A stretch of 64,000 nucleotides of DNA, from positions 1,054,001 through 1,118,000 of the forward strand of contig NZ_JACHWH010000001.1 of the NCBI RefSeq assembly GCF_014191255.1, in the 5' to 3' direction. The notes beneath the pieces are model-generated. The model was given only the letters and a program-made list of their open reading frames with translations, was not told the origin of the DNA and ran no database searches. Positions 1 through 64,000 of this stretch are shown piece by piece (positions within the stretch are counted from its first letter, which is position 1; the number at the start of each line of letters is the position of its first letter). The translations under genes and the position numbers were made by a program. The stretch comes from Amycolatopsis bartoniae (lineage in GTDB: Bacteria > Actinomycetota > Actinomycetes > Mycobacteriales > Pseudonocardiaceae).

Positions 1-615
1 CTTGTCCACCATCGCGCGCATCGGCTCCGGCGCCCCCTCGACGAACTCGGTCCTGGTCATGCCGGGCGAAACGATCGTGACGCGCAGGCTGTCGCCCGCC
101 TCCTGGCGCAGGCCCTCGCACAACGCGCACACGGCGACCTTGGTGGCGGAGTAGACGGCTTGCCCCGGTACGGTCCGGTACGCCGAGGTCGAGGCGATCG
201 TCACGAACTGCCCCGAGCCCTGCGCGCGGAACACCGGCAGCGCGGCGGCGATGCCGTGCAGCACGCCCTTGAGGTTCACGTCGACCATCTGGTCCCAGGC
301 GTCCACGCGCAGCTCGTCGAGCGGCGCGACCGTGGCCACGCCCGCGTTGCCGACCAGGACGTCGAGGCGGCCGAAGCGCTCGCGGGCCACGTCGACGAGG
401 TTCACCAGGTCCTGCCGCCGGGTCACGTCCGTCGGCGCGAAGGCAGCCTCCCCGCCCGCGCCGATGATGCGTTTCGCCAGGTCCTCCAACCGTTCCACGC
501 GACGGGCGCCCAGGACCACCTTCGCGCCGCGCTCGGCGAGCAACAGCGCCGTCGCCTCGCCGATCCCGCTGCCCGCGCCCGTGATCGCGACGACCTTGCC
601 TTCGATTTCCGTCAT
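1..615 (-). CDS. SDR-family NAD(P)-dependent oxidoreductase (3' end outside window)
   Basis: This is the N-terminal 205 residues of a classical short-chain dehydrogenase/reductase; the C-terminus lies beyond the window edge. Visible family marks are the Rossmann cofactor loop TGAGSGIG near residue 12, the NAG motif around residue 90, a catalytic Ser in TIASTSAY and the YSATK (YxxxK) active site. The substrate cannot be told from sequence. The ATG at 615-613 is preceded by a GGAAGGG ribosome-binding site. It is divergent from a TetR gene, and a palindrome at 633-654 lies between them, so this reductase is probably a target of that regulator (inference). Confidence 0.9.
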   Translation of the reverse strand, partial: MTEIEGKVVAITGAGSGIGEATALLLAERGAKVVLGARRVERLEDLAKRIIGAGGEAAFAPTDVTRRQDLVNLVDVARERFGRLDVLVGNAGVATVAPLDELRVDAWDQMVDVNLKGVLHGIAAALPVFRAQGSGQFVTIASTSAYRTVPGQAVYSATKVAVCALCEGLRQEAGDSLRVTIVSPGMTRTEFVEGAPEPMRAMVDK

Positions 616-632
616 GTCCGACCCTTCCGATC

Positions 633-654
633 AATGTAATACCCTACTTACATT
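633..654. promoter_or_regulatory. Palindromic operator between SDR gene and TetR gene
   Basis: Perfect 7-bp inverted repeat AATGTAA / TTACATT with an 8-nt spacer, AT-rich in an otherwise GC-rich region. It ends on the first base of the probable -10 (TACTCT, 654-659) of the TetR gene, whose GTG start follows 6 nt later. The position suits autorepression by the TetR protein and control of the divergent SDR gene. Binding is inferred. Confidence 0.65.
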
Positions 655-665
655 ACTCTGGTCGA

Positions 666-1262
666 GTGGCCAAGCGCGAGAGCTACCATCACGGGGACCT
701 CCGGGCCGCGCTCGTCGAAGCGGCGCTGGAGCTGATCGCCGAGCGCGGGATCGACGCGCTGTCGGTCGCCGAGGCGGCCCGCCGCACCGGCGTGAGCCCG
801 GGCGCGCCCTACCGGCACTTCCCCACGCGGCTCGCGTTGCTGAAGGCCGCGGCGACACGGGCGGCGGAGTTGCTGGCGGCCGATCTCCGTGCGGCGCTTG
901 AGAAAACGGCAAATCCCACGGAAGCGCTCGCGGCGACCGCGGGTGCGTACGTGCGCTTCGTCGTGCGGCACCGAGCCGGGTTCGACCTGGTCTTCGCCGC
1001 ACAGCTGCGCCCGCTCGCCGACCCCGCGCTCGGTGAGGCGGGGCGCGCGGTGATGGACGTCCTGCTGCCGATCGCGCTGGAGCTGACCGGGGACGCCCAG
1101 TCCGCGCTCGACCTGCTGCAGCAGCACATCGCGGCCGCGCACGGGTTCGCCGTCCTGCACCTGAGCGGCTTCATCAGCCGCTACTCACCGGGCGTCGACG
1201 ACGTCGCCGAAGGCGCCGCGAACGCCAGCCGGGCCCTCGCGGCGGCTGCCCGCGGGGACTAG
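666..1262 (+). CDS. TetR/AcrR-family transcriptional regulator
   Basis: 198-residue TetR-type regulator. Residues about 8-55 form the DNA-binding helix-turn-helix ([18 protein letters not shown], then [20 protein letters not shown]). The YHHGDLR start and the remainder resemble TetR proteins with a WHG-type C-terminal ligand domain. The GTG start sits 6 nt after a TACTCT -10 box, so the mRNA is probably leaderless. The SDR gene starts 19 nt downstream on the same strand, so the two probably form an operon, and a second SDR gene diverges upstream. The ligand is unknown. Confidence 0.9.
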
Positions 1263-1281
1263 AACCTGTTACAGTCCGGGC

Positions 1282-2070
1282 ATGATCCTGGATCGCTTCC
1301 GGGTGCCGGGCAAGGTCGCCGTGGTCACCGGGTCGGGGCGCGGCATCGGCGCGGCCGCCGCCGTCGCACTGGCCGAGGCGGGTGCGGACGTCGTGCTCTC
1401 CGCCCGCACCCAGGCCGACCTGGAGAAGGTCGCCGAACGCGTGGCGCGGACGGGCCGCAGGGCGCACGTCGTGCCCGCGGACCTCAGCGATCCCGCGGCC
1501 GCCGGAGCGCTCGCCGCCGCCGCGGTGGAGGCGTTCGGGCGCCTGGACATCGTGGTGAACAACGTCGGCGGCACCTATCCGCGGCCGCTGCTGGAGACCA
1601 CGCCGGAGTTCCTCGAAGAGGCGTTCCGGTTCAACGTCGCCACCGCGCACGCACTGACCACCGCCGCCGTGCCCGCGATGCTGGAGGCGGGCGGCGGTGC
1701 GGTGGTGAGCATCTCGTCGAACATGGGCCGCATCGCGGGCCGCGGCTTCGCGGCGTACGGCACGGTGAAAGCCGCCCTCGCGCACTGGACGCGACTGGCG
1801 GCAGTGGACCTCGCGCCGCGGATCCGGGTGAACGCGATCGCGGTCGGTTCGGTGGCCACCTCGGCGCTCGACCTCGTGACGAGCAACGCGGAGATCCGCG
1901 AGAAGATGGAGTCGGCGACGCCGCTGCGGCGCATCGGCGACCCGGAGGACGTGGCCGCCGCGATCCTGTTCCTCGCCTCCTCCGCGGGCGCGTACGTCAC
2001 CGGAAAGGTGCTGGAGGTCGACGGCGGCTTGCAGGCGCCGAACCTGGACCTCGGCCTGCCGGACCTCTAG
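1282..2070 (+). CDS. SDR-family oxidoreductase
   Basis: Complete 262-residue classical SDR. Cofactor loop TGSGRGIG is near residue 13, NNVGG stands in place of NNAG, the catalytic Ser is in SISSNMGR, and the YGTVK motif supplies Tyr and Lys. The C-terminal [14 protein letters not shown] is typical of the 3-oxoacyl-ACP-reductase-like/FabG group. It begins 19 nt after the TetR stop, so it is probably co-transcribed and controlled by that regulator. The substrate is unknown; FabG-like sequence does not by itself mean fatty-acid synthesis. Confidence 0.9.
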
Positions 2071-2095
2071 CCTGCTGCTCCGCCCCCTACGGCGG

Positions 2096-3037
2096 TCACT
2101 CCGCGTCGCGGTGAGCGCCTGGTTCCAGCTCTTCGGTCTTCTGCGGTCCGGCCGGCTCTGTCCTGAGCAGTTCGGGGTCTTCGCGGGGCCCGCGGCTGCG
2201 GGCGACGAAGAAGTAGATCATCGCGCCGAGGAACACCAGGATCGCGGTCCAGACGTTGACGCGCAGGCCGAGGATGTGGTTGGCGTGGTCGGAGCGCAGG
2301 AGCTCGATCCAGAAGCGGCCGACGGTGTAGCCCGCGACGTACAGGGCGAACGCCCGGCCGTGCCCGAGCTTCAGGCGGCGGTCCATCCACACGACGAACG
2401 CCGCGACGAGGAGGTTCCAGAGCAGCTCGTAGAGGAACGTCGGCTGCACCGGGCTGTCCGGCAGGGGGATGTGCCCGAAGGCGACGCCGTCCGCCCCCTG
2501 GTCGGGGATGCTGGGGTTGCTGGGGTCGAAGCGCTGGTAGATCTCCAGGCCCCAGGGCAGCGACGTGTGGGCGCCGTAGAGTTCCTGGTTGAAGTAGTTG
2601 CCCAGGCGCCCGATGGCCTGCGCGGCCACGATGCCGGGCGCGATGGCGTCCGCCATGGCCGGCAGCGGAACCCCCTTGCGGCGGCAGCCGATCCACGCCC
2701 CGACGGCGCCGAGGGCGATGGCGCCCCAGATGCCGAGCCCGCCGTCCCAGATGTAGAGGGCCTTGATCGGCTCCTTGCCGGGGCCGAAGTACAGCTCGTT
2801 GTCGGTGATGACGTGGTACAGCCGCCCGCCGACGATCCCGAACGGCACCGCGAACACCGCGATGTCGACGACCGTGCCCTTCGTCCCGCCGCGCTCCTGC
2901 CAGCGGCGCTCACCCCACCAGATGGCGAGGATGATGCCCAGGATGATGCACAGGGCGTAGGCGCGGAGCGGGATCGGCCCCAGGTGCCAAACCCCCCGGT
3001 CGGGACTGGGGATCGTCGCGAGAAACACGGTGTGCAC
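2096..3037 (-). CDS. lgt: Prolipoprotein diacylglyceryl transferase
   Basis: Lgt transfers a diacylglyceryl group from phosphatidylglycerol to the lipobox Cys of prolipoproteins, the first step of lipoprotein maturation at the cytoplasmic membrane. The 313-residue product has about seven membrane segments, the LRAYALCI segment near the N-terminus, GGRLYHVITD in the middle and the family signature GRLGNYFNQELYG. The hydrophilic C-terminal tail of about 40 residues is typical of actinobacteria. The GTG start follows a TACGGT box by 6 nt, so translation is probably leaderless. lgt lies next to trpA, as in mycobacteria, with vapBC and a repeat locus in between here. Confidence 0.96.
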   Translation of the reverse strand: MHTVFLATIPSPDRGVWHLGPIPLRAYALCIILGIILAIWWGERRWQERGGTKGTVVDIAVFAVPFGIVGGRLYHVITDNELYFGPGKEPIKALYIWDGGLGIWGAIALGAVGAWIGCRRKGVPLPAMADAIAPGIVAAQAIGRLGNYFNQELYGAHTSLPWGLEIYQRFDPSNPSIPDQGADGVAFGHIPLPDSPVQPTFLYELLWNLLVAAFVVWMDRRLKLGHGRAFALYVAGYTVGRFWIELLRSDHANHILGLRVNVWTAILVFLGAMIYFFVARSRGPREDPELLRTEPAGPQKTEELEPGAHRDAE

Positions 3038-3089
3038 GGGGCCACCGTAGCCTGCGCGGACGGGGGAAGGACGTGAAGGCCGGAAAGTG

Positions 3090-3115
3090 GAGTATTACTC
3101 GGAAAAGTAATACTC
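3090..3115. promoter_or_regulatory. Perfect palindrome operator of vapBC
   Basis: 10-bp perfect inverted repeat GAGTATTACT / AGTAATACTC with a 6-nt spacer, ending 7 nt before the GTG of the antitoxin gene. The right arm overlaps the probable -10 (TACTCT, 3111-3116). AbrB-type antitoxins normally repress their own operon at such palindromes, so this is the likely VapB(C) operator. Confidence 0.75.
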
Positions 3116-3122
3116 TTACTTC

Positions 3123-3350
3123 GTGCGGTTGACGGAGAAGGGCCAGGTCACCATCCCCAAGGCGATCAGGGAACGGCTGGGGCTGGGTCCGGGCGACGAG
3201 GTGGAGTTCGTGCTGGACGAGGACGGTGCGCGGATCAAGCGCGCCTCGGGCAGCCCTTCCCGCGGGCGTCGCCTGGTGGAGCGGTTGCGGGGCCGTGGTG
3301 ACGTGGCGCTGAGCACCGCCGAGATCATGGCCCTGACGCGGGACGTGTGA
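3123..3350 (+). CDS. vapB: AbrB/MazE-type antitoxin (VapB-like)
   Basis: 75 residues. The N-terminal 45 residues are a SpoVT/AbrB swapped-hairpin DNA-binding domain (LTEKGQVTIPKAIRERLGL, then GDEVEFVLDEDG). The C-terminal basic/helical tail would wrap the toxin. The GTG is 6 nt after a TACTCT -10 box, so the message is probably leaderless. It is followed after 4 nt by the PIN toxin gene, the standard antitoxin-first order. The 26-bp palindrome just upstream supports autoregulation. Confidence 0.88.
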   Translation: MRLTEKGQVTIPKAIRERLGLGPGDEVEFVLDEDGARIKRASGSPSRGRRLVERLRGRGDVALSTAEIMALTRDV

Positions 3351-3354
3351 CGCG

Positions 3355-3756
3355 TTGGCCACCCTCGTGGACTCGAACGTGCTCATCGATGTCCTCACGG
3401 AGGACGAGCAGTGGTTCGCCTGGTCGGCCGAGGCACTGGAAAAAGCCGCCGACGCGGGTCCCCTGGTGATCAACCCCATCGTCTACGCCGAGGTTTCGGT
3501 GCGGTTCACGAAGATCGAAGACCTCGACGACGCACTGTCGCCGGACGACTTCAGCCGAACGCCGTTACCGTGGTCGGCCGCCTTCCTCGCGGCCAAGTGC
3601 TTCGAGACCTACCGCCGCGGGGGCGGTACGAAGACTGCGCCCCTACCGGACTTCTTCATCGGAGCACACGCGGCGGTCTCCCGGTTCGCACTGTTGACCA
3701 GGGATGCGGCGCGGTATCGCACGTACTTTCCGACGGTCGAGCTGATCACCCCGTGA
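3355..3756 (+). CDS. vapC: PIN-domain ribonuclease toxin (VapC-like)
   Basis: 133-residue PIN domain. The first acidic residue is in LVDSNVLID, followed by a conserved Glu in IVYAEVSV and the later DFFIGAHA acidic cluster, which together form the Mg-binding site of VapC RNases. Known VapC toxins cut tRNA or rRNA; the target here cannot be read from sequence. The chosen start is TTG at 3355, 4 nt after the vapB stop. The stop abuts, without overlap, the stop of the small opposite-strand gene at 3757. Confidence 0.87.
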   Translation: MATLVDSNVLIDVLTEDEQWFAWSAEALEKAADAGPLVINPIVYAEVSVRFTKIEDLDDALSPDDFSRTPLPWSAAFLAAKCFETYRRGGGTKTAPLPDFFIGAHAAVSRFALLTRDAARYRTYFPTVELITP

Positions 3757-3933
3757 TCAGCGGCCCGCTTCTCGCCCGTTGAGGAACGCCGAACCCACCG
3801 CGAGCACACAGCCGACCCCGAAGATGGCCGTCAACCACACCGGCCCACCCCGCCAGCCGTTCCAGATCCCGGCGGCGGCCATCAGCACGGCCATGACGAT
3901 GTTGCGCAACTGCAGGGGAGACGGCTTGGCCAT
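3757..3933 (-). CDS. Small predicted membrane protein (58 aa)
   Basis: A 58-residue reading frame starting ATG at 3933 (MAKPSPLQLRNIVMAVLMAA) with two hydrophobic stretches, about residues 11-24 and 33-51, ending in a charged NGREAGR tail. Its stop touches the vapC stop, so the two genes are convergent with no gap. No family is recognised. Composition and the tight fit between neighbours suggest a real small membrane protein. Confidence 0.55.
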   Translation of the reverse strand: MAKPSPLQLRNIVMAVLMAAAGIWNGWRGGPVWLTAIFGVGCVLAVGSAFLNGREAGR

Positions 3934-4024
3934 AGCCCCAGCCTTTCACGGCAACGACAGAACACCGGCACCCCACCCCACAGAACCCCGCAACGAAAAC
4001 CGAGCAACGCCCCCTCCCCGCCCG

Positions 4025-4154
4025 GTCCTCCCCCGTCCCCGATACAAAGCCGTCATTAGCGGTCGGCACGGTGTGTCAAGGGTGAGGCGAAGCCTCATCG
4101 CGCAGCGACGCCGAAGGCGCCCTTGACGCACCGTGGCGACCGTTAAACAATCAG
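4025..4154. repeat. Repeat part A, copy 1: large branched hairpin
   Basis: An imperfect inverted repeat with 27-nt arms (4056-4082 and 4120-4146). Between the arms lie two mini-hairpins, TGAGGC-GAA-GCCTCA and CGCC-GAA-GGCG. A second copy at 46430-46555 has the same layout, the flanking CCCCCGTCCCCGAT and CCGTTAAAC, and compensatory changes in the arms. It lies downstream of the trpA 3' end, in a stretch (3934-4277) with no gene. See findings. Confidence 0.8.
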
Positions 4155-4181
4155 CGATCGGGGCGCCCACGCAACCACCAT

Positions 4182-4219
4182 CGCGCGCAGCGCGGCTTTT
4201 CGCGCGCAGCGCGGCTTTG
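4182..4219. repeat. Tandem 19-bp direct repeat
   Basis: Two adjacent copies of CGCGCGCAGCGCGGCTTT plus one base. The same word occurs once inside the related locus at 46638-46652 (shortened) and, in inverse orientation, at 63453-63470. It is the middle block of the composite repeat. Confidence 0.8.
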
Positions 4220-4220
4220 G

Positions 4221-4262
4221 GTCACTTCTCAGGCGACGGGATGATCACCCAACTCTGAGGTT
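4221..4262 (+). repeat. Repeat part B, copy 1
   Basis: Contains the shared core CAGGCGACGGGATGATCACC followed by CAACTC, beginning 15 nt beyond the trpA stop codon. Three other copies are present at 46664-46743, 63212-63294 (inverted) and 63311-63371. This copy lacks most of the upstream GGGCCTG half found in the others. Confidence 0.8.
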
Positions 4263-4277
4263 CTGTGCAAACCCGGC

Positions 4278-5063
4278 TCAAGCCGTGACCGGCTGCCGTA
4301 CTCCTTCGGCCAGCTCCGCCGTCAACGCCCGCACGGCGTCGACTCCCTCGGCGGCCTTCGTCACCAGCGCCGAGCCCACGATCACCGCGTCCGCGAAGCC
4401 CGCGACCTCGGCCGCCTGCTCCCGCGACTTCACGCCCAAACCGACGCCGATCGGCAGGTCCGTGTGCGCCCGTGCGCGCCGGACCAGTTCCGCCGCTCCC
4501 GAGCCCACCTGGTCGCGCGCGCCGGTCACGCCCATGACCGCCGTCGCGTACAGGAAGCCCGAGGCCGCCCGTGCGGTGAGGTCGAGGCGCTCCTCCGAGG
4601 ACGACGGCGCCACCAGGAAGATCCGGTCCAGCCCGTGCTCCTTCGACGCCGCCATCCACTCCGCGGCCTCGTCCGGGATCAGGTCCGGCGTGATCATGCC
4701 CAGCCCGCCCGCCGACGCGAGGTCCCGCGCGAAGCGGTCGACGCCGTAGCGGTGCACCGGGTTCCAGTACGTCATCACTACGGCCCGGCCGCCGCGCGAC
4801 GACACCGACTCCACGACCTCGAACAGCTGCTTCAGCCGGAAGCCCTGCTTGAGCGCGACGTCCGAGGCGAGCTGGATCGTCGGCCCGTCCATCACCGGGT
4901 CGGAGTAGGGCACGCCGACCTCGACGAGGTCCGCGCCGCCGTCGATCATGGCCGCGAACACGTCCTTCGAACCCTCGACGCTCGGGTACCCGGCGGGCAG
5001 GTACCCGACCAGCGCCGCCCGGCCCTCGCTGCGCGTCTGCTCGAAGAGAGCCTGCAAACTCAC
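4278..5063 (-). CDS. trpA: Tryptophan synthase alpha chain
   Basis: The alpha subunit cleaves indole-3-glycerol phosphate to indole and glyceraldehyde-3-phosphate, passing indole through a tunnel to TrpB. The 261-residue TIM barrel keeps the catalytic pair Glu48 ([12 protein letters not shown]) and Asp59 (DGPTIQ). The start chosen is the GTG that overlaps the trpB stop (GTGA, 4 nt) rather than the in-frame GTG 21 nt upstream, because coupling and family length favour it. It is the last gene of the leftward trp operon and is followed after 15 nt by repeat part B. Confidence 0.97.
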
Positions 5064-6274
5064 TTGTCCACCAGCCCGAACCACTTAGCCGCCGTGTCCA
5101 TGTCCTTGTCGCCGCGCCCGGACAGGTTGACCAGGATCAGCGCCTCCCGGCCCAGCTCCTTGCCCAGGTCCAGCGCACCGGCGAGCGCGTGCGCGGACTC
5201 GATCGCCGGGATGATGCCCTCGGTGCGCGACAGCAGCCGCAGCGCCTCCATCGCCTGCGCGTCGGTGATCGGGCGGTACTCGGCACGCCCGGTGTCCTTG
5301 AGCCAGGCGTGCTCGGGACCGACGCCGGGGTAGTCCAGCCCGGCCGAGATGGAGTGCGACTCCATCGTCTGGCCGTCCTCGTCCTGCAGCAGGTACGTCA
5401 TCGCGCCGTGCAGGTTGCCCGGCGTGCCCTTGGTGAGCGTCGCGCCGTGCCGCCCGGTCTCGACGCCGTCCCCGCCCGGCTCCAGCCCGACGAGCCGCAC
5501 GTCCGGGTCGTCGATGAAGCCGTGGAAGATGCCGATGGCGTTGGACCCGCCGCCGACGCACGCCGCGACCGCGTCGGGCAGACGGCCGGTCTGCTCCAGG
5601 ATCTGCGCCCTGGCCTCCTCGCCGATGACCTTGTGGAAGTTGCGGACCATCGTCGGGAACGGGTACGGGCCCGCGGCGGTGCCGAACAGGTAGTGCGTGG
5701 TGTCGGCGTTGGTGACCCAGTCGCGCAGGGCCTCGTTGATCGCGTCCTTCAGCGTCCGGGAACCGGTCTTGACCGGGATCACCTCGGCGCCGAGCAGCCG
5801 CATCCGGGCCACGTTCAGCGCCTGGCGTTCGGTGTCGACCTCGCCCATGTAGACCACGCAGTCGAGGTCCAGCAGCGCGCACGCGGTGGCCGTGGCGACG
5901 CCGTGCTGGCCCGCCCCGGTCTCGGCGATGACGCGCTTCTTGCCCATCCGCTTGGTGAGCAGCGCCTGGCCCAGCACGTTGTTGATCTTGTGGGAGCCGG
6001 TGTGGTTGAGGTCCTCGCGCTTGAGGAACACCCGTGCGCCGCCGGCGTGCTCGCCGAAGCGCGGGGCCTCGGTCAGCAGCGACGGCCGCCCCGCGTAGTC
6101 GCGCAGGAGCCGGTGGAACTCGTTCACGAAGTCGGGGTCGGTGCGGGCCTTGTCGTACTCGGCGGCCACCTCGTCGACGACGCCGATCAGCGCCTCCGGC
6201 ATGAACCGCCCGCCGTACGGGCCGTAGTAGCCGCGCTCGTCGGGGTCGTGCTCGGTGCGCGTGGTGTCGCTCAT
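5060..6274 (-). CDS. trpB: Tryptophan synthase beta chain
   Basis: PLP enzyme condensing indole with serine to give tryptophan, in an alpha2-beta2 complex with TrpA. The product is 404 residues. The N-terminal [14 protein letters not shown] segment, the PLP lysine Lys96 in [10 protein letters not shown] and the phosphate-binding GGGSNAIG loop are all present. This is the classical TrpB1 type. The ATG overlaps the trpC stop by 4 nt (ATGA) and the gene overlaps trpA by 4 nt, so translation of trpC-B-A is coupled. Confidence 0.98.
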
Positions 6275-7080
6275 CGGCTTGGCCTCGGGCAGGCGGGGTG
6301 CGAACCGGCGGTGACCAGCTTGACCAGCGCGCCCTTCGGGTCACCCGAGGCGACGAGACCCTCGCCGACCAGGACGGCGTCGGCGCCGTGCCCGGCGTAC
6401 GCCATCAGGTCACCGGGGCCGCGGACACCGGACTCGGCGACCTTCGTCACGTCGAACGGCAGTCCGGGGGCGAGCCTGCCGAACACGTCGCGGTCCACTT
6501 CCAGGGTGTGCAGGTTGCGCGCGTTGATGCCGATGATCTGGGCCCCGGCCTCCAGCGCGCGGTCGGCCTCCTCGGCGTTGTGCACCTCGACGAGGGCGGC
6601 CATGCCGAGCGACTCGACGCGGTCGAGCAGCGAGACCAGCGCGTTCTGCTCCAGCGCCGCCACGATCAGCAGCACCATGTCCGCGCCGTGCGCGCGGGCC
6701 TCGTGCACCTGGTACGGGCTGACGACGAAGTCCTTGCGCAGCACCGGGACGTCGACCACCTTGCGCACGGCGTCGAGGTCGGCGAGCGACCCGCCGAAGC
6801 GGCGCTGCTCGGTGAGCACGCTGATGACGCGCGCCCCGGCCTCCTCGTAGTCCTTGGCCAGCGCGGCCGGATCGGCGATCGGGGCCAGCTCACCCTTGGA
6901 CGGGCTGCGCCGCTTGACCTCCGCGATCACCCCGATCGAGGACTCGCGCAGCGCACCGGCCGCGTCCCGCGGCGGCGCGGCCTTGGCGGCGAGGACCTTG
7001 AGCTCGTCGAACGGCAGTGCCTTCTCGCGCTCGGCGAGATCGGCGCGGACACCGGCGATGATTTCTTCGAGAACGGTCAC
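6271..7080 (-). CDS. trpC: Indole-3-glycerol phosphate synthase
   Basis: Converts 1-(2-carboxyphenylamino)-1-deoxyribulose 5-phosphate to indole-3-glycerol phosphate. The 269-residue barrel carries the family segments [14 protein letters not shown] (catalytic Lys), VLRKDFVV and [14 protein letters not shown]. It is a monofunctional TrpC; no TrpF domain is fused. The GTG start overlaps by 4 nt the stop of an 18-codon micro-ORF (7077-7133), which may couple its translation. TrpF is not encoded anywhere in the window. Confidence 0.97.
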
Positions 7081-7133
7081 CGGGTGCCCCCGTTCCCAGG
7101 CGCATCCAGGTTTTCACTCGAAAGCTGGCTCAC
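7077..7133 (-). CDS. Possible 18-codon micro-ORF translationally coupled to trpC
   Basis: GTG start preceded by a GGGGAAGG-type ribosome-binding site; the predicted peptide is [18 protein letters not shown]. Its TGA overlaps the trpC GTG (GTGA). It contains no Trp, so it is not a classical attenuator leader. trpC has no good ribosome-binding site of its own, so the micro-ORF could serve to deliver ribosomes to it. Sequence support is limited to the ribosome-binding site and the overlap. Confidence 0.35.
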
Positions 7134-7223
7134 AAACACCTTCCCCTTCCCGCAGAAAAGATGCTAACCCGCGCACAATTCCGTGCCGGTCCCGGGTCGG
7201 ACATGCCTTGGCGGCCAAGCCCG

Positions 7224-7769
7224 CTAGTCCTTGGTCGGATCTTCGCCTTCGGAGAGCGCCTCCCACAGCTCGGTGTCCGGGTCCCGTGCCGTCTTCTTCA
7301 CGCCGGGCGCCGAGTAGCGTGCGCCCAGTCTCGGCATGGCTCCTGCCTTCCTGGTAGCGGTCAACCCGCCGAGCAGCACGAGAATTCCCCCGAGCAGCGC
7401 GAGTCCGCGACCGGTGAAGATCTGCCACACCGGTGTCCCGACGGGGAAACCGCCGAACGAGACGCCGTCGACGGCCAGCCAGACCGCCCACAGCCCGGCC
7501 GCCGCGAGGACGACGCCGAGGACCCGCCGGGGCCAGCCGCCGGTGGCGATCGCCCCGGCCACGCCCGCCACGGCGAGCACGGCCAGCGGCACGAGCGCGC
7601 CCTGCACCTGCGCGCCCGTGTGCGTCTCCAGCACGATGCCGCGCACGCCGCCGTCGCGCTGCTGCGCGGACCACACCAGGCGCGACGCGCCCCACAGCGC
7701 CGCCGCCCCGAGGAGCAGCAGCACCGCGATGGTCCACAGTGGACGCTTACTGGGCGCTGGCGACGTCAT
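7224..7769 (-). CDS. Trp operon-associated membrane protein
   Basis: 181 residues with four predicted membrane spans: one at the N-terminus ([18 protein letters not shown]), two in the middle and one near 125-145. The charged C-terminal tail ends [17 protein letters not shown]. This matches the actinobacterial family of membrane proteins encoded between trpE and trpC (the Rv1610 position in M. tuberculosis). The function is unknown; a role in Trp uptake or enzyme anchoring is speculation. The start codon lies 23 nt inside the end of trpE, implying coupled translation. A GTCCACAGTGGAC palindrome sits at its 5' end (7732-7744). Confidence 0.85.
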
Positions 7770-9309
7770 CGGCCGGGTCCAGGGCCCGCGCGGGGGCCAT
7801 CGTCTGCGCGGCGGCGACGGCGGAGAGCACCGTGCGCGCCTTGTTCAGCGACTCGTTGTCCTCGTAGTCGGCCACCGAGTCGGCCACGACCCCGCCGCCT
7901 GCCTGCACATACGCCACGTTGTCCCGCACCAGCGCGGTGCGGATGGCGATAGCCGTGTCGGCGTCGCCGGCGAAGTCGAAGTAGCCGACGACGCCGCCGT
8001 AGAGGGCGCGGCGGACCGGCTCCAGTTCCTCGATCAGCTGCATCGCGCGCACCTTCGGCGCACCGGAGAGCGTGCCCGCGGGGAAGCACGCCGCGACGGC
8101 GTCGAACGCCGTGCGGTCGTCGCGCAGCTCGCCGGTGACGGTGGACACGATGTGCATCACGTGGCTGTAGCGCTCGATGGTGAAGAAGTCGACCACGCGG
8201 ACGGTGCCGGGCTTGCACACCTTGCCCAGGTCGTTGCGGCCCAGGTCGACGAGCATCAGGTGCTCGGCGCGCTCCTTCTCGTCCGCGAGCAGGTCCTTCG
8301 CCAGCTGCGCGTCCTCCTCCGGGTCCACGCCACGCCAGCGAGTGCCCGCGATGGGATGCGTCGTGGCGCGCCCGTCGCGGACCGTGACCAGCGACTCGGG
8401 GCTGGAGCCGACGATGTCGAAGCCTTCGAGCCGCAGCAGGTACATGTACGGGCTGGGGTTGGACGTGCGCAGCACCCGGTAGATGTCCAGCGCGTCGGCC
8501 TGCGTGGCGATCTCGAACCGTTGCGAGGGCACCACCTGGAACGCTTCGCCGGCCTTGATCGCCTCGACGGCCTTCTCGACGGCCTGGTGGTAGTCCTCCT
8601 TGCTGCGGTGCCGCCGGAACTCGGGCGCGGGCCGCTCGAACACCGCCGTGGTGGACGGCGCGTGCGCGCGCAGCTCCTCCGTCATCCGCTCCAGCCTGCG
8701 GACGGCGTCGTCGTACGCCGCGTCCACCCGCTCGGGTGAGTCGTCCCAGTTCACGGCGTTCGCGATGAGCGTGACCGTGCCCTCGTGGTGGTCGACCGCG
8801 GCGAGGTCGGTGGCCAGAAGCATGGTCAGCTCGGGAATGTCGAGGTCCTTTTCGGCCAGCTCCGGCAGCTTCTCCAGCCAGCGCACCGCGTCGTAGCCGA
8901 CATAGCCGACCATCCCGCCGGTGAGCGGCGGCATGCCGGGCAGCGGCTCGGTGTGCAGCGCCGCGACGGTCTCGCGCAGCACCTCCAGCGGGTTGCCCTC
9001 CGTCGGCAGCCCGACCGGCGGCGTGCCCTCCCACACCGCCTTCCCGTCGCGCACGGTGAGCGCCGCCGGGCTGCGCACGCCGATGAACGACCAGCGCGAC
9101 CACGACTCGCCGTTCTCCGCCGACTCGAACAGGAACGTTCCGGGCCGGTCCGCGGCCAGCTTGCGGTACACGCCGACCGGGGTTTCCCCGTCGGCGAGCA
9201 GCCGCCGGACGACCGGGATCACCCGGCGGCCCTCGGCGAGCGCGCGGAACTCGTCGCGGCCGGGGCTCACGGCACCGAGGCCGCCGGACGCGGAATGGGC
9301 AGCAACCAT
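7747..9309 (-). CDS. trpE: Anthranilate synthase component I
   Basis: Makes anthranilate from chorismate, using ammonia from a TrpG partner that is not in this window. The 520-residue product is a full-length chorismate-binding enzyme. The N-terminal feedback-site motif appears as FLFESAENG with the downstream Ser. The catalytic part has [10 protein letters not shown], the GRNDLGKV segment, [11 protein letters not shown] and [10 protein letters not shown]. The ATG is 6 nt downstream of a CACAAT box, so the mRNA is probably leaderless, and no Trp-rich leader peptide is visible. It is divergent from a TetR gene. Confidence 0.97.
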
Positions 9310-9353
9310 GCCGCCATTGTGCCGCTGAGGAGTTTTCCAGCCGCACCGGCACT

Positions 9354-9373
9354 AATTCACACTCTGTTGAATT
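9354..9373. promoter_or_regulatory. Palindrome over the promoter of the TetR gene, in the trpE-tetR gap
   Basis: AATTCA / TGAATT inverted repeat with an 8-nt spacer. It overlaps a well-placed promoter for the TetR gene: TTGAAT (9367-9372), 17-nt spacer, CATCAT (9390-9395), 6 nt, GTG. This suggests autoregulation. Whether divergent trpE is also controlled is unknown. Confidence 0.55.
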
Positions 9374-9401
9374 CCGGGACAGGGCGCGCCATCATGGACT
9401 G

Positions 9402-10031
9402 GTGACCACCGCCGACGACCCGAAGGCCGCCAAGCGCCGCGGCCGCCGCCCCGGCGGCCAGGACACGCGCGCCGCGCTCCTCGAAGCCGCCCGGGCGGTG
9501 TTCTCCGAAAACGGCTACGAGGGTGCCACGGTGCGCGCGATCGCCGCCAGGGCGGGCGTGGACGCGGCCATGGTGAACCACTGGTTCGGCGGCAAGGACG
9601 CCCTGTTCGCCAAGGCCGTGCTGCAGCTGCCGGTCGACGCCCAGGACGTGGTGGCCACCCTGGTGGAGGGCGACCTGGACTCGCTCGGCGAACGGATCGT
9701 CCGGCGGTTCGTCACCGCGTGGGACTCCACCTCCGGCGGCACCTTCCCCGCGCTCGTGCGCAGCCTGGCCAGTCACGACCAGGCCGCGATCGGGCTGCGG
9801 AACTTCCTCGTCGAGAACGTCCTCAGCAGGATCACGGCCCGGATCGAGACCGACCAGCCCCAGTTGCGCGCCACGCTGTGCGCCTCCCAGCTGATCGGCA
9901 TCGGCATGGCGCGGTACGTCGCGGCTTTCGAGCCCTTCGCGTCGGCCGACGTCGAGGTGCTCGTGGCGGCGGTGGGCCCCACGCTCCAGCGCTACCTCAC
10001 TGGCCCCCTCCGTTCCACACGTTCGAATTGA
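9402..10031 (+). CDS. TetR-family transcriptional regulator
   Basis: 209 residues. The basic N-terminal extension (KAAKRRGRRPGGQDTR) is followed by the TetR helix-turn-helix (AALLEAARAVFSENGYEGATV, then AARAGVDAAMVNHWFGGKDAL). The C-terminal domain resembles the TetR_C-type dimerisation fold found in many actinobacterial regulators. Leaderless GTG start. It is divergent from trpE and overlaps the convergent hypothetical gene by 35 nt. The ligand and targets are unknown. Confidence 0.88.
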   Translation: MTTADDPKAAKRRGRRPGGQDTRAALLEAARAVFSENGYEGATVRAIAARAGVDAAMVNHWFGGKDALFAKAVLQLPVDAQDVVATLVEGDLDSLGERIVRRFVTAWDSTSGGTFPALVRSLASHDQAAIGLRNFLVENVLSRITARIETDQPQLRATLCASQLIGIGMARYVAAFEPFASADVEVLVAAVGPTLQRYLTGPLRSTRSN

Positions 10032-10332
10032 CCGGGACCACTATCTTCTCCGGGTCCATTCCCAGCCGCCGCATTGCGCGCTCGACGTCGTTCACGTGCT
10101 CGTTCGCGATCCGTTCCGCCGCGCGGACGGAGAACTGGGCCGTCTCGAGGAACTGCCGCAGATCACCGCGGTCCGTAGTGGACAGTTCTCCGGGATTGTC
10201 CATGTCCGCTCGCACGACGTCCTCGATCGCGGTCTCCACCGCCATCAGGCCGTGCATCGCCTCGTCGAGCCGTTTGACCAACTGCCGCGCCCTACCGCGC
10301 AATTGCCCGTAATACATCCGCGTATCGCTCAT
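9997..10332 (-). CDS. Hypothetical protein, helical, 111 aa
   Basis: The ATG at 10332 opens MSDTRMYYGQLRGRARQLVK. The protein is soluble, charged and predicted to be mostly helical. No family is recognised. The last 35 nt overlap the convergent TetR gene, which is unusual but keeps high-GC codon usage in both frames. A variant GTCCGTAGTGGAC palindrome lies inside it (10171-10183). Confidence 0.6.
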   Translation of the reverse strand: MSDTRMYYGQLRGRARQLVKRLDEAMHGLMAVETAIEDVVRADMDNPGELSTTDRGDLRQFLETAQFSVRAAERIANEHVNDVERAMRRLGMDPEKIVVPVNSNVWNGGGQ

Positions 10333-10481
10333 CGCCGCACCCTTCGGGTTTCTCGGGGAGATTGTCTCGTCCCCATACAGTTCCGAAGATCGACGGCCTT
10401 GGCAACGAATCAGACAACGAGATCCGAAGTTCACCCGTAAGATCGATTCCAGCTCTTTTCCGCGGTAAACCGCGGTGGTTC

Positions 10482-10874
10482 CTACGCCGGTTCCTGGAGC
10501 CGGATCGCGATGCCCACCGTGCGGTCCGCGGGGCCGCGCAGGCGGCTGAAGAACATCGACACACGGCCGACGATCCCGTACTTCTTCGCGATCAGGCTCC
10601 GCACGCGCTCGCTCTCCGCGGCGTCCAGCAGGCGCGCCCGCCCGGCGAACTCCGGCCCGTGCGTGCGCTGCCCGCGCAGGTCGCACCCCTGCACGCGCAC
10701 GGTCCCGTCCCGCCGGATCCGCTTGACCTTCCCCGCCTTGCGTTCGCTCCACAGCGCCAGCTCGTCGCCGTAGGGCGCCGCCCACACGGGCGTCGGCACG
10801 GGGGTGCCGTCCTTGCGGTACGTGGTCACCAGCACGTACTTCTCGGCCATCAGCCGTTCGGTCTCGGAAGTCAT
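10482..10874 (-). CDS. PPOX-class F420-dependent oxidoreductase
   Basis: 130-residue split-barrel flavin/F420-binding protein. KYVLVTTYRKDGTPVPTPVWAA and LALWSERKAGKVKRIRRDG are characteristic of the small PPOX/Rv1155-like family that uses F420H2 or FMN. Substrates of these proteins are mostly unknown. The ATG is 6 nt after a CATAGT box, so it is probably leaderless. The next gene on the strand ends 7 nt upstream, so co-transcription is also possible. Confidence 0.85.
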   Translation of the reverse strand: MTSETERLMAEKYVLVTTYRKDGTPVPTPVWAAPYGDELALWSERKAGKVKRIRRDGTVRVQGCDLRGQRTHGPEFAGRARLLDAAESERVRSLIAKKYGIVGRVSMFFSRLRGPADRTVGIAIRLQEPA

Positions 10875-10881
10875 GCCGCCA

Positions 10882-11694
10882 CTATGAACCGACCTCGCCG
10901 AAGCGGGCCAACGCGAGCGCGGCCGCCACCGCCACGGCGAACCCCGCGACGGCGACCCAGCCGAAGCCCGCGCGCGTCGCGTCCCCGAGCGCGAACACCC
11001 CGATGAGCGACGGCAGCACGGTCTCCCCGACCACCATCAGCGCCGTCGCCGTGGTCACGCCGCCCCGCTGCAGCGCCGAGGCGTAGAACAGCATCCCGAG
11101 CGCGCCCGCGACAGCCACCGCGTACAGCGCCGGGTCCGCGAAGAACGCCCCCACGCTGCTGGTCGAGACGATGCGCCCGGCCAGCGCGACCAGCGCGAAC
11201 TCCAGCCCCGCCACCAGCCCGAGCGCGGTGCCGCGCAGCCGCCCGGCCGCCATGCCGACGGCCCCGACGACTCCCGTCGCCACCAGCAGCCCGACGTGGA
11301 AGGCCAGGCCCACCGGCTCCGAACCCTCGCTCTGCGCCGACGCGCCCAGCAGCGCGAGCCCCGCGCACACCAGCACCACGGCCGTCCATTCGCGAGCGTG
11401 CAGCCGGGTGCCGATGGCCATCGCCGCGACGGCCGTCACCGCCAGGCTCGCGGCGAGCGCGGCCTGCACGACGAACAGTGGCAGCACCCGCAACGCCACC
11501 AGTTGCGCGAGGAACCCCAGCACGTCCAGGCCCGTGCCCAGCACGTACCGCCACTGCCGGAACACCCGGACCAGCAGCCGCGGGTCGACCCCGCCGTCGC
11601 CCGCGGCGACGGCCCGCGCCGCCACCGCCTGGAACACCGACGCCACCCCGTACGCCACGGCCGCGACCAACGCACACAGCAATCCCCACCACAT
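10882..11694 (-). CDS. DMT-superfamily (EamA-like) membrane transporter
   Basis: 270 residues with about nine or ten predicted membrane helices and the two-repeat pattern of drug/metabolite transporters. The N-terminal helix WWGLLCALVAAVAYGVAS and the second half starting near FHVGLLVATGVVGAVG are visible. I start it at the ATG at 11694, which sits 7 nt after TAGGGT, instead of the GTG 9 nt upstream that falls inside that box. The substrate is unknown. It is divergent from hisF. Confidence 0.85.
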   Translation of the reverse strand: MWWGLLCALVAAVAYGVASVFQAVAARAVAAGDGGVDPRLLVRVFRQWRYVLGTGLDVLGFLAQLVALRVLPLFVVQAALAASLAVTAVAAMAIGTRLHAREWTAVVLVCAGLALLGASAQSEGSEPVGLAFHVGLLVATGVVGAVGMAAGRLRGTALGLVAGLEFALVALAGRIVSTSSVGAFFADPALYAVAVAGALGMLFYASALQRGGVTTATALMVVGETVLPSLIGVFALGDATRAGFGWVAVAGFAVAVAAALALARFGEVGS

Positions 11695-11738
11695 CCCGCC
11701 CACCCTACGGGCGAAACGGCGCCCATTAAGCTGGGCAT

Positions 11739-12512
11739 ATGTCCGTAGCCGTGAGGGTGATCCCCTGTCTGGACGTCGACGCCGGCCGAGTGGTGAAGGG
11801 CGTCAACTTCGCCGACCTGCGCGACGCGGGCGACCCGGTGGAGCTGGCCCGCCTGTACGACGCCGAGGGCGCGGACGAGCTGACGTTCCTCGACGTCACC
11901 GCCTCCTCCGGCAACCGGGAGACCACCTTCGACGTGGTGCGCCGCACGGCCGAGCAGGTGTTCATCCCGCTCACCGTCGGCGGTGGCGTGCGCACCACCG
12001 AGGACGTGGACCGGCTGCTGCGGGCGGGCGCGGACAAGGTGAGCATCAACACGGCGGCGATCGCGCGGCCGGAGTTCCTGCGCGAGGCGTCGCACCGGTA
12101 CGGGGCGCAGTGCATCGTGCTGTCGGTCGACGCCCGGCGCGTGCCCGAGGGCGGCGAGCCGACGCCGTCCGGTTTCGAGGTCACCACGCACGGCGGCCGC
12201 AAGGGCACCGGGATCGACGCGGTCGAGTGGGCCGCGCGCGGCGAGGAGCTGGGGGTCGGCGAGATCCTGCTGAACTCGATGGACGCCGACGGCACCAAGA
12301 ACGGCTTCGACCTGGAGCTGATCGAGCTGACGCGCAAGGTCGTGCGGGTGCCGGTGATCGCGAGCGGCGGCGCCGGTGCGGTGGAGCACTTCCTGCCCGC
12401 GGTGCGCGCGGGGGCCGACGCCGTGCTGGCCGCCAGCGTGTTCCACTTCGGACAGTTGAAGATCGGCGACGTCAAGGAGTCCCTGCGCGGGGGCGGGGTC
12501 GAGGTCCGGTGA
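11739..12512 (+). CDS. hisF: Imidazole glycerol phosphate synthase, cyclase subunit
   Basis: HisF joins PRFAR with ammonia delivered by HisH to form imidazole glycerol phosphate and AICAR. The 257-residue half-barrel-repeat protein has the catalytic Asp in [18 protein letters not shown], the second catalytic Asp in VLSVDARR and [12 protein letters not shown]. The ATG follows TAAGCT by 6 nt, so the transcript is probably leaderless. It overlaps the next gene by 4 nt. Its partner hisH is at 13987-14616 on the opposite strand. Confidence 0.98.
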
Positions 12513-12874
12513 AGCGCATCGAAGTCCGGGTGACGATGGCACTGATGGTCGGGCTGGGGCTGGCGTACACGCTGCTCGGGGTGATCATCGTGACCACGTC
12601 CGAGGCGTCGCCGCGCACGCTGCTGCTGCCGATCGCGAGCGTGGTCCTCGGCGGGCTCGTCACGGCCGGGCTGGCGCTGCGGATGCCGTCCGCGCGGTTC
12701 TTCGGGTTCGCCGTCGCCGCGCTGCTCGCCCTGCTGCACGCGTTCCTGCTGCTGGCCAGCGCGGTGCTGTTGTTCAAGCTGTTCTCCGGCCTGCTCGCGG
12801 CCGGTTACGTCTACGCGTGGGTGCTGCTCAACTCCGGGCCCATGCGCCGCTACCTGCTCGGAGACGCCGCGTGA
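12509..12874 (+). CDS. Small membrane protein between hisF and hisI
   Basis: 121 residues with four hydrophobic segments ([77 protein letters not shown]). The GTG overlaps the hisF stop and the gene's own stop overlaps the hisI GTG, both by 4 nt, so it is translationally locked into the operon. No function is recognised. Confidence 0.75.
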
Positions 12875-13227
12875 GCCTCGACCCCGCACTGGCCGGCCGC
12901 CTCAAGCGGAACGCCGACGGCCTGATCTGCGCCGTGGTGGTGGACCACGCGACGTCGGACGTGCTGATGGTGGCGTGGATGAACGACGAAGCGCTGGAGC
13001 GCACGCTCACCACCCGCCGCGGCACGTACTGGTCCCGCAGCCGCCAGGAGCTGTGGGTGAAGGGCGAGACGTCGGGGCACGTGCAGCACGTGCGCGAGGT
13101 GCGCCTGGACTGCGACGCGGACACCGTGCTCGTGCGGGTGGACCAGGTCGGCCCGGCCTGCCACACGAACACGCGCACCTGCTTCGACACCGACGAGCGA
13201 CTGCTACTGGCCGACGACGGGGCCTGA
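12871..13227 (+). CDS. hisI: Phosphoribosyl-AMP cyclohydrolase
   Basis: Opens the adenine ring of phosphoribosyl-AMP, the third step of His synthesis. The 118-residue monofunctional enzyme has the zinc/magnesium motifs [14 protein letters not shown] and CHTNTRTCF, and [10 protein letters not shown] in the N-terminal half. No HisE domain is attached; hisE and hisG are not in the window. The GTG start at 12871 (coupled to the preceding gene) is preferred over the longer frame because family members start near SLDPALAG. Confidence 0.96.
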
Positions 13228-13232
13228 CGCGC

Positions 13233-13964
13233 TCAGCGGACGGCGGCCAGTGCCTCCGGCAACGTGAAAGCCCCCGCGTAGAGGGCCTTGCCCACGATCG
13301 AACCTTCCACGCCGTCGCCCGCGAGGGCCGCCAGCGCGCGCAGATCGTCCAAACTGGACACTCCGCCCGAGGCGATCACCGGGGCGTCGGTGCGGGCCGC
13401 GACCTCGCGGAGCAGCTCCACGTTCGGGCCCTTGAGCGTGCCGTCCTTGCTCACGTCCGTCACCACGTACCGGGCGGCGCCGTCGCGGTCGAGGCGCTCC
13501 AGCACCTCCCACAGGTCGCCGCCGTCCTGCGTCCAGCCGCGCGCCGCCAGCCGGTGCCCCGCCTCGGTGATGCGCACGTCCAGCCCGATGGCGACCCGGT
13601 CGCCGTACGTGGCGACGGCCTTCGCGGTCCACTCCGGGTCCTCCAGCGCCGCCGTGCCCAGGTTCACCCGGCGGGCGCCGGTGGCCAGCGCGGCCTCCAG
13701 CGACGCGTCGTCGCGGATGCCGCCCGACAGCTCGACCTGCACGTCCAGCCGGCCGACCACGCGGGCCAGCAGCTCCCGGTTCGAGCCCTTGCCGAACGCC
13801 GCGTCGAGGTCGACCAGGTGGATCCACTCCGCCCCGTCGCGCTGCCACGCCAGGGCCGCCTCCAGCGGGTCCCCGTAGGAGGTCTCGGTACCGGCTTCGC
13901 CCTGGACGAGCCGGACGGCCTGGCCGTCGGCCACGTCCACGGCGGGAAGGAGCGTGAAAGTCAC
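13233..13964 (-). CDS. priA: Phosphoribosyl isomerase A (HisA, probably also TrpF activity)
   Basis: 243-residue TIM barrel of the HisA family: [29 protein letters not shown] and [13 protein letters not shown] give both catalytic Asp residues and both phosphate-binding loops. HisA isomerises ProFAR to PRFAR. In actinobacteria lacking trpF, PriA also isomerises phosphoribosyl anthranilate. The trp genes of this window lack trpF, so the dual role is likely, although the rest of the genome is unseen. It is convergent with hisI, 5 nt apart, and 22 nt downstream of hisH. Confidence 0.94.
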
Positions 13965-13986
13965 GCGGCCACGATAGCTGAGCTGC

Positions 13987-14616
13987 TCAAAGGCTCCGCA
14001 GCCAGTTCTCCAGCAGGTGCGCGCCCGCGTCGCCGGACTTCTCCGGGTGGAACTGCGTCGCCCACAGCGGCCCGTTCTCCGCGGCCGCCACGAAGTCCTC
14101 GCCGTGGTGCGCCCACGTCACCTTCGGCTGCTGCCCCGGCAGGCCCGAGTCGAGCTCCCACCGGCGCGCGGCGTAGGAGTGCACGAAGTAGAACCGCGTG
14201 CCGGCGTCCATTCCGGCGAACAGCTGCGAATCGGCGGGCGGGCGGACCGTGTTCCACCCCATGTGCGGCACGACGTCGGCGTGCAGGCGCTCCACCGTGC
14301 CCGGCCACTCGCCGGTGCCCTCGGACTCCACGCCGTGCTCGACCCCGCGCTCGAACAGGATCTGCATCCCGACGCAGATGCCCAGCACCGGGCGGCCGCC
14401 GGCCAGCCGCGTGCCGATGATCTTCTCACCGCCGACGGCGAGCAACCCCCGCATGCACGCGGCGAACGCGCCCACCCCGGGCACCACCAGCCCGTCGGCC
14501 TCCAGCGCCGCATGCGGGTCGGCGGTCACCTCGACCTCGGCGCCGACGCGGCGCACGGCACGTTCGGCGGAGCGGAGGTTCCCGGAACCGTAATCCAGAA
14601 TCACGACGCGAGTCAC
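13987..14616 (-). CDS. hisH: Imidazole glycerol phosphate synthase, glutaminase subunit
   Basis: 209-residue class I glutamine amidotransferase supplying ammonia to HisF. Nucleophile Cys81 is in LGICVGMQ and the His/Glu dyad in [16 protein letters not shown] at the N-terminus is HisH-specific. The GTG is 6 nt after TAGACT, consistent with a leaderless transcript for hisH-priA. In the M. tuberculosis arrangement hisH follows hisB; here hisB is 7.3 kb away, separated by the soxR/MMPL region. Confidence 0.97.
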
Positions 14617-14724
14617 CCCGCCAGTCTAGGGTGGCCCCGCGGACGCTTCCAGCACGGGAAAGTCCGGTTTGAACTCCCGGACCGCGGGGAATGAGTTCGG
14701 CGGGGGCAGGCAAAGGGAGTGACT

Positions 14725-15081
14725 ATGCGGTCACAACACAGTTCCAGGGCACGCCCCGGCCGGAAGATCCTTGCCCTGACCGGACTTCTCGCCGACGAGC
14801 TGCAGCACCTCGACGCACGCGAGCTGGACGCGGCCGAGGTCCGCACGCTGATGCACGACCTCACCGGCACCGCCTCCGCCCTCACCCGGATCCTCGACGG
14901 GCTGCGCGACTGCCCGCTGCTCACCCCGCCGGGGCAGGAGCCCGGCGTGCACCACACGGTGTGCAGCGAGCTGGAGCAGGCGGCAGCCGCGGCCGAGGAC
15001 CTGCGGGTGACGGCGGAGTCGTTGTGCCGGCTGCTACCGGCGGAGGCGGTGGTGCCGGAGCGCAGAACGCTTCAGCCGTAG
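14725..15081 (+). CDS. Hypothetical protein, 118 aa
   Basis: The ATG start is preceded by AAAGGGAG at 5-nt spacing. The protein is basic at the N-terminus (MRSQHSSRARPGRK) and then largely helical (LLADELQHLDARELDAAEV), with two Cys at DCP and VCSE. No family is recognised. Its last 10 nt overlap the end of the convergent transketolase gene. Confidence 0.6.
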   Translation: MRSQHSSRARPGRKILALTGLLADELQHLDARELDAAEVRTLMHDLTGTASALTRILDGLRDCPLLTPPGQEPGVHHTVCSELEQAAAAAEDLRVTAESLCRLLPAEAVVPERRTLQP

Positions 15082-15959
15082 AACCCGCGGATCGCGGACG
15101 TGAGGCCCGGCACGTCGAGCCCGTGCGCGGCGTCGTGGTCGGCCGGGGTGCCGTAGAGACGGACCTCCGCGTCGCGGCGGACGCCGAGGCTGAGCAGCCG
15201 GTGCGGCACGTCGGCGAGGGCTTCCGCGACGTGGTGCGCGGAGGTGCCCGCGAGGTACGGCTCGACGAGGACGACGTCGGCACGGTCGTTGGTCGCAGCG
15301 CGCAGGCTCTTGGCGTCGAAGGGCCGGACGGTGTGCGCGTAGAGCACTGTGACGTCGAGCCCTTCGGTGGCCGCGAGCACGTTGTCGAGCAGGGGGCCGA
15401 CGGCCAGCACCACTCCGTCGTGTCCCTGCCGGACGGTCTGGAACCCGGCGCCGAGGTGGGGCTCGGCGTTCGCCTGCGAGCTGAGCCGGAGGTAGACGCT
15501 GCCGTCGCCGGGCAGGGATTCGAGCAGCAGCCGGCGGGCTTCCTCCGGGTGGCCGGGCACGTGCACGGTCCAGCCGGGGATGGTGTCCAGGAGCGCGACG
15601 TCCCCCGGTGACTGGTGCGTGCGGCCGTCGGACGACCTGTCGTAGGACGCGCCCGCGGAGACCAGGACCGCGCCGACACCCTGGTGGGTGAGATCGAGTT
15701 TCACCTGTTCGTAGGGCCGCTCGACGAGGAACGGCGGGAAGCTGTGCGCGACAGGGCGCAGGCCCGCGAGCGCGAGGCCGCCGGTGACGCCGACGAGCGC
15801 CTGTTCGCGGATGCCGACGTTGAGCACGCGGTCCGGGTGGCGCCGCCGGGTGCCGGCCAGCTGGGCGGCGGAGATCTCGGCGAGCACGAGCACCAGCCGG
15901 GGGTCGGCGTCCAGCATTTCGTCTATTGTGGACAGGAAGGTTTCGCGCATGTCCAGCAC
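15072..15959 (-). CDS. Transketolase C-terminal subunit (split transketolase)
   Basis: 295 residues covering the pyrimidine-binding and C-terminal domains of a transketolase: VLNVGIREQALVGVTGGLALAG holds the catalytic Glu that activates ThDP, followed by GVGAVLVSAGASYDRSSDGRTHQSPGDVALL. The partner subunit is encoded just upstream, 3 nt away. Two-gene transketolases occur in many bacteria and archaea and transfer two-carbon units between sugar phosphates, but some act on other substrates. The operon's promoter carries a SoxR-like box, suggesting redox-stress induction. A downstream ATG at 15950 is an alternative start. Confidence 0.87.
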   Translation of the reverse strand: MLDMRETFLSTIDEMLDADPRLVLVLAEISAAQLAGTRRRHPDRVLNVGIREQALVGVTGGLALAGLRPVAHSFPPFLVERPYEQVKLDLTHQGVGAVLVSAGASYDRSSDGRTHQSPGDVALLDTIPGWTVHVPGHPEEARRLLLESLPGDGSVYLRLSSQANAEPHLGAGFQTVRQGHDGVVLAVGPLLDNVLAATEGLDVTVLYAHTVRPFDAKSLRAATNDRADVVLVEPYLAGTSAHHVAEALADVPHRLLSLGVRRDAEVRLYGTPADHDAAHGLDVPGLTSAIRGFYG

Positions 15960-15962
15960 TGG

Positions 15963-16643
15963 TCAGGATTCCTTCGGTTCGACGACGGCGACCACGCACA
16001 GGGGTGCGTGCGGGTGCGGGGTGGTGAAGGCGTCGTACAGGGCGTCGTGGTCGCGGCCGTCGACGGTGCGGGTGACCCAGTTCTCGACGGCGAAGCGCCG
16101 GTCGATGCCGCCGGGCCAGCCGTAGGTGGCGGACTGGTTGTCGATCACGACGGCGGTCAGCCGGTCGAGGGAGAGGCGGCCGGCGAGCGCGACGGCCTCC
16201 CAGTTGGAACCCTCGTCGAGTTCGGCGTCGCCGACGAGCACGACGACCCGGGAGTCGATGTGCTGCGCCCGCAGGCCGAGCGCGGTGCCGGTGGCCAGCG
16301 CGAGGCCGTGGCCGAGGGAGCCGCTGGAGATCTCGACGCCGGGTACGCGGGTGCGGTCGGGGTGCAGGCCGAGGCGGGAGCCTGCCGACGCCCAGTCGTC
16401 GAGCTCGGCGGGGTCCAGGAAGCCCTTGGCGGCCAGCACGGCGTAGTAGGCCATGGGGCCGTGGCCCTTGGACAGCAGGAAGCGGTCGCGCCGCGGGTCG
16501 TGCGCGTTCGCGGGCGAGATGTTCAGGACGCGGTCGTACAGCACCCACAGAACGTCCACAGTGGACTGCGCGGCGGGCTCGTGCTTCTCGTCGCCGGTCA
16601 GGCGGGCGATCAGGGCGGACAGGTCCGGCGTGGCGGTGGTCAT
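15963..16643 (-). CDS. Transketolase N-terminal (ThDP-binding) subunit
   Basis: 226 residues carrying the ThDP diphosphate-binding half: RFLLSKGHGPMAYYAVLAAKG, ISSGSLGHGLALATG and VVLVGDAELDEGSNWEAVALAG, the last being the GDx(n)N cofactor motif. The catalytic Glu is on the downstream-encoded subunit. The ATG at 16643 is chosen because it follows, by 6 nt, the -10 CACCGT of a 19-nt-spacer promoter; an in-frame GTG at 16658 would fall inside that promoter. It is divergent from soxR. Confidence 0.88.
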   Translation of the reverse strand: MTTATPDLSALIARLTGDEKHEPAAQSTVDVLWVLYDRVLNISPANAHDPRRDRFLLSKGHGPMAYYAVLAAKGFLDPAELDDWASAGSRLGLHPDRTRVPGVEISSGSLGHGLALATGTALGLRAQHIDSRVVVLVGDAELDEGSNWEAVALAGRLSLDRLTAVVIDNQSATYGWPGGIDRRFAVENWVTRTVDGRDHDALYDAFTTPHPHAPLCVVAVVEPKES

Positions 16644-16649
16644 GCCGTC

Positions 16650-16680
16650 ACGGTGCAACCTCGACTTAGGTTGAAGTCAA
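16650..16680 (-). promoter_or_regulatory. SoxR-type promoter of the transketolase operon
   Basis: On the minus strand: TTGACT (16680-16675), a 19-nt spacer, CACCGT (16655-16650), 6 nt, ATG. The 18-bp sequence CTTCAACCTAAGTCGAGG (16659-16676) matches the enteric SoxR box CCTCAAGTTAACTTGAGG at 13 of 18 positions and sits exactly as in the soxS promoter. A 19-nt spacer is the hallmark of promoters activated by MerR-family proteins. Confidence 0.8.
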
Positions 16681-16689
16681 GGTTAGGCT
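16661..16689 (+). promoter_or_regulatory. Promoter of soxR overlapping the SoxR box
   Basis: TCGACT (16661-16666), a 17-nt spacer, TAGGCT (16684-16689), 6 nt, then the GTG of soxR. Normal spacing suggests constitutive expression, possibly dampened by SoxR bound to the shared box. Confidence 0.6.
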
Positions 16690-16695
16690 GGTCGT

Positions 16696-17157
16696 GTGAC
16701 CAAGCTTGGCGACCACCTCAGCATCGGGCAGGTCGCGGAACGCAGTGGCGTGCCGCACACCGCGCTGCGGTTCTACGAGGACCGCGGGCTGATCTCCTCG
16801 GAGCGGTCCGCGGGCAACCAGCGCCGCTACCCGAGGACCGTGCTGCGGCGGATCGCGTTCATCCGGGCGGCGCAGCGGGTGGGGCTGAGTCTCGAAGAGA
16901 TCAGCAGTGCGCTGGCGACGCTGCCGAAGGACCACGCGCCGACGAAGGCGGACTGGGCCCGGCTGTCGCGGAACTGGCAGGAGGAGCTCGACGCGCGGAT
17001 CGACGCGCTGCAGCGCCTGCGCGACCGGCTGACGGGTTGCGTGGGGTGCGGTTGTCTCTCCCTTCGGGTGTGCGGCCTGTACAACCAGGACGACCAGATG
17101 TCCCACTTCGGCCCCGGCGCGAGGCTGCTGAAACCCGCCCTGGAGGGCGGGGTCTAG
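16696..17157 (+). CDS. soxR: Redox-sensing transcriptional activator SoxR
   Basis: 153-residue MerR-family protein. N-terminal winged helix SIGQVAERSGVPHTALRFYEDRG, a long dimerisation helix, then the [2Fe-2S] ligands Cys115, Cys118, Cys120 and Cys126 in the pattern CxxCxC(x5)C, followed by LYN as in known SoxR proteins. Oxidation of the cluster by redox-cycling compounds activates transcription. In actinobacteria SoxR usually controls a small set of oxidoreductase and exporter genes. The only SoxR-type box seen here is in the divergent transketolase promoter, so that operon is the likely target. Confidence 0.95.
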   Translation: MTKLGDHLSIGQVAERSGVPHTALRFYEDRGLISSERSAGNQRRYPRTVLRRIAFIRAAQRVGLSLEEISSALATLPKDHAPTKADWARLSRNWQEELDARIDALQRLRDRLTGCVGCGCLSLRVCGLYNQDDQMSHFGPGARLLKPALEGGV

Positions 17158-17364
17158 CGGCGCCGGTGGGGCAGTTCGAGTAGCGGTGACGGGACCTCCG
17201 GGACTTGGGCAGTGCTCGCGGGCCGGTTCCGGCCCTGGTGATCGGCAATTGAAGGCGGCGGTTCGAGCGCTGCACGGTGGCGCCATCGAGCCGAACCGAC
17301 TGCATCCGGCCCCGCGGAGCCGCCGACATACCGCACAGCGGCCGTCGCCGGACAGGCGCCACCC

Positions 17365-17649
17365 TCACGGCGGCCACCGCCGACAGGGACGTGTGGAGCC
17401 CAGCCGCGTAACCCCCGCGCACGGTGCCGGCGTACCACCCCGAGAAGCCCCGCCCGCCGCCAAAAGCGCGCAGTCGCACCGGGCGTGCCGCAGCACCGCG
17501 GCCACCGAGGGCGCGCAGGACGCACGCCACCGGGTGGTCCAGCGCAGGCTGTGGTCGCAGCCGTGGTCGTGCAGGACCCGCGCCAGGTAGCACCGCAGGC
17601 ATTCGCGCGGCAGCGGGGTGGTCCAGCTCTCGACCAGCTCGGCATTCAT
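17365..17649 (-). CDS. DUF2695-like small cysteine-containing protein
   Basis: 94 residues from the ATG at 17649, which has a GGGGGGA ribosome-binding site 5 nt upstream. ECLRCYLARVLHDHGCDHSL followed by RWTTRW, and later CDCALL, resemble the actinobacterial DUF2695 family, whose function is unknown. The last about 35 residues are low-complexity and Arg/Pro rich. The 207 nt between soxR and this gene hold nothing I recognise. Confidence 0.6.
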   Translation of the reverse strand: MNAELVESWTTPLPRECLRCYLARVLHDHGCDHSLRWTTRWRASCAPSVAAVLRHARCDCALLAAGGASRGGTPAPCAGVTRLGSTRPCRRWPP

Positions 17650-17710
17650 CGTTCCCCCCAGGAAATCGTCGATCACCGAGGTCTACCACCCGCCACCGAC
17701 AATTCCGGGC

Positions 17711-18283
17711 TCACGTCGCCCGGCGAGGCCGCCCCAGCAACCGCCGGCCCACTTCCACCAGGTGGGCACGCAGGGTGTCGTCAGGAAGAGCCGCGAACTG
17801 CGGCGCCCCGCCGGTCAGCGCGATGCCCACGATGGCCGCGTGCGCCGCGATCGCGCGGGACTCGTCCGCCTCCGGGCCCGCGAACAGCTCCAGCATCCGC
17901 CCCCCGTAGATGTCCGACCACGAGTCCGCCAGCGCGCGCGTCACGCCGGGATCCCGTGCGAACAACGCCACCAGCGCCCGGTGTCGCACCACGACGTCGA
18001 CGAAACCCGTCAGCAGGTGGTCGATCTGCGCGCCCCGCCGGCGCAGCCGCGAAGCCTCCTCGACGACCAGCTCCAGCTCGCGCAGCCCCGGTTCGGCCAC
18101 GGCGCCCGCGATCTCGTCCTTCGTCTTGAAGTGGTAGTACACCGCCGCCTTCGTGACCCCCAGCGCGTCCGCGATCATCTGCAGCGACGTGCCCTCCACG
18201 CCGTGCTCGGTGAACAGCTGCAACGCGGTGGCGAGCAGGCGCGTCCTCGTGTCTTCCCGGCCGCTCGCCGTCGCGGCTGTCAT
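17711..18283 (-). CDS. TetR-family repressor of the adjacent MMPL exporter (inferred)
   Basis: 190 residues. The helix-turn-helix is TRLLATALQLFTEHGVEGTSL, then ADALGVTKAAVYYHFKTKDEI; the C-terminus is a typical ligand-binding domain. The ATG at 18283 has a GGGAGGG ribosome-binding site at about 5 nt, so the longer upstream frame is rejected. It is divergent from the MMPL exporter, and three matching palindromes lie between them, the usual layout of a TetR-controlled efflux gene. Confidence 0.9.
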   Translation of the reverse strand: MTAATASGREDTRTRLLATALQLFTEHGVEGTSLQMIADALGVTKAAVYYHFKTKDEIAGAVAEPGLRELELVVEEASRLRRRGAQIDHLLTGFVDVVVRHRALVALFARDPGVTRALADSWSDIYGGRMLELFAGPEADESRAIAAHAAIVGIALTGGAPQFAALPDDTLRAHLVEVGRRLLGRPRRAT

Positions 18284-18347
18284 CGCACCCTCCCCGTGAA
18301 CAGGCCGAGGGTACGTGCCACCACGAGCTCCGGCAACCTCCAGGGCG

Positions 18348-18410
18348 CTAGCCGTGCGGCTAGTCACACACTAGCCGATCGGCTTGGACGGCCCCTTGCC
18401 GATCGGCTAG
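18348..18410. promoter_or_regulatory. Three related 16-bp palindromic operators between tetR and MMPL gene
   Basis: Sites at 18348-18363, 18371-18386 and 18395-18410 all follow CTAGCCG-NN-CGGCTAG. The first is perfect in both arms; the second and third each have one altered outer half (CTTG for CTAG). Start-to-start distances are 23 and 24 bp, about two helical turns. Site 3 covers the likely MMPL promoter (TTGGAC 18384-18389, 18 nt, TAGCGT 18408-18413). Confidence 0.8.
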
Positions 18411-18450
18411 CGTCGATGTCACCCGATCGACTGAGAGGAAAGGCGCGCTC

Positions 18451-20583
18451 GTGGCCACTGCGCTCTACCGGCTGGCTCGGTTCTCGTTCCGCCGCCGCAG
18501 GCTCGTCACCGCGGTCTGGGCCGCGGTGCTGATCGTGCTCGGCCTGGGGGCGCTGACCCTGTCCGGCCAGCTCACGAACTCCGTGACCATCCCCGGCACC
18601 GAGTCGCAGCGGGCGATCGACCACCTCAAGGAGCGCTTCCCGCAGGCATCCGTCGGCGGCGCCACCGCCCGCGTGGCGATCGAGGCACCGGCCGGTCAGA
18701 AGCTCACCGATCCGGTGAACCAGCCGACCGTCGAACAGCTCGTCAACGCGCTCAAGACCGCACCGAAAGCGCGCACGGTCAGCGACCCGTTCCAGACGAA
18801 GATGGTCTCGCCGGACGGCCGCGTCGCGCTCGTGCAGATCAGCTACGGCGTCCAGGCGTCCGAGCTGACCGAGAGCGATCGCGAGGCCGTCCAGGCGCCC
18901 GCCGAACCGGCCCGGCACGCCGGGCTGACCGTCGAGTTCGGCGGCGACGCGATCGAGGGCATGCCCGAAACCGGTGCCACGGAAGGACTCGGCGTCGTGG
19001 TCGCCGCGATCGTGCTGACCGTGACATTCGGCTCACTGCTCGCCGCGGGGCTGCCGCTGCTCACCGCGTTGCTCGGCGTCGGCGTCGGCATGGCGGGCCT
19101 CTTCACCGTCTCCGGCTTCACCGAGCTGAACTCCAACACCCCGATCCTCGCGCTGATGCTCGGCCTCGCCGTCGGAATCGACTACGCGCTGTTCATCGTC
19201 TCCCGCTACCGCCACGAACTGGGCCAGGGCCACGATCCCGAACAGGCCGCGGCCCGCAGCGTCGGCACCGCCGGTTCGGCCGTCGTGTTCGCCGGGCTCA
19301 CCGTGATCATCGCGCTGGTCGGGCTCACCGTCGTCGGCATCCCGTTCCTCGGCCAGATGGGGGTCGCGGCCGCCGCGACCGTCGCCGTCGCCGTGCTGAT
19401 CGCGTTGACGCTGCTGCCCGCCATCCTCGGTTTCGCCGGCCGCAAGGTGCTCGGCAGACGACGCGAGCAGACCCGCACCACGAACGGCGAACGCTGGGCC
19501 CGCTTCGTCGCGAGGCACCGCGTGCCCGTGCTGGTCATCGCCGTCCTCGGCCTGCTCGTCGTCGCGATCCCGGCGCTGAGCATGCAGCTCGGCCTGCCGA
19601 ACGACGCGACCGCCGCGCCGGATTCGACGCAGCGCAAGGCGTACGACATCGTCTCGTCGGGCTTCGGTCCCGGCGTGAACGGCCCGCTCATCGTGGTCGT
19701 CTCCGACGCGACTCCGCAGAACACCACGGAGGCCGCGGACCGCATCTCGCGGCTCGGCGACGTCGCCGCCGTGACGCAGCCGCAGTTCAACGCGCAGCAC
19801 GACACCGCGATGTTCACCGTCATCCCGAAGAGCGGCCCGAGCAGCGAGCAGACCGAGAAGCTCGTCGGCGACATCCGGAACCAGGCCGGGCACACCGAAC
19901 TCGCCGTCACCGGGCAGACCGCGCTGCAGATCGACGTGTCCGAGAAGCTCGCCGGCGCGATGCTGCCCTACCTCGCGCTCATCGTCGGGCTCGCGTTCCT
20001 GTTGCTGATGCTGGTGTTCCGCTCGCTCGTGGTGCCGCTCAAGGCCACGCTCGGCTTCCTCGGCTCGGTGGTCGCCACGTTCGGCGCCGTCGTCGCGGTG
20101 TTCCAGTGGGGCTGGCTCGACGACCTGCTCGGGGTGAAGTCGACCGCGCCGATCATGAGCATGCTGCCGATCCTGCTGATCGGCGTGTTGTTCGGTCTCG
20201 CCATGGACTACCAGGTGTTCCTCGTGACGCGGATGCGCGAGGAGTACGTGCACGGCACCGAGGCGCAGGAGGCCACGATCACCGGCTTCCGGCACGGTTC
20301 GCGCGTCGTCGTGGCGGCCGCGCTGATCATGATCAGCGTGTTCGCCGGGTTCGTGCTCGCGGACACCACGCTGATCCAGTCCATCGGTTTCGCGCTCGCG
20401 TTCGGCGTGCTGGTGGACGCGTTCGTGGTGCGGATGACGCTCGTGCCCGCGGTGATGTCGCTGCTGGGCGCGAAGGCGTGGTGGCTGCCGCGCTGGCTCG
20501 ACCGCGTGCTGCCGAACGTCGACGTGGAGGGCGAAAGCCTCACCAAGCAGCTCGACGAGCGCGAGCCCGCGAACGTCGGGTAA
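18451..20583 (+). CDS. MMPL/RND-family exporter
   Basis: 710-residue transporter of the MMPL (mycobacterial membrane protein large-like) type with about 12 membrane helices in two six-helix halves. Each half has one helix, a periplasmic domain of about 130-140 residues, then five helices. GLAVGIDYALFIVSRYRHEL and GLAMDYQVFLVTRMREEY are the paired signature segments carrying proton-relay Asp residues. These proteins export lipids or drugs. TetR control suggests an inducible drug or lipid exporter; the cargo is unknown. GTG start with a GAGGAAAGG ribosome-binding site. Confidence 0.93.
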   Translation: MATALYRLARFSFRRRRLVTAVWAAVLIVLGLGALTLSGQLTNSVTIPGTESQRAIDHLKERFPQASVGGATARVAIEAPAGQKLTDPVNQPTVEQLVNALKTAPKARTVSDPFQTKMVSPDGRVALVQISYGVQASELTESDREAVQAPAEPARHAGLTVEFGGDAIEGMPETGATEGLGVVVAAIVLTVTFGSLLAAGLPLLTALLGVGVGMAGLFTVSGFTELNSNTPILALMLGLAVGIDYALFIVSRYRHELGQGHDPEQAAARSVGTAGSAVVFAGLTVIIALVGLTVVGIPFLGQMGVAAAATVAVAVLIALTLLPAILGFAGRKVLGRRREQTRTTNGERWARFVARHRVPVLVIAVLGLLVVAIPALSMQLGLPNDATAAPDSTQRKAYDIVSSGFGPGVNGPLIVVVSDATPQNTTEAADRISRLGDVAAVTQPQFNAQHDTAMFTVIPKSGPSSEQTEKLVGDIRNQAGHTELAVTGQTALQIDVSEKLAGAMLPYLALIVGLAFLLLMLVFRSLVVPLKATLGFLGSVVATFGAVVAVFQWGWLDDLLGVKSTAPIMSMLPILLIGVLFGLAMDYQVFLVTRMREEYVHGTEAQEATITGFRHGSRVVVAAALIMISVFAGFVLADTTLIQSIGFALAFGVLVDAFVVRMTLVPAVMSLLGAKAWWLPRWLDRVLPNVDVEGESLTKQLDEREPANVG

Positions 20584-20625
20584 GCGCTTTCCCGAAGTGG
20601 TCCATACCTTGTTGCCCGCTCACCC

Positions 20626-20654
20626 TTGACGTTTGTTGGACCCGGCAACATACT
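20626..20654 (+). promoter_or_regulatory. Sigma70-type promoter of the GH64 gene
   Basis: TTGACG (20626-20631), a 17-nt spacer and CATACT (20649-20654), about 130 nt before the secreted glucanase gene. The leader between promoter and start contains no clear riboswitch. Confidence 0.65.
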
Positions 20655-20784
20655 GGGACCGCGCTGCCGAGCGAGGCCGGGACGGCCGCCCTCCCGAACC
20701 CGGAAGCGTTGCCGCATCAGGAAAATCGATCCGGCGCGCCCGCCCGGTCCCCCAGGGTGCCGTCGCGCCTTCCGGAGGTGAACG

Positions 20785-21708
20785 ATGCTGTTCGCACGAC
20801 GCCTGATCCCGGTCCTGCTGGCCCTCGGGCTGGCCGCTCTCCCCGTCACCACGGCGCAGGCCGCGCCCGCCACCGGCGAGCCGCCCGCGTCGTTCTGGGG
20901 CGACACGAGCACGATCCCCGCCGCCCAGAACGTCCTGACGGTCAAGGTCGAGAACCACACGAACGGCCAGTACCCCGACAGCCAGGTGTACTGGAGCTTC
21001 AACGGCCAGACGGCCTCGATCGCGCAGCAGCCCTACATCGACATGCCCGCCAACTCCGCCGGGCGCATGTACTTCTATCTCGGCTCGCCGAACGGGCAGT
21101 ACTACGACTTCATCGAGTTCACCGTCGGCGCGGCGCAGATCAACGTCAACACCACCCGCGTCGACCGGTTCGGCCTCAAGCTCGCGCTGCTCGTGCACGG
21201 GCACGACGGTTCCGAGCGCGTGGTCGGCGAGAACTACGCGACATTCTCCGAGAGCAGGGACGCGACGTTCCAGCGGTTCCAGAACTCGGTGCCCACGGAG
21301 TTCAAGCAGCTGGCGACCGTCAACGCGCCCTACGGCATCCCGTCGCCGGGCAACGCCCCCGCGTTCCAGCCCGGTGGGCAGTACGCGAACTACTTCTCCA
21401 GCTACGCCGCATCCGTCGGCGACAGCAACGACTCGACCGCGCAGATCTTCGGCTGCGGCGGCACCCTGTCGGCCAACCCGCAGCTGTGCGCGGGGATCAA
21501 CCGGCACGTCGCGCAGCTGCCGACGGCGGACCAGTCCAACCCGGCGAACTTCTACCAGACCGCGCCGGCGAACTACTACTCGCAGTTCTGGCACCAGAAC
21601 GCCATCGACGGGAAGGCGTACGGCTTCCCGTACGACGACTACGCCGAGCAGTCCTCGTTCATCTCGGTGAACAACCCGCAGTACATGCTCGTCGCAGTCG
21701 GCTGGTGA
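20785..21708 (+). CDS. Secreted GH64-type beta-1,3-glucanase
   Basis: 307 residues with a Sec signal peptide (hydrophobic LIPVLLALGLAALPV, cleavage likely after AQA). The body matches glycoside hydrolase family 64/thaumatin-like glucanases: SSYAASVGDS, FYQTAPANYYSQFWHQNAI, KAYGFPYDDYAEQSS and a C-terminal YMLVAVGW. Family members cut beta-1,3-glucan into pentasaccharides and attack fungal walls. No carbohydrate-binding module is attached. Monocistronic, with its own promoter and a shared hairpin terminator. Confidence 0.88.
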   Translation: MLFARRLIPVLLALGLAALPVTTAQAAPATGEPPASFWGDTSTIPAAQNVLTVKVENHTNGQYPDSQVYWSFNGQTASIAQQPYIDMPANSAGRMYFYLGSPNGQYYDFIEFTVGAAQINVNTTRVDRFGLKLALLVHGHDGSERVVGENYATFSESRDATFQRFQNSVPTEFKQLATVNAPYGIPSPGNAPAFQPGGQYANYFSSYAASVGDSNDSTAQIFGCGGTLSANPQLCAGINRHVAQLPTADQSNPANFYQTAPANYYSQFWHQNAIDGKAYGFPYDDYAEQSSFISVNNPQYMLVAVGW

Positions 21709-21714
21709 GGCCGG

Positions 21715-21749
21715 GCCGGTGCGGCCGTGCCCCTCGCGGCCGCACCGGC
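21715..21749. terminator. Bidirectional hairpin terminator
   Basis: Perfect 13-bp stem GCCGGTGCGGCCG / CGGCCGCACCGGC with a 9-nt loop between two convergent genes. There is no clear U-tract, as is common in high-GC actinobacteria. Confidence 0.7.
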
Positions 21750-21751
21750 GT

Positions 21752-21906
21752 TCAGCCGACGAACCAGGCGATCGCGCCGCCGAGCGCGAGCAGCGTGGCG
21801 ACGAGCAGGAGCCCGGCCAGCACCTTCGAGTTCTTCCACGTGCTGTACACGCCGCCCGCGAGGAAACCGGCCAGCGCCAGCAACAGGATTCCGACGATCT
21901 CCTTGC

Positions 21907-21910
<4 letters not shown>
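21752..21910 (-). CDS. Small membrane protein downstream of hisB (52 aa)
   Basis: The GTG overlaps the hisB stop by 4 nt. The 52 residues begin [19 protein letters not shown] and contain two hydrophobic helices separated by YSTWKNSK. It is part of the hisDCB operon by coupling. Function unknown; it is too short for most gene callers. Confidence 0.65.
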
Positions 21911-24919
<3,009 letters not shown>

Positions 24920-24967
24920 GGGTCTAGGGTACGGAGGGGGAAGCCGTCCACGACCAGGGAGGTAGCC

Positions 24968-25765
24968 GTGCTCCGGATCGCGCTGAGTCAGGTCACGTCC
25001 GGCGAGGACCCGGCCGGGAACCTCGAACTGATCCGCGGCGAAGTGGCCAGGGCCGCCGCCGAAGGGGCCCGGGTCGTGGTGTTCCCCGAAGCCGCCATGG
25101 TGCGCTTCGGCGTCAAGCTCGGCCCCCTCGCCGAACCGCTGGACGGGGCGTGGGCGAAGTCGGTGTCGGCGGTCGCGGACGAGCACGGCGTGCTGGTGGT
25201 CGCGGGCATGTTCACGCCGTCGGATGACGGGCGGGTGCGCAACACGCTGCTGGTCACCGGGCTGGGCAGGCACCTCGGCTACACGAAGATCCACCTCTAC
25301 GACGCGTTCGGCTTCCGCGAGTCCGACACCGTCGCGCCGGGTTCGGACGTCGTCACCACCACGGTCGACGACGTCACGCTCGGCCTCGCCACCTGCTACG
25401 ACGTCCGGTTCCCCGAGCTGTTCCGCCGCCTGGCCGACGAGGGTGCCGAGGCGATCGTGGTGCCGACGTCGTGGGGCAAGGGCGAGGGCAAGCGCGAGCA
25501 GTGGGACGTGCTGGTGCGCGCCCGCGCGCTCGACTCCGGCTGCTGGGTGCTGGGCTGCGGCCAGGCCGACCCGGCCGAAACGGGCACCGAGGTGAACCCC
25601 AAGGCCCCGACGGGCATCGGCTACTCGACGGTCGCCGACGGCTTCGGGCACGTCCGCGCGCAGGCCGGGCCCGGCCCCGAGCTGCTCGTCGTCGACGTCG
25701 ACCCCGAGGTCACCCGGAAAGCACGGGCTGCGACGGGTGCACTCGCGAACCGGCGCTTGAGCTAG
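24968..25765 (+). CDS. Carbon-nitrogen hydrolase (nitrilase superfamily)
   Basis: 265 residues with the full catalytic triad: Glu41 (VVFPEAAM), Lys107 ([10 protein letters not shown]) and Cys143 ([11 protein letters not shown]). The YDAFGFRES and VRFPELF segments point to the Nit1/Nit2-like omega-amidase or deaminated-glutathione amidase branch rather than true nitrilases. GTG start with a GGGAGG ribosome-binding site. The 3' end overlaps the convergent transporter gene by 56 nt. Confidence 0.9.
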
Positions 25766-26621
25766 GCGAAACCGCCTGGCTGCGGCGGGACAGCAGCCAG
25801 ATCCCCGCCACGATGACGGCCGCCGCGAGGATCTCCCCTGTCAGCACGCCCGCGCCGGCAGCCGCCGACTCGCCGAGCCAGCCGATGCCCACGGCCACGC
25901 CCACCAGCGGGTCGCTCGTCGTGATCACCGCGAGCGCGGGCGCGATCATCCGCCCCTGCTGGAAGGTGTTCTGCGACAGCAGGAACCCCACCGGCCCGAC
26001 GAGGCACACGACGTAGAGCGCCCAGTGCGTGAACGGCACGGACCACCCCTCCCGCAGCTGCCCGGCGACCACCTTCAGCAGCCCGGCCGTCACGCCGTAG
26101 AGCACGCCCGTCGCGAGCGCCAGCCCGAGCACCCGCCCCGGCCCCCGCAGCACCCACGACAGGCCGAGCCCGGTCAGCGCGAGCAGCCCCAGCACCAGGG
26201 CGAGCGGCCCGGCGTCGTGCACCAGCTCGGCGGAACCCCCAGCCGGCCGGGCCAGCGCGAGGAACGCCGAGAGCCCCGCGACGCAGACGAAGGTGCCCAG
26301 CACCACCACCGGATCCGGCCGCCGCCCGCCCAGCCACGCGGCGAACACGCTCGCGAACGGCAACGCCGTCACCAGCAGCGGCTGCACCAGCAGCAACGGC
26401 CCGTACCCGAGCGCGAGCACCTGCAGCGCCAGTCCCCCGACCGTCGCCACGATCCCCACCAGCCACAGCGGACGGCGCCCCAGCGCGACCAGCAGCCCCG
26501 GGTTCAGCGTGCGGCTGCGCGGCACCTGGTGCGCGGCCTTCGCCTGCGCGGCCGACGCCAGCCCCATCAGCGCCGCCCCCGCCACCGCGGCGGGCACCGC
26601 CACGAGCAGTTCCACGCCCAT
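25710..26621 (-). CDS. DMT-family integral membrane protein
   Basis: 303 residues with nine or ten predicted membrane helices in two repeats ([43 protein letters not shown]). It resembles actinobacterial DMT-type transporters related to the gene at 10882-11694. The substrate is unknown. The C-terminal about 18 codons run into the convergent hydrolase gene. Confidence 0.82.
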
Positions 26622-26737
26622 CCGCTCACCTCCCCTTCACGCCACCATCACACCGTGGGCACCGCCTTCCCCGCATCCGGAAATTCCCCGGAGCGTTACC
26701 GGAACCCGACCCTGATCTCACACGTCCAGGAGGTAGA

Positions 26738-26788
26738 TTGAGCCGCCTCACGAGCCCCGCCCCGTGCTCCCCCGCGCACAGACTGTGA
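26738..26788 (+). CDS. Possible 16-codon upstream ORF coupled to the next gene
   Basis: The AGGAGG at 26728-26733 is the best ribosome-binding site near here, but it serves a TTG at 26738, which opens a 16-codon frame (MSRLTSPAPCSPAHRL). Its TGA overlaps a GTG in the frame of the following membrane protein (GTGA). This parallels the micro-ORF before trpC. Coding status is uncertain. Confidence 0.35.
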   Translation: MSRLTSPAPCSPAHRL

Positions 26789-27447
26789 GTCCGATGCCCC
26801 ACCACGTGACGGTCCACCTCCCCGCCCTCGGCGCCCTCCTGCGCCAGGGCGCGAAGCACCTGCTCGAGTCGACGATCGTGCCGCTCGGCCTGTTCTACCT
26901 GCTGCTGACCCTCGTCGGCTTCGACGGCGGGCTGATCGCCGCGCTGTCCTGGTCGGTGCTCGCGCTCGCCCGGCGGGCCGTGCTGCGCCAGCCGGTCCCC
27001 GCCGTGCTCCTGCTGACCACCGGGCTGCTCGTCGGGCGCACGGTCCTCGGGCTGGTCACCGGCAGCGCGTTCCTCTACTTCCTGCAGCCGACGCTGCAGA
27101 ACTTCCTCATCGCGCTCGTGATGGTGGGCTCGCTGCCGTTCGGCCGCCCGTTCATCGCGAAGCTCGCCGACGACTTCTGCGCGTTCCCCGACGCGTTCAG
27201 CAAGCACCCGCGCGTGGAGCAGATGTTCCGTCGCCTGTCGCTGCTGTGGGCGCTGGTGTTCCTGACCAACGGCGTCACGACGCTGTGGATCCTCGCGCGG
27301 GAGAGCGTCGGCAACTTCCTGGTGGTCTCCACCGCGGGTTCGTGGAGCGTCATCGGCGCCGCGATCGTGGTGTCGCTGCTGTGGTTCCGCCGCGCCCTGC
27401 GGGGCGAGGGCATCGCGTTGCGCTGGGGCGCCGCGCCCGTCAGCTGA
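26785..27447 (+). CDS. VC0807-like multipass membrane protein
   Basis: About 220 residues with five or six membrane helices and a central loop FCAFPDAFSKHPRVEQMFRR followed by LLWALVFLTNGVTTLWIL. This pattern is seen in actinobacterial VC0807/DUF3159-type membrane proteins of unknown function. I choose the GTG at 26785 because it overlaps the stop of the upstream micro-ORF; the in-frame GTG at 26764 and ATG at 26794 are alternatives. The end overlaps the convergent response-regulator gene by 8 nt. Confidence 0.72.
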   Translation: MSPMPHHVTVHLPALGALLRQGAKHLLESTIVPLGLFYLLLTLVGFDGGLIAALSWSVLALARRAVLRQPVPAVLLLTTGLLVGRTVLGLVTGSAFLYFLQPTLQNFLIALVMVGSLPFGRPFIAKLADDFCAFPDAFSKHPRVEQMFRRLSLLWALVFLTNGVTTLWILARESVGNFLVVSTAGSWSVIGAAIVVSLLWFRRALRGEGIALRWGAAPVS

Positions 27448-28060
27448 TGCCCTCCTCGATGGCCAGCCGGGTCAGGTCCGGGCGGCGCCGGCGGCCCGTC
27501 TTGTCCCGGATGCGCTCCAGGTAGGAGCGGACGGTCCGGACGCTGATCGACATGGCCTCGGCGATGTCGCTGTCCCGTTCGCCCGCCGCGACGAGGGACA
27601 GCACCTGCCGCTCGCGGTCGGACAGCAGGCTCTTCACCCCGCGCGTCGAGTTCAGCAGGAACGACGCCAGCGCGGGAGAGACGTACGTGTTGCCCGCCGC
27701 GATCTCCCGCACCGCACGCAGGATGTCGGCGCCGTCGGCGTCCTTCGACAGGTACCCGCGCGCGCCCGCCGAGATGGCACCCAGCACCTCCTCCTGCCCC
27801 GCGTGCGCCGAGACGATGAGCACCTTGTGCCCCATCTCGACGACCTTCTGCACCGCGGCGGAGTCCGTGACGCCACGCAGCTTCAGGTCGAGCACCACCA
27901 CGGTGCCCGCGGGCTCGCGGGCCGCGGCGAACCGGGGCACGGAGTCGGCGACCGTGCCGAGCTCGATGTCCGCCGCCTCGGCCAGCACCCGCGCCACGGC
28001 GGACCGGTACAACGGATGGTCCTCGATCACGCTCACCCGGATCCGCGGCTGCTCGCTCAT
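27440..28060 (-). CDS. NarL/FixJ-type response regulator
   Basis: 206 residues. Receiver domain about 8-125 with acidic pair Glu13/Asp14, phosphoacceptor Asp58 (VVVLDLKLRG) and Lys106 (GYLSKDADG). The C-terminal LuxR helix-turn-helix (LLSDRERQVLSLVAAGERDS, then AEAMSISVRTVRSYLERI) covers about 145-205. No kinase is adjacent; a kinase of the matching NarX type is encoded 3.3 kb away at 31370-32680 on the same strand and may be its partner (inference). ATG with a GAGGCGGGG ribosome-binding site. Confidence 0.93.
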   Translation of the reverse strand: MSEQPRIRVSVIEDHPLYRSAVARVLAEAADIELGTVADSVPRFAAAREPAGTVVVLDLKLRGVTDSAAVQKVVEMGHKVLIVSAHAGQEEVLGAISAGARGYLSKDADGADILRAVREIAAGNTYVSPALASFLLNSTRGVKSLLSDRERQVLSLVAAGERDSDIAEAMSISVRTVRSYLERIRDKTGRRRRPDLTRLAIEEGIS

Positions 28061-28140
28061 CCCCGCCTCCTCGCCTCGTCCCCCGGGGGATACCCCGCCC
28101 GCGCCCGCGGATTCTTCCGCACCCGGACCCCCTGTGGCTA

Positions 28141-28156
28141 TTTCTACCGGCAGAAA
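28141..28156. promoter_or_regulatory. Short palindrome upstream of the EccE-like gene
   Basis: TTTCT-ACCGGC-AGAAA is a 16-bp inverted repeat between the divergent response-regulator and EccE-like genes. It is a candidate regulator site; no further evidence. Confidence 0.35.
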
Positions 28157-28207
28157 AAGTGACGGCCCCGTTTATTCTGTACCAGGAATCAAGGAGAGGC
28201 GTCGATC

Positions 28208-29227
28208 TTGACCACGGCCGGGGCACGGATTCCTACGTTCACGGGGGCGCACCGCGCGAGCGCCGCCCTGTCGCCGTACGTTCTGCCGATCCGCCCCGCC
28301 CAGGTCGCCGTGTGGGTGCTCGCGGCGGTCTGCTGCCTCGCGGACCAGTCCCCGGAAACCGAACTGCTGGCGGCGCTGGTGGTCGGGGCCACCTCGGTGC
28401 GTTTGGCCGGACGGCACTTCGCGGGCTGGGCACTGACGTGGGTGCGCTATCGGCTGCTGCGCCACGACGACCGCAGGCTGGGCACCGATCCCCTGCTCGT
28501 GCTCGCCCCGGACTTCCGGCTGCGCCAGCACCACGACCGCGCCGGCAACCGCTTCGGCGTCATCGGCTCCGGGAACGGCTGGACGGCGGTCCTGCGGCTG
28601 ACGACCGAGCCGGACGTGCGGTGGCTGAGCGGACTGCTGCGCCACGTCTGCGAGAACGAGGAGATTCCGCTGGCGGGGGCGCAGCTGGTCGCGCGGTCCG
28701 AACGCGGGCGGCGCGTGCACCTGGTCGCCCTGCGCTACCGCCCCGCCGACGCCCCGCTCGCGGCGCTGTCGCGCGGTCCCGGTGAGCTGGGCGAGCACCG
28801 GGCGCTCGTCCGCGCGGCGCTGAACCTGCTCGGCACGCTCGCCGAGGCAGGGTATCCCGCGACGATCCTGGAAGCGGGCGAGCTGGCCGCGGAACTGCGG
28901 GCAACCCTTGGCGTGCAAGGGGAACCGGCGGCCGTGTCGGACGGCTGGCGGGCGTGGTCCGCGGCGGGCACCACGCAGGCGTGCTTCACGCCGCGAGCCG
29001 ATCTTGAAAGCGCTTTCCACGCCGGCGCGCGCCAGGCCGCCTTCACCGTCGCGTCCTTCTCCCTCCGCCGCACCTCACGGGGCCGGCTGCGGGAGGACGT
29101 CGTGCTGCGGGTGGTCGAGCACCGCCGCGCGCCCCGGGCGGACGACTTGGACGTCGTGGCCGTGCCGCTGTACGGACGGCACGAGTCGGCCGTCCGGCGC
29201 ACCCTGCCGCTGGCCTGCGCGCGCTGA
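28208..29227 (+). CDS. EccE-like protein (type VII secretion EccE family, orphan)
   Basis: 339 residues. Two adjacent hydrophobic stretches near residues 27-66 (VAVWVLAAVCCLADQ; LLAALVVGATSVRLAG) are followed by a soluble domain with FGVIGSGNGWTAVLRL. This two-helix plus soluble-domain layout resembles the EccE component of type VII secretion systems. No eccB, eccC, eccD, mycosin or WXG100 genes are nearby, so it is an orphan and its role is uncertain. TTG start behind AAGGAGAGG. It is followed by a secreted trypsin-like protease gene. Confidence 0.55.
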   Translation: MTTAGARIPTFTGAHRASAALSPYVLPIRPAQVAVWVLAAVCCLADQSPETELLAALVVGATSVRLAGRHFAGWALTWVRYRLLRHDDRRLGTDPLLVLAPDFRLRQHHDRAGNRFGVIGSGNGWTAVLRLTTEPDVRWLSGLLRHVCENEEIPLAGAQLVARSERGRRVHLVALRYRPADAPLAALSRGPGELGEHRALVRAALNLLGTLAEAGYPATILEAGELAAELRATLGVQGEPAAVSDGWRAWSAAGTTQACFTPRADLESAFHAGARQAAFTVASFSLRRTSRGRLREDVVLRVVEHRRAPRADDLDVVAVPLYGRHESAVRRTLPLACAR

Positions 29228-29312
29228 CCGTTTTTTCCGACTTCCGTAGGTACCAGGGGAAGTTCTGGCGGAAATAGTTTCGAGAGGTTCTTCCCCTTCC
29301 CCGGAGGTTCCC

Positions 29313-30011
29313 ATGCGAAAGACCGCTGCCGTCCTCGCCACCGCCGCCGTGCTCGCCGGTGCGGGCGTCGCAACCGCCGAAGCCGCCACGCCGTTGATCA
29401 TCGGCGGCACCACCGTCAGCTCGGCGCCGTGGGGCGCGCAGATCTACTGGGACGACGTGTCCAGCTACGGCGGGTTCGAGTGCTCCGGCACGATCATCGC
29501 GTCGCAGTGGGTGCTCACCGCCCAGCACTGCCTCAACAGCCCCGGCATGCACGTGAAGATCGGCAGCGTGACGCTGCAGCAGGGCACGGACGTCGACGTC
29601 GACCGGCAGCTGGCCTCCCCGAACGGCGACATCGCGTTGCTGCACCTGACCCGCGCGGTGAGCACGACGTACATGCAGCTCGCGGACAGCGACCCGGCGA
29701 CCGGTGCCACCAACCAGATCTACGGCTGGGGCCGCACGCAGGGCAGCAACCCGCCGTCCAGCACGCTCAAGACCGCCGACGTCCGCGTCACGGGCACGAG
29801 CTCCGACGCCTACGGCGGCCCGGCGATCGCCAGCCGTGGCGTGACCGGCTCGTCGTGGCACGGCGACTCCGGCGGCCCGGAACTGTCGGGCGGCAAGCAG
29901 GTCGGCGTGTGCTCAACGGGCAGCAACACCGGTTACCAGACCAACGGCACGCAGAACTACGCGAAGGTGTCGGCGAGCCGCTCGTGGATCCGGTCGAACG
30001 CGGGCGTGTGA
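29313..30011 (+). CDS. Secreted S1-family trypsin-like serine protease
   Basis: 232 residues with a Sec signal (AAVLATAAVLAGAGVATAEA) and a very short pro-segment before IIGG. The catalytic triad is intact: His72 (LTAQHC), Asp106 (NGDIALL) and Ser186 (GDSGGP). The absence of a long pro-peptide is like small Streptomyces trypsins. It lies 85 nt after the EccE-like gene; co-expression is possible but it has its own leader. Confidence 0.9.
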   Translation: MRKTAAVLATAAVLAGAGVATAEAATPLIIGGTTVSSAPWGAQIYWDDVSSYGGFECSGTIIASQWVLTAQHCLNSPGMHVKIGSVTLQQGTDVDVDRQLASPNGDIALLHLTRAVSTTYMQLADSDPATGATNQIYGWGRTQGSNPPSSTLKTADVRVTGTSSDAYGGPAIASRGVTGSSWHGDSGGPELSGGKQVGVCSTGSNTGYQTNGTQNYAKVSASRSWIRSNAGV

Positions 30012-30024
30012 GAGATTTGGGGGC

Positions 30025-31098
30025 GTGAGCAAGCGCCCGTACGTCCTGGCCTCGGCCGCGATGTCCCTCGACGGTTACCTCGACGACACGAGCCAGGAGC
30101 GGCTGCTGCTCTCCAGTCCGGAGGACTTCGACCGCGTCGACCAGGTCCGCGCCGGTGCGGACGCGATCCTGGTCGGCGCGGGCACCATCCGGGCCGACAA
30201 CCCCCGGCTGCTGTCGCGGTCCGGGCCCGATCCCGTCAAGGTCACGCTCACGACCAGCGGGAAGCTGGACCCGGGCGCGAAGTTCTTCACCACCGGGGAC
30301 GTCGCGAAGCTCGTGTACGCGGCGTCTCCGGCGGTCCCGGCATTACGCGCCCAGCTCGGCGACGTCGCGACGGTCGTGGACGCGAGCGAACCGCTCGACG
30401 TGCACCGGCTGCTGGCCGACCTGGCCGACCGCGGCATCGGGCGGCTGATGGTGGAGGGCGGCAGTGCCGTCCACACCCTGTTCCTGACCGAAGACGTCGT
30501 CGACGAGCTGCACCTGGTCGTCGCGCCGTTCTTCGTCGGCCAGCGGGAAGCGCCCCGGTTCGTGGGCGCGGGGCGCTTCCCGCAGGGCCGGATGCTGCTC
30601 GTGGAGACGCGGCAGCTGGGTGATGTCGTGCTGCTGCGGTACCTGACGGGCCAGGCGGCACGCGACCACAGGCGGCTGCGGGAGGCGGCCGAACTCGCGG
30701 AGCAGTGCCCGCCGTCCGCGACGTTCCGGGTGGGTGCGGTGATCACGGACGCGTCGGACCGCGTGCTGGCCACGGGCTTTTCCGGCGAGACGGACCCGCA
30801 CGACCACGCGGAGGAGGCGGCGCTGGCGAAGCTGGGCCCGGAGGCGCCGCTCGCGGAGGCCACCATCTACAGCTCGCTGGAGCCGTGCAGCGCGAGGGCG
30901 TCCCGGCCGGTCACGTGCACGCAGCACATCCTCGACGCGGGCATCCCGAGGATCGTCTTCGCGTGGCGCGAACCGGCGGTGTTCGTCGACGCGCAGGGCG
31001 CGGAGCTGCTCCGCGCCGCGGGCCGCGAGGTGATCGAGATCCCGGAGCTGGCACCCTTGGTCCAGCAGGCGAACACCCACCTGCCAGGGGTGGGTTAG
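30025..31098 (+). CDS. RibD-like bifunctional protein with reductase domain first, deaminase domain second
   Basis: 357 residues. Residues about 5-212 form a RibD C-terminal/DHFR-like reductase (AAMSLDGYLDD, ADAILVGAGTIRADNPRLL, RLMVEGGSAVHTLFL). Residues about 220-350 form a cytidine-deaminase-fold zinc domain with HAEEAAL and EPCSARASRPVTC. In ordinary RibD the deaminase precedes the reductase, so the order is reversed. The expected chemistry is deamination and reduction of the pyrimidine riboflavin precursor, but a role in a different pathway is equally possible. No rib genes are nearby. GTG start. Confidence 0.85.
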   Translation: MSKRPYVLASAAMSLDGYLDDTSQERLLLSSPEDFDRVDQVRAGADAILVGAGTIRADNPRLLSRSGPDPVKVTLTTSGKLDPGAKFFTTGDVAKLVYAASPAVPALRAQLGDVATVVDASEPLDVHRLLADLADRGIGRLMVEGGSAVHTLFLTEDVVDELHLVVAPFFVGQREAPRFVGAGRFPQGRMLLVETRQLGDVVLLRYLTGQAARDHRRLREAAELAEQCPPSATFRVGAVITDASDRVLATGFSGETDPHDHAEEAALAKLGPEAPLAEATIYSSLEPCSARASRPVTCTQHILDAGIPRIVFAWREPAVFVDAQGAELLRAAGREVIEIPELAPLVQQANTHLPGVG

Positions 31099-31185
31099 GT
31101 CTGCGCGGCTGCGGGGCCCGCCACCTCCTGCGCGCCGGACGCGTGGTCACCTCATCAGGCGGGCACCCCGAGCCGCGCCATCCCG

Positions 31186-31430
31186 CAGCCGCCTAGCGCG
31201 GCACCCACATCGTCACCCTCGTGCCGCGACTCCGGCCGGCCCCAAGCACGGCCCGCCAAGCATGGCCACCCGTGCCCCGTCCCCGCCGCCGGTCAGCGCG
31301 GTACCCGCCTCGCCACCCGGGGTGCCGCGACTCCGGCCGGAACTCCACCCCCCGCCATCCCGCAGCCGGTCAGCGCGGCACCCACATCGTCACCCTCGTG
31401 CCGCGCCCGGGGCGGGACTCCACCCGGCAC
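31186..31430. repeat. Three imperfect copies of the sensor-kinase gene 3' end
   Basis: The true 3' end of the kinase gene (31370-31430) is echoed at about 31190-31245 (nearly identical, with its own stop in the same register, encoding RGTRVTMWVPR) and more loosely at about 31291-31345. Each copy carries the stop codon and about 15 preceding codons. They fill most of the 271-nt gap after the RibD-like gene. See findings. Confidence 0.8.
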
Positions 31431-32680
31431 CAGCCGCCGACCTCGGACAGCCTCGCCTTCATCGACTCGCTCATCCCGAAGCCCGCCGGGCGGGCGTCGG
31501 CGTCGTAGCCGACTCCGTGGTCGCGCGTGACCACGACGACCCCGCCGTCGCGCTCCTCCATCCGCACCACGACCTCGCGCGTGCCCGCGTGCTTCATCGT
31601 GTTGCGCAGCGCCTCCCGCGCCGCGTCGCGGACCGCGATCCGGCGGGCCTCCGACAGCTGGTCGTCGCCGATGTCGGAGATCGCCAGCTCCGCCCGCAGC
31701 CCCTCGCGCGCCATCTCCGTCGCCAGCGTGGCCAGCTCGGCGGCCAGCCCGTCCGGCGCACCCGTCGAGTTCAGCATCCGCCGCAGCTCGGTGGCCTGCA
31801 CGCGCGCCGCCTCCCGGACCCGCGCCAGCTCCGTCGCACCGCCGTCCGCCAGTGCGATCGCCTCCAGCGTCTGCAACACGGTGTCATGCAGCGTCCGCTC
31901 CGTGCGGGCCCGCTCCGCGTCCTGCCCCAGCCGCATCCCGATCGCCAGCGCCAGCCGCGTCGCCAGCCCGAGCAGCACCAGCGAACCCACCGCCGTCGCC
32001 ACCGCCACCAGCAGCATCCCCGCGACCCCGGCGAGGCTCGCCAGCGCCGGCCGCCCGCCGCCGGGCCCGAGCCACAGCAACACGCCCTGCAGCCCGATGC
32101 CCAGCACCGCCAGCCCGAGCCCCGCGAACAGCCCGCGGCACATCGTCCACAACGCGACCGTGCTGGTCAGGTAGATGAACGGCAGCCACCCGCCCGGCCA
32201 GAACAGCTCGGCGGGCGCCGTCGCCCCGCACCACAGGCTGGCGCCGACGGCGAGCGCGACGTCCGTCCACAGCAGCGCCCACGTCCACCGCCCGCGCCGG
32301 TCCGGTACCCGCAGCACCCACCCCGCGCTGGCCGCCGTGAAGACGGTGCCGAACCACGCCACCACGGTCTGCTGCCACGTCGGGCCGAAGCCGAGGACGA
32401 GCCAGAGCCACACCGCCGGCAGCCCGACGATCCGGAACGTCATCGGCAGCAACACGGCGTACCGCGTCGCGCGGATCATCAGCGGGTCGGCCGGCGGCTC
32501 CACCTCGCTCGCCGCCATCGCCCCCATCCGGCGCACGGCCGCGACCGGAGCAGGGTCGTCGACCTCGGAGGGCAGCTCACGCGGCGTGGACGCGAGCACG
32601 GGCGCGCCACGCCGGAGCAGGGCGAGCAGGAAGTTCGGACCGCGGGTCAAGTTTCGTACTCTTTCTCCCCCCTCGTGCAC
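31370..32680 (-). CDS. NarX/DesK-type sensor histidine kinase
   Basis: Up to 436 residues. About six membrane helices lie between residues 72 and 250, followed by a HisKA_3 dimerisation box (TERTLHDTVLQTLEAIAL, phosphoacceptor His) and an ATPase domain with EALRNTMKHAG (N box), DHGVGYD (G1) and GFGMSESMKARL (G2). No periplasmic sensor domain is seen, so the signal is likely sensed in the membrane. The start is uncertain: GTG at 32680 lies 10 nt after nadC, and a TTG at 32650 is an alternative. It may be the partner of the orphan regulator at 27440-28060. Confidence 0.9.
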   Translation of the reverse strand: MHEGGERVRNLTRGPNFLLALLRRGAPVLASTPRELPSEVDDPAPVAAVRRMGAMAASEVEPPADPLMIRATRYAVLLPMTFRIVGLPAVWLWLVLGFGPTWQQTVVAWFGTVFTAASAGWVLRVPDRRGRWTWALLWTDVALAVGASLWCGATAPAELFWPGGWLPFIYLTSTVALWTMCRGLFAGLGLAVLGIGLQGVLLWLGPGGGRPALASLAGVAGMLLVAVATAVGSLVLLGLATRLALAIGMRLGQDAERARTERTLHDTVLQTLEAIALADGGATELARVREAARVQATELRRMLNSTGAPDGLAAELATLATEMAREGLRAELAISDIGDDQLSEARRIAVRDAAREALRNTMKHAGTREVVVRMEERDGGVVVVTRDHGVGYDADARPAGFGMSESMKARLSEVGGWCRVESRPGRGTRVTMWVPR

Positions 32681-32689
32681 CTTAACCCG

Positions 32690-33541
32690 TCAGTGCAAGT
32701 CCAGCCCGAGGTCCAGCGCCGGAGAGGAGTGCGTGAGCCCGCCGACCGCGAGGAAGTCCACGCCGGACTCGGCGTACTCGCGGGCGTTGTGCAGCTTCAG
32801 CCCGCCGGACGCCTCCAGCCGCGTCTTCGGCGACAGCTCGTCGCGCGCCCGCACCGCCCGCGCGCAGTCCTCCGGCGTGAAGTTGTCGAGCAGCACCTCG
32901 TCCGCCCCGGCCGCCAGCGCCTCGGCGAGCTGGTCGAGCGTGTCCACCTCGACCTCGCACGGCAGCCCGGCCGCGTGCTCGCGGGCCGCAGCCAAGGCCG
33001 CCGTGACCGAACCGGCCGCGACCACGTGGTTGTCCTTGATCAGCACCGCGTCGCCGAGCCCCATCCGGTGGTTCACCCCGCCGCCGCAGCGCACGGCGTA
33101 CTTCTGCAGCAGCCGCAGGCCCGGCAAAGTCTTGCGGGAGTCCCGGATCCGGCAGCCCGTACCGTCCACAGCGGACACCCACGCCGCTGTCGCCGTGGCC
33201 ACGCCGGACAGGTGGCACAACAGGTTCAGCGCCGTCCGTTCGGCCGTGAGCAGCCCGCGGACGGAACCACGCAGCACCAGCGCCGGCTCCCCGGCGACCA
33301 GCTTGCTGCCGTCCTCCAGCGCGGACAGCACCTCGTAGCCGTCGCCGAGGACCTGGTCGAACACCGCCAGCGCCGCCGGGAGCCCGGCGAGAGTGCCGTT
33401 CACCCGCGGCGTCACCTCCGCACGCGCGGTCGCGCTCTCGGGCACGGTGGCGTTCGTCGTCGCGTCCGGGCCGTACCGCAGGTCCTCGGCGAGCGCGAGC
33501 TCCACCACGCGCCGGACGTCCTGCAGGTCGAGGTCGGTCAT
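32690..33541 (-). CDS. nadC: Nicotinate-nucleotide pyrophosphorylase (quinolinate phosphoribosyltransferase)
   Basis: 283 residues. Converts quinolinate and PRPP to nicotinate mononucleotide. It carries TAERTALNLLCHLSGVAT, IRDSRKTLPGLRLLQKYAVR, GGGVNHRMGLGDAVLIKDNH, EVEVDTLDQ and LEASGGL. The ATG overlaps the nadB stop by 4 nt; longer upstream frames are the nadB gene. It is the last of nadA-nadB-nadC, the complete de novo branch from aspartate to NaMN. Confidence 0.97.
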   Translation of the reverse strand: MTDLDLQDVRRVVELALAEDLRYGPDATTNATVPESATARAEVTPRVNGTLAGLPAALAVFDQVLGDGYEVLSALEDGSKLVAGEPALVLRGSVRGLLTAERTALNLLCHLSGVATATAAWVSAVDGTGCRIRDSRKTLPGLRLLQKYAVRCGGGVNHRMGLGDAVLIKDNHVVAAGSVTAALAAAREHAAGLPCEVEVDTLDQLAEALAAGADEVLLDNFTPEDCARAVRARDELSPKTRLEASGGLKLHNAREYAESGVDFLAVGGLTHSSPALDLGLDLH

Positions 33542-35181
33542 GCCACTCCCATCGCCGGAACCGGATCGGCCAGCACCGGCTGCCCCGACGGGCTGAGCCG
33601 GATGAGCTGGCTGCGCTGCCACAGCTCGTCGTCGCGCTCGGGAAAGTCGGCGCGGACGTGGCAGCCGCGCGACTCGGTGCGCCGCTCGGCCGCGGCGACC
33701 AGCGCCTGCGCCACCAGGGTGAGCGCGGCGTCCTCCACGTCCCGGTGTGTCCGCAGTGGACGGTCTTCTGTGGACAGATCGAGCACCGAGCCGACCACGG
33801 CGAGACCTTCGGCGTCCCGACCGATCGCGGCGTACCGGCTCATCACGCGCTGCAGGGCGTCCCGGTCGGCGACCGGCACCGCGCCCGGGCGCGGCTCCCG
33901 GCCCTGCCGCGGATCGGCCAGCAACCCGGCCGCGAGGTCCGCGGCGACGGCCTCGGCCGTGCCCGCCCCCGTGACCAGCCCTTCGAGCAGGCTGTTCGAG
34001 GCGAGCCGGTTGGCGCCGTGCAGTCCCGTCCTGGCGACCTCACCCGCGGCGTACAGACCCGTCACGCCGGTGCGCCCGTCCGTGCCCGCGACGACCCCAC
34101 CGCACGCGAAGTGCGCGGCCGGCGTCACCGGGATCGGGTCCCGCGCCGGGTCGACGCCGATCGCCCGGCACGCCGCGAAGACCGTCGGAAACCGCGTGGC
34201 GAAGCCGGAAACCCCGGTGGCGTCGAGGAAAACGTGGTCGTCGATGCCGCCCGGCGCCTGCCCCATGCGGCGCGTGATGGCCGCCGAGACGACGTCGCGC
34301 GGAGCGAGGTCGCCCAGCGGGTGCACGCCCCGCATCACGGACTTCCCCGCGCCGTCGACGAGCACCGCCCCCTCGCCGCGCACGGCTTCCGTGACCAGCG
34401 GGCAGCGGCCGCGCGCGCCCGGCGTGTACAGCACGGTGGGGTGGAACTGCACGAACTCCAGGTCCGCCGCCTGCGCTCCCGCCCGCAACGCGAGCGCGAG
34501 CCCGTCACCGGTGGCGATCTCCGGGTTCGACGTGGCCTGGTAAAGCTGGCCCAGACCACCGGTGGCGAGCAGCACGGCCGGGGCGCGCAACACGCCGGGC
34601 ACGCCGTCGGGGTCGAGCACCGTGACCCCCGCGACCGCGCCCAGCGGCGTGAGCAGCGCGTCGACGGCGATGTGCCGCTCCAGCACCGGAAGCCGCCGAC
34701 CGGTGGCCTCGGCGACGAGCGTGCGCTCCACTTCGGCGCCCGTCGCGTCCCCGCCGGCGTGGATGACGCGGAACGCGCTGTGGCCGCCTTCGCGCGTCCG
34801 GGCGAGCAGCCCGGCTGCTCCCGGGTCGAACCGCGCGCCGGCCTGGCGCAACCACGAAACCGCACCCGGCCCGGCGTGCAGGATCGACCGCACCGCGTCC
34901 GGCTCGCACAGGCCCGCGCCCGCGACCAGCGTGTCCTCGACGTGCCGCCCGACCGAGTCACCCTCGTCGTGCTGGTCCTCCAGCACCACCGCGACGCCGC
35001 CCTGCGCCCAGCGCGTGTTGCCGTCCTCGACCGCGGCCTTGGTGACCACGAGCACGCGCAGCCCGAGCTCCTGGGCGCGCAGCGCGGCGGTCAGCCCGGC
35101 CACTCCGCTGCCCAGGACCACGAGATCCGCTCTCGCCTCCCACACCGCGGTTTTCGACTGAAAGTCGCTAACCGGGCGCAT
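33538..35181 (-). CDS. nadB: L-aspartate oxidase
   Basis: 547-residue flavoenzyme making iminoaspartate for NadA. N-terminal FAD site VLGSGVAGLTAALRAQELGL, NTRWAQGGVAVV, the active-site region TPAAHFACGGVVAGTDGRTG and the GLHGANRLASNSLLEGLV segment are all present. The ATG at 35181 shares one base with the nadA stop (TGATG); a GTG 3 nt upstream is an alternative. Two variant palindromes (GCAGTGGAC, CTGTGGAC) occur close together near 33755-33775. Confidence 0.97.
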   Translation of the reverse strand: MRPVSDFQSKTAVWEARADLVVLGSGVAGLTAALRAQELGLRVLVVTKAAVEDGNTRWAQGGVAVVLEDQHDEGDSVGRHVEDTLVAGAGLCEPDAVRSILHAGPGAVSWLRQAGARFDPGAAGLLARTREGGHSAFRVIHAGGDATGAEVERTLVAEATGRRLPVLERHIAVDALLTPLGAVAGVTVLDPDGVPGVLRAPAVLLATGGLGQLYQATSNPEIATGDGLALALRAGAQAADLEFVQFHPTVLYTPGARGRCPLVTEAVRGEGAVLVDGAGKSVMRGVHPLGDLAPRDVVSAAITRRMGQAPGGIDDHVFLDATGVSGFATRFPTVFAACRAIGVDPARDPIPVTPAAHFACGGVVAGTDGRTGVTGLYAAGEVARTGLHGANRLASNSLLEGLVTGAGTAEAVAADLAAGLLADPRQGREPRPGAVPVADRDALQRVMSRYAAIGRDAEGLAVVGSVLDLSTEDRPLRTHRDVEDAALTLVAQALVAAAERRTESRGCHVRADFPERDDELWQRSQLIRLSPSGQPVLADPVPAMGVA

Positions 35182-36188
35182 CACTCACCGCCGCCGGGCT
35201 GGCCGATCTCGATCATCCGCTGCACCGAAGCCCGCGCACGGGCCGCGGTCTCGAGGTCGACGTGCACCTCGTCGACGCCTTCACGCAGCGACCGGAGCAG
35301 GGCCGCGGGGGTGATCATCTTCATGTACCGGCACGACGCACGCTCGTTCACCGCGCGGAAGTCGATCTCCGGCGCGGCCTTGCGCAGCTGGTGCAGCATG
35401 CCGATCTCGGTGGCCACCAGCACGGTCTTGGCCTTGGTGTCGCGCGCCGCGTGCACCATGTCTCCGGTGGACAGGATCTTGACCTTCTCGCGCGGCACGG
35501 TGCCCTCGCCCGCGAGGTAGAGCGCCGAGGTGGCGCAGCCGCACTCGGGGTGGATGAACAGGTCGGCGTCCGGGTTGGCGGCCGCGCGCTCGGCCAGCTC
35601 GGGCCCGTTGATCCCGGCGTGCACGTGGCATTCGCCCGCCCACACGTGGATGTTGTCGCGGCCGGTCTCGCGCTTGACGTGCGCGCCGAGGAACTGGTCG
35701 GGGCAGAACAGCACCTCGCGGTCCTCGGGGATCGAGGCCACCACGTCCACCGCGTTCGATGACGTGCAGCAGATGTCGGTCTCCGCCTTGACCTCGGCCG
35801 TGGTGTTCACGTACGAGACCACCACCGCGCCGGGGTGCTCGGCCTTCCACGCGCGCAGCTGGGCGCCGGTGATCGAGTCGGCGAGCGAGCAGCCGGCGCG
35901 GGCGTCTGGGATCAGCACCGTCTTCTCCGGCGCCAGGATCTTCGCGGTCTCGGCCATGAAGTGCACGCCGCAGAAGACGATGGTCGACGCGTCACTGGCC
36001 GCCGCGATGCGGGACAGCGCGAGCGAGTCGCCCGTGTGGTCCGCGATGTCCTGGATCGCCGGGGACTGGTAGTTGTGCGCCAGCAGCACCGCGTCGCGCT
36101 GCCGCGCGAGCTCGCGCACCTCCTCCGCCCAGGCCGCGTCCGGCTCGATCCCGGTGTACGGGGTCAGCTCCTGCAGAGTCGAAGTCAT
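35181..36188 (-). CDS. nadA: Quinolinate synthase
   Basis: 335-residue [4Fe-4S] enzyme condensing iminoaspartate with DHAP. Cluster ligands are visible in [18 protein letters not shown] and [24 protein letters not shown] is the first active-site segment. There are two consecutive ATGs; the second (36188) is 6 nt from AGGAGG and is preferred. It is the first gene of the nadABC operon, divergent from the nrtR gene, with an 8-bp-arm palindrome between them. Confidence 0.97.
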
Positions 36189-36213
36189 CATGGCCCTCCT
36201 GGACCGGCTTGCG

Positions 36214-36238
36214 GGTTTTCGCCTTACAATCGAAAACC
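36214..36238. promoter_or_regulatory. nrtR box: Candidate NrtR box between nadA and nrtR
   Basis: Perfect inverted repeat GGTTTTCG / CGAAAACC with a 9-nt spacer. The spacer holds TACAAT (36225-36230), the likely -10 of nrtR, and the right arm ends directly before the nrtR GTG. The location between the nadABC operon and its presumed regulator fits NrtR repression of both. Confidence 0.7.
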
Positions 36239-36940
36239 GTGCGAAGCCATATTAACAGCAGCGCCCCCCTGGCACACGAGGTTTTGGCGGCGGTCGTCCA
36301 GGTGCGTTCCGCCACACTGCGGGTGCTGCTGTGGCGCCGCGCCCTCGATCCGCACGTCGGCCGGTGGTCACTGCCGGGTGGCAGGCTGCGTCCCGACGAG
36401 GACGTGGAGACGTCGATCCGGCGTCAGCTCGCGGAGAAGGTGGACGTCCGGCAGCTGCGGCACGTGGAGCAGCTCGCCGTGTTCAGCGCCCCGGACCGGG
36501 TGCCGGGTCCGCGCGTGGTCGCGACGGCGTTCCTCGGGCTGGTGCCGTCCGACGTGGATCCGGAGGTGCCGGAGGACACCCGGTGGCACGAGATCGACGC
36601 GCTGCCGCGGACGGCGTTCGACCACCGCGAGATCATCCTGCGCGCCCGCGACCGGTTGCGCTCCAAGCTGAGCTACACGAACGTCGGATTCGCCTTGGCA
36701 CCAAGGGAGTTCACCATTTCGGCGCTGCGTGAGATCTACTCCGCGGCGTTGGGGTACAAGGTTTCCGCGACGAACCTCCAGCGGGTGCTTTCGCGCCGCG
36801 GGCTGCTGGTGCCGACCGGCCACACGGCACCGCCGGGCCGCAGCGGGGGGCGGCCCGCCGCGCTGTTCTCCTTCGCCGGTGAGGGAATTCAGGTGACGGA
36901 TCCGTTCGCGGTGTTCCGGCCGCCGCCGAGGCGACGATGA
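36239..36940 (+). CDS. nrtR: NrtR-type NAD-biosynthesis repressor (Nudix-related)
   Basis: 233 residues. The N-terminal half is a Nudix fold ([20 protein letters not shown]), the C-terminal half a winged helix ([32 protein letters not shown]). The Nudix box is decayed: the catalytic R-E-x-x-E-E portion reads RQLAEK, so hydrolysis is unlikely and the domain probably senses a nucleotide such as ADP-ribose. NrtR proteins repress NAD synthesis genes; nadABC lies divergently. The GTG is chosen because TACAAT lies 8 nt upstream and family members begin near here. Confidence 0.88.
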
Positions 36941-36974
36941 GCAGCGGAGCGGTTTTCGAAGTACCGTGTAGGCC

Positions 36975-37691
36975 GTGACCGATGCGGAACGGCCGGAGAG
37001 CAAGCAGGTGACCGTCCCGCTGTTCCCGTTGCAGACGGTGCTCCTGCCGGGTGCGGCGTTGCCGCTGCACCTGTTCGAACCGCGTTACCGGCAGCTCGCC
37101 GTCGATCTGCTCACGGGTGCGGTGCCGGACAAGCGGTTCGGCGTGGTCGCGATCCAGGCCGGGGGGATGTGCGAGATCGAGCGGCTGGAGCACGTGCAGG
37201 AGGTCGGCTGCACGGCGATCCTGCGGGAGAGCGAGCGCCTGCCGGACGGCCGGTTCGACATCCTCACCACCGGGGAGCGGCGGTTTCGTCTGCTCGACAT
37301 CGAGACCCACCGCGCCCCGTACCTGGTGGGCACAGTGGAATGGCTGGACGACGAGCGCCTGCCGCCCGCCGCGGCCGAAGCGACCGCGAGACTGGCGGGC
37401 GCGGCGCGTGCCGCGCACCGGCGCTACCGGGAGTCGGCGTGGGACCGTGACGCGGTCACCCCTCCGGCGCCGGAAACCCACCCGGCCGACCTGGCGTACC
37501 TCCTGGCCGCGGACTGTCTGTTACCTCTCGCCGACCGCCAGCGCCTGCTGGAGGAACGCCACCCCCTCCGACGGTTGAGCATGGTGTACCGCCTGCTGTC
37601 CCGGGAGGCGGGTTTCCTGGCGGCGCTACACGCCGTGCCCGCGCCGCCCGCGCAGCTCCCCCACCTGATGACCCGCGCGGTGCTGAACTGA
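36975..37691 (+). CDS. LON substrate-binding-domain protein
   Basis: 238 residues matching the N-terminal domain of Lon protease (PLFPLQTVLLPGAALPLHLF, then EPRYRQL, and later GERRFRLLDIE) with no ATPase or protease domain. Such stand-alone proteins are common in actinobacteria; their function is unknown. The GTG is 7 nt after TACCGT, so it is probably leaderless. It lies 34 nt after nrtR. The 153 nt downstream (37692-37844) hold nothing recognised. Confidence 0.88.
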   Translation: MTDAERPESKQVTVPLFPLQTVLLPGAALPLHLFEPRYRQLAVDLLTGAVPDKRFGVVAIQAGGMCEIERLEHVQEVGCTAILRESERLPDGRFDILTTGERRFRLLDIETHRAPYLVGTVEWLDDERLPPAAAEATARLAGAARAAHRRYRESAWDRDAVTPPAPETHPADLAYLLAADCLLPLADRQRLLEERHPLRRLSMVYRLLSREAGFLAALHAVPAPPAQLPHLMTRAVLN

Positions 37692-37844
37692 GGGGTGTCG
37701 TCGCGGCACGCCCCGCCACCGGCGGTGCTCACCAGCAGACGGGCCACGCTCCGCACCCCCCAGGCGAACAGCAGCCACCACGGCCTCACCCAGCAACACG
37801 CCCCCTGAGGCGGCCCCCTACGCGACGGAAGGCACCGCGGGGCC

Positions 37845-38438
37845 TCAGCCCAGCCTGCGGCCGAGGTCGTCGCGGCCGTTCCAGCCTGCCAGCAGGCCGT
37901 AGACCAGCGCCGTGGCCAGGGGTTGCGCCACCAGCACCCACAGCGACTCCAGCTGCGGCGCCTTGACCAGCACGTCCCCGATCTTCGGCGTGCCCGTCAC
38001 GGCGTAGTGCCCGTTAGCGAACGCCACGCCCATCGACGTGCCGAGCCAGCCCGCGAGCAGCCCGCCCAGCACCGCCGCGATCATGATCACTGGGCCGCGG
38101 CGCTCCCGCAGCAGCCACACCACGACGCCGGTGGCGATACCGGCGGCGAACGCGAGCAGCAGGTAGATGCCCAGGTCGTCGAACCGGTGCCAGCTCTCCA
38201 GCTGCAGCGGCACGAGCTGGTTCCCGTCGTACACGCGCACCCGCTCCGGCGGCGCGATCAGCGACCAGAGCCAGCCCAGCGGGATGCCCACCAGCCCGAC
38301 CAGGGACAGCACGCTCACCGCGGGCAGCAGGTCGGCCTTGACGATCACGCGCGGCTGCGGGCGGGGCAGGCTGAACACCAGCCGGGACAGCCCGGGCTCC
38401 TCGGACCTGCCGTCCGCCCCGACCGTTCCCTCAGCCAC
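37845..38438 (-). CDS. DUF2567-type membrane protein
   Basis: 197 residues with four membrane helices (VSVLSLVGLVGIPLGWLWSL; YLLLAFAAGIATGVVVWLL; VIMIAAVLGGLLAGWLG; LESLWVLVAQPLATALVYGL). The arrangement matches DUF2567 proteins that lie near bioB in Pseudonocardiales and mycobacteria. Function unknown. GTG start with GGGGGAG at about 7 nt. It starts 39 nt after bsaP, so co-transcription is likely. Confidence 0.8.
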   Translation of the reverse strand: MAEGTVGADGRSEEPGLSRLVFSLPRPQPRVIVKADLLPAVSVLSLVGLVGIPLGWLWSLIAPPERVRVYDGNQLVPLQLESWHRFDDLGIYLLLAFAAGIATGVVVWLLRERRGPVIMIAAVLGGLLAGWLGTSMGVAFANGHYAVTGTPKIGDVLVKAPQLESLWVLVAQPLATALVYGLLAGWNGRDDLGRRLG

Positions 38439-38477
38439 TGGTGTCTCCCCCTTCGCCGCGCCGCTGGCACGCCGAGA

Positions 38478-38678
38478 CTAGCCGGTGCCCTCGCTCGTGC
38501 ACGCACCGTGTCGGCTGCATCGCGCTTCCCACCCGGTGGGCGTCACCTGCACCACCATCCGCCGCGCGCACTGGGCGCAGAACCGCGGTGGTTCGAGCGC
38601 CGTGCGCGGGGTGTGGCACCGCGGGTGCTCGCTCCCCGCGAGCGGCTCACCGCAGTGCACGCAGTACGTACCGGTCAC
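38478..38678 (-). CDS. bsaP: Biotin synthase auxiliary protein
   Basis: 66 residues with four Cys pairs/singles: [31 protein letters not shown] and ARCSRHG. This matches BsaP, the small actinobacterial protein needed to keep BioB working, proposed to assist its iron-sulfur cluster. The GTG overlaps the bioB stop by 4 nt, so the two are made together. Confidence 0.88.
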
Positions 38679-39691
38679 AACGTCTCGCTCAGCGCCTTGA
38701 TCGGCATCTTGAGCTCGTCGAGCATTTCCAGGTCCTGGCTCGCGGGCCGGCCGAGGTTGGTCAGGTAGTTGCCGACGATGATCGCGTTGATGCCGCCCAG
38801 CATGCCCTGCTCGGCGCCGAGGTCACCGAGCGTCAGCTCCCGGCCGCCGGCGAACCGCAGCATCGTGCGCGGCATGGCGAGCCGGAACGCGGCGACGACG
38901 CGCAGCGCGTCCTTGCCCTCGACGATCTCGTACCGCTCGTAAGGAGTACCCGGCTGGGGGATGAGGAAGTTCATCGGCACCTCGTCGGGCTCCAGCTCGG
39001 CGAGCTGCACCGCGAACTCGGCGCGCTGCTCCGGCGTCTCGCCCATGCCGATGATGCCGCCGCAGCACACCTCCATGCCCGCGTCGCGCACCATGCGCAG
39101 CGTCTCCCAGCGCTCCTCCCACGAATGGGTGGTGACGACGTTCGGGAAGTGCGAGCGCGCGGTCTCGAGGTTGTGGTTGTAGCGGTGCACGCCCATCCCG
39201 ACCAGCTCGTCGACCTGCTCCTGGGTGAGCATGCCCAGCGAGCAGGCGATCTGGATGTCGTTGCCGTCCGCGCGGATGGCCTCGATGCCCTCGCGCACCT
39301 GCGACAGCAGCCGCCGGTCCGGCCCGCGCACCGCGGCGACGATGCAGAACTCGGTGGCACCGGTCTCGGCCGTCTGCCGCGCCGCCTTGACCAGGCCCGG
39401 GATGTCCAGCCACGCCGAGCGCACCGGGCTGGGGAACCGGCCGGACTGCGAGCAGAAGTGGCAGTCCTCCGGGCAGCCGCCGGTCTTGAGGCTGACGATG
39501 CCCTCCACCTCGACCTCGGGACCGCACCAGCGCATCCGCACCTCGTGGGCGAGCGCGAGCAGCTCGGGCAGCCGGTCGTCACCCAGCCGCAGCACGTCGA
39601 GGACCTGCTGCTCCCCCAGTCCCACTCCCCGTTCGAGCACCTGTTCCCGTGCGACGGCGAGGACGTCGGTCCGTTCGGGCGCTGTGGTCAC
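38675..39691 (-). CDS. bioB: Biotin synthase
   Basis: 338-residue radical-SAM enzyme inserting sulfur into dethiobiotin. The [4Fe-4S] ligands are in [12 protein letters not shown] (CxxxCxxC); [20 protein letters not shown] and the auxiliary-cluster residues in [11 protein letters not shown] are also present. I choose the GTG at 39691, which has GGAGAG at about 8 nt, over the longer frame. Downstream of bioD and translationally coupled to bsaP. Confidence 0.97.
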
Positions 39692-39771
39692 TGGCGTCTC
39701 TCCTTCGAGCGTCGGGCACAGACAGGTAGCCATGCTGCCTCACGGGGTGCCGCCGGGCATAGCGAGGAACG

Positions 39772-40494
39772 TCACGTCCGGGCGGCGGCCGCCTTCTGGA
39801 ACTGCTCGGGGTCGAACTCGCCGCCGAACCACGGCGACAGCCCGGCCCGTGCCCGGTCCAGGAACTGCTCCCGGCCGAGCCCGCCCACCCCGGCGGCCAG
39901 CGCGCCGAGCAACGGCGCCCCGGCGGCGACGGGCAGGTCCGCTGCGTTGCTCAGCATCGCCAGGTCCGGCTCCGCGGGCCACGACCCGATGACCACGCCG
40001 GGCACGTGCAGCCCGCGCGCGGTGGCCACCTCCGCGGTCAGCGCCGTCGCGTTGAGCGTGCCCAGCCCGGCCTCCGCGACCACCAGCACGGGCGCCCCGA
40101 GCGCCCACGCCGCGTCGGCCAGCGTGCTGCCGTCCGGGCCGAACCGCACGAGCAGCCCACCCGCGCCCTCGACGAGGACGAGGTCGTGCGTCTCGTCCAG
40201 CTCGGTGGCCGCGCTCGCCACCTGCGACGGGGTCAGCACGGGCAGGCCGCTGCGCCGAGCCGCCGCTTCCGGCGACAGCGGGTCGGGGTAGCGCTGCAGC
40301 TCCCGCGTGGTCACGTCCCCGGCGAGCCGGGCCACCTCGGCCAGGTCCCCGGGCTCGTCCGGTCCGACGCCCGTCTGCGCGGGCTTGAGCACCGCGACCC
40401 GCCGCCCGCTGTCGACGGCGAGCGCCGCGATCGCGGCGGTCACGGCCGTCTTGCCGACGCCGGTACCCGTTCCGGTCACCACCAGCATGCTCAC
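39772..40494 (-). CDS. bioD: Dethiobiotin synthetase
   Basis: 240 residues. ATP-dependent closure of the ureido ring using CO2. P-loop GTGTGVGKT follows MLVVT; LKPAQTGV, LVEGAGGLLVRF and VIGSWP complete the family pattern. The GTG at 40494 lies 8 nt after TAGCGT and matches the usual MSxLVVTG start. bioF is not between bioA and bioD as is usual; a SulP-carbonic anhydrase gene takes that place. Confidence 0.95.
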   Translation of the reverse strand: MSMLVVTGTGTGVGKTAVTAAIAALAVDSGRRVAVLKPAQTGVGPDEPGDLAEVARLAGDVTTRELQRYPDPLSPEAAARRSGLPVLTPSQVASAATELDETHDLVLVEGAGGLLVRFGPDGSTLADAAWALGAPVLVVAEAGLGTLNATALTAEVATARGLHVPGVVIGSWPAEPDLAMLSNAADLPVAAGAPLLGALAAGVGGLGREQFLDRARAGLSPWFGGEFDPEQFQKAAAART

Positions 40495-40527
40495 GGGCGT
40501 CCACGCTAGTACCGGCACCCGCAAGAT

Positions 40528-42807
40528 CTACTTACTGGTCAGCCTCCTGTCCGCCGCCGGGTTCGCCGCCGAGTGGAACGACCCCGTCCGCGGGTCGTAC
40601 AGGTGCACGCGCGCGGCACCGACGTCGAAGTACATGCCCAGCAGCTCGATGTCCCCGCGTGCCTCGGCGCGGGCGATCGTCGGATAACCCCGCAACCGCT
40701 CCAGTTGTTCGACCACGTTGTGCAGCGCCAGCTGGTTGGGCCCCGCAGGCTCCTCACCCTCGACCGCGATCGGGGGCTGCGTCCAGTACCGCGCGACGCT
40801 CGGCTCCGCGTGCCGCAGCCACGCCCGCAGCGCCGGCGCGTCCTCCGGCGCCCCGTCGAGCAGGGCCTTCATCGCCCCGCACGAGGAGTGCCCGCACACC
40901 ACGACCTCGCGCACCTTGAGCACGTCCACGGCGAACTCCAGTGACGCCCCCATCGACGCGTCGCCTCCGGCCGCGCAGGACGCGTGGTCCGGCACCAGGT
41001 TGCCGATGTTGCGCATGGTGAACAGGTCGCCCGGCCCGCTGCTGGTGAGCACGTTCGGCACGATCCGCGCGTCCCCGCACGCGATGAACAACGTCTGCGG
41101 CGCGTGCACCTGGTCGTCCAGGTACGGCCGCACCAGCTGCGAGGTCCGCCGCTCGAACTCCGCCACGCCGCGCCGCATCGAGCTCCCCGTGCGCTGCTCC
41201 GGGATCGGCGGCACCTCCTCGTGCGTTCCCTGCCACTGCGACCAGGGCGCGAACCACCGGGGCACGACGTGCCGCGCCCGCGACTTGTGCACCGTCGGCT
41301 CGCCCGCCTTGCCGCTCTGGAACCACGGGTGGCCCACCTCGTCGACGACGACCGTGCCGCCGGCCTGCTCGTAGGAGTGCTGCCACGCCGACAGCACGTC
41401 GAACGCCGCGTGGTCGAGGTAGTCGACGACCAGTTCGAGGGTGACCTTGCTGCCGCGCGGGATCTCGTTGAGCACCGTTGTCAGCCGGGGGATGGACAAC
41501 GCGGACAGCGCGCCTTCGACGACCACGCGCCAGCCGTCCTCGTCGCGTTCCGCGTGGATCCCCGCCCACAGCAGCCGCCACAGCATGAGCACCGCGGCCA
41601 CGCCGATGCCGATCAGCACTCCGGTGAGCAGATCGAGCACCACGACCCCGGCCAGCGTCACCACGTACACCGGCAGGTCGCCGTGGCGCAGCACGTCCTT
41701 GATCTGCGCGACGTTCACCAGCCGCGCCCCGACGTGCACCAGCAGCCCGGCGAGCGCGGCGAGCGGGATGTTGCGCAGCAGCCCGGCCAGCACGGCGACG
41801 AACAGCAGGATCCACAACCCGTGCAGGATCGCCGAAACGCGGGTGCGGGCCCCGGACTGGACGTTGGCCGAACTGCGCACGATGACACCCGCGACGGGCA
41901 GCCCGCCCAGCGCCCCCGAGACGGCGTTCGCCGCGCCCTGCCCGATCAGCTCGCGGTTGAGGTCGGTGCGGGGCCCGTCGTGCATCCGGTCCACGGCCAC
42001 CGCCGACAGCAGGGTCTGCACGCTGGTGACCAGCGCGACCGTGACCACGGCGACGCCGAAGGCGAACCAGCCGCCGCCGGGGAACTCCGGCGCGAACCGC
42101 AGGTGCAGCACGTCGGCGGGCACGTCGACCCGGGGCACGTCCAGCGCGAGCAACATCGAGACCACGGTGACGAGGCCGATCGCCGCCAGCGGGGCGGGCA
42201 CGCGCCGGACGGCGGCGGGCAGCCTCCCCCACAGCACCAGCACGGCGAGCGTGCCCAACCCCAGCAGGGTGGCCGCGCCGTGCAGGTGGACGAGCTGCGA
42301 CGGCAGCTGCAGCAGGTTTCCCACCGGGGAACTCTGTGCGTTGCCGCCGAGGACGATATGCAGCTGCGCGAGCACGATCGTGACGCCGATGCCCGCCAGC
42401 ATGCCGTGCACGACCGCGGGCGAGATGGCGAGCGCGGCGCGCGCGACGCGGCTGAGCCCGAACAGGATCTGCAGCGCACCGGCGAGGACGGTGATCGCGC
42501 AGGTGACGGCCCAGCCGAACTCGGCGATCGTCTCGGCCATGATGACGGTCAGCCCCGCGGCGGGCCCGCTGACCTGCAACGCCGAACCACCGAGCGCACC
42601 GGCCACGACACCGCCGACGACGGCCGCGATCAGGCCCGCGACGATCGGGGCGCCCGAGGCGAGCGCGATGCCCAGCGAGAGCGGGACGGCGACCAAGAAC
42701 ACCACGAGCGACGCCGGGACGTCGTGGCGCAGGTTCTCCAGCAGGCGGCTGCCGCGCCCGCCGGAGCCCGGCGGTGCGTGCTCGCGTTCGCGTGCGGCTG
42801 TGATCAT
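40528..42807 (-). CDS. SulP-family anion transporter fused to beta-carbonic anhydrase
   Basis: 759 residues in three parts: a SulP membrane domain (about 25-420, 10-12 helices, with VSGPAAGLTVIMAETIAEFG and GLPVAGVIVRSSANVQSGA), a STAS domain (about 435-505) and a beta-carbonic anhydrase (about 550-735). Zinc ligands Cys577, His640 and Cys643 and the Asp579-Arg581 dyad (CGDAR; CGHSSC) are intact. The fusion implies bicarbonate transport tied to CO2 hydration, as in Rv3273-like proteins. Its place between bioD and bioA is notable because biotin enzymes use bicarbonate. ATG with GGAGGG ribosome-binding site. Confidence 0.93.
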   Translation of the reverse strand: MITAAREREHAPPGSGGRGSRLLENLRHDVPASLVVFLVAVPLSLGIALASGAPIVAGLIAAVVGGVVAGALGGSALQVSGPAAGLTVIMAETIAEFGWAVTCAITVLAGALQILFGLSRVARAALAISPAVVHGMLAGIGVTIVLAQLHIVLGGNAQSSPVGNLLQLPSQLVHLHGAATLLGLGTLAVLVLWGRLPAAVRRVPAPLAAIGLVTVVSMLLALDVPRVDVPADVLHLRFAPEFPGGGWFAFGVAVVTVALVTSVQTLLSAVAVDRMHDGPRTDLNRELIGQGAANAVSGALGGLPVAGVIVRSSANVQSGARTRVSAILHGLWILLFVAVLAGLLRNIPLAALAGLLVHVGARLVNVAQIKDVLRHGDLPVYVVTLAGVVVLDLLTGVLIGIGVAAVLMLWRLLWAGIHAERDEDGWRVVVEGALSALSIPRLTTVLNEIPRGSKVTLELVVDYLDHAAFDVLSAWQHSYEQAGGTVVVDEVGHPWFQSGKAGEPTVHKSRARHVVPRWFAPWSQWQGTHEEVPPIPEQRTGSSMRRGVAEFERRTSQLVRPYLDDQVHAPQTLFIACGDARIVPNVLTSSGPGDLFTMRNIGNLVPDHASCAAGGDASMGASLEFAVDVLKVREVVVCGHSSCGAMKALLDGAPEDAPALRAWLRHAEPSVARYWTQPPIAVEGEEPAGPNQLALHNVVEQLERLRGYPTIARAEARGDIELLGMYFDVGAARVHLYDPRTGSFHSAANPAADRRLTSK

Positions 42808-42880
42808 GATGCCCTCCGATTTCGGTTGCCGTGTGGCGAAGTGATCCGGCTCGTCCCCAGTGACCGCCGGTGATCCACAG

Positions 42881-42910
42881 ATACCGGAAGCCGGGAGGAA
42901 TGTCCGGTAT
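42881..42910. promoter_or_regulatory. Inverted repeat upstream of the SulP-carbonic anhydrase gene
   Basis: ATACCGGA / TCCGGTAT, perfect 8-bp arms with a 14-nt spacer, about 75 nt before the start codon, in the 289-nt gap between this gene and bioA. A candidate operator or promoter-proximal site. Nothing else is recognised in the gap. Confidence 0.45.
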
Positions 42911-43096
42911 GTAGAGAACTACTCACGTTTTGTTCACAGCAGGTGGTGACTGGCAAACCTGCCGGAAACAAACGATGGGCGCGCCCGCGCTCACTCCGCA
43001 GCGTGGCCACGGCCTCGAATTTGTACGCAGCGTGATCGCAAGCAGGACAGTGCTCGCCGTCACACTCGTTCTAGTGAACTTTTCCCGTACTGCCGG

Positions 43097-44377
43097 TCAG
43101 GCCGTCGCAGCCACCGCCGCCATCGCCTCGGCGATGGTCCGGACCTCGGCATCCGTGCACACGTACGGGGGCATCGCGTAGATCAGGTTCCGGAACGGAC
43201 GCAGCCACACTCCGCAGTCGGTGGCCACTTTCGTGGCCGCCGCGAGGTCCACCTCGTGGTCCAGCTGGATGACACCGATCGCGCCGAGCACGCGCGCGCC
43301 GGCTACCCCGGGCAGCCGTGCTGCGGCCGCGAGCCCGGACCGCAGCCCGGCCTCGATCCGCCGCACCGAGCCCTGCCAGTCCTGCCCCAGCAGCAGGTCG
43401 ATCGACGCGTTCGCGACCGCGGACGCCAGCGGGTTGCCCATGAACGTCGGGCCGTGTGCGAGCACCGGCACCTCGCCGCGGGAGATGCCGTCCGCGACGC
43501 CGGACGTGCACAGCGTGGCCGCCATGCTGAGATAACCGCCGGTCAGCGCCTTGCCGACGCACAGCACGTCCGGCGTGACGCCCGCGTGCTCGGCCGCGAA
43601 CAGCGTGCCCGTGCGGCCGAACCCGGTCGCGATCTCGTCGAACACCAGCAGCACGCCGTGCCGCTCGGTCAGCTCACGCAGCACGCGCAGGTAGCCGGGA
43701 TGGTGGAACCGCATCCCGCCCGCACCCTGCACGACGGGCTCGACGATGACACCTGCGAGTTCGTCCGCGTGCGCCTCGATCTCACGCGCCAGAACGTCCA
43801 CATAGGACTCGTCCACCGGGGTGTCGAACCCGGCGGGCGGCTCGGGCACGAACACCTGCTCCGGCAGCACCCCGCGCCACAGTGAATGCATGCCGCCGTC
43901 CGGATCGCACACGCTCATCGGGTGGAACGTGTCCCCGTGGTAGCCGCCGCGCCACGTCAGCATCCGGCGCTTTCCCTTGCGCCCCAAGGACTGCCAGTAC
44001 TGCAGGCACATCTTCACCGCGACCTCGACCGACACCGAGCCGGAGTCGCAGAGGAAGACGTGTTCGAGGCCGGGCGGGGTCAGCTCGACGAGCTTCGCCG
44101 CGAGCCGGATCGCGGGCTCGTGGGTCAGCCCGCCGAACATGACGTGGCTCATCCGCCCGGCCTGCTCGGCGAGCGCCGCGTCGAGCACCGGGTGCCGGTA
44201 GCCGTGGACCGCCGCCCACCACGACGACATGCCGTCGATGAGCTCACGCCCGTCGGCGAGCCGCAGGCGCACCCCCGACGCGCCGGTCACCAGCAGCGGC
44301 TCGACCCGGCCGGGCATCGGGCCGTACGGGTGCCACACGTGCCGGGCGTCGAGGGCGAGCAGCTGCGCGGGGTCCAC
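43097..44377 (-). CDS. bioA: Adenosylmethionine-8-amino-7-oxononanoate aminotransferase
   Basis: 426-residue class III PLP aminotransferase making [15 protein letters not shown] at the N-terminus, [46 protein letters not shown] and the PLP lysine in [15 protein letters not shown] are all diagnostic. The GTG lies 6 nt after TATCGT, so it has its own leaderless start, although a P450 gene ends only 23 nt upstream on the same strand. Confidence 0.97.
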
Positions 44378-44400
44378 GCCCGCACGATAAACCGGCGGTT

Positions 44401-45603
44401 TCAGCGCAGGCGGACCGGCAGGGTCTCGAGCCCGCGCATCAGCGTGCTGTCCCGCCAGCGCAGTCCGGCGGGCTCGCCGTCCAGCTCGATCGTGTCGAAC
44501 CGGTCGAGCAGCTTGCCCAGGGCGATCTCGGCTTCGAGCCGGGCCAGCGGCGCGCCGACGCAGTAGTGGATGCCGTGCCCGAACGCCAGGTGCCCGCCGG
44601 CCGGGCGCGTCACGTCCAGGGTGTCCGGCTCGGCGAACTTCTCGCCGTCCCGGTTGGCCGACAGCAGCGAGATCAGGACGAACTGGTCCGCGGGGATGAC
44701 GGTGCCGCCGACCTCGACCGGTTCGGTGGTGAAGCGCAGCGTCGCGATGTTCACCGGCCCCTCGAAGCGCAGGAACTCCTCGACGGCGCCGGGCAGCAGC
44801 GACGGGTCCGCGCGCAGCGCCGCGAGCTGGTCGGGCCGCTCCAGCAGCGCCCGCACGCTGTTGCCGATGAGGTTGACCGTGGTCTCGTGCCCGGCGACGA
44901 GCAGGAGGAAGGCCATGGAGATCAGCTCGACCTCGGACAGCTGGTCACCGGCCTCGGACACGTGCACCAGGTCGGAGAGCAGGTCCTCCGTCGGCTCGGC
45001 GCGCTTCGCCGCGATGAGCTTGGTCAAGTACTCCGACAGCGCCGTCCCGTGACTCCGCAGCTGCTCCGGAGTCGCGGCAGACACGATGGTGTTGGACCAG
45101 GCGCGGAAGTCGTCACGGTCCGTTGTGGGAATGCCCAGCAGTTCGCAGATGACGGTGATCGGCAGCGGGAACGCGAACGCGTTCAGCAGGTCGACGCGGC
45201 CGTCCTCGGGCATCGCGGCCAGCAGCTCGTCGGCGATCTGCTCGACGCGCGGGCGCAGGCGCGAGACCGTGCGCACGGTGAACGCCTTGTTGACGAGCTT
45301 GCGCAGCCGCGTGTGGTCCGGCGGGTCCATGTTGAGCAGGTGCGCGGCGAGCGACGAGACGAAGGCGCTGTCCGCGCCGCGGTGGACGGCGAACAGCTCG
45401 CGGACGCGCTTGTTGTCCTTGCTCAGCCGCGGATCGGCGAGCAGTGCCCTGGCCTCGGCGTACCCGGTGACCAGCCACGCTTTCAGCCCGCGCGGCATCG
45501 CCACCGGACGGACCGGCGACTCGGTCCGCAACCGCTCGTACACCGCATGGGGGTTCTGGATGAAATCCTGGTCGAGCTGGATCGGCTCGTCGAGCACCCG
45601 CAT
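44401..45603 (-). CDS. Cytochrome P450 (CYP107-like)
   Basis: 400-residue soluble P450. I-helix [14 protein letters not shown], ExxR in VEEFLRFEG and the heme loop [20 protein letters not shown] with the Cys ligand are intact. Overall it resembles the large CYP107 group of actinobacteria. Its position 23 nt before bioA recalls Bacillus BioI (CYP107H), which releases pimelate from acyl-ACP, but CYP107 proteins are common and mostly act on natural products, so a role in biotin synthesis is only a hypothesis. The ATG at 45603 follows AAGGGGAAGG by 12 nt. Confidence 0.92.
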
Positions 45604-45709
45604 GTCCTGGTTTGCCTTCCCCTTGGTGTCCTGACGGGAAGAGAACGATTCACCTCGGGGAAAGGTGCCCTGCCCTCGGTGGCGCAGGAGCTTCCGGGAG
45701 AATCGGGGG

Positions 45710-46327
45710 GTGAAGTACCGGCCGATCTCCTTCGACCGGCTCGCCGGGGAACTGGCCGAACGGATCCTCGCGCTGCCGGGTACGCCGTGGGTGCGGGTGG
45801 CCGTCGACGGCGTGCTGGACACCGCCCTGTTGGCCGATGCACTGGTGGACCCGTTGCGCGTCAACGGCAGGCCGGTACTGAGGGTGTCCACAGTGGACTT
45901 CCTGCGCCCGGCGTCGCTGCGGTTCGAGAAGGGCAAGCAGGACCCGGACGCGCGATACTACGACTGGCTGGACGAGGGCGCACTGCGGCGCGAGGTGCTG
46001 GACCCGATCGGCCCCGGCGGCACGGGCCTGGTGCTGCCCGCACTGTGGGACGCCTCCCGAGACAGGGCGACGCGGCTGGACAGGGTGGAACTCCCCCCAG
46101 GCGGCGTGGTGATCGTCGACGGCGAGCTGTTGCTGGGCCGCGGACTGCCGTTCGACCTGGCGGTGCACCTGGCAGTTTCGGCAGGCGCACTACGCAGGCG
46201 TCTGCCGGAGGAGGAGCAGTGGGCGCTGCCCGCCTTCGCCAGGTACGAGGAGGAGGTCCAGCCCGCTTTGGTGACGGATGTCCTGGTCCGCGCGGACGAC
46301 CCGAAACACCCGGCAGTGGCGGAGTAA
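45710..46327 (+). CDS. Uridine-kinase-like protein with degenerate ATP site
   Basis: 205 residues aligned by eye with actinobacterial proteins annotated as uridine kinases: STVDFLRPASLRFEKGKQDP, YYDWLDEGALRREVLDP, GVVIVDGELLLGRGLPFDL. The expected P-loop GxxxxGKT is replaced by VAVDGVLDTALLADAL with no Lys, so the classical kinase activity is doubtful. GTG start 6 nt after GAGAAT. A GTCCACAGTGGAC palindrome encodes STVD at 45886-45898. Confidence 0.7.
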   Translation: MKYRPISFDRLAGELAERILALPGTPWVRVAVDGVLDTALLADALVDPLRVNGRPVLRVSTVDFLRPASLRFEKGKQDPDARYYDWLDEGALRREVLDPIGPGGTGLVLPALWDASRDRATRLDRVELPPGGVVIVDGELLLGRGLPFDLAVHLAVSAGALRRRLPEEEQWALPAFARYEEEVQPALVTDVLVRADDPKHPAVAE

Positions 46328-46345
46328 AACAGCGAAACGACCACC

Positions 46346-46427
46346 CGGCGACGAAACGGGCCCAGCACACCCCCACCCGCCATCACCCACGCCACAGGAA
46401 CTCGGCGACGAAACAAGCCCGGCACAC
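46346..46427 (+). repeat. Two 25-bp direct repeats, 57-bp period
   Basis: CGGCGACGAAAC followed by RRGCCCRGCACAC occurs at 46346-46370 and 46403-46427, just before the second copy of repeat part A. They may be a degenerate extension of that element. Confidence 0.65.
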
Positions 46428-46429
46428 GC

Positions 46430-46555
46430 CCAGGCCTCCCCCGTCCCCGATCCCCAGCTGCATTAGCGGTTGGCTCACCGGGTCAAGGGTCGCGCAGCGA
46501 TCGCGAAGCGACGCCGAAGGCGCCCTTGACGCGGTGAGCCAACCGTTAAACGATC
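46430..46555. repeat. Repeat part A, copy 2: large branched hairpin
   Basis: The 22-bp arms 46468-46489 and 46523-46544 pair at 21 of 22 positions. The loop region contains TCGC-GCA-GCGA, overlapping TCGC-GAA-GCGA and CGCC-GAA-GGCG. Compared with copy 1 at 4025-4154 the two arms differ at five positions where both sides have changed together. It lies in the 416-nt gap between the kinase-like gene and pimB. Confidence 0.8.
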
Positions 46556-46663
46556 AGGGGAAAGGGGCGGGGGTGGCCGGGCGAAACGAGGGCGCCCAGC
46601 GCCCGGTCAAGTCCGCGCCCTACTGGACCACAGGGAACGCGCGCAGCGCGGGCGCACCCGCCG

Positions 46664-46743
46664 GCGAGCACGAGGGTTGTGGGCCTGGCTCGAAGTGATC
46701 CCCCGCTGCCAGGCGACGGGATGACCACCCAACTCCGCGGTTG
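46664..46743 (+). repeat. Repeat part B, copy 2
   Basis: GCGAGCACGAGGGTTGTGGG, then CCTGGCTCGAAGTGAT, then CAGGCGACGGGATGACCACC, ending exactly against the pimB stop codon. Full-length single copy of part B. Confidence 0.82.
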
Positions 46744-47880
46744 CTACCCCGCCAACAACCCCCGCAACCGCTTGGCCATGTGGTCCCAGCGCCAGTGCTC
46801 GCGCACCCACTCGCGCCCGGCCTCGCCCATCTTCCGCGCCCTCGTGGGGTCCGCCAGCACCGACGCGAGGGTCTCCGCCAGCTGCATGACATCACGCCCG
46901 TCGACCACGTGGCCCGTCACCTCGTCCACCACCGTCTCCGGCGCGCCGCCCGAGCGGCCCGCGATCACGGGCAGGCCCGTCGCCGAGGCCTCCAGGTACA
47001 CGATGCCCAGGCCTTCCACGTCGAGGCCCTTGCCGCGGGTCCGGGCGGGCATCGCGAACACGTCGCCGGCCGCGTAGTGCGCCGGGAGTTCCGGCCACGG
47101 CACCGAACCCGTGAAGACCACGTCCTCGGCGACGTCGAGTTCCCGCGCCATCCGCTCCAGCCTGCCGCGGTATGGACCACCGCCGACGATCAGCAGCGCC
47201 GCGTCCGGCACGCGCCGCCGCAGCTCCGGCAGCGCCTGCAGCAGCACGTCCTGCCCCTTGCGCGGCACCAGCCTCGACACGCAGACCACCGTCGGCCGGT
47301 CGCCGAGCCCGTGCCGGGCACGAATCTCCCGCCGGGCACCCTCGTCGGGGCGGAACAGCTCGACGTCCACACCGGACGGCAGGTGCTCCAGCCCCGCCAT
47401 CGGGCCGAACGCCGCCGCAAACCGCTTGCGGGTGTACTCGCTGACGTATGTGACGACGTCCGTGGTGTTTCCGATGCGCCGCAACGCCTGCCGCGCGCCG
47501 GGCAGCATCGACCAACCCACCTCGTGCCCGTGCGTGCAGGCCACGATCCGCTGGGCGCCCGCGGCCCGCAGCGCGGGCGACATCAGGGCGAGCGGGGCCG
47601 CCGCGCCGAACCACACCGAGTCGCACTCCCGGCTGCGCAGGATGTCCTTCGCGCGCCGCACGACATCCGGAGTGGGCAGCATGAGCGACGTGGAATGCCG
47701 GACCACCTCGAACGGCGCGGCGGCGTCCCACTCCGGGTGCGAACCGGACGCACCGTGCCACGACGGGGCGTACACGACGAGGTCCTCGGGCGGCAGCCGC
47801 CGGGCCAGCGAGTCGAGGTAGTTCTGGATCCCCCCGGGCCGCGGCGGGAAGTCGTTGGTCACCAAGAGGGTCCGGGGCAC
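46744..47880 (-). CDS. pimB: GT4 mannosyltransferase, PimB'-like
   Basis: 378-residue GT-B glycosyltransferase. N-terminal VTNDFPPRPGGIQNYLDSLA is typical of PimB'/MgtA proteins; the C-terminal GT4 donor domain has VSRLVPRKGQDVLLQALPEL and GLGIVYLEASATGLPVIAG (EX7E). PimB' adds the second mannose of phosphatidylinositol dimannoside at the inner membrane face. Gene order pimB-ripC matches mycobacteria and supports this call over a generic glycosyltransferase. GTG 7 nt after TACTCT. Confidence 0.88.
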   Translation of the reverse strand: MPRTLLVTNDFPPRPGGIQNYLDSLARRLPPEDLVVYAPSWHGASGSHPEWDAAAPFEVVRHSTSLMLPTPDVVRRAKDILRSRECDSVWFGAAAPLALMSPALRAAGAQRIVACTHGHEVGWSMLPGARQALRRIGNTTDVVTYVSEYTRKRFAAAFGPMAGLEHLPSGVDVELFRPDEGARREIRARHGLGDRPTVVCVSRLVPRKGQDVLLQALPELRRRVPDAALLIVGGGPYRGRLERMARELDVAEDVVFTGSVPWPELPAHYAAGDVFAMPARTRGKGLDVEGLGIVYLEASATGLPVIAGRSGGAPETVVDEVTGHVVDGRDVMQLAETLASVLADPTRARKMGEAGREWVREHWRWDHMAKRLRGLLAG

Positions 47881-47909
47881 GCCGACGAGAGTACCGAGTC
47901 CCCGAAAGC

Positions 47910-47947
47910 ACCGGGGGCGGCACCGCGTGTGCGGTACCGCCCCCGGT
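47910..47947. terminator. Hairpin terminator after ripC
   Basis: 17-bp stem (47910-47926 with 47931-47947), one mismatch, loop GTGT, starting 16 nt beyond the ripC stop and before the pimB promoter. Confidence 0.75.
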
Positions 47948-47963
47948 GGGAAGTCGCGAAAGG

Positions 47964-49016
47964 TCAGTAGGCGACCCGGCGCGCTCCCGAATAGTCGTTC
48001 TGCAGCGGCGAAATCTTCACCACGTCACCGGTGTCGGGCGCGTGGACCATCTTGCCGTCGCCGAGGTAGATGCCGACGTGGTGCACCGGCGAGCCGAAGA
48101 ACACCAGGTCGCCCGGCTGCAGCTGCGCGCGGGGCACGGCCTTGCCGACCGTCGACTGCGCCTGGCTGGTGCGCGGCAGCGAGATGCCGGCCTTGCCGTA
48201 CGCGTACTGCGTCAGGCCCGAGCAGTCGAACGTGGACGGACCGGTGGCGCCCCACACGTAGCTGCTGCCCAGCTTGCCCAGCGCGACGTTGATGGCGGTC
48301 TGCGCGGCCGACGTCGGCGCGGGCAGACCCGGAGCCGCACCGCCCGTGTCGTGCTGCGCAGCCTTGTCCGCGGCGCTCAGCTTCGTGCTCAGCTGCTGCA
48401 GCTGGGAAAGCTGGGCCTGCAGCGCGGCGGACCGCGCGTTCAGGTCGTTGAGCAGCTGCTGCGACTGGTCGGTGGCCTGCTGGGCGCGGTTGCGCGCGTC
48501 CGTGGCCTGCTGCGCGGCCGCCGCCGCGGCGTTGACCGCGTCGGTGTAGCTCTGCAGCGCCCGGTTCTTGTCCTCGGCCAGCACGGCCAGCGCCGACGAA
48601 CGGTCCAGGAAGTCCTGGGCCGAGGTGCCGGTCAGCAGCGCGGACAGCTTGTTCATCTGCGCACCGGTGACGAACGAGGCGTCCGCGAACTGGTCGACGA
48701 CGACCTGGAACTTCGCCGCGTCGGCCTGCGCCGCCTGCAGCTTCTGGTTCGCCGCGGCCAGGTCGCCGTTCGCCCTGGCCAGGTCGGCCTGCTTGGCGTT
48801 GAAGTCGTCCTGCGCCTTGAGCTTGTCCTCGTTCAGCTGCTCGGCCTGCTGGGCCGCGGCCCGGTACTGGGCCAGTGCGTCCGCCGAGTTGGTGGGGGGA
48901 TTCTGGAGGGCGGGGAGGGTGATCGCGCCGGCGGGGACACCCACGCCGACCATGGTGATCACCGCGGCGGCCGCGATGGCTCCTGCGACCACGCGCTTGA
49001 TCGGTTGCGACTGCAC
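47964..49016 (-). CDS. ripC: Secreted NlpC/P60 peptidoglycan endopeptidase, RipC-like
   Basis: 350 residues. Signal peptide (VVAGAIAAAAVITMVGVGVPAGA), a long Ala/Gln-rich coiled coil (about 45-225, in two segments), then an NlpC/P60 domain (about 240-350) with catalytic Cys in FDCSGLTQYAYG and His in HHVGIYLGDG. Cuts D-Glu-mDAP bonds; the coiled coil probably autoinhibits and is opened by FtsEX in the mycobacterial homologue. A leader of about 450 nt upstream contains a probable c-di-AMP riboswitch, which is a known control of such hydrolase genes. Confidence 0.92.
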   Translation of the reverse strand: MQSQPIKRVVAGAIAAAAVITMVGVGVPAGAITLPALQNPPTNSADALAQYRAAAQQAEQLNEDKLKAQDDFNAKQADLARANGDLAAANQKLQAAQADAAKFQVVVDQFADASFVTGAQMNKLSALLTGTSAQDFLDRSSALAVLAEDKNRALQSYTDAVNAAAAAAQQATDARNRAQQATDQSQQLLNDLNARSAALQAQLSQLQQLSTKLSAADKAAQHDTGGAAPGLPAPTSAAQTAINVALGKLGSSYVWGATGPSTFDCSGLTQYAYGKAGISLPRTSQAQSTVGKAVPRAQLQPGDLVFFGSPVHHVGIYLGDGKMVHAPDTGDVVKISPLQNDYSGARRVAY

Positions 49017-49035
49017 GCCGCGCGTGTCTCCTTTG

Positions 49036-49215
49036 CACTCGGCCGCCTACCGGTTCGCCGTGCGCAGAGGTCGGGGGCCCTCTGGTCACCGGAGCGGGCG
49101 AAATCACGCGTCCGGCGAACGGCTTGCCCACCGCGGCCCGCGGACTTCAGGCACACAAGTGCCCGCACCTGGGTCCTGCCAGCAACGGTGGTTCCGGCAC
49201 AGCTCCCCGACAAAG
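49036..49215 (-). promoter_or_regulatory. Probable ydaO/c-di-AMP riboswitch upstream of ripC
   Basis: Read on the minus strand, the leader contains GCCGGAACCACCGTTGCTGG, GCAGGACCCAGGTGCGGGCA followed by a CTTGTGTGCCTGAAGTCCG arm, and near its 3' end CACGGCGAACCGGTAGGCGG. These are the conserved blocks I know from actinobacterial ydaO-type (c-di-AMP) riboswitches before rpf and NlpC/P60 genes. The gene's ribosome-binding site AAAGGAG follows directly. The remaining 49217-49468 stretch holds the upstream leader, a Crp-like site and a short palindrome. Confidence 0.75.
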
Positions 49216-49379
49216 CTGCTTCGGCGGCGATCTCGCGTCGTGTCGCGGGGGTGCGACGACTGCCAACCGCGAGATCTCGGCCAGGTTACGAAAGAGCCGC
49301 GCTGTCGTCCAGCAGTGTCAGGGAAAAACTCTCCGTAATTTCCGTCGCCGCCCGTTCGGACCAGCGCGTACTTCCCGAG

Positions 49380-49395
49380 TGTGACCAACGTAACA
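49380..49395. promoter_or_regulatory. Crp/GlxR-like site upstream of ripC
   Basis: TGTGA-CCAACG-TAACA matches the TGTGA-N6-TCACA consensus except one base. It lies about 165 nt 5' of the riboswitch, where the ripC promoter should be. Candidate only. Confidence 0.4.
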
Positions 49396-49431
49396 ACCAT
49401 TACCCAGACCACTACTGACCGTTCGCCGCCG

Positions 49432-49445
49432 CAAACGACCGTTTG
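49432..49445. promoter_or_regulatory. Perfect 14-bp palindrome CAAACG-AC-CGTTTG
   Basis: Located between the ripC leader and the end of the small cysteine-protein gene. It could be a regulator site for ripC or a weak terminator element. No stronger call is possible. Confidence 0.35.
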
Positions 49446-49468
49446 TCGCTTCCGGCGCTCGGGTGGAC

Positions 49469-49684
49469 TCAGGCGGCGCGATCCTGGGTGTGCTCGGCCA
49501 TCGGCAGGAGCCGCAGGCGCGGGATGAGCCCGCCCTCGGCGAGCGCCTCGATGGCCCGCAGTTCGTCCGGATCCCATTCCACCGTGGGAGGTGCGTTCAA
49601 AAGCACGCTGACCGCGCAGTCGGCGCACCCGGTGCCGCGCAGCACGCAGCGGCCACAATCGACGATGGTGCTTTCTCCGTGCAT
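49469..49684 (-). CDS. Small conserved cysteine-containing protein (71 aa)
   Basis: The ATG has AGGAGG at 6-nt spacing, which rules out the longer frame. Four Cys are spaced DCGRCVLRGTGCADCAVSVL, suggesting a metal or redox site; the rest is acidic and helical. It sits where mycobacteria have the Rv2189c-type gene of unknown function. The function is not known. Confidence 0.75.
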   Translation of the reverse strand: MHGESTIVDCGRCVLRGTGCADCAVSVLLNAPPTVEWDPDELRAIEALAEGGLIPRLRLLPMAEHTQDRAA

Positions 49685-49765
49685 TTCTTCCTCCTGCTGA
49701 CCTGGTACGGGCCGGACAGGAAGCACGGTAGGGACACCCACCGACAATTTTCGGCGCTTTCGAAC

Positions 49766-51139
49766 TCAGACGCGACCCAATCGCGTGAGCAGTACCGCCG
49801 AAGCGACCGGATGCGCGCCCGAACTCCTGGTCGAATCGGCCACCGCGCGGTCCGAGGTCGCCACCACGAGCGGACGCCCTGGCGGCTCCGCCGCGACCAG
49901 CGCGCGGATCACGTCGTCGGCGAGCACCCCGGGATCGGAGAACAGCACCCGGACGCCGCGGGGCGCGACAGCGGGCACGGACAGCACGCCCGCCCCGTCG
50001 AACACCACCGTCACCTCGGCCCCGGTCCGCGACGCGAGCGCCCCGAGCTGCTGGACGAGGCGCGTGCGCTGGTCGGCGAGCGGCAGCTCCGGATAACCCG
50101 TCTTGGTGACGTTGTAGCCGTCCACGATCAGGTGCACGCTCGGCAGCCCCAGCAGGCGGTCCAGCGCCGCCGGATCCCGCACGTGCGCGCCGTGGCCGGC
50201 CGAGGAGGACGCACCCCGCACGAGGTCGGCCGGACGGCGCGCGCTCTTGCCGAGCGACAGCTCCCGGCGCAGCCCGGCCACCGCACCTTCGATGGTGTCG
50301 GCCAGCAGGGCGAGCCGGACCTCGTCGGCGTCGCGGGCCTCGCGGGCCGACTGACGGGCGATCTCGGCGTCGGCCACCGCCCGCTCGGCCCGCGCCCGCT
50401 CCGCCGCGACCCGCTGCCGCTCCCGGTCGAGCTGGGCGGTCAGGGCCGCGATCTCGGCGTCCTTCTCCCGGTCGGCGTTCGCCACCCCGGCCCGTGCGGC
50501 TTCCGCCGCGTCACGGGCCTGTCGCAGCAGTACGCCCTGCTCGCGCAGCCGGCCACGCAGCCGGTTCAGCTCGTCCTCGCGCTCCCGGCGGGCCGCGTCG
50601 ACGGCTTCGAGGGCCTGTGCCAGCTCCTCCCGGGTGCGGACGAGCTCGGCCTCGAGCTTCTGGTTGCGTGCCACCGCGGCATCCCGCTCGGCGCGCAACG
50701 CCGTCTCGGCCGCGTTCTTGGCCACGAGCCGCACGCGGGACGTCGCGCTCGACTCACCCAGCAGGATGGCGGCCGTCGCGGCCACCACGGAGTCCTCGTC
50801 GTTCGGGTTGAGCGCGTCCTGGCGGTGCTCGCGCACCCACTCCAGGACAGCGGTCCGGAACGCGGTGGAGTCCTGCAACGTGCTCAGCAGAGCGGTGGCG
50901 CCGAGCCGCGCGCGCTTGGCGGGCGCGAACTTCGCGACCGGGCGCAGCTGCTGCGGGACATCGACGCGGGGCATCTTGCCGAGGGCTTCGGCGGCGAGCT
51001 CGGCGAGTCTGGCGCGCACGAGTTCCGGCAGCTCGCGCCAGGCGAAAGGCGGTGCCGGCTCCGCCTCCGGCCGCTGGTCAGGCGCCGGAGCGCGAAGACC
51101 GGGGTCTTCGGGCTCTTCGGCGTGCACTGAGGGCGGCAT
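49766..51139 (-). CDS. NYN-domain protein with central coiled coil
   Basis: 457 residues. The N-terminal helical region (PELVRARLAELAAEALGKMP), then a long coiled coil of about 130 residues rich in Glu/Arg/Ala, then a C-terminal YacP/NYN RNase-like domain (HLIVDGYNVTKTGYPELPL with the first Asp, VTVVFDGAG, ADDVIRALV). NYN domains are PIN-like RNases; activity here is inferred. I start it at the ATG at 51139, 6 nt after TACCCT, rather than the ATG at 51160 which falls upstream of that box. Confidence 0.85.
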   Translation of the reverse strand: MPPSVHAEEPEDPGLRAPAPDQRPEAEPAPPFAWRELPELVRARLAELAAEALGKMPRVDVPQQLRPVAKFAPAKRARLGATALLSTLQDSTAFRTAVLEWVREHRQDALNPNDEDSVVAATAAILLGESSATSRVRLVAKNAAETALRAERDAAVARNQKLEAELVRTREELAQALEAVDAARREREDELNRLRGRLREQGVLLRQARDAAEAARAGVANADREKDAEIAALTAQLDRERQRVAAERARAERAVADAEIARQSAREARDADEVRLALLADTIEGAVAGLRRELSLGKSARRPADLVRGASSSAGHGAHVRDPAALDRLLGLPSVHLIVDGYNVTKTGYPELPLADQRTRLVQQLGALASRTGAEVTVVFDGAGVLSVPAVAPRGVRVLFSDPGVLADDVIRALVAAEPPGRPLVVATSDRAVADSTRSSGAHPVASAVLLTRLGRV

Positions 51140-51230
51140 CCGTACAGGGTAGTCGGTCATTCGCGCGAATCTCTTCCCGCGGGACGGCGGTCGCCCGGAA
51201 TTGTCGGTGCCGTTACCTAGGGTGCCGATC

Positions 51231-52940
51231 ATGCATGCCGCCTCCGACCAGCTGACCTTCGACGAGCTGGGCACGCCGTTGCGGGAGACCACTTTCGTGG
51301 TGTTCGACCTCGAGACCACCGGCACCAAACCCGGCCCGAACGGCATCACCGAGATCGGCGCGGTCAAGGTCCGGGGCGGGCAGGTGCTCGGCGAGTTCGC
51401 CACCCTGGTCAACCCGGGCATGCCGATCCCGCCCCAGATCGTCGCGCTGACCGGGATCACCGGCGCGATGGTCTACGACGCCCCGCCGATCGAACGGGTG
51501 CTGCCCGCGTTCCTGGAGTTCGCCGCGGGGGCGGTGCTCGTCGCGCACAACGCCCCGTTCGACACCGGCTTCCTGCGTGCGGCGTGCGCGGGGCACGGCT
51601 ATGTGTATCCCAAGCCCGCGGTGGTGTGCACCGTGCGGCTGGCCCGGCGCGTGCTCACCCGCCAGGACACGCCCAGCTTCCGGCTTTCGGCGCTGGCGGC
51701 GTTGTTCGGCGCGTCCACCACCCCCAACCACCGGGCGCTGGACGACGCCCGCGCCACCGTCGATGTGCTGCACGCGCTCCTCGAACGGGTGGGTTCGGTC
51801 GGCGTGCAGTCACTCGAAGAGCTGATGGACTACCTGCCGGAGGTGACGCCTGAGCAGCGGCGCAAGCGTGGGATGGCCGCCCACCTGCCGGAGCGGCCCG
51901 GGGTGTACCTGTTCCGCGGGCCGAACGAGGAGGTCCTCTACGTCGGTACGGCGGCGAACCTGCGGCGGCGCGTGCGCACGTACTTCACCGGTTCCGAGAG
52001 CCGCGGCCGCATCCGCGAGATGGTGGCCCTGGCCGAGCGGGTGGACGGCATCGAGTGCTCGCACGCGCTCGAAGCGCAGGTGCGCGAGCTGCGGCTGCTG
52101 GCGGCGCACCGCCCGGCCTACAACCGCCGCTCGAAGAACCCGCGCAAGTCGTGGTGGGTGGTGCTGACCGACGACGCGTTCCCCCGCCTGTCCGTGGTCC
52201 GGCTGCCCAAGGACGGGGCACTGGGCCCGTTCCACAACCAGGCGACGGCGAAGCTCGCCGCGGACGTCCTCGCCGGGGCCACCGGCCTGCGGACGTGCAC
52301 CCAGCGAATCTCGGCCGTCGCCCCGTCGGGCAAGCCGTGTGCGCTGGCCGAGCTGGGGCGCTGTGGGGCGCCCTGTGCGGGTCGGCAGAGCGTGGCGGAG
52401 TACTTCCCCTCGGTGCACGCCGTGACGGGGCTGATCGGCGGCGTGGACGCCGGTCCGCTGCACTCGGCGCTGCGTCAGCTGGAGGAGCTGGCCGCCGCCC
52501 AGCACTACGAGCAGGCGGCCCGCCGCCGCGACGAGCTGGCCGTGCTGGTCCGCGCCGTCGCGAGGGCGCACCGGCTGTCCGCGCTCGCCGCGATCCCCGA
52601 GCTGGTCGCCGCGGCCCCGGACGGCAACTACGGCTGGGAGTTCGCGGTGATCCGGTACGGCAGGCTCGCCTCCGCCGGGGTGGCCCGGCGCGGGGTGCCG
52701 CCGATGCCGGTCGTGGACGCGCTGGTGGCCGCCGCCGAGACGGTCACGCCCGAGCCGGGCCCGCTCCACGGCGCCCCGCCCGAGGAGGCCGGTCTCCTGC
52801 TGCGCTGGCTCACCAAGCCCGGCGTGCGGCTCGTGCGCACGGCCGTCCCGTGGGCGGAGCCTGCCCACGGCGCCGGGGGCTGGCAGGAGTGGCTGGAACG
52901 CGCCTCGACGGCGACGGCACTGGAACAAGCGGCGGGCTGA
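51231..52940 (+). CDS. DnaQ-like exonuclease fused to UvrC-like GIY-YIG domain
   Basis: 569 residues. Residues about 15-190 form a DEDDh 3'-5' exonuclease (VVFDLETTG, VAHNAPFDTGFL, HRALDDARAT). Residues about 215-300 form a GIY-YIG nuclease domain as in UvrC/Cho (ERPGVYLFRGPNEEVLYVGT). The rest resembles UvrC without its second nuclease domain. It matches the Rv2191-type protein of mycobacteria, thought to act in DNA repair. The ATG follows TAGGGT by 7 nt. It is divergent from the NYN gene. Confidence 0.93.
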   Translation: MHAASDQLTFDELGTPLRETTFVVFDLETTGTKPGPNGITEIGAVKVRGGQVLGEFATLVNPGMPIPPQIVALTGITGAMVYDAPPIERVLPAFLEFAAGAVLVAHNAPFDTGFLRAACAGHGYVYPKPAVVCTVRLARRVLTRQDTPSFRLSALAALFGASTTPNHRALDDARATVDVLHALLERVGSVGVQSLEELMDYLPEVTPEQRRKRGMAAHLPERPGVYLFRGPNEEVLYVGTAANLRRRVRTYFTGSESRGRIREMVALAERVDGIECSHALEAQVRELRLLAAHRPAYNRRSKNPRKSWWVVLTDDAFPRLSVVRLPKDGALGPFHNQATAKLAADVLAGATGLRTCTQRISAVAPSGKPCALAELGRCGAPCAGRQSVAEYFPSVHAVTGLIGGVDAGPLHSALRQLEELAAAQHYEQAARRRDELAVLVRAVARAHRLSALAAIPELVAAAPDGNYGWEFAVIRYGRLASAGVARRGVPPMPVVDALVAAAETVTPEPGPLHGAPPEEAGLLLRWLTKPGVRLVRTAVPWAEPAHGAGGWQEWLERASTATALEQAAG

Positions 52941-52990
52941 GCGGCGGGGCTACGATCGCGGCGGTTCGACAACTCCCGAGGAGGACTGAC

Positions 52991-53272
52991 GTGATCACCG
53001 CGATCGTGCTCATCCACGCCGTGGCGGACAGCATTCCCGAGACCGCGCAGGCGATCGCGGACATCGACGGCGTCTCGGAGGTGTACTCGTGCGCCGGCGA
53101 CGTCGACCTGATCGCCATGGTGCGCGTGCACACCCACGAGGAGCTGGCCGACCTGATCCCGGCGAAGATCGGCCGCGTGCCGGGCGTCGTCGACACGGAC
53201 ACGCACATCGCGTTCCGCTCCTACTCGACGGCCGACACGGAGTCCGCGTTCGCACTGGGCGCCGACGACTGA
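52991..53272 (+). CDS. Lrp/AsnC ligand-binding (RAM) domain protein
   Basis: 93 residues comprising only the RAM domain (ITAIVLIHAVADSIPETAQA; GVSEVYSCAGDVDLIAMVRV), with no DNA-binding helix-turn-helix. Stand-alone RAM proteins bind amino acids or partner proteins; function unknown. GTG with GAGGAGG 8 nt upstream. A strong bidirectional hairpin follows. Confidence 0.9.
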   Translation: MITAIVLIHAVADSIPETAQAIADIDGVSEVYSCAGDVDLIAMVRVHTHEELADLIPAKIGRVPGVVDTDTHIAFRSYSTADTESAFALGADD

Positions 53273-53285
53273 CCCGGTGCACGCC

Positions 53286-53320
53286 GAAAGGCCGGCTCCT
53301 CCACGAGGAGCCGGCCTTTC
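53286..53320. terminator. Strong bidirectional terminator (16-bp perfect stem)
   Basis: GAAAGGCCGGCTCCTC / GAGGAGCCGGCCTTTC with a 3-nt loop CAC, between the convergent RAM gene and qcrB. A/T flanks allow it to work in both directions. Confidence 0.92.
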
Positions 53321-53335
53321 GCTGCGGGAGAACCG

Positions 53336-55030
53336 TCAGTGCTTCTGCGTCGGCGGGGTCTTCCAGCCGGCCGGGACCTCGCCCTCCGACGGGACCTCGC
53401 CGTTGCCGTGACCGTTGGCGTGGTGCCCGTTGCCGTGACCGTTGCTCTTCGCCCGGTCCAGTGCCGCGATCTCGTCGGCCGGGTCCGGCGCCAGCAGCGT
53501 GCCGGGCACCGGACGGCCCGCGGCACCCAGCTTGTTCATCTTCTTCGGCACCGACGCGCCCTGGTACTCCAGCGGGATCGCGTGCCCGTGCGAGTCGACG
53601 CCGCCCAGCGGCTGGTGCAGCTCGATGAACTCACCGTGCGGCAGGCGCTTGATGATGCCCGTCTCGATGCCGTGCTCTAGCACCTCGCGGTCGGCCCGCT
53701 GCAGGCCCAGGCAGAGCCGGTACGTCAGGAAGTACGCCAGCGGCGGCACCACCAGCAACCCGATCCGGCCCGCCCACGTGGTCGCGTTCAGCGAGATGTC
53801 GAACTGGTCGGCGATGATGTCGTTGAAGCCCGACAGCTCCAGCACCATGAAGAAGCTCAGCGCCATGATGCCGATGCTGGTGCGTACCGGTGCGTCCCGG
53901 GGGCGCTGCAGCAGGTTGTGGTGCGCGGTGTCGCCCGACAGCTTCCGCTCGATCATCGGGTAGCCGATGAGCAGGCCGAACAGGATCGGCATGCCGACCG
54001 CGCCGGCGAAGAACACCGCGGGCACCGTGTAGTTGCCCAGGTACAGCTCCCACGCCGGGAAGACACGCAGCATGCCGTCCGCCCAGGCGAGGTACCAGTC
54101 CGGCTGCGAACCGGCGGACACCTGCGAACCGTTGTACGGGCCGATGTTCCAGATCGGGTTGATCTGGAAGACGCCCGCCATCAGCGCGAGCAGACCGGTG
54201 GTGATCGCGAAGAACGCCCCGGCCTTGAGCGCGAACACCGGCATGATGCGCACGCCGACGACGTTGGTCTCCTTGCGCCGCACCCCGGGGAACTGCGTGT
54301 GCTTCTGGTACCACACCAGCGCCAGGTGCACGCCGACCAGCGCCAGCATGATGCCCGGCAGCAGCAGGATGTGCAGCGAGTACATGCGCGGCACGATCAC
54401 GTTGCCGGGGAACTCCCCGCCGAACAGCGCCCAGTGCAGCCAGGTACCCATGATCGGCACCGAGAGCACGATGCCGGACAGGGTGGCGCGGATACCGGTA
54501 CCGGACAGCAGGTCGTCCGGCAGCGAGTAGCCGAAGAAGCCCTCGAACATGCCCAGGATCAGCAGCAGCGAGCCGAAGATCCAGTTCGCCTCGCGGGGAC
54601 GGCGGAACGCTCCGGTGAAGAAGATCCGGAACATGTGCGCCATCATCGCGGCGACGAAGAGCAGGGCGGCCCAGTGGTGCAGCTGCCGCACGAACAACCC
54701 GCCGCGCACGTCGAACGAGATGTCCAGCGTCGACGCGAACGCCCGCGACATCTCCACGCCCTGCAGGTTCTGGAAGCTGCCGTGGTAGGTGACCTCGGCC
54801 ATCGACGGGTCGAAGAACAGCGTGAGGTACACGCCCGTCGCGATCAGCACGATGAAGCTGTACAGCGCCATCTCGCCGAGCAGGAACGACCAGTGCGTCG
54901 GGAACACCTTGTTCATCTGCCGGCGCAGGCCGGCCGCGAGGTGGTACCGCTGGTCCATGTTCGAGGCGGCCTCGTCGGCCTGCCTCTGGAGCATGCTCGA
55001 GCCCCTGGTCGGCGTGGTGAGTGAACTCAT
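53336..55030 (-). CDS. qcrB: Cytochrome bc1 complex cytochrome b subunit
   Basis: 564 residues, with the heme-b core of eight helices. [22 protein letters not shown] gives paired His ligands, and [20 protein letters not shown] gives the second pair. The cytoplasmic C-terminal extension (about 400-564) is typical of actinobacteria; here it ends with a His/Gly/Asn-rich run. Part of the menaquinol:cytochrome bcc-aa3 supercomplex in the plasma membrane. The ATG overlaps the qcrA stop by 4 nt. Confidence 0.97.
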
Positions 55031-56163
55031 GACTTGCGCTCCCAGAAAGCAGGACCGACGGGCTCGATGAAATCGCTGCGGGCGATGAGGTAGCCCTGCG
55101 CGTCCACGGTGATCGGCAGTTGCGGCAGCGCACGCGTGGCGGGCCCGAAGATGGGCTTGCCGTACTCGAGCGCGTTGAACTGCGACTGGTGGCACGGGCA
55201 CAGGATGCGGTTGGTGCGCTGCTCGAACAACGAAGCCGGGCAGCCGACGTGCGTGCAGACCTTGCTGTAGGCGTAGTACTCGCCGAAGTTGAAGTCCTCC
55301 TGGCCCTTGCGCTTGATCACCTTGGCCGCGTCCTCGGGACGGAGCCGGATGAGCATGACCGGGGTGTCGGACCGGGTGAAGACCGCGCCCAGCTTCTCCG
55401 GGTCGTTGCGCTCGGACTCGTGGAACGGGAACACCGTCTCCATGCCGCCCGCGTCCAGGTCCTCGGGGCGGATCAGGTCGATCTGGCTGGAGTCGCCGGT
55501 GTAGCGGCGCAGGTAGACCGGCTCGCCCTGGTACTCCGGCGCCCAGGGCGTGTGCCACAGGGTGTCGGCGGGGTCGCCCTTCCACGGGCTCTTGATGAAC
55601 GAGGCCACCGGCAGCGCGACGACCCCGAGGCCGAGCGCGCCACCCGCGAGGCCGACCGTGCGCTTGACCAGCGAGCGGCGGGCGATGGTGCTGCGGCTGC
55701 CCGCGTCCTCCAGCTGCGCGACGATCGTCTTGCGGTCGATCTCCGGCGAACCCTCGCCCTCGCCGTCGTGCCGGTCCTGCACCGCGAGCTCGGCCGGGAC
55801 GAACTTCTTGGTGTAGGACACGACGCCGATGCCCAGCGCCAGCACCGTCACGCCGAGCGTGACGCCCAGCATGGGGGTGTAGAGCGAGTACAGGAACGTG
55901 CCGCTCTGCTCCGGCGCCTTGTACTGCCACGGCCACCAGATCAGGGCCACCACGAAGCCGAGCCCGAACAGCGCGGCGATCGCGAACCACAGCGCGACCG
56001 AGCGCTCGGCGCGCTTCTCCGCCCGCGTGCCCTTGACCGGCCACGGGTCCGGGTAGTCGACGAGCTCGACCCCGTCCAGCTTCGTGCCCAGCTTGACCAG
56101 CTGGTCGCGGTCCATCTCCGCGAGTTCGGCGGAGGAAGGCAGGTTCTGCCCTTCGCTGCTCAT
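55027..56163 (-). CDS. qcrA: Cytochrome bc1 complex Rieske iron-sulfur subunit
   Basis: 378 residues. Three membrane helices in the N-terminal half, as in actinobacterial QcrA, followed by the Rieske domain with cluster ligands in CTHVGCPAS and [29 protein letters not shown] before the third helix is a twin-arginine-like signal. Overlaps qcrC and qcrB by 4 nt each. Confidence 0.97.
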
Positions 56164-56978
56164 GCCCTCGATCCAATCCACAGCGTGATGCCGATCAGCG
56201 CGCCGATGCCCACCACCCAGGCCACGACGGCTTCGGAGGCGGGACCGAACCCGCCGAGCCCGTTGCCGCCCGGGTTGTTGTTGCCGTCCGACACCGACTT
56301 GACGTAGGCGATGATGTCCTTCTTCTCGTCCGGCGTGAGCTGCCGGTCGGAGAACTTCGGCATGTTCTGCGGGCCGGTCAGCATCGCCGTGTAGATCTGG
56401 TCCTCGGTGGCCGGGTCCAGGCTCGGCGCGTACTTGCCCGCCGACAGGGCGCCACCGCGACCGGTGAAGTTGTGGCAGGACGCGCAGTTCAGCCGGAACA
56501 GCTCGCCACCGCGCGCCGGGTCCGCGCCGCGCAGCGCCGCGCCCGTCTCGGCGGGCCGCTCGGGGCCGCCACCGTTGGCCTGGATGTAGGCGCCGACCGC
56601 GTCGATCTCCTCCGGGCTCAGCTTCGGCGGCTTGCGCTCGGCCTGCGCCTCCTGGCGCACCATCGGCATCCGGCCGGAGGAGGTCTGGAAGTACACCGCC
56701 GCGTCGCCCACGCCGATCAGGCTCGGGCCGCGGTCCTGCACGCCCTGCAGGTTCGCGCCGTGGCAGGTGATGCAGGTGTTGTTGTAGACCTGCTGGCCCA
56801 GCCGCAGCTGCGCCGGGTCCTCCTGCGCCTGAGCCGTCTGCGCCTTCGGCACGAAGACCGCGTAGACGGCGCCCGCCCCGATCAGCGCGACGCCCAGCGC
56901 GAGCAGGCCGGCGATGCGCCTGCGCAGCTTGGTGCGCGCGCGGAAGCGGCGCTCGGAGGTTTTCTTCGTGGTGGTCAT
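56160..56978 (-). CDS. qcrC: Cytochrome bc1 complex diheme cytochrome c subunit
   Basis: 272 residues. N-terminal membrane anchor ([20 protein letters not shown]), two c-type heme motifs CITCH and CASCH with the later Met ligands, and a C-terminal helix ([18 protein letters not shown]). The diheme form replaces a soluble cytochrome c between bcc and aa3 in actinobacteria. The ATG at 56978 is 44 nt downstream of ctaE. Confidence 0.97.
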
Positions 56979-57022
56979 CTTGCGGCAACCCTTGCTGTGA
57001 TGAGTCCGGGACGGGCTGGCGG

Positions 57023-57652
57023 TCAGGGAATGATGTAGATCACCGCGAACAGGCCGACCCACACGATGTCGACGAAGTGCCAGTAGTAGGACACGACGAT
57101 CGCGGAGGTGGCCTGCGCGGGCGTGAACTTGCTCAGCTTCGTCCGGATGAGCAGGAACACGAACGCGACGAGTCCGCCCATGACGTGCAGCCCGTGGAAG
57201 CCGGTGGCGAGGAAGAACACCGTGCCCCAGGCGCCGGACGGGATCGTGACACCCTCGCGGACCAGGCTGGTGTACTCCCCGGCCTGACCGCCGATGAAGA
57301 TCGCCCCCATGATCAACGTCAGCACGTACCAGCGGCGCAGCCCGTAGACGTCCCCGCGCTCGGCGGCGAACACACCGAGCTGGCAGGTGAACGACGACGC
57401 CACCAGGATGATGGTGAAGGGCAGCGCGTACGGGATGTCGAGGTGGATCGGCTCGCCGGTGGCGGCGTTGACGGGAGGCCAGATGCCACTCGAGTTCTGT
57501 GCCTTCACCGTGAAGAACATCGCGAACAGGCCGGCGAAGAACATGAGCTCGCTGGAGAGCCACACGATGGTGCCGACACTGACCATGTTCGGCCGGTTCA
57601 GCGAGTGCACCCGCTGGCTGATGTTGGGAGCTGCCGTTGTCACGAGTCGCAT
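57023..57652 (-). CDS. ctaE: Cytochrome c oxidase subunit III
   Basis: 209 residues with five membrane helices; [35 protein letters not shown] and [20 protein letters not shown] are family signatures. The ATG at 57652 has GGAGGA at 5-nt spacing, preferred to a longer frame. First gene of ctaE-qcrC-qcrA-qcrB. Divergent from a hypothetical gene at 57737. Confidence 0.97.
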
Positions 57653-57736
57653 TATGTCCTCCGGCAACGGAGGCTGCCCGGTCGGGTCGCCGCGCGGGTT
57701 GGTCACATCGACGAACGCGGAGGGTGAGGAACAACG

Positions 57737-58150
57737 GTGAGTCTGCTCGATCGGGTCCGTGACCTGCTGAGAAAGAGCCCGGAACCAGTGCTGACGCCCG
57801 ACACGCCGGGACTGTCGGTGGTCGCCGAGGCGTTCGACGCCGCCGAGGCGGATTCGGCGGTGCTGGCGAGATCACACCTTTGGGACGAGGAAAAACCCGC
57901 GGTGCTGCGCCACCACCTGACCTTGCCCGCGGCCAGGGTGGCCGAAGCAGCGCGCGTTCTGGCGCAGGATGGGTGGGAATTACGCACGGTGTCCGAATCG
58001 GACGGCGTGGCGAAGCTGCACGCGCTGCGCGTCCAGCGCCTCGACGCGCTGCACTGCGCCCAGGAACGCTCCCGGATGGCCGGGCTGGCGCAGCGGCTCG
58101 GCGGCGACTCGGTGGGCTGGGACGCGTTGCAGCAGACGGGTACTGGGTGA
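57737..58150 (+). CDS. Conserved actinobacterial hypothetical protein (137 aa)
   Basis: Soluble 137-residue protein; [20 protein letters not shown] and [20 protein letters not shown] resemble conserved proteins found next to ctaE in Pseudonocardiales. No domain of known function. GTG with GAGG ribosome-binding site. It is divergent from ctaE and starts the short rightward group that ends with trpD. Confidence 0.7.
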
Positions 58151-58210
58151 GAACGGACACTGCGACTACGATTCGACCCATACCACTGCGACGAGGCCGG
58201 AGGCTTGAAC

Positions 58211-58621
58211 GTGACCGAGCAGCCGATGAGGATCCTGGTGTTCAGCCACCGGGCGGAAGTCCGCGAGTCGATCGTCACCGCCGTCGGCCGCAGGCCGGCG
58301 GCCGATCTGGGACGCGTGGACTACGTCGAGGCCGCCGGGATCGCCGACGTGCTGGCCGAGATGGACGAGGGCCTGGTCGACCTGGCCATCCTCGACGGCG
58401 AGGCCCAGCCCACCGGTGGCATCGGACTGTGCCGCCAGCTCAAGAACGAGATCACCGACTGCCCGCCGATCGTGGTCGCGGTGCGCCGCAAGGACGACCG
58501 CTGGCTGGCCACCTGGTCGCAGGCCGACGCCGTGCTGGTGCACCCGCTCGACCCCCTGACCGCGGCGGAGACCGTCGCGGAGGTGCTGCGGGGCCAGCGG
58601 GTCCCGGCAGTGCGCGCGTGA
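58211..58621 (+). CDS. Receiver-like (CheY-fold) stand-alone protein
   Basis: 136 residues with a CheY-like order of strands and helices ([40 protein letters not shown]) and no output domain. The acidic pocket is incomplete at the N-terminus (SHRAE in place of paired Asp), so phosphorylation is doubtful; LAILDGE holds the usual Asp position. GTG with GGAGG at 8 nt. The start of trpD is 7 nt downstream. Confidence 0.75.
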
Positions 58622-58628
58622 TCCGCAG

Positions 58629-59660
<1,032 letters not shown>

Positions 59661-59677
59661 GCCACCCCTGACAAGCG

Positions 59678-59712
59678 AAAGGGCGCCTTCCCGGCTCGGG
59701 AAGGCGCCCTTT
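59678..59712. terminator. Strong bidirectional terminator (16-bp perfect stem)
   Basis: AAAGGGCGCCTTCCCG / CGGGAAGGCGCCCTTT with a 3-nt loop, followed by T, between convergent trpD and ctaF. Confidence 0.92.
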
Positions 59713-59728
59713 TCGGCGTTGCTGAGAC

Positions 59729-60148
59729 CTACTCGTGGTTGGGGCCCGTGTGGTACTCGAACACGAGGCCACCGACGGTGATGAGCAGCATGACCACCGC
59801 GATCACCAGCAGCCACACGTGGAAGAACGCCAGCGAGAGACCGGCCGTGGCGGCCGAGGCGGCCAGCGCGATGGGCCAGTAGCTGCCCGGGCTGAAGAAG
59901 CCCAGCTCGCCCGCGCCGTCGCTGATCTCCGCGTCCTCCCGGTCCTCCGGGCGCGCGTCGATGCGCCGCGCCACGAACCGCATGTAGCTGCCCGCGATGA
60001 AAGCCAGGCCGCCGGTCAGGATCAGCGCGACGAGGCCCACCGGCTCGACGCCGAAACCGCTCCAGTAGTAGGTGGTCACGCCGTAGACGATCGCGATGAA
60101 GAACGCGAACGCCGTGACCAGATCGAAAATCCGGGCTTCGACCCTCAT
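59729..60148 (-). CDS. ctaF: Cytochrome c oxidase subunit IV (actinobacterial)
   Basis: 139 residues with four membrane helices in two pairs (DLVTAFAFFIAIVYGVTTYY; VGLVALILTGGLAFIAGSYM; YWPIALAASAATAGLSLAFF; LLVIAVVMLLITVGGLVFEY) and the LGFFSPGSYWP loop of the CtaF family. ATG with AGGAGTGAGGA upstream. Lies 27 nt after ctaC and is co-transcribed. Confidence 0.95.
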   Translation of the reverse strand: MRVEARIFDLVTAFAFFIAIVYGVTTYYWSGFGVEPVGLVALILTGGLAFIAGSYMRFVARRIDARPEDREDAEISDGAGELGFFSPGSYWPIALAASAATAGLSLAFFHVWLLVIAVVMLLITVGGLVFEYHTGPNHE

Positions 60149-60175
60149 GAAGCTGTCCTCACTCCTGTTCCGGGA

Positions 60176-61072
60176 TCAGCGCGCGGTGCGATCGGTGTTG
60201 AACGGCCTGGTGGTGACCGCCTGCGGCGCGCACAGCTCGCCGCAGTTCATCGCGCCCAGCGCCTCGGCCGCGGTGTTGGGCACCCCGGTCGCCGGGTTGA
60301 TCTGCGTCCGCAACTGAATGTACTGCTGGTACAGGTTGTCCGGCAGCGCGCGGACCTCGAAGTTCATCATCGCGTGGTAGGTGCCGCACAGCTCGGCGCA
60401 GCGGCCCACGAACGAACCGGACCTGTCGATCGTGTTCTGGAACGACGAGTCCTGGTTGTTCTTCTCCGGGTACGGGAACACGTCCCGCTTGAAGTGGAAC
60501 TCCGGCACCCAGAAGGAGTGGATGACGTCGGTCGAGCGCAGGTTGTACTGCACCGTCTTGCCGACCGGCAGCACCAGCAGCGGGATCTCGGTCGAGCTGC
60601 CGACCGTCCGGATCATCTGCCCGGTGGCGTCCTTGGGCTCGTTCGGGTAGTCGAACTCCCAGTTCCACTGGAACGCCGTGACGTTCACCGTGACGTCGGG
60701 GTTCGGCTTCTTGTCGAGCACCTGGCTCTCGGTGGTGGCGGTGAAGAAGAACAGCACGCAGACCATCACCAGCGGCGTGATGACGCAGAACAGCTCCAGC
60801 GGCACGTTGTACTGGAACTGGCGCGGCAGGTCCGACGGGTCCTGGTTCTTCTTCTTGCGGTGGAACGCCGACGACCAGAAGATCAGGCCCCACACGATCA
60901 CGCCGACGACGAGCGCGGCGAGCACGGACCAGGTCCACAGCCAGCGCATCTTGTCGGCCTGCTCCGTGACGCCCACCGGCCAGCCGAAGCGCAGCACCTC
61001 GTCACCGGAGCACCCGGTCGCCAACAGGGCCACGAGCCCGGCCAGCGCGGCGACCTTCCCGACCCTCTTCAA
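60176..61072 (-). CDS. ctaC: Cytochrome c oxidase subunit II
   Basis: 298 residues. Lipoprotein signal ending LLATGCSGD (lipobox Cys), two membrane helices, then a cupredoxin domain with the CuA ligands: His in TDVIHSFWVPEF, then GRCAELCGTYHAMM. The TTG at 61072 is chosen because AGGAGG stands 6 nt upstream and the signal peptide then has normal length; longer frames run into the asnB promoter region. Divergent from asnB. Confidence 0.95.
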   Translation of the reverse strand: MKRVGKVAALAGLVALLATGCSGDEVLRFGWPVGVTEQADKMRWLWTWSVLAALVVGVIVWGLIFWSSAFHRKKKNQDPSDLPRQFQYNVPLELFCVITPLVMVCVLFFFTATTESQVLDKKPNPDVTVNVTAFQWNWEFDYPNEPKDATGQMIRTVGSSTEIPLLVLPVGKTVQYNLRSTDVIHSFWVPEFHFKRDVFPYPEKNNQDSSFQNTIDRSGSFVGRCAELCGTYHAMMNFEVRALPDNLYQQYIQLRTQINPATGVPNTAAEALGAMNCGELCAPQAVTTRPFNTDRTAR

Positions 61073-61221
61073 CCCGAGCCTCCTCAAGTTCTCATGTGAC
61101 AGCCGGAGCCTAGCTGAGTTCCCGGCCTCCGCTCGGCAAGGGGTAACCGTTCGCGGGGAGCCCAAGCGGCATACTGGCGTCTCCTTGTCTTCGATGTCGA
61201 CCAAAAGGTGTGTGAGTAGAC

Positions 61222-63156
61222 GTGTGCGGCCTGCTCGGACTGCTCTGTCCCAGTGAGAACGAAGCGGCGAAGGCCCGCGACGCGGTCGGCGCCGCCCTGC
61301 GCTGCCAGCGGCACCGCGGCCCCGACGAGACCGACACCTGGGCGGATGCCGAGGTCGTCTACGGGTTCAACCGGCTGGCGTTCATCGACGTCGAGCACTC
61401 CCACCAGCCACTCGTGTGGGGGCCGCCGGAAGCACCGCAGCGGTACACGCTGAACTTCAACGGCGAGATCTACAACTACCGCGAGCTGCGGGAACGGCTC
61501 ATCGACGAGCACGATGCGAAGTTCGCCACAGAGGGCGACGGTGAGGTGATCGCCGCCGCGTTCCACTACTGGGGCCCCGGTTCGGTCGGCAAGCTGCGCG
61601 GGATGTTCGCGTTCCTGCTGTGGGACGCGCAGGAGAAGGTGCTGCACGGCGCGCGGGACCCGTTCGGCATCAAGCCGCTGTTCTACTCGGCCGGCCCGGG
61701 TGGGGTGGCGTTCTCCAGCGAGAAGAAGAGCCTGCTGGAGCTGTCCGGGGTGCTCGGGGTACGTGAGGAACTAGACACCATCGCCCTGCAGCACTACCTG
61801 ACGCTGCAGTACGCGCCGGAGCCGGAGACGCTGCACACGGGCGTCCGGCGGATCGAGTCGGGCACGTCGTTCACGGTTTCCCCCGGCGGACAGCTGAAGC
61901 AGGAGCGGTACTTCTTCCCGCAGTTCACGGCCCGTCCGGTGCACACCGACGCGGAGGCGAAGGACCTGCACAAGCGCATCGCCGACGTGCTGCGCGACTC
62001 CGTCCAGAAGCACATGGTGGCGGACCCGGACATCACGGTCGGCGCGTTCCTGTCCGGCGGCATCGACTCGACTGCGATCGCGGCGCTGGCCAAGGAGCAG
62101 AACCCGAACCTGATCGCGTTCACCACCGGGTTCGAGCGCGAGGGCTACTCCGAGGTGGACGTGGCGGCCGAGTCCGCGGAGGCGATCGGCGTCCGGCACG
62201 TGATCCGCACGGTGACCGCGGACGAGATGATGGAGTCGCTGCCGCTGATCGTCTGGTACCTCGACGACCCGGTGGCCGACCCGGCGCTGGTGCCGCTGTG
62301 GTTCATCGCCCGCGAGGCCCGCAAGTACGTCAAGGCGGTGCTGTCGGGCGAGGGCTCGGACGAGCTGTTCGGCGGCTACACCATCTACAAGGAGCCCATC
62401 TCGCTGGCGCCGTTCGAGAAGGTGCCGGGCGGGGTGCGGAAGCTGCTGGGCAAGGTGTCGGAGCGCATCCCGGAGGGCACGCGCGGCAAGGACCTGCTCC
62501 GCCGCGGGGCCCTCACGCTGGAGGAGCGGTACTACGGCAACGCCCGCATCTTCCGCGACGACCAGTTGCGGAAGGTGCTGCGCAACTACGTCGAGGGCGT
62601 CGGCCACCGCGACGTGACCGCGGAGCACTACCGCACGTCGGCGGGCTGGGACCCGGTCGCGCGCATGCAGCACGTGGACCTGTTCACCTGGCTGCGCGGG
62701 GACATCCTGGTCAAGGCGGACAAGGTCACCATGGCCAACTCGCTGGAGCTGCGCGTCCCGTTCCTCGACAACGAGGTGTTCAAGGTCGCGGCGAGCATCC
62801 CGCTCGACCAGAAGGTGACGAACGAGACCACGAAGTACGCGCTGCGCCGGGCGCTCGACGGCATCGTCCCCGCGCACGTGCTCAACCGCCGCAAGCTGGG
62901 CTTCCCGGTGCCGATCAAGTTCTGGCTGCAGGACGAGATGTACGACTGGGCGCGCGGCATCGTGAACGACTCCCAGACCGACGCGCTCCTGGACAAGCCC
63001 GCCGTGCTGCGGATGCTGGAGGAGCACCGGGCGGGCACGCTCAACCACAGCAGGCGCATCTGGGCGCTGCTGGTGTTCATGCTGTGGCACGGCATCTTCA
63101 TCGAGCACCGCATCAAGCCCGAGATCCCGGAACCGGCCTATCCGGTGAAGATCTGA
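61222..63156 (+). CDS. asnB: Asparagine synthase (glutamine-hydrolysing)
   Basis: 644 residues. N-terminal glutaminase with nucleophile Cys2 (MCGLLGLL), CQRHRGPDETDTW and LNFNGEIYNYRELRE. C-terminal synthetase with the PP-loop FLSGGIDSTAIAAL and SGEGSDELFGGYTIYKEP. In mycobacteria this gene (Rv2201 position, ltsA in corynebacteria) is linked to amidation of cell-envelope components, so a role in peptidoglycan amidation is possible. GTG start. Followed by a terminator. Confidence 0.96.
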   Translation: MCGLLGLLCPSENEAAKARDAVGAALRCQRHRGPDETDTWADAEVVYGFNRLAFIDVEHSHQPLVWGPPEAPQRYTLNFNGEIYNYRELRERLIDEHDAKFATEGDGEVIAAAFHYWGPGSVGKLRGMFAFLLWDAQEKVLHGARDPFGIKPLFYSAGPGGVAFSSEKKSLLELSGVLGVREELDTIALQHYLTLQYAPEPETLHTGVRRIESGTSFTVSPGGQLKQERYFFPQFTARPVHTDAEAKDLHKRIADVLRDSVQKHMVADPDITVGAFLSGGIDSTAIAALAKEQNPNLIAFTTGFEREGYSEVDVAAESAEAIGVRHVIRTVTADEMMESLPLIVWYLDDPVADPALVPLWFIAREARKYVKAVLSGEGSDELFGGYTIYKEPISLAPFEKVPGGVRKLLGKVSERIPEGTRGKDLLRRGALTLEERYYGNARIFRDDQLRKVLRNYVEGVGHRDVTAEHYRTSAGWDPVARMQHVDLFTWLRGDILVKADKVTMANSLELRVPFLDNEVFKVAASIPLDQKVTNETTKYALRRALDGIVPAHVLNRRKLGFPVPIKFWLQDEMYDWARGIVNDSQTDALLDKPAVLRMLEEHRAGTLNHSRRIWALLVFMLWHGIFIEHRIKPEIPEPAYPVKI

Positions 63157-63169
63157 GGTTTTGGTGGCG

Positions 63170-63205
63170 AAAAGCCCCCTTCCGCGCCAGCGGGAGGGGG
63201 CTTTT
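63170..63205 (+). terminator. Terminator after asnB
   Basis: AAAAGCCCCCTTCCGC / GCGGGAGGGGGCTTTT, 16-bp stem with one mismatch, 4-nt loop, followed by TTTTG, 13 nt beyond the asnB stop. Confidence 0.9.
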
Positions 63206-63211
63206 GTATTG

Positions 63212-63371
63212 GAACCCCAGAGTTGGGTGGTCATCCCGTCGCCTGAAACCGCACCATCACTTTGAGTCAGGCCCGCAACCCTCGTGCTCGCGTGAGATCA
63301 CATGCCAAGCTTGCGGGCCTGGGTCAAAGTGATATGCACAAACCGCAGGCGACGGGATGACCACTCAACTC
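63212..63371. repeat. Repeat part B, copies 3 and 4, as a large inverted repeat
   Basis: Copy 3 (63212-63294, inverted) and copy 4 (63311-63371, direct) face each other. Outer arms 63220-63245 and 63346-63371 match at 25 of 26 positions; inner arms of 23 nt match at 21. The central loop is about 32 nt. It lies in the 366-nt gap between asnB and the adoK-like gene. The rest of the gap (63372-63522) holds the CGCGCGCAGCGCGG word in inverse orientation and no gene. Confidence 0.85.
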
Positions 63372-63522
63372 GACCACCTCGCCAAGGCGAGATCCCTTTG
63401 GGCCCGGCCATCCCGGAGCCTGCCCGCCGGCGAGGCATTCTTTTAATCTTTGAAGCCGCGCTGCGCGCGAAAACCGTGCGTTGGGGCGCCCTTTTTGGTT
63501 GCGTTTCGCTGCCGTGCGAGGG

Positions 63523-64000
<478 letters not shown>

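Follow-up and report, generated by a model that had tools for sequence, protein, structure and literature searches.

Gene arrangement and promoters at the locus

In the window, the 64,000-nt stretch of Amycolatopsis bartoniae DNA that was analysed, soxR is divergent from a two-gene split transketolase, and a SoxR box between them overlaps the soxR promoter too (Table 1). The genes for the two halves of the transketolase are separated by a gap of 3 nt. In PDB searches, the N half was best matched by the N-terminal component of a split-chain transketolase; DXS was the best match of the C half, with the split-chain C subunit (6yaj) also matched. This split-chain enzyme of Carboxydothermus hydrogenoformans (6yak/6yaj) likewise consists of two chains, but it is distant in sequence, and its N half has 309 aa versus 226 aa in the window.

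Table 1. Positions of the features of the soxR-transketolase locus in the window
Feature	Position	Strand	Remarks
SoxR box CCTCGACTTAGGTTGAAG	16659..16676	no strand	Between divergent genes; kept in 133/139 similar loci
-35 TTGACT, predicted split-transketolase promoter	16675..16680	-	Columns themselves used in finding sites
-10 CACCGT, 19-nt spacing from -35	16650..16655	-	Spacing kept in 127/129 distinct promoters
Split transketolase N-terminal half, 226 aa, ThDP-binding domain	15963..16643	-	PF00456; best PDB match 6yak
Split transketolase C-terminal half, 295 aa, pyrimidine-binding and C-terminal domains	15072..15959	-	PF02779, PF02780
soxR, [2Fe-2S] MerR-family regulator, C-x2-C-x-C-x5-C	16696..17157	+	TIGR01950; 2zhg
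soxR promoter -35-like TCGACT, within SoxR box	16661..16666	+	17 nt before the soxR -10
soxR promoter -10 TAGGCT, 17-nt spacer, then 6 nt and GTG	16684..16689	+	Read by eye

The first-pass annotation had described a minus-strand transketolase promoter of the form TTGACT-N19-CACCGT-N6-ATG, and all of its elements were located as claimed, with the ATG (16643-16641) 6 nt past the -10 hexamer. The box is centred in the 19-nt spacer, which is the architecture of SoxR-activated promoters, and the previously reported agreement with the enteric SoxR site was confirmed when counted by eye against the E. coli soxS box (13 of 18 positions alike). The placement was also correctly described as soxS-like: the E. 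coli promoter, TTTACC-N19-TATACT, has the same register and spacer length. Unlike the present case, the E. coli target is a regulator and not an enzyme, and the distance from its -10 to the start codon is long. On the plus strand, soxR has a promoter with a spacer of normal length, as had been annotated (TCGACT-N17-TAGGCT-N6-GTG).

The regulator itself belongs to SoxR, scoring 208.6 bits with TIGR01950 (cut-off, 116.9), and the four [2Fe-2S] cysteines attributed to it earlier are found in CVGCGCLSLRVC, with the spacing C-x2-C-x-C-x5-C. The SoxR structure 2zhg was its best PDB match (E 4e-43), and its second-ranking relative within the genome reached 69 bits versus 337. The four cysteines were kept in all 63 SoxR proteins adjoining a box, that of the window included.

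The 7.76-Mb genome was scanned with a degenerate box pattern written from this very site, and the reversed pattern served as the control. The only exact occurrence was the site itself. At 2 mismatches one further place was found, and there was no excess over the control (three hits each, two of those of the pattern being both strands of the site). The half-site pattern CYTCRA-N6-TYGARG occurred at this site and once inside rpoB (control, 0). As further SoxR sites, both candidates were rejected: the half-site match lies inside rpoB, and no matching promoter was seen by eye at the 2-mismatch place (L010). The split transketolase was the sole gene in the genome found with a close SoxR box. Evidence against chance from this genome alone is modest, and the comparison among relatives constitutes the strong test.

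Histidine-biosynthesis genes apparently flank the locus on both sides (11739-14616 and 21752-25651; ORFs read by eye), of which hisH (13987-14616) is the sole one confirmed, by TIGR01855. In relatives, hisH adjoins the soxR-transketolase pair at L013, L014, L027, and L038 (tblastn) and at L133 (ORF). Between hisH and the transketolase there is a 120-aa ORF (14719-15081, plus strand) that matched neither Pfam nor NCBIfam at E 0.001. A TetR-type regulator gene (17711-18283, minus strand) divergent from an MMPL-family transporter gene (18451-20583, plus strand) is likely an efflux pair adjoining soxR, and the product of 20785-21708 (plus strand) matches GH64, a beta-1,3-glucanase family.

Conservation and distribution of the SoxR-box promoter

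A total of 139 loci were compared, namely the 30 best family loci (297 genomes, window included), 29 further class loci (394 genomes), and 80 named loci, the last being the best 80 of 472 confirmed N-half matches in one contig scan; a few near-duplicates are among them. The loci come mainly from Actinomycetes, with some Chloroflexota bins and one Myxococcaceae bin. The box was called at a motif score of at least 14 of 18, or of at least 12 with soxR adjacent; two Micromonospora loci (L147 and L148) count as box loci by the second rule only, which was set after they had been viewed. The box was present in 30 of 30 family loci, 28 of 29 class loci, and 75 of 80 named loci (133 of 139 overall). 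Four of the six box-free loci (L050, L128, L137, L139, L140, and L149) are not accounted for by a rif-type setting. Real upstream regions reached a score of at least 14 in 131 of the 133 box loci, equal to 131 of 139 overall, and shuffled versions (20 for each of the 133 box-bearing loci) did so in 12 of 2660.

The -10 and the distance to the ATG took no part in locating the sites. In 127 of 129 distinct promoters, all but those of L131 and L142, the distance from the -35 to NANNNT was exactly 19 nt, and any other spacing between 14 and 24 nt occurred in at most 15 of 129. Poor conservation of the box and its spacing, which had been named beforehand as grounds for abandoning the regulatory proposal, was not what we observed. 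The predicted SoxR-box promoter of the split transketolase is strongly supported by conservation, and the comparison bears out the start codon distance and the two-gene unit as well.

An in-frame ATG was positioned 6-7 nt past the -10 in 130 of 133 loci, so that in Actinomycetes the message for the transketolase probably has no leader. All three exceptions are Chloroflexota bins (L144, 30 nt; L132, 39 nt; L141, 42 nt), and the distances in L132 and L144 point to an mRNA with a leader there. On the soxR side, the -10 (TANNNT) was seen by eye at a roughly equal position in nearly all of L011-L040, L039 excepted; spacing on this side was variable outside the family.

Each of the 30 best family loci, among them that of the window, has a divergent soxR. 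In 80 of the 83 genomes common to both sets of matches listed, soxR and the transketolase were divergent within 1 kb (exceptions: G011, G077, and G209); these 83 represent the best-scoring rows among the matches listed, and the pairing rate across all 297 genomes may be lower. Across the whole comparison, soxR lay beside the box in 63 of 133 box loci (30 family, 7 class, and 26 named). At the other 70, no soxR was found adjoining the box within a flank of 1.5 or 3 kb; thus, the box before the transketolase persists without a neighbouring soxR.

The enzyme was matched at E 1e-30 in 78 of the 80 genomes of genus g16 (taken as Amycolatopsis). In the genus to which G643 belongs, 82 of 150 genomes had a match at E 1e-60; this genus was taken as Streptomyces, since the G643 copy shares 96% identity with the one in S. 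tibetensis. Among the 394 class genomes, 53 had a match at E 1e-50 or better. Four Chloroflexota bins (L132, L135, L144, and L150) have soxR, the box, and both halves. Together with L139 and L141 they form a separate supported clade (98), which argues against contamination. All parts were also present in the bin labelled Myxococcaceae (L131).

Clustering of neighbouring ORFs at the 80 named loci identified no widespread partner beyond the two halves. This clustering was weak. An antisense frame made up its largest family (54 loci), and apart from the halves no family was more widespread than a small downstream gene present in 9 loci. The clustering also missed soxR, which is adjacent in 26 of the 80, and therefore leaves room for partners of the transketolase.

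The split enzyme and its relationship to Rif15

The ThDP catalytic residues are those of canonical transketolases, positions H26, H66, H100, D155, N185, E411, and H473 of E. coli TktA being kept in every aligned row (144 N and 138 C rows; shorter rows were left out). The residues that we take to be the substrate ligands (TktA H261, S385, H461, D469, and R520) follow another pattern. The H261 segment was missing from 144 of 144 N rows, H461 was replaced in 138 of 138 C rows and S385 in 136 of 138, and D469 and R520 were mostly replaced, the alignment near 469 and 520 being uncertain. The window is the sole box row keeping D469; R520 is not kept in it. Scored alone, each half reached at most 128.9 bits with the NCBIfam transketolase equivalog (cut-off, 488), and the C half alone reached 73.1 bits with the DXS equivalog (cut-off, 465.95). 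The genome also encodes a full-length transketolase with all those ligand residues. The absence or exchange of several substrate ligands, together with the normal transketolase encoded at another place in the genome, disfavours a pentose-phosphate role, and the split enzyme is probably not a pentose-phosphate transketolase.

As shown in PMC6002545, Rif15a and Rif15b use fructose 6-phosphate, xylulose 5-phosphate, and further ketoses as donors of a C2 keto unit for rifamycin S; the acceptor is this quinone and not the hydroquinone SV, and the product is rifamycin L. The enzyme of the window belongs to the same two-subunit sequence family. Its joined halves were 60.3-63.6% identical to 11 rif-type copies, which were identified by genomic context. 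These copies resemble the window in subunit order, in their catalytic residues, and in the loss of the H261 segment and of H461. Unlike the window, they have no SoxR box, and those whose surroundings were read adjoin tailoring genes, P450 and methyltransferase genes among them.

A quick tree of 82 rows was computed with SH-aLRT support only and a distant, long-branched outgroup (L163, a duplicate of L149, was left out). All 11 rif-type rows formed one clade (SH-aLRT 100) nested inside the box family, with the soxR-adjacent loci L039 (84) and L142 (96) as neighbours, and the window fell outside this clade. Of 164 near-invariant columns defined from 60 box rows, 149 were kept in all 11 rif-type rows and 77 in three or more of the four outgroup rows. 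Judging by this nesting and the shared invariant columns, Rif15 seems to have been captured from within a SoxR-regulated family.

The presumed substrate site differed between the groups. At the S385 position, Trp was found in 11 of 11 rif-type rows, unlike nearly all box rows (Asp in 74, Ala in 38, Gly in 11, and others in 4 of 127). Trp also occupied the D469 position in 10 of 11 rif-type rows, and box rows had mostly Gly or Ala there, with Trp in 2. At the R520 position, Arg was found in 10 of 11 rif-type rows, and Gln (84) was more frequent than Arg (15) among the 127 box rows. Given these differences, the box-family enzyme may use another acceptor, another donor, or both, and its substrate may be a different SoxR inducer or a sugar.

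Genus g16 has 14 second copies, 63-66% identical to the window, in 13 genomes; none of the 13 examined had a box (that of G846 was left out). In G290 the second copy adjoins genes for a dehydroquinate dehydratase, a methyltransferase, a P450, a thioesterase-like protein, a PapA5-type acyltransferase, and an FAD monooxygenase, a gene order that we took to be that of rif tailoring. On reading by eye, the 19 kb to each side of this rif-type copy showed no polyketide synthase. In G290 (loci L159 and L161), the rif-type tailoring genes lie near genes read by eye as rpoB and rpoC. An arylamine N-acetyltransferase family gene, of the RifF type, was found approximately 27-38 kb from the second copy in 8 distinct genomes (15 entries searched, the genome of L149 and G881 being one and the same). 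None was found near the second copy in G833 or G834 or near the second extra copy of G879, and in G290, G865, G846, and G141 the matches were on other contigs.

The published rif15A primer encodes, in our translation, RFYLSK, and this peptide was present in 10 of 11 rif-type rows and absent from the window. The source of locus L149 is A. vancoresmycina. A kanglemycin-type cluster is described in this species in PMC6175910, which puts rif15A/15B at the downstream edge of clusters of this type. PMC4551226 places the Rif15 homologues sle09700/sle09710 outside the chaxamycin cluster. Seven box-free copies were assigned to no rif-type setting (L128, L137, L139, L140, L172, L173, and L174). Three of them, L137, L172, and L174, formed a small supported clade of split transketolases that have no box and no assigned rif-type setting.

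Proposed function and competing explanations

What SoxR does in non-enteric bacteria is debated; the targets known for it there are redox enzymes and exporters. As the best explanation of the whole, we consider it reasonably likely that SoxR responds here to redox-active quinones by inducing a ThDP enzyme, which then caps them. To judge from the conservation of the box, SoxR would occupy it within the spacer of the split-transketolase promoter, which is overlong at 19 nt. A redox-active compound, for example a quinone, would oxidise the [2Fe-2S] cluster, as expected of the SoxR family; the oxidised protein would then remodel the DNA, as related families suggest, and RNA polymerase could use the -35 and -10. 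The resulting mRNA, probably leaderless, would code for both subunits. With a sugar phosphate as donor, the two-subunit ThDP enzyme would, if its homology to Rif15 extends to the reaction, place a C2 ketol unit on a quinone carbonyl, as Rif15 does on rifamycin S. The capped quinone would be re-aromatised to a hydroquinone glycolyl ester, and its redox cycling would be halted until export or breakdown.

That a widespread SoxR-driven ThDP enzyme disarms quinones by a C2 cap, and that Rif15 arose from it by cluster capture and loss of the SoxR box, is a more tentative proposal, to which we would give slightly less than an even chance. No description of C2 ketol capping as quinone detoxification as such was found in the literature searched, and no paper joining SoxR, rifamycin, and transketolase was found among the matches listed. 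If true, SoxR would gain a concrete chemical task through a deeply conserved C2-transfer enzyme as its direct target, soil bacteria would have a new and possibly widespread route for inactivating quinone drugs, and the origin of an unusual step of rifamycin synthesis would be accounted for.

The first-pass annotation had offered two functions for the enzyme, of which a special ThDP enzyme gained ground from the relationship to Rif15 and a link to pentose-phosphate flux lost it. The latter would take the form of an auxiliary transketolase, induced to rebalance sugar phosphates and NADPH under redox stress. Pfam transketolase domains, the retained catalytic ThDP residues, and the use of phosphoketose donors by Rif15 too are in its favour, as is the link of E. 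coli SoxRS to zwf. We nevertheless judge it improbable: the H261 segment and H461 are lost in all rows, the three other ligands are mostly replaced, the scores of each half alone are far under the NCBIfam transketolase cut-offs, and a full-length transketolase with the ligand residues is encoded in the genome.

C2 transfer might instead be directed to another SoxR-activating or stress electrophile (a phenazine, dicarbonyl, or aldehyde), or the enzyme might make a small natural product, quinones not being the main acceptor. We consider this unlikely, although less so than the auxiliary transketolase. The presumed substrate-site residues are unlike those of rif-type rows, the enzyme is present in 78 of 80 genomes of genus g16 and a second rif-like copy in only 13, and members exist in Chloroflexota; on the other hand, the invariant columns are shared almost completely with rif-type copies, and quinones are among the SoxR inducers. 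Benzoquinone and plumbagin activate the SoxR of S. coelicolor (PMC5288332). Finally, the box might only autoregulate soxR, the transketolase being a bystander. The box does overlap the soxR promoter in the window, and a possible box is reported upstream of approximately 13 percent of Streptomyces soxR genes in PMC4146615. However, at the 70 loci without an adjoining soxR, the box, the 19-nt spacing, the -10, and the ATG distance are kept before the transketolase, and it is the soxR-side spacing that varies outside the family, so that we regard this reading as very improbable.

The S. coelicolor SoxR regulon (PMC4146615) is one of the closest known systems: boxes lie directly before single genes, there is no soxS, and some targets resemble actinorhodin tailoring enzymes, a precedent for targets akin to the tailoring of a quinone antibiotic. 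It differs in that the targets listed there are redox enzymes, a monooxygenase, an epimerase/dehydratase, and a transporter, with no transketolase beyond a footnote to Table 4, where a conserved SoxR site is noted for the putative transketolase SAV_1623 of S. avermitilis. The box before a transketolase was correctly recognised in the earlier annotation, but the view of the gene as a previously unrecorded SoxR target was not quite right. SAV_1623 was named in no other paper found, and a transketolase may have been listed as a SoxR target earlier. The promoters compared here, with their 19-nt spacer (127 of 129) and predicted leaderless start, form a natural series for studies of MerR-type activation.
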